DNA of 11,838 nt. Source: Acidithiobacillus ferruginosus. GTDB taxonomy: Bacteria; Pseudomonadota; Gammaproteobacteria; Acidithiobacillales; Acidithiobacillaceae. Positions 1-11,838 of the stretch are shown piece by piece (position 1 is the stretch's first letter; each line of letters opens with the position of its first letter). Made by a program: the position numbers and the translations under genes. The stretch lies in NCBI RefSeq assembly GCF_018854495.1, contig NZ_JABBDR010000093.1, positions 1-11,838 on the forward strand. The letters run 5' to 3'. The notes beneath the pieces were generated by a model. That model made no database searches. It saw nothing but the letters and a program-made list of their open reading frames with translations, and was not told the origin of the DNA.

Positions 1-1
1 T

Positions 2-631
2 CGCCTGAGTGTGACCCAGGCGGGCCAGTTGCCCGCCGATGATGGCGCCGAAGTGGCCATTGCCGGCCGTTCCAATGTCGGCAAGTCATCCACCCTCAAT
101 ATGCTGACCGAGCGCCGGGCACTGGCGCGGGTCAGCCGCACCCCGGGCCGTACCCAGGCCATCAATATTTTCGATCTCGATCCGGGGCAACGCCTCGTGG
201 ACCTGCCCGGCTACGGGTACGCCAAGGTTCCCGAGGCACTGCGGCGCTCCTGGGGACCACTGCTGGAACAATATCTACGGCGGCGCGGCAGCTTGCGCGG
301 ATTGATCCTGGTCATGGATATCCGCCACCCCTATACTGCCCACGATGCCGACCTCATTGCCTTCGCGGAGGGCTGCGGTAGACCGGTGCATGTCTTGCTC
401 AACAAAGCAGACAAACTCAGCCGCGGTGCGGCGACTCAGGAAATGGCCCGCTTGCGGCGGATTCCGGAATTGCAGGGGGTCGCCATGCAGCTATTTTCTG
501 CCCAGTCGGGGTTGGGTATAGATGAGTTGCATGAACGTATAGCAAGATGGCTCACACCGGATGCAGAAAAAGAAACCCCAGCCGAAGCCGGGGCTAATAG
601 CGAGTTCTCAAAGGGAGGGGAGAACTCATGA
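2..631 (+). CDS. engB: Ribosome biogenesis GTP-binding protein EngB (YihA/YsxC), 5' end cut by window
   Basis: EngB is a small Ras-like GTPase needed for assembly of the large ribosomal subunit. The sequence shows a G1/Walker A motif GRSNVGKS (bases 65-88), the switch sequence TPGRTQ, a G3 motif DLPGYG (200-217) and a G4 motif NKAD (401-412), all in the usual EngB order. The frame stays open to the left edge. Family members carry about 20 residues before the segment matching PADDGAEVAIAGRS, so the GTG at base 11 is probably not the true start and the gene begins outside the window. The last 20 or so residues are a Glu/Gly/Ser-rich tail. Their coding DNA overlaps the terminator and hairpins of a candidate small RNA on the other strand, which may constrain this tail more than protein function does. 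The stop TGA is at 629-631. Confidence 0.95.
   Translation, partial: RLSVTQAGQLPADDGAEVAIAGRSNVGKSSTLNMLTERRALARVSRTPGRTQAINIFDLDPGQRLVDLPGYGYAKVPEALRRSWGPLLEQYLRRRGSLRGLILVMDIRHPYTAHDADLIAFAEGCGRPVHVLLNKADKLSRGAATQEMARLRRIPELQGVAMQLFSAQSGLGIDELHERIARWLTPDAEKETPAEAGANSEFSKGGENS
566..595 (-). terminator. Rho-independent terminator with UUCG tetraloop, minus strand
   Basis: Read on the minus strand, CCCCGGC (593-587), loop TTCG (586-583) and GCTGGGG (582-576) form a stem with one G-U pair, which extends by a further G-U and an A-U pair. It is followed directly by the T-rich run TTTCTTTTTC (575-566). Closure of UUCG by C-G gives the extra-stable cUUCGg loop. On the plus strand the same stem has an A-C mismatch and no U tract, so it works as a terminator only leftward. 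It lies inside the 3' end of engB, and no minus-strand protein gene ends here. The simplest reading is the 3' end of the small RNA described next. Confidence 0.75.
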
Positions 632-669
632 TCCGGTCAGGGAGGGTAGACCGGACCCAGACAACCAAC
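567..669 (-). ncRNA. Candidate trans-acting small RNA with two CCCUCCCU loops, Spot 42/ErsA locus
   Basis: This is a predicted RNA of about 100 nt; the 5' end near base 669 is estimated from the promoter and the 3' end from the terminator U tract. Hairpin 1 pairs TCCGGTC (655-649) with GACCGGA (638-632) around the loop UACCCUCCCU. Hairpin 2 pairs GAGTTCTC (627-620) with GAGAACTC (609-602) around the loop CCCUCCCUUU. Both stems are perfect, both loops are 10 nt, and both contain CCCUCCCU, the complement of a strong Shine-Dalgarno sequence. The UUCG terminator hairpin follows. C-rich exposed loops that block ribosome binding are known in several bacterial small RNAs (for example Staphylococcus RsaE-type UCCC motifs). 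Spot 42 and ErsA also sit between polA and engB. No sequence similarity to either is claimed. The strand is assigned from the promoter and terminator; existence and function are inference. Confidence 0.6.
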
Positions 670-693
670 GGGTCATCTATAGCCTTGGAGTGA
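628..693 (+). CDS. Possible 21-codon leader peptide coupled to engB and kch
   Basis: An ATG at 628 overlaps the engB stop as ATGA and opens 21 codons ending in TGA at 691-693, three bases before the kch start. A purine run AGGGAGGGGAG (612-622) precedes it with GGAG 5 nt before the ATG, a strong ribosome binding site. The Shine-Dalgarno of kch lies inside its last codons. This layout would pass ribosomes from engB to kch by translational coupling. Against it, the same bases are explained by the hairpins of the minus-strand small RNA, and the peptide matches no family I recognise. It may simply be chance. Confidence 0.22.
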   Translation: MIRSGRVDRTQTTNGSSIALE

Positions 694-703
694 CGCGTGC
701 CAA
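676..703 (-). promoter_or_regulatory. Sigma70-like promoter for the candidate small RNA
   Basis: On the minus strand, the -35 box TTGGCA (703-698; 5 of 6 consensus) and the -10 box TATAGA (681-676; 4 of 6) are separated by 16 bp. Transcription would begin near base 669. The -35 box overlaps the kch start codon on the other strand, so small-RNA transcription and kch translation initiation share the same DNA. Confidence 0.5.
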
Positions 704-1959
704 AAAAGTTCAGTGAACACCATCCCTGGCACGTTTTGCGGCCAGACCGGCGTGCCCGCTGGCGCGCGCGCCGGCAGCACTGGGCGAACGTCCTCCACCT
801 GGAGGACTGGTACCCGCAATTCCTCATCGCCGCGGCAGTAGGTTTTTTGGGGATATTCAATATCCTCCCGGCCCTGGAGCATCTGCTGGGTCTGAGCTAC
901 GCCGGCAGTCTGGCGGATGTCTCGCACAGCTTTGTGCTGGATGCCTTTCGCGGCGTTCCCCAGGGTGCTGCGGGCGTGGTGTTGCTGATCATGTCCCTGG
1001 GACTGGTCTTCCGCTCCCGTTTTGCCTGGGCCCTCGTCCTGGCCATGGCGACGGCCATCCTCGCCTTTGGAATTTACCGCCATCCTCAGCAGATTTCCGT
1101 GCTGCTCTATTATAATGCCGCGCTGGTCTTTTTCCTCTGGATATTTCGCGGCCGTTTTAACCGCAGCAGTCTGGCCACCGGCACGCTGTTTGCGTTGGTC
1201 GGCGCCATCATGGTCATGAGCTACGGCGTCTTTGGCGCATATATTCTGGGGAACGGGTTCAGACCGCAGATTCATAGCCTGTCCACGGCGCTGTATTTTT
1301 CGGTGGTCACCATGGCTACCGTGGGCTACGGCGATATCCTGCCGGTCAGCAACGAAGCGCGGCTTTTTGTGGTATCTTTAATCGTGCTGGGGATAACGGT
1401 ATTTGCCACGTCGCTTTCGGCCATTATCGTTCCGGCAGTGAACAACCGCCTGCAATCCGCCCTGCAAGGAGAAAAGCGCCACATGATTCGCAAAGGCCAT
1501 TATATTATTGCGGGCGACACCCCGCTGGCGCGCAACAGCTATCGCGAACTCAAGAGTCGCAATCTACCCGTGGTAATGGTGATGGGGCATCAGCCTGATG
1601 ACTCCATCTATCCGCCGGAAGATCTCGTTATCGGCGACTCCAGCGACACGGACGTGCTGCGCAGTGCCGGGGCCGACCAGGCGGCGGCGGTACTTGCCCT
1701 ACGGGCCGACGACTCGGAAAACGCCTTTGTGGTGCTGGCGGTCAAAGAAATGGAGGGCTCCGCCAAAACCGTAGCTGCCGTCAACGATAGCAAAAATCTG
1801 GGACGCGTCCGCCGGGTGCAGCCGGACATGATCATCGCCCCCCAGGTGCTGGGCGGGGAACTGTTGGCCATGGCCCTCAACGGCGAACAACTGGACAGCG
1901 ATGCGGTGATGAAAATGTTCCGCTTCAGCAGCGGAACGGAGACTGCCGGGAAAGACTGA
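697..1959 (+). CDS. kch: Kch-type voltage-gated-like potassium channel with RCK domain
   Basis: This is an inner-membrane potassium channel of 420 aa, close in length and layout to E. coli Kch (about 417 aa). After a basic N-terminus there are hydrophobic segments at about residues 40-62, 88-106, 109-127, 134-150 and 160-184, then the pore loop with selectivity filter TVGYGD (208-213) and a last helix at about 222-245. From residue 268 follows a cytoplasmic RCK/TrkA-N Rossmann domain (HYIIAGD), with the E. coli-like stretches ENAFVVLAVKEM, VNDSKNLGRV and LNGEQLDSD. The start is GTG with TGGAG 6 nt upstream. No Arg-rich S4-type voltage sensor is obvious. The gene lies between engB and polA, which are direct neighbours in many relatives, so it looks inserted there. 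The stop is 2 bases from the polA stop on the other strand. An internal start for a separate RCK protein is listed separately. Confidence 0.9.
   Translation: MPKKFSEHHPWHVLRPDRRARWRARRQHWANVLHLEDWYPQFLIAAAVGFLGIFNILPALEHLLGLSYAGSLADVSHSFVLDAFRGVPQGAAGVVLLIMSLGLVFRSRFAWALVLAMATAILAFGIYRHPQQISVLLYYNAALVFFLWIFRGRFNRSSLATGTLFALVGAIMVMSYGVFGAYILGNGFRPQIHSLSTALYFSVVTMATVGYGDILPVSNEARLFVVSLIVLGITVFATSLSAIIVPAVNNRLQSALQGEKRHMIRKGHYIIAGDTPLARNSYRELKSRNLPVVMVMGHQPDDSIYPPEDLVIGDSSDTDVLRSAGADQAAAVLALRADDSENAFVVLAVKEMEGSAKTVAAVNDSKNLGRVRRVQPDMIIAPQVLGGELLAMALNGEQLDSDAVMKMFRFSSGTETAGKD
1466..1485 (+). promoter_or_regulatory. Internal ribosome binding site and ATG for a free RCK domain of Kch
   Basis: AAGGAG at 1466-1471 stands 11 nt before an in-frame ATG at 1483 (Met263). 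The product would be a soluble 158-aa RCK domain. Met263 aligns with the internal Met (about Met240) from which E. coli kch is known to produce its RCK domain separately; both are followed by an RK-H segment leading into the Rossmann fold. The spacing is slightly long, so efficiency is uncertain. Confidence 0.5.
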
Positions 1960-1961
1960 GT

Positions 1962-4661
1962 TCAGCCGTGCGCTTCATCCCAGTGCTTGCCGATACCCAA
2001 CCCCACGAGGAGCGGCACCGCCAGTTCCGCCACACCTTCCATACGCGCCTTTAGTGCCGACTTCGCAGCCTCCAGGCCGGCCTCCGGCACCTCCAGAATC
2101 AGTTCGTCATGTACCTGGAGAATCATCCGACCACGCTCGGGCTGTTCCTGCAACCAGGCATCCACCGCAATCATCGCCATCTTGATGAGATCCGCCGCAG
2201 TGCCCTGCATAGGTGCGTTAATGGCCGCACGCTCGGCATAATTACGCCGGGCCGGGTTGCTGGAGCGAATTTCCGGTACATACAGACGGCGGCCAAAGAG
2301 CGTCTCCACATAACCCTGCTTTTTCGCCAGGGCACGGGTCTGCTCCATATATTCAAGAACACCCCGATAGCGCTCAAAGTAACGATCCATGTACTGTCGC
2401 GCGGCAGCCTGATCAATGCCCAACTGTTGCGCGAGGCCGTAGGGCGTCTGCCCGTAAATCAGACCGAAGTTGATCGCCTTGGCGGCACGACGTGCGGCAC
2501 TATCCACATCTTCCGGGGCCAGATCAAAGACCTCGGCAGCTGTAACCGCATGAATGTCCTCGCCTTCCGCAAAGGCTTGCAATAGGCGTGCATCCCCGGA
2601 GAGATGGGCCAGGATACGCAGTTCGATCTGTGAGTAATCGGCGCTCAGCAGCCAGTGCCCATTCTCGGCGACAAAAGCCTGGCGGATACGCCGACCCTGT
2701 TCGGTACGCACCGGGATATTTTGCAGATTCGGATCGTTGGAGGAGAGGCGTCCGGTGGCCGCGACCGCCTGCTGAAAATGGGTATGGACCCGGCCGGTGT
2801 CGGGATTGATCATCTGCGGCAGTGCATCTGCATAGGTGTTTTTGAGCTTGGCCATGCCACGATAATCAAGAATCAGGCGCGGCAGATCGGCGTGAACCGC
2901 GAGCTGGGCGAGCACGTCTTCATTGGTCGACGGCTGACCGCCGGGGGTTTTTTTGAGTACCGGCAACCGCATCTTGTCGAAGAGAACTTCCTGGATCTGC
3001 TTGGGGGAGTTGAGGTTGAAGGACTGCCCCGCCAGAACAAAAGCCTTCTGTTCACAGTCCGCCATATCTTTACGCAGTTCCGTGCTCAGCACTTCGAGCT
3101 GGGCACGATCGATTTTGACACCCGCTTCTTCCATACGCGCCAGCACCAGCACCAGCGGCATTTCTATTTCCATCAACACGCGCCGCAAGCCCGGTTCGCT
3201 GGCGAACCGCGGCCAGAGCTGCGCGTCCACACGCAGACAGACATCGGCATCCTCTGCCGCGTAGGGCAGCGCCTCCGCTACCGGCACATCGGCAAAATTA
3301 CGCGCTGACTTGCCTTTGCCGACCACCTCTTCGTAGCGGATGTTCTGATGTTGCAGGTAGCGCTCGGCGAGGGTGTCTAGATCGTGACCGTTGTGACTGC
3401 TGTTTAAGACGTAGCTTTCCAGCAACGTGTCGCGGGCCAGGCCGGCGGGGTGGATACCATGTCGCCAGAAAACCCGCCAATCGTATTTAGCGTTCTGGGC
3501 CAGCTTGGCGGCCTGTGGGTCTTCCAGCCACGGGCGCAAGGCGGTGAGGACTGTCTGTCGATCCAGTTGCGGACCAGCGTCGCGGTGGCCAACGGGAACG
3601 TAGACAGCCTGATAGTCGCCACCGGCCTGCCAGGCGCAGGAAATCCCCACCAGATCGGCATGCAGCGGATCGAGGCTCGTGGTTTCCGTGTCCAAAGCGA
3701 CCACATCGGCCGCTTTCAGGGCAAACAGCAGCGTATCCAGCGCTTCCGCAGTGGTGATGGCCTGGTAGGCGGCGCGATCTATATCACTGCTCCGCTTTTC
3801 CGGCACTTTCCCCGCATCGTCCGCAGGCAGGTCCCTGAGCCAGGCATGAAAACCCAGGCGCTGCGCCAGCGCCCGCAGGGCGACCACATCCGCCGCCCGG
3901 CGGGCGTAAGTCGCGACAGGCAACGTCAGATCACAGCGAATGGTCGCCAGATCGCGGCTCAACGGCAGATAATGTGCGGAGGCACGCAGCACCTCACCCA
4001 CCTTGCCGCCGATGTCGCCGGCGTGGGCCAGCACGCCGTCCAGATCGCCATATTGCGTCAGCCACCGGGCGGCCGTTTTCGGCCCGACGCCGGGCACGCC
4101 GGGGATGTTGTCCACCTTGTCGCCGATCAGCGCCAGCAGGTCGGCAATACGCTCCGGCGGCACACCAAAGCGCTCCTCAACCCCGGCCACATCCGTTTCG
4201 ATACCTTTCATGGTGTCGATAAGCCGCACCCGCGAATTCACCAATTGAGCCATATCCTTGTCGCCGGTGACGATAAGCACCTGCTGGTCGGGCGCCGCCT
4301 CCCGGGCCAGGGTGCCGATCACGTCATCCGCCTCCACGTCGGGCTCGATCACGAGCGGCAAGCCGGTAGCCCTGATCCAGTCGTGCAGCAGCGGAACCTG
4401 GACCCGTAGCTCCTCCGGCATGGCGGGCCGGTGTGCCTTATACTCAGGATAAAGTCTGTCCCGGAACGTCCCGCCGGGGGCGTCGAATATGACGATGATT
4501 TCGTCACTCGGATGCTCCTTCAGCAGGCGGCGGAGCATGTTGGCGACACCGTAAATAGCTCCGGTCGGAAGATTGTCCGGGGCGCGCAAGTCAGGCAGCG
4601 CGTGAAAGGCACGATAGAGGAAGCTGGAGGCATCGACGAGGATACGGGGATCTTGGGGCAT
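1962..4661 (-). CDS. polA: DNA polymerase I
   Basis: The 899-aa protein fills gaps during Okazaki fragment maturation and excision repair. All three domains appear intact. The 5'-3' nuclease (about 1-290) has VEADDVIG (109-116), TGDKDMAQL (132-140) and GDKVDNIPGVPGVGPKTA (180-197). The 3'-5' proofreading domain (about 300-485) keeps its acidic residues in LDTET (323-327), AQNAKYD (388-394) and YAAED (467-471), so it should be active, unlike in the Thermus or Bacillus enzymes. The polymerase domain has motif A DYSQIE (675-680), motif B INFGLIYG (730-737) and motif C VHDE (850-853). E. coli Pol I is 928 aa. The start ATG at 4661 has only a distant GGAG upstream (about 12 nt). There is no space for a terminator after the stop, so the transcript must continue into DNA antisense to kch. 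Confidence 0.97.
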   Translation of the reverse strand: MPQDPRILVDASSFLYRAFHALPDLRAPDNLPTGAIYGVANMLRRLLKEHPSDEIIVIFDAPGGTFRDRLYPEYKAHRPAMPEELRVQVPLLHDWIRATGLPLVIEPDVEADDVIGTLAREAAPDQQVLIVTGDKDMAQLVNSRVRLIDTMKGIETDVAGVEERFGVPPERIADLLALIGDKVDNIPGVPGVGPKTAARWLTQYGDLDGVLAHAGDIGGKVGEVLRASAHYLPLSRDLATIRCDLTLPVATYARRAADVVALRALAQRLGFHAWLRDLPADDAGKVPEKRSSDIDRAAYQAITTAEALDTLLFALKAADVVALDTETTSLDPLHADLVGISCAWQAGGDYQAVYVPVGHRDAGPQLDRQTVLTALRPWLEDPQAAKLAQNAKYDWRVFWRHGIHPAGLARDTLLESYVLNSSHNGHDLDTLAERYLQHQNIRYEEVVGKGKSARNFADVPVAEALPYAAEDADVCLRVDAQLWPRFASEPGLRRVLMEIEMPLVLVLARMEEAGVKIDRAQLEVLSTELRKDMADCEQKAFVLAGQSFNLNSPKQIQEVLFDKMRLPVLKKTPGGQPSTNEDVLAQLAVHADLPRLILDYRGMAKLKNTYADALPQMINPDTGRVHTHFQQAVAATGRLSSNDPNLQNIPVRTEQGRRIRQAFVAENGHWLLSADYSQIELRILAHLSGDARLLQAFAEGEDIHAVTAAEVFDLAPEDVDSAARRAAKAINFGLIYGQTPYGLAQQLGIDQAAARQYMDRYFERYRGVLEYMEQTRALAKKQGYVETLFGRRLYVPEIRSSNPARRNYAERAAINAPMQGTAADLIKMAMIAVDAWLQEQPERGRMILQVHDELILEVPEAGLEAAKSALKARMEGVAELAVPLLVGLGIGKHWDEAHG

Positions 4662-4689
4662 GGTCTGGGACTTCTCCGCGGATTTCCGT

Positions 4690-4719
4690 CATAATACGAG
4701 AAACTATCACCATTGACAC
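4690..4719. promoter_or_regulatory. Overlapping divergent promoters of polA and the LOG gene
   Basis: For polA (minus strand): -35 GTGTCA (4719-4714), 17 bp, -10 TATTAT (4696-4691), giving a leader of about 25 nt. For the LOG gene (plus strand): the same AT-rich block reads as -10 CATAAT (4690-4695), with only a weak -35 (GGGACT, 4667-4672, 17 bp upstream). Both -10 boxes use the same bases, so the polymerases would compete. The polA -35 lies inside the alternative TTG start region of the LOG gene. Confidence 0.45.
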
Positions 4720-4730
4720 TGGAACGACGG

Positions 4731-5450
4731 ATGCGGGCACATCTCGATGCGGAAAAACTGCGCGACAAGGGCGAGGGGCGCCTCACCCGTGAAGCCTGGA
4801 AAATTTTTCAGATTATAGCTGAGTTTGTACATGGTTACGAAAAGCTGGCCGATGTCGAACCCTGTGTCAGCATTTTCGGTTCAGCCCGCATCGAGCCGGA
4901 ACATCCCTGGTATCTGAAAGCCCAGGAAATTGCCGAGAAACTCTCCAATGCCGGTTTTTCCGTTATCAGCGGCGGCGGTCCCGGCGTGATGGAAGCCGCC
5001 AACAAGGGCGCCTTTCGCGGCACGGGCTACAGCATCGGGCTCAATATCGAACTGCCCCATGAGCAACACACCAACCCTTACCAGGATGTCTCCATATCCT
5101 TCGAGCATTTCTACTCACGCAAGGTCATGTTCGTAAAATACGCGGTCGCCTACGTGGTGATGCCGGGCGGTTTCGGAACCCTGGACGAACTGGCCGAGTG
5201 CCTGACCCTGGTCCAGACGGGCAAGACCCGCAAAATGCCCATCATCCTGGTGGAGTCCAGCTTCTGGAAAGGGCTGATCGACTGGTGGCGGGGCTCCATG
5301 CTCACCGCAGGCACCATCAGGCAGGAAGATCTCGATCTCATCACCATTATCGACGACACCGACGAAGTAGTATCGGCCATTTTTAATCACTATGAAAAAC
5401 GCGGCTTTGCGCCGTCCGCCGCTGAGACAGAGGCCCTTCTCAACCTTTAA
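4731..5450 (+). CDS. LOG-family (TIGR00730) nucleotide 5'-monophosphate phosphoribohydrolase
   Basis: The protein is 239 aa with a Rossmann fold of the Lonely Guy (LOG) type, formerly called lysine decarboxylase-like. LOG enzymes hydrolyse cytokinin riboside 5'-monophosphates in plants and some bacteria; bacterial relatives also cleave AMP or other nucleotides, so the real substrate here is open. Counted from the upstream TTG at 4713, visible motifs are IFGSARIEP (54-62), GGGPGVMEAA (87-96), the SRK segment (135-137) and the signature PGGFGTLDELAE (151-162). The ATG at 4731 is preferred because GGAA lies 6 nt upstream and the TTG has no ribosome binding site; TTG would add six residues. It is probably the first gene of an operon: the DUF2782 gene follows after 20 bases. 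Confidence 0.88.
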   Translation: MRAHLDAEKLRDKGEGRLTREAWKIFQIIAEFVHGYEKLADVEPCVSIFGSARIEPEHPWYLKAQEIAEKLSNAGFSVISGGGPGVMEAANKGAFRGTGYSIGLNIELPHEQHTNPYQDVSISFEHFYSRKVMFVKYAVAYVVMPGGFGTLDELAECLTLVQTGKTRKMPIILVESSFWKGLIDWWRGSMLTAGTIRQEDLDLITIIDDTDEVVSAIFNHYEKRGFAPSAAETEALLNL

Positions 5451-5470
5451 GGACCCCAGGGAGTACTACC

Positions 5471-5806
5471 ATGTCCATACGTATCTTCGTCCTAGTTGTC
5501 GGTACCTGCTTTGCGTTAGGCACCAGCCTCTCCACATGGGCTGCGGACAATCTCCAAAAACTGCATCTGCCGACGCTGGCCCCCGAGGCCAAAACCGGGC
5601 CCAAAGCCGAGATCAAGGTGCCGAAAGGCTCCCGGATCGAGGAATATAAGGTCAATGGCAAAGTGTACATGGTCAAGGTCATCCCACCCAAACCGTTCCC
5701 ACCGTACTATCTGGAAGACAAGGGTGGCACCGGCCGCTTCACCGAAGTGCCGCAGACGGCGGCTGAACACCTGAGTGTGCCGCATTGGGTTATTTTCCGC
5801 TGGTAA
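5471..5806 (+). CDS. Secreted DUF2782 protein
   Basis: This 111-aa protein has a clear signal peptide: a short basic N-terminus, a hydrophobic core at residues 5-20, and a likely cut near residues 24-25 (STWAA). The mature part is small and rich in Lys and Pro. It has the segment IEEYKVNGKVYMVKV followed by PPYYLEDKGG, which matches what I know of DUF2782, a periplasmic family of unknown function often found beside thrB and polA in gammaproteobacteria. AGGGAG lies 7 nt before the ATG. It sits between the LOG gene (20 bases) and thrB (42 bases), probably in one transcript. No catalytic residues or lipobox are seen. Confidence 0.85.
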   Translation: MSIRIFVLVVGTCFALGTSLSTWAADNLQKLHLPTLAPEAKTGPKAEIKVPKGSRIEEYKVNGKVYMVKVIPPKPFPPYYLEDKGGTGRFTEVPQTAAEHLSVPHWVIFRW

Positions 5807-5848
5807 TTCTGCCCTGTTCCTCCCCATCTCCGAGCGAAAGTGCCGTTT

Positions 5849-6781
5849 ATGTCTGTTTATACCAATGTCAGCGAAGGCGAACTCGCGCAATTTCTCAGAG
5901 ATTATGACCTCGGCGGCGCCCGCGCGCTGATCGGCATCTCCGCCGGTGTGGAGAACAGCAACTATTTCCTCGACACCGAAAAGGGTCATTTTGTCCTGAC
6001 AATATTCGAGCGTCTGCCGCGTAATAAAATCCCTTATTTCCTGGATCTCACCGAATGGCTGAGCCTACGCGGCATTCCCTGCCCACGCCCGGTGCACACC
6101 ACCGCAGGAAACAGTCTCAGTACGTTATGCGGCAAACCCGCTGCCATCGTTCAGCGTCTGAGTGGTGCGTCCATCGAGGGCCGGGCGCCCTCTGTTGCCG
6201 AAATCGGCGTGCTTGGCACCTTGCTGGCGCGCATGCATCTGGCCGGAGAGGCCTTCCCGGAGCGGCACCCCAACCCCGCCGGACTCCCCTGGTGGCAGAA
6301 AACGGCCAGATATCTGGTGCCACACTTGAGCCCGGAAAACAACGCCGTGATTGCGGATGAAATTGTCTATCAGAGCGCACTGAATCGCAGGGATCTTCCC
6401 GGTGGCGTCGTCCATGCGGATCTTTTTCCCGATAATGTCCTGTTCGAGAACGGCCAGATCTCCGGCACCATCGATTTTTATTATGCTGGGGACGATGCCT
6501 GGCTTTACGATCTGGCGGTGGTGGCCAATGCCTGGTGCTCGGAAGCCGATGGCCGTTTCGACCGGGCATTGGTTACAGCGTTGTGGGATGCCTATGTGGC
6601 TACCCGACCTCTGCAGGCCGGCGAGGAAGTGTTGTGGTTTCCACTGCTGCGCGCAGCGGCCCTGCGCTTCTGGCTCCTGCGCCTGGATGCCATGCACTTT
6701 CGCCGCCCCGGGACCATCACGCAATGCAAAGACCCGGAGGAATACCGGCGGATTCTCCTCATGCGCCAGCGAGGCGCTTAG
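5849..6781 (+). CDS. thrB: Homoserine kinase, APH-fold type (ThrB)
   Basis: It phosphorylates L-homoserine with ATP to O-phosphohomoserine, the step before threonine synthase. The 310-aa protein belongs to the aminoglycoside-phosphotransferase-like ThrB found in Pseudomonas and relatives, not to the GHMP-type ThrB of E. coli. Evidence is the N-terminal SVYTNVSEGELAQFLRDYDL, the SAGVENSNYF loop (31-40), the catalytic HADLFPDN (189-196; Asp191 as base, Asn196 as metal ligand) and the metal-binding IDF (208-210). The ATG at 5849 is chosen over the GTG at 5840 because family members begin MSV(F/Y)T. The ribosome binding site is weak (GAAAG), which fits coupling to the upstream DUF2782 gene. The end faces the small membrane gene with a 38-bp gap and no evident terminator. 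Confidence 0.93.
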   Translation: MSVYTNVSEGELAQFLRDYDLGGARALIGISAGVENSNYFLDTEKGHFVLTIFERLPRNKIPYFLDLTEWLSLRGIPCPRPVHTTAGNSLSTLCGKPAAIVQRLSGASIEGRAPSVAEIGVLGTLLARMHLAGEAFPERHPNPAGLPWWQKTARYLVPHLSPENNAVIADEIVYQSALNRRDLPGGVVHADLFPDNVLFENGQISGTIDFYYAGDDAWLYDLAVVANAWCSEADGRFDRALVTALWDAYVATRPLQAGEEVLWFPLLRAAALRFWLLRLDAMHFRRPGTITQCKDPEEYRRILLMRQRGA

Positions 6782-6819
6782 CCTCCTGCCGGATGCTGCT
6801 CAGAGACACACCATGGGTA

Positions 6820-7143
6820 TCACGATGGATCATCGGGTGGTTTCTTCCCCGACCAGTGTGCGAGCACCACCAGCGCGAGCCCGAAGAACAGGCCCTCGCT
6901 GGCGGGCAAGGCCCAATCCAGCGGATGACCACCGGCAAGGATCGAGGCGAAGAGTGCAACCGCCGCCACCATCAGAAAGATTCCCAGACTCTGCATGATT
7001 TTTTGAAACCGTATGGTATCGACCGAACTGACCAGGTTCCACAAACCCAGCAAGCGCAGCAGTCGTTGGGTCTGGCGCGGAAAGAGCACGGCCAGGACGA
7101 TACCTACGGCGATGCAGGTGTTGATGACGTACAGCCAGATCAT
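6820..7143 (-). CDS. Small three-helix membrane protein of unknown function
   Basis: I do not recognise this 107-aa protein. It has three hydrophobic segments: residues 1-21 (starting MIWLYVINTC), about 50-72 (QSLGIFLMVAAVALFASI) and about 79-97 (ASEGLFFGLALVVLAHW). A basic stretch RQTQRLLRLLGLWN lies between the first two, and the tail GKKPPDDPS is charged and proline-containing. The start at 7143 is chosen over an in-frame GTG at 7164 because AAGGGAGGGG stands just upstream (CCTCC core 5 nt away); the longer start would bury that ribosome binding site inside the coding region. It is a monocistronic gene, convergent with thrB and divergent from the cytochrome gene. A good start site, membrane-like composition and its own intergenic space support it being real. 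Confidence 0.7.
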   Translation of the reverse strand: MIWLYVINTCIAVGIVLAVLFPRQTQRLLRLLGLWNLVSSVDTIRFQKIMQSLGIFLMVAAVALFASILAGGHPLDWALPASEGLFFGLALVVLAHWSGKKPPDDPS

Positions 7144-7146
7144 GCG

Positions 7147-7156
7147 CCCCTCCCTT
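7147..7156 (-). promoter_or_regulatory. Ribosome binding site of the small membrane gene, complementary to small-RNA loops
   Basis: AAGGGAGGGG on the minus strand decides the start at 7143. It is a perfect 10-nt complement of CCCCUCCCUU in hairpin 2 of the candidate small RNA (bases 620-611; C620 is the last base of the stem). Eight of these bases also match hairpin 1. This makes the gene the best target candidate inside the window, though any very strong Shine-Dalgarno would match in part. Confidence 0.55.
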
Positions 7157-7206
7157 ATTTGCACCAGCCGGTATCAAGCGACCTTTCACGCTCGCGCGGG
7201 CCCCGG

Positions 7207-7235
7207 TTTATAGGATATCAGAGTGTTCTTATAAT
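7207..7235 (+). promoter_or_regulatory. Promoter of the cytochrome b561 gene
   Basis: TTTATA (7207-7212; 4 of 6) and a perfect -10 TATAAT (7230-7235) are 17 bp apart. Transcription would start near 7242, leaving a leader of about 100 nt. The same TTTATA reads TATAAA on the minus strand and may serve as the -10 of the divergent membrane gene, though no good -35 is seen for it. CCCCGG (7201-7206) and CCGGGG (7240-7245) flank the promoter as a loose dyad. Confidence 0.55.
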
Positions 7236-7242
7236 CCTGCCG

Positions 7243-7314
7243 GGGTCGGGATTCAAGCATCATCTTGGCGGTCCGGCCTGCCTGGGTTAGAGTGCTCCGA
7301 CCCACCCTGAATCC
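7243..7314 (+). other. Structured 5' leader with two mutually exclusive helices
   Basis: GGGTCGG (7243-7249) is complementary to CCGACCC (7297-7303), and GGATTCA (7249-7255) to TGAATCC (7308-7314). The pairings cross and share base 7249, so the RNA must choose one or form a pseudoknot. No known riboswitch class was recognised. GC-rich DNA yields such pairs by chance fairly often. Confidence 0.25.
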
Positions 7315-7344
7315 GGTCCGTTTATGACGTGGAGGCGTCGCCCA

Positions 7345-7947
7345 ATGATCATGCGTGCAGAAGCCAACCCGAAACCGCCCCGCAATATCTGGCCCCGGGA
7401 GGGCCGTTGGCTGCATGCAGGGATTGCCTTTGGCGTCACCTGGCAGCTCTGGTCCTCGCTGTGGATGGAGCCCAACTGGAAGCATGCCAACTATAGCAGT
7501 ATCGGCGGCATCCTCTTCAGCCTCCATTCCTGGATTGGCCTGATGACGGTGCTGTTCATTCTCTGGCAGTGGTTATGGATTGCCAGCGAACCCCAGATCC
7601 GCCGTGAGATCTTTCCTTGGAGAGGGCCGTGGGCGCCCATCCTGGCGGATGCCCGCACGCTGCTGCGTGCCCGTCTGCCGCCAACCGGGCCCCGTTGCGG
7701 GCTGGCCGGCCTGATGCATGGTCTGGGACTGCTGGCGGTGACCTGCACAGGGGTCATCGGCTCCGTCATTTTCTTTTTCCTGCCCCAGAGCGGAACCCCG
7801 CCGGGGGACACCCTGCACATACTGGTTCCCGTGCACGAATTCCTGGGCACTGTGGTCTGGGTCTACTGGATCGGGCATGTTGGCATGGCGGCCCTGCATG
7901 CCTGGCAGGGCGAACCGATCTGGGGGATTTTCCGCCCGATGGACTGA
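7345..7947 (+). CDS. Cytochrome b561-type membrane protein
   Basis: A four-helix b-type cytochrome of 200 aa, likely passing electrons between the quinone pool and a periplasmic or membrane partner. Helices lie at about residues 22-40, 56-79, 119-146 and 160-186. Histidines suited to haem binding are in or near them: His24 (RWLHAGIAFG), His61 (LHSWIGL), His125 (LMHGLGLL), His164 (PVHEFLG), His178 and His185. This pattern fits the bacterial CybB/b561 family rather than any specific named enzyme. An upstream ATG at 7324 would add seven residues, but GGAGG at 7331-7335 is placed for the ATG at 7345 (9 nt). No partner enzyme or periplasmic redox gene is adjacent, so its substrate is unknown. It ends 10 bases from comEA on the other strand. 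Confidence 0.82.
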   Translation: MIMRAEANPKPPRNIWPREGRWLHAGIAFGVTWQLWSSLWMEPNWKHANYSSIGGILFSLHSWIGLMTVLFILWQWLWIASEPQIRREIFPWRGPWAPILADARTLLRARLPPTGPRCGLAGLMHGLGLLAVTCTGVIGSVIFFFLPQSGTPPGDTLHILVPVHEFLGTVVWVYWIGHVGMAALHAWQGEPIWGIFRPMD

Positions 7948-7957
7948 GGCAGATCGC

Positions 7958-8365
7958 TTAGTCCTTCAGGGAGAAAGCATTCGTCTGCGGACCACTTTCC
8001 AGGATGTACCCGTGACTGCCGTGTCGGACAACGCGTTCCTCGCCGGTCGGCACGGCGGTATGGGAATGGCCGGTGTGTCTGGCTGCGGTTTGTGGCAAGG
8101 TCGTGGCGCCATCGAGACTGAGCACTGGGCGCAATCGCTCCAGGAGCCTGGGACCGATACCGTGGACACTGGCGAGCTCATCCACGCTCCTGAAAGGCCC
8201 GTGTGCCTGCCGGTATTCCAGCACCGCCTGGGCCTTGGCCGGACCGATGCCCGGCAGCGCATCCAGCGCCGTGGCATCCGCAGTATTGATATTCACCGAC
8301 GCCCAGACAGCGGGTGCAAACAGCAGAAATAGTACGCACAAAACGCCCTGTAGTTTCATTTCCAT
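7958..8365 (-). CDS. comEA: ComEA-like secreted helix-hairpin-helix DNA-binding protein
   Basis: The 135-aa protein has a signal peptide (hydrophobic core at about residues 6-20, cut near VWA-S) followed by the ComEA repeat at about 25-83: NINTADATALDALPGIGP and then SVHGIGPRLLERL, two helix-hairpin-helix motifs that bind DNA backbone without sequence specificity. ComEA pulls transforming DNA into the periplasm of competent bacteria. After the repeat there is an unusual tail of about 50 residues rich in His, Thr and Gly, with no domain I recognise; many stand-alone ComEA proteins end soon after the repeat. The start is ambiguous among GTG (8368), ATG (8365) and ATG (8359); GGAG precedes the first two. 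It follows uvrD by 18 bases, so the two are probably co-transcribed. Confidence 0.85.
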   Translation of the reverse strand: MEMKLQGVLCVLFLLFAPAVWASVNINTADATALDALPGIGPAKAQAVLEYRQAHGPFRSVDELASVHGIGPRLLERLRPVLSLDGATTLPQTAARHTGHSHTAVPTGEERVVRHGSHGYILESGPQTNAFSLKD

Positions 8366-8383
8366 CACGCTCCACTCCCTGTT

Positions 8384-10513
8384 TTAAGGTAACCGCTCCA
8401 AAGCCACCACTCCCAGCGCCAACCACTTGCTTCCCGAGGCAAACTGCACCTGAATCCGGCCCTGGCGGCCGCCAGCCTCATAATCCAGCACCATTCCCTC
8501 GCCAAAGACCGGGTGCTGGAGGCGCGACCCCAGGGGATAGGGCATTTCCGGTGCCTGTACTCGCACTGGCATAACTGGTCGGCTGATCCGTGCCCGTGGC
8601 CTCAGCTCCCGCAGCAGTTCCCGGGGAATCTCCCGCAGAAAGCGCGAGGGCATGGTCATCCGCTCACTGCCGTGCAGGCGGCGGCTCTCGGCATGGCTGA
8701 TGACCAGCTGGCGCATGGCCCGGGTCATGCCGACATAACACAGGCGCCGTTCCTCAGCCAGCCCCTGGGGGTCTTCCAGAGAGCGCTGATGGGGAAACAG
8801 CCCCTCTTCCAGCCCCACCAGAAACACCAGCGGGAACTCCAGGCCCTTGGCGCTGTGCAGGCTCATCAACTGCACACAGTCCTCCCAGGCGTCTCCGGCA
8901 CCATCCCCGGCTTCCAGGGCGGCATGGGTCAGGAACTCCGAGAGCATATTCCCCGGTTGCGGCGCAAGATCACCGAGATTGGGGTCGGCGGACCAGTCCT
9001 GGGCATAGCCGCGTGCCGCATTGATCAGCTCATCCAGATTCTCCAGGCGGCCTTCGGCGCGGTCGCCCTCGCGACCGTGCCACTCCCGTAGCCCGGTGCG
9101 GGCCAGTACCGTCTCCACCCGCTCGCCGAGATCCGCCTCCGCCGTTCGTGCGGCGAGATCATCCACCAGATGGAGGAACGCACTGATTTTCGGCTGACCG
9201 AGTTCGCCGGCGGCCTGCCAGAGCGAGAGGCCGCGCTCGCGGGCCAGATTCCGCAGACGCTCGACACTGACCGCGCCAATGCCCCTCGCCGGCACATTCA
9301 CCACCCGTTCGAAAGACGCATCATCGTGGCGGTTGGCGGTAAGGCGGAGATAGGCCAGCGTATCCTTAATCTCCGTTCGCTCGAAAAAGCGCAGGCCGCC
9401 ATAGACCCGATAGGGCATCCCTTCACGCACCAGCACTTCTTCAAAGGCCCGCGACTGGGCATTGGAGCGGTAGAGGATGGCGCAGTCCGCACGCCGCCCA
9501 CCATCGTCCAGCCATTGCTGAACGCGGCCCACCACATAGCGCGCCTCGTCGAATTCGTTGTAGGCGGTGTAGAGTTGAATGGACTCACCGCCCGGCTCCG
9601 CCGTCCACAGGGTTTTGCCGAGACGATCGGGATTGTGGGCGATAACGGCATTCGCCGCCTGCAGGATGGGTGCCGTAGAACGGTAGTTCTGCTCCAGGCG
9701 CACCATCTGTGCCCCGGCAAAGTCTTCGCCGAAGCGGAGCAGATTCTCCACTCGCGCACCGCGCCAGGCATAAATGGACTGGTCGTCATCGCCGACCACG
9801 AAAATCTGCCCATGCCGGGCCAGTCCCTTCAACCAGGCATATTGCACCGCATTGGTGTCCTGAAACTCGTCCACCAGAATATGCTGAAAACGGCGCTGAT
9901 AATGATCGAGGATTTCCGGCGATTCCCAGAGACGCAGGGCGTAGAGCAACAGGTCACCGAAGTCCACCAGCCCGGAGCGCCTTTTAGCCGCTTCATAGGC
10001 GCTGTAGATGGGAATGAAGGGCGCTGCCGCCGGACCTTCATATTGTTGCAGATGCTCCGGCCCCCAACCCTCGTCTTTCCAGCGGCCGATACGCCCGGCC
10101 ATGGCGCGCGGCGGCCACTGCTTCTCATCCATCTGCGCTTCCCGCATGATCCGCCGCAGCAGGCGCTGGCTATCGTCGGCATCCAGGACCTGAAAGTCTG
10201 CGGGCAGGCCCAGCGCTTCGTGATGCATGCGCAACAGGCGGTGGGCGATGCCGTGGAAGGTGCCCATCCACAAGGCCCGCAAGTCCATGGCCACCATGCC
10301 ATCCAATCGCCCGCGCATAGCGCGCGCCGCCTTGTTGGTGAAGGTCACCGCAAGAATTGCGCCAGGGTATACGTCGCCTTCCAGCAGGTGGGCGATACGG
10401 CTGGTCAGCACCCGTGTTTTTCCCGATCCTGCCCCCGCCAGCACCAACGCCGGACCGGGCGGCAGGGTTACCGCCTCCATCTGGCGGGGATTGAGAGCAG
10501 ACCATTCAGACAC
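8384..10513 (-). CDS. uvrD: UvrD/Rep-family superfamily 1A DNA helicase
   Basis: The 709-aa 3'-5' DNA helicase acts in nucleotide excision and mismatch repair. Motifs in order: Q motif LNPRQMEAV (7-15), Walker A GAGSGKT (27-33), motif Ia TFTNKAA, GTFHGIAHRLL (84-94), Walker B VDEFQDT (214-220), motif III GDDDQSIYAWRGA (241-253), motif IV LEQNYRST, motif V LHSAKGLEFPLVF and motif VI RRLCYVGMTRA. The C-terminus has a Tudor-like domain (LGSRLQHPVFGEGMVLDY) as in UvrD/PcrA and not in Rep, which supports uvrD over rep. The start is GTG at 10513 with AAGGAG 5 nt upstream. No LexA-type operator is visible upstream, so SOS control as in E. coli is not indicated here. Confidence 0.93.
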   Translation of the reverse strand: MSEWSALNPRQMEAVTLPPGPALVLAGAGSGKTRVLTSRIAHLLEGDVYPGAILAVTFTNKAARAMRGRLDGMVAMDLRALWMGTFHGIAHRLLRMHHEALGLPADFQVLDADDSQRLLRRIMREAQMDEKQWPPRAMAGRIGRWKDEGWGPEHLQQYEGPAAAPFIPIYSAYEAAKRRSGLVDFGDLLLYALRLWESPEILDHYQRRFQHILVDEFQDTNAVQYAWLKGLARHGQIFVVGDDDQSIYAWRGARVENLLRFGEDFAGAQMVRLEQNYRSTAPILQAANAVIAHNPDRLGKTLWTAEPGGESIQLYTAYNEFDEARYVVGRVQQWLDDGGRRADCAILYRSNAQSRAFEEVLVREGMPYRVYGGLRFFERTEIKDTLAYLRLTANRHDDASFERVVNVPARGIGAVSVERLRNLARERGLSLWQAAGELGQPKISAFLHLVDDLAARTAEADLGERVETVLARTGLREWHGREGDRAEGRLENLDELINAARGYAQDWSADPNLGDLAPQPGNMLSEFLTHAALEAGDGAGDAWEDCVQLMSLHSAKGLEFPLVFLVGLEEGLFPHQRSLEDPQGLAEERRLCYVGMTRAMRQLVISHAESRRLHGSERMTMPSRFLREIPRELLRELRPRARISRPVMPVRVQAPEMPYPLGSRLQHPVFGEGMVLDYEAGGRQGRIQVQFASGSKWLALGVVALERLP

Positions 10514-10547
10514 GACAACTCCTTGCGCGCACGCGCCCAGGCTTGAA

Positions 10548-10569
10548 AATGCGGCGTAATGACCGCATT
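10548..10569. other. Perfect 7-bp dyad in the uvrD-cbpA divergent region
   Basis: AATGCGG (10548-10554) and CCGCATT (10563-10569) are separated by 8 bases. It could be an operator for uvrD or cbpA, or a hairpin in the uvrD leader. A second, looser dyad, GCAGAC (10577-10582) and GTCTGC (10599-10604), encloses the cbpA -35 box. No regulator is recognised. Confidence 0.3.
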
Positions 10570-10582
10570 GTGGCAGGCAGAC

Positions 10583-10610
10583 TTGCAGTCGGGCCGCTGT
10601 CTGCTATAAC
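10583..10610 (+). promoter_or_regulatory. Promoter of cbpA with extended -10
   Basis: TTGCAG (10583-10588), 16 bp, then TATAAC (10605-10610) preceded by TG one base away (extended -10). The leader would be only about 12 nt. No sigma32 heat-shock promoter (CTTGAA with CCCCAT-type -10) was seen, so expression is probably sigma70-driven. Confidence 0.5.
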
Positions 10611-10629
10611 CAATGATAAGGGGGACGAG

Positions 10630-11565
10630 TTGGAATACAAGGACTACTACAAAATTCTGGGGGTCGAACGCAGCGCCGATGCCGATGCCATCAAAGCGTC
10701 TTATCGCAAAATGGCGCGCAAATATCACCCGGATGTGAGCAAGGAAAGGGATGCGGAGGAACGCTTCAAGGACCTCCAGGAAGCCTATGAGGTGCTCAAG
10801 GATCCGGAGAAACGCGCCGCCTATGACCAGTTGGGCAGCAACTGGCGCGCCGGCCAGGAGTTCCGGCCCCCGCCCGGTTGGGGTCAGCAGGCCGGGGGTG
10901 GCTTTGGCGGGGGTGGCGGCGGGTTCAGCGACTTTTTCGAGTCCATATTCCGCCAGCAGCAGGGTGGTGGCTTCGGTAGCGGCGGGGCGGGCGGATTCCG
11001 CAGCCAGGGCGAAGATAGCGAGGCCACGATCCGCGTCAGCCTGGAGGATGCGGCCCACGGCGCCCAGCGCGAGATCAGCCTGGAAGTACCCACCATGGGC
11101 CCCGATGGCCGTATGCGCCGTGAAGTGCGGCGCCTGACCGTCAAGATCCCCAAAGGCATCCGCGAAGGACAGCGACTACGTATGGCCGGGCAGGGTGCGC
11201 CGGGTATGGGTGGCGGTCCCAATGGGGATCTGTACCTGCACATCCAGTTTCAGCCTCACCCCAGGTTTCGGATAGAGGGCAGTGATTTATATCATGACCT
11301 GCACATCACTCCGTGGGAGGCGGTGCTCGGCGCCAGCGTCGAAGTTCCCACCCTGGATGGCGACGTGCGCATGAAGATTCCGGCCGGCAGCACCAGCGGG
11401 CAGAAGCTGCGGCTCAGTCAAAAGGGATTGCCAGGCGCCGGCAGTAAACCACCTGGAGATTTGTATGCCGTAATCCAGATTGTCGTCCCCAAAAAAATCA
11501 GCGAACCGGAAAAAGCCCTGTGGAACCAACTGGCAGAGATGTCCGACTTCCATCCCCGCCGCTGA
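10630..11565 (+). CDS. cbpA: DnaJ-like co-chaperone CbpA
   Basis: The 311-aa class-B J-protein stimulates the DnaK ATPase; in E. coli CbpA also binds curved DNA in stationary phase. The J domain spans about residues 4-70 with HPD at 33-35. A Gly/Phe-rich linker (about 90-125, with GGGG runs) and the two C-terminal substrate-binding domains follow (VKIPKGIREGQRLRMAGQG, NGDLYLHIQ, ITPWEAVLGASVEVPTLDG). The Cys-rich zinc finger of true DnaJ is absent. The start is TTG at 10630: it begins the family-typical MEYKDYYKILGV, and AAGGGGG lies 5 nt upstream; an in-frame ATG at 10543 would add 29 residues unlike the family and span the promoter. cbpM follows after 24 bases, as in E. coli. Confidence 0.93.
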   Translation: MEYKDYYKILGVERSADADAIKASYRKMARKYHPDVSKERDAEERFKDLQEAYEVLKDPEKRAAYDQLGSNWRAGQEFRPPPGWGQQAGGGFGGGGGGFSDFFESIFRQQQGGGFGSGGAGGFRSQGEDSEATIRVSLEDAAHGAQREISLEVPTMGPDGRMRREVRRLTVKIPKGIREGQRLRMAGQGAPGMGGGPNGDLYLHIQFQPHPRFRIEGSDLYHDLHITPWEAVLGASVEVPTLDGDVRMKIPAGSTSGQKLRLSQKGLPGAGSKPPGDLYAVIQIVVPKKISEPEKALWNQLAEMSDFHPRR

Positions 11566-11589
11566 CCAGAAGACCGAGGAGAATGCGCC

Positions 11590-11838
11590 ATGGTTTCACC
11601 ACCGATCACCGTCATCGAAGCGGAGTTGCTGGAAGAGGGCGATTTCTGCTTCGATTTTCCGCACTTTTGCACCCTGCTCCACTGCGCCGAGGGCGAAGCC
11701 GTGCAACTGGTGCATTACGGTGTTATTCATCCCGAAGGCAGCGGCCCGCAGCACTGGCGCTTCCGCAGTCTCGATCTCTATCGCGCCCGCCTCAGCCGCC
11801 GCCTCAGCCGCGATCTGGAGATCGATATGGCAGGTGCC
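11590..11838 (+). CDS. cbpM: Chaperone modulator CbpM, 3' end cut by window
   Basis: The first 83 residues are visible and the frame is open at the right edge. The family is a small MerR-like helix-turn-helix protein that binds the J domain of CbpA and blocks its action on DnaK. Visible similarity is the segment VQLVHYGVIHPEG, an aromatic WRF, and RARLSRRLSRDLEIDMAGA, matching the CbpM pattern of an acidic N-terminal half followed by an Arg-rich helix. E. coli CbpM is about 101 aa, so most of the gene is present. GAGGAG at 11576-11581 stands 8 nt before the ATG; an out-of-frame ATG at 11583 was set aside. Position straight after cbpA strengthens the call. Confidence 0.85.
   Translation, partial: MVSPPITVIEAELLEEGDFCFDFPHFCTLLHCAEGEAVQLVHYGVIHPEGSGPQHWRFRSLDLYRARLSRRLSRDLEIDMAGA

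Follow-up and report, generated by a model that had tools for sequence, protein, structure and literature searches.

The window, that is, the whole 11,838-nucleotide stretch of Acidithiobacillus ferruginosus DNA analyzed here, carries, in the following order, engB on the plus strand, a small-RNA gene on the minus strand, a voltage-gated potassium channel gene on the plus strand, and polA on the minus strand (Table 1). The sequence-only reading that preceded this analysis had described the RNA gene as lying in a region with no protein gene; the engB frame, however, extends to position 631, so that the terminator and the second hairpin of the RNA are embedded in engB on the opposite strand, with the last 68 nt of engB (564–631) being antisense to the span of the RNA model.

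Table 1. Features of the engB–polA region of the window.
Feature	Position	Strand	Details
engB	2..631	+	5' end open; TIGR03598 214.4 bits, cut-off 124.45
Small RNA gene	566..680	-	~112-115 nt; ends predicted from the -10 element (5') and the terminator (3')
Intrinsic terminator and U-rich tail	566..595	-	stem 574-595, C-UUCG-G loop
Hairpin 2	602..627	-	8 perfect pairs; loop CCCUCCCUUU at 610-619; from the fold
Hairpin 1	630..657	-	9 pairs including one G-U; loop UACCCUCCCU at 639-648; from the fold
-10 element TCCAA	685..689	-	on the other strand, part of the channel gene's Shine-Dalgarno TTGGAG
-35 element GAACTT, sigmaE type	706..711	-	GAACTT-N16-TCCAA at 685-711
Voltage-gated potassium channel gene (TrkA-N domain)	697..1959	+	between the RNA gene and polA; NF007828 518.3 bits, cut-off 425; Pfam
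polA	1962..4661	-	same strand as the RNA; NF004397 1143.7 bits, cut-off 720

Read 5' to 3', the minus strand presents GAACTT (711–706), TCCAA (689–685), hairpin 1, hairpin 2, and a terminator with its U-rich tail, and in the fold of this strand both hairpin loops carry CCCUCCCU. Folding and a terminator scan recovered the two hairpins with 10-nt loops, the leftward terminator with its C-UUCG-G loop, and the U-rich tail much as first described, with the qualification that the term "perfect" then applied to both hairpins fits hairpin 2 but not hairpin 1, whose helix includes a G-U pair. Terminators were found on the minus strand only in the scan of positions 400–1000, and none of 200 shuffles was as stable as the minus-strand sequence, either for 566–680 (z -6.19) or for 564–677 (z -5.13). 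By its count alone, the CCCTCCC motif stays within chance, with 4 occurrences in the window versus 2.98 expected; what does exceed chance is the conservation and co-variation of the RNA locus, rather than the motif count.

Of 40 related genomes searched at the DNA level, 23 gave matches: all 17 of the genus (the window's own included), six of the eight others in the family, and none of the 15 beyond, with 23 loci, including that of the window, being aligned. The sequence-only reading had asked whether the loops and terminator are lost in relatives that keep engB, and they are not: every one of the 23 loci has the CCUCCCU core in loop 1, and 21 of them have it in loop 2 as well (the exceptions being L010 and L018), CCTCCCTG of loop 1 is invariant throughout, and so are the CCC/GGGG core of the terminator and four T of its tail. 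In L018 (1499–1598), a locus of the same family, hairpin 2 retains its stem and loop 1 is intact, while the CCUCCCU of loop 2 is gone. Pairing is maintained in 96.7% of the cells of the 23-locus alignment and in 99.3% of those in the hairpin 2 helix, and two-sided changes occur in 10 of 25 pairs versus a mean of 4.9 in shuffles, none of 500 shuffles reaching 10. A covariance model built from these 23 family sequences, hereafter R1, scores the window RNA at 112.4 bits (564–662), this locus being among the 23 from which the model was made, and the locus of Acidithiobacillus sp. HP-2 (L118) at 116.4 bits. A covariance search of related genomes had been suggested at the outset; R1 has matches in 28 of the order's 31 genomes, including all 25 of good quality, although one match among the latter (L051, E 6.8e-4) has neither promoter nor loops and resembles a chance match, so that 24 of 25 is the more cautious figure. 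A minus-strand RNA gene beside engB is thus very probably real.

A conserved motif lies ahead of this gene. GAACTT-N16/17-TCNAA lies 25–40 bases ahead of CCTCCCTG in every one of the 23 aligned loci, whereas the TTGGCA/TATAGA pair originally proposed as the promoter, whose letters are indeed present in the window, recurs as TTGGCA-N15-18-TATAGA in only two of the 23, and a scan of positions 400–1000 returned no sigma70-like site; a sigma70 promoter was rejected as the conserved one on these grounds. Outside the genus, the form GAACTT-N16/17-TCNNA, which we take to be the RpoE/AlgU (sigmaE) consensus, stands within 110 nt upstream of 17 of 22 loci found by R1, against 0.012 expected from mononucleotide shuffles; six of these 22 loci are also among the 23, leaving 16 new ones, of which 11 carry the motif. 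The five misses are the doubtful L051, L054 and L055 (both with TCTAC), L057 (GAACTC), and L060 (none). In members of the genus, the motif shares bases with the Shine-Dalgarno sequence and the opening codons of the channel gene, and part of its conservation there may therefore be coding; outside the Acidithiobacillaceae, where tblastn places no channel gene beside the RNA, the motif is still present. The genome of the window contains an RpoE gene (TIGR02939, 347.7 bits, cut-off 236.15). On this basis we propose that an RpoE-type RNA polymerase would start the RNA at GAACTT-N16-TCCAA, that the terminator would end it, and that envelope stress probably induces the RNA.

Several observations would also suit a genuine small RNA of this family that is expressed at a more or less constant level from a housekeeping or another ECF sigma factor. 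The TTGGCA/TATAGA pair does exist in the window; GAACTT-N16/17-TCNNA is not enriched in the genome of the window (14 sites versus 15 in the reversed control); it was not found upstream of rpoE in 10 loci, and a looser form of it is found upstream of rpoE in none of the 24 loci listed, whose frames were picked automatically and include at least one doubtful case. An RpoE regulon built on this motif is therefore unsupported, and no sign of RpoE autoregulation through it was seen in these loci. The strict motif is likewise missing upstream of many of the loci found with the Rfam models of the RNAs ErsA and sX13, and one report describes no significant change in the expression of ncS04, a relative considered below, by qPCR in seven conditions (PMC5688073). 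Against this, two of the 23 loci keep the sigma70 pair while all 23 keep the sigmaE-type motif, which is also present at 11 of the 16 further R1-found loci, and we consider this alternative unlikely.

Matches to the RNA extend well beyond the order. Across 369 genomes of the class R1 matched 49 at E <= 0.001, and of the 15 loci from these genomes that were taken further 11 lie outside the order (L052–L062), eight of them with engB or polA within their 1.5 kb flanks as judged by tblastn. For the remaining three (L052, L053, and L057) tblastn found neither gene in the wider stretches L230, L229, and L231, respectively; L052 and L053 have the same promoter type, and L057 nearly so. A pattern composed of the promoter and loop 1, both of which are consequently present by construction in whatever it retrieves, was scanned against a collection of 84,980 species and gave at least 118 stretches, at least 80 of which were made into loci. 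These belong mostly to Beta- and Gammaproteobacteria, with two coming from Acidithiobacillus and some being assigned only to Proteobacteria. Among the 80 listed of these at least 80 loci, engB is present in 66, in convergent orientation in 65 and within 400 nt in all but L108 and L127; polA is present in 14, and one or the other in 68. The odd one out in orientation is L113 (Amantichitinum ursilacus), where the RNA lies beside engB and in the same orientation. R1 matches all 80 listed loci at E <= 0.039, with loop 1 contributing by construction, and when 60 matches drawn from a chosen set of 57 loci are fitted to R1, 95.6% of cells are paired and two-sided changes affect 23 of 25 pairs versus 17.4 in shuffles. 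The distant loci examined preserve loop 1 but usually have a different loop 2, so that two interchangeable seeds are no general design; identical twin loops are a trait of the family Acidithiobacillaceae. Of the trans-acting repressor with two interchangeable seed loops that was envisaged at first, the C-rich, Shine-Dalgarno-complementary loops stand and the interchangeability does not hold as a general design.

The relationship of the RNA to engB varies between lineages, and this bears on its function. The stop codon of engB lies 68 nt inside the RNA span in all nine genus loci measured and 41–131 nt inside it in six other Acidithiobacillaceae loci (15 loci of the family in total), whereas in eight loci outside the family (L048, L049, L054–L056, and L060–L062) the overlap ranges from -596 to +26 nt, with engB stopping before or just inside the RNA. 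This distribution points to the overlap as a derived state, engB having probably been extended across the RNA gene. Because engB enters the RNA gene in the Acidithiobacillaceae, the tail of EngB is written opposite the loops: its C terminus there is usually SKGGEDS, SKGGENS, or close to these, which is the antisense of loop 2, and in the window the stretch 564–631 codes for this tail across from the terminator and loop 2, a case of an RNA gene overprinted with the end of a protein. Complementarity to engB of this extent could suggest a cis-antisense RNA acting on the overlapped engB–channel message, a function that we regard as improbable, since the overlap of -596 to +26 nt in the eight loci outside the family, all with loop 1 kept, means that it cannot be the shared function, and since the inferred start of the RNA falls just beyond the Shine-Dalgarno sequence of the channel gene. 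The placement of hairpin 2 and the terminator within engB codons in the Acidithiobacillaceae might even mean that the conserved bases represent nothing but a simple terminator and the C terminus of EngB, with no RNA gene at all; this interpretation is disfavoured and very improbable, given that engB stops short of hairpin 1 in the genus, that two-sided changes keep the pairs, and that the RNA persists in other lineages where engB ends before it or just inside it. CsrA binds GGA, and GGA is contained in the plus-strand complements of the loops, but a functional plus-strand RNA acting as a CsrA/RsmA-type sponge with AGGGAGGG loops was rejected as highly improbable, as the plus strand folds worse (z -2.48 versus -5.13), hairpin 1 is absent from its best structure, and the terminators are confined to the minus strand.

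The small RNA on the minus strand has to be compared with RNAs already described at similar sites, of which we consider anti-hemB, ErsA, and sX13. An Rfam search of the window returned no family at threshold; the window RNA scores 28.9 bits (E 0.0069) against anti-hemB (RF02837), below the gathering score of 49.5, and is thus a relative rather than a listed member. The anti-hemB threshold is passed, in contrast, by 12 of 18 pattern loci picked for breadth out of the at least 80, the pattern that caught them having been taken from the Acidithiobacillaceae family and its relatives. Anti-hemB (Burkholderia RNA 7; ncS04 of B. cenocepacia) shares with the window RNA its hairpins and terminator as well as a loop 1 with CCUCCCUG, and the anti-hemB-type loci that pass the threshold have the same succession of C-rich hairpins and a terminator hairpin, convergent with engB; the window RNA differs in the second CCCUCCCU in loop 2, in a terminator loop that is not C-rich, and in its overlap with engB. 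Anti-hemB/ncS04 is reported as an RNA of 105 nt detected by RNA-seq and northern blot, with Hfq binding reported from another paper (PMC5688073), and Anti-hemB is listed as a known sRNA elsewhere (PMC3521395).

The models of ErsA/Pseudomon-1 (RF01719) and sX13 (RF02232), each with a threshold of 50 bits, gave no match in the genome of the window, nor any at the locus of the window up to E 10. The ErsA model has matches in 13 genomes, with engB or polA adjoining in 12 (the exception being L257, a truncated locus) and the strict promoter upstream in five; a single match is above threshold (L247), with GAACTT..TCATA upstream of it. ErsA resembles the window RNA in occupying the polA–engB interval, where in the window the channel gene intervenes between polA and the RNA, and in its sigma22/RpoE-type promoter; the ErsA of P. 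aeruginosa is unlike it in length, in its loops, and in its U-rich pairing region. Its length is given as 132 nt (PMC5819304), its location as the polA–engB interval with pairing via a U-rich region (PMC8575079), and its expression as dependent on sigma22 and its action as aided by Hfq (PMC8395346), with Pseudomon-1 being listed for Pseudomonadales (PMC2864571). The sX13 model has matches in 15 genomes, with engB or polA adjoining in nine; three are above threshold, all beside polA, and the strict promoter lies upstream of three of the 15 loci, none of these being the above-threshold copies, which in this respect are unlike the window RNA. The sX13 RNA of Xanthomonas has in common with the window RNA a position near polA and C-rich loops; it carries three of them (4C/4C/5C), whereas the window RNA has two and a UUCG terminator loop. 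As described, sX13 is a 115-nt RNA beside polA with three C-rich loops that represses messages with G-rich motifs, Hfq being dispensable, and its authors placed it in Xanthomonadaceae only and asked whether the polA loci of other bacteria encode such RNAs (PMC3771888). In the reverse direction, R1 picks up three true sX13 (E 0.0005, 0.0097, and 0.075) as well as the true ErsA (E 0.088), weakly but at the right place, and L054 and L249, each matching two Rfam models below threshold, provide a link between the families. Spot 42 (spf) of E. coli shows the same order and orientation, namely polA, an RNA on the polA strand, and a convergent yihA/engB, and its homology was rejected because R1 had no match up to E 10 in a 6.5 kb E. 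coli stretch (L345), the comparison having been made in one direction.

Conservation, co-variation, the conserved promoter motif, and homology to RNAs that are known to be expressed together make the minus-strand small-RNA gene with C-rich, Shine-Dalgarno-complementary loops, as initially noted, well supported. The reading we favour, at a probability of about 0.74, is a trans-acting small RNA of ~112 nt encoded on the minus strand, which represents in Acidithiobacillus an ancient RNA of the polA–engB site known elsewhere as anti-hemB, ErsA, and sX13. Started by RpoE, this RNA would use its CCUCCCU loops to imitate the anti-Shine-Dalgarno sequence of the ribosome and pair with G-rich ribosome-binding sites, and we propose that such pairing would leave the target messages untranslated, the repression being probably part of an envelope-stress response. 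The genome of the window has an Hfq gene, and the RNA has a U-rich tail. We also hold it to be a somewhat better than even proposition that ErsA, sX13, anti-hemB, and the Acidithiobacillus RNA constitute one vertically inherited, mostly sigmaE-driven family at engB/polA that predates the split of Beta- and Gammaproteobacteria, in which loop 1 is a fixed anti-Shine-Dalgarno (CCUCCCUG in most branches), loop 2 is free, tandem copying has occurred repeatedly, and the EngB tail has been overprinted in the Acidithiobacillaceae.

With respect to targets, AAGGGAGG-N4-9-ATG sites number 11, 11, 12, and 4 in four genomes versus 5, 2, 0, and 2 in the reversed control. One such site in each of G000 (the genome of the window), G006, and G004 corresponds to the tail of engB that is antisense to the RNA. 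Target prediction with the loops, another of the checks initially proposed, yielded two recurring genes and none conserved across the genus: a glutamine amidotransferase, taken for trpG/pabA, recurs in G000 and G006, with the site in G004 preceding a short frame, and in two of 17 genomes (G000:C130:8567 and G006:C31:648) the ATG of a PagL-family (lipid A deacylase) gene is closely preceded by 11 nt perfectly complementary to loop 2, the frame from that ATG in G000 comprising only 53 codons. Apart from the RNA gene itself, the six loci with the 11-nt complement of loop 1 showed no recurring gene. The trpG/pabA-like and PagL-family genes may be targets, but we treat them as weak leads rather than results. 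The hfq gene is a target of sX13; in G000 its ribosome-binding site is AAGGAG, without a long G run (L299).

ErsA is involved in the control of biofilm formation and porins, sX13 in plant infection, and anti-hemB belongs to Burkholderia. If the family reading is true, these RNAs, which have been studied apart, become one family with one likely logic, in which envelope stress would trigger an RNA with loops that mimic the anti-Shine-Dalgarno sequence of the ribosome, and Acidithiobacillus gains a candidate sigmaE small RNA with a testable promoter. The main value of the window RNA would lie in this link between RNA families described apart: the table of Rfam lists ErsA, sX13, and anti-hemB without a clan, and we found no paper joining the three among open-licence PMC papers, which is weak evidence of absence. 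To the question posed by the authors of sX13, the loci presented here answer yes for many lineages. The sequence-only reading, in turn, spotted the RNA gene correctly, had the promoter wrong, and took too local a view.

The neighbourhood of the RNA shows some further variation. Judging from the window (697–1959) and L020, L022, and L023, members of the genus have the potassium channel gene between polA and the RNA, in one sister lineage only the part of the channel gene from residue 266 onward is found at the site by tblastn, and in family f2 of the same order (L048 and L049) tblastn finds no channel gene in the flanks examined. The RNA itself occurs in tandem copies detected by R1 in several loci: five in L228 (1071–1805), four each in L236/L248 (one genome) and L241 (where the weakest has E 0.053), and two each in L061, L072, and L075.
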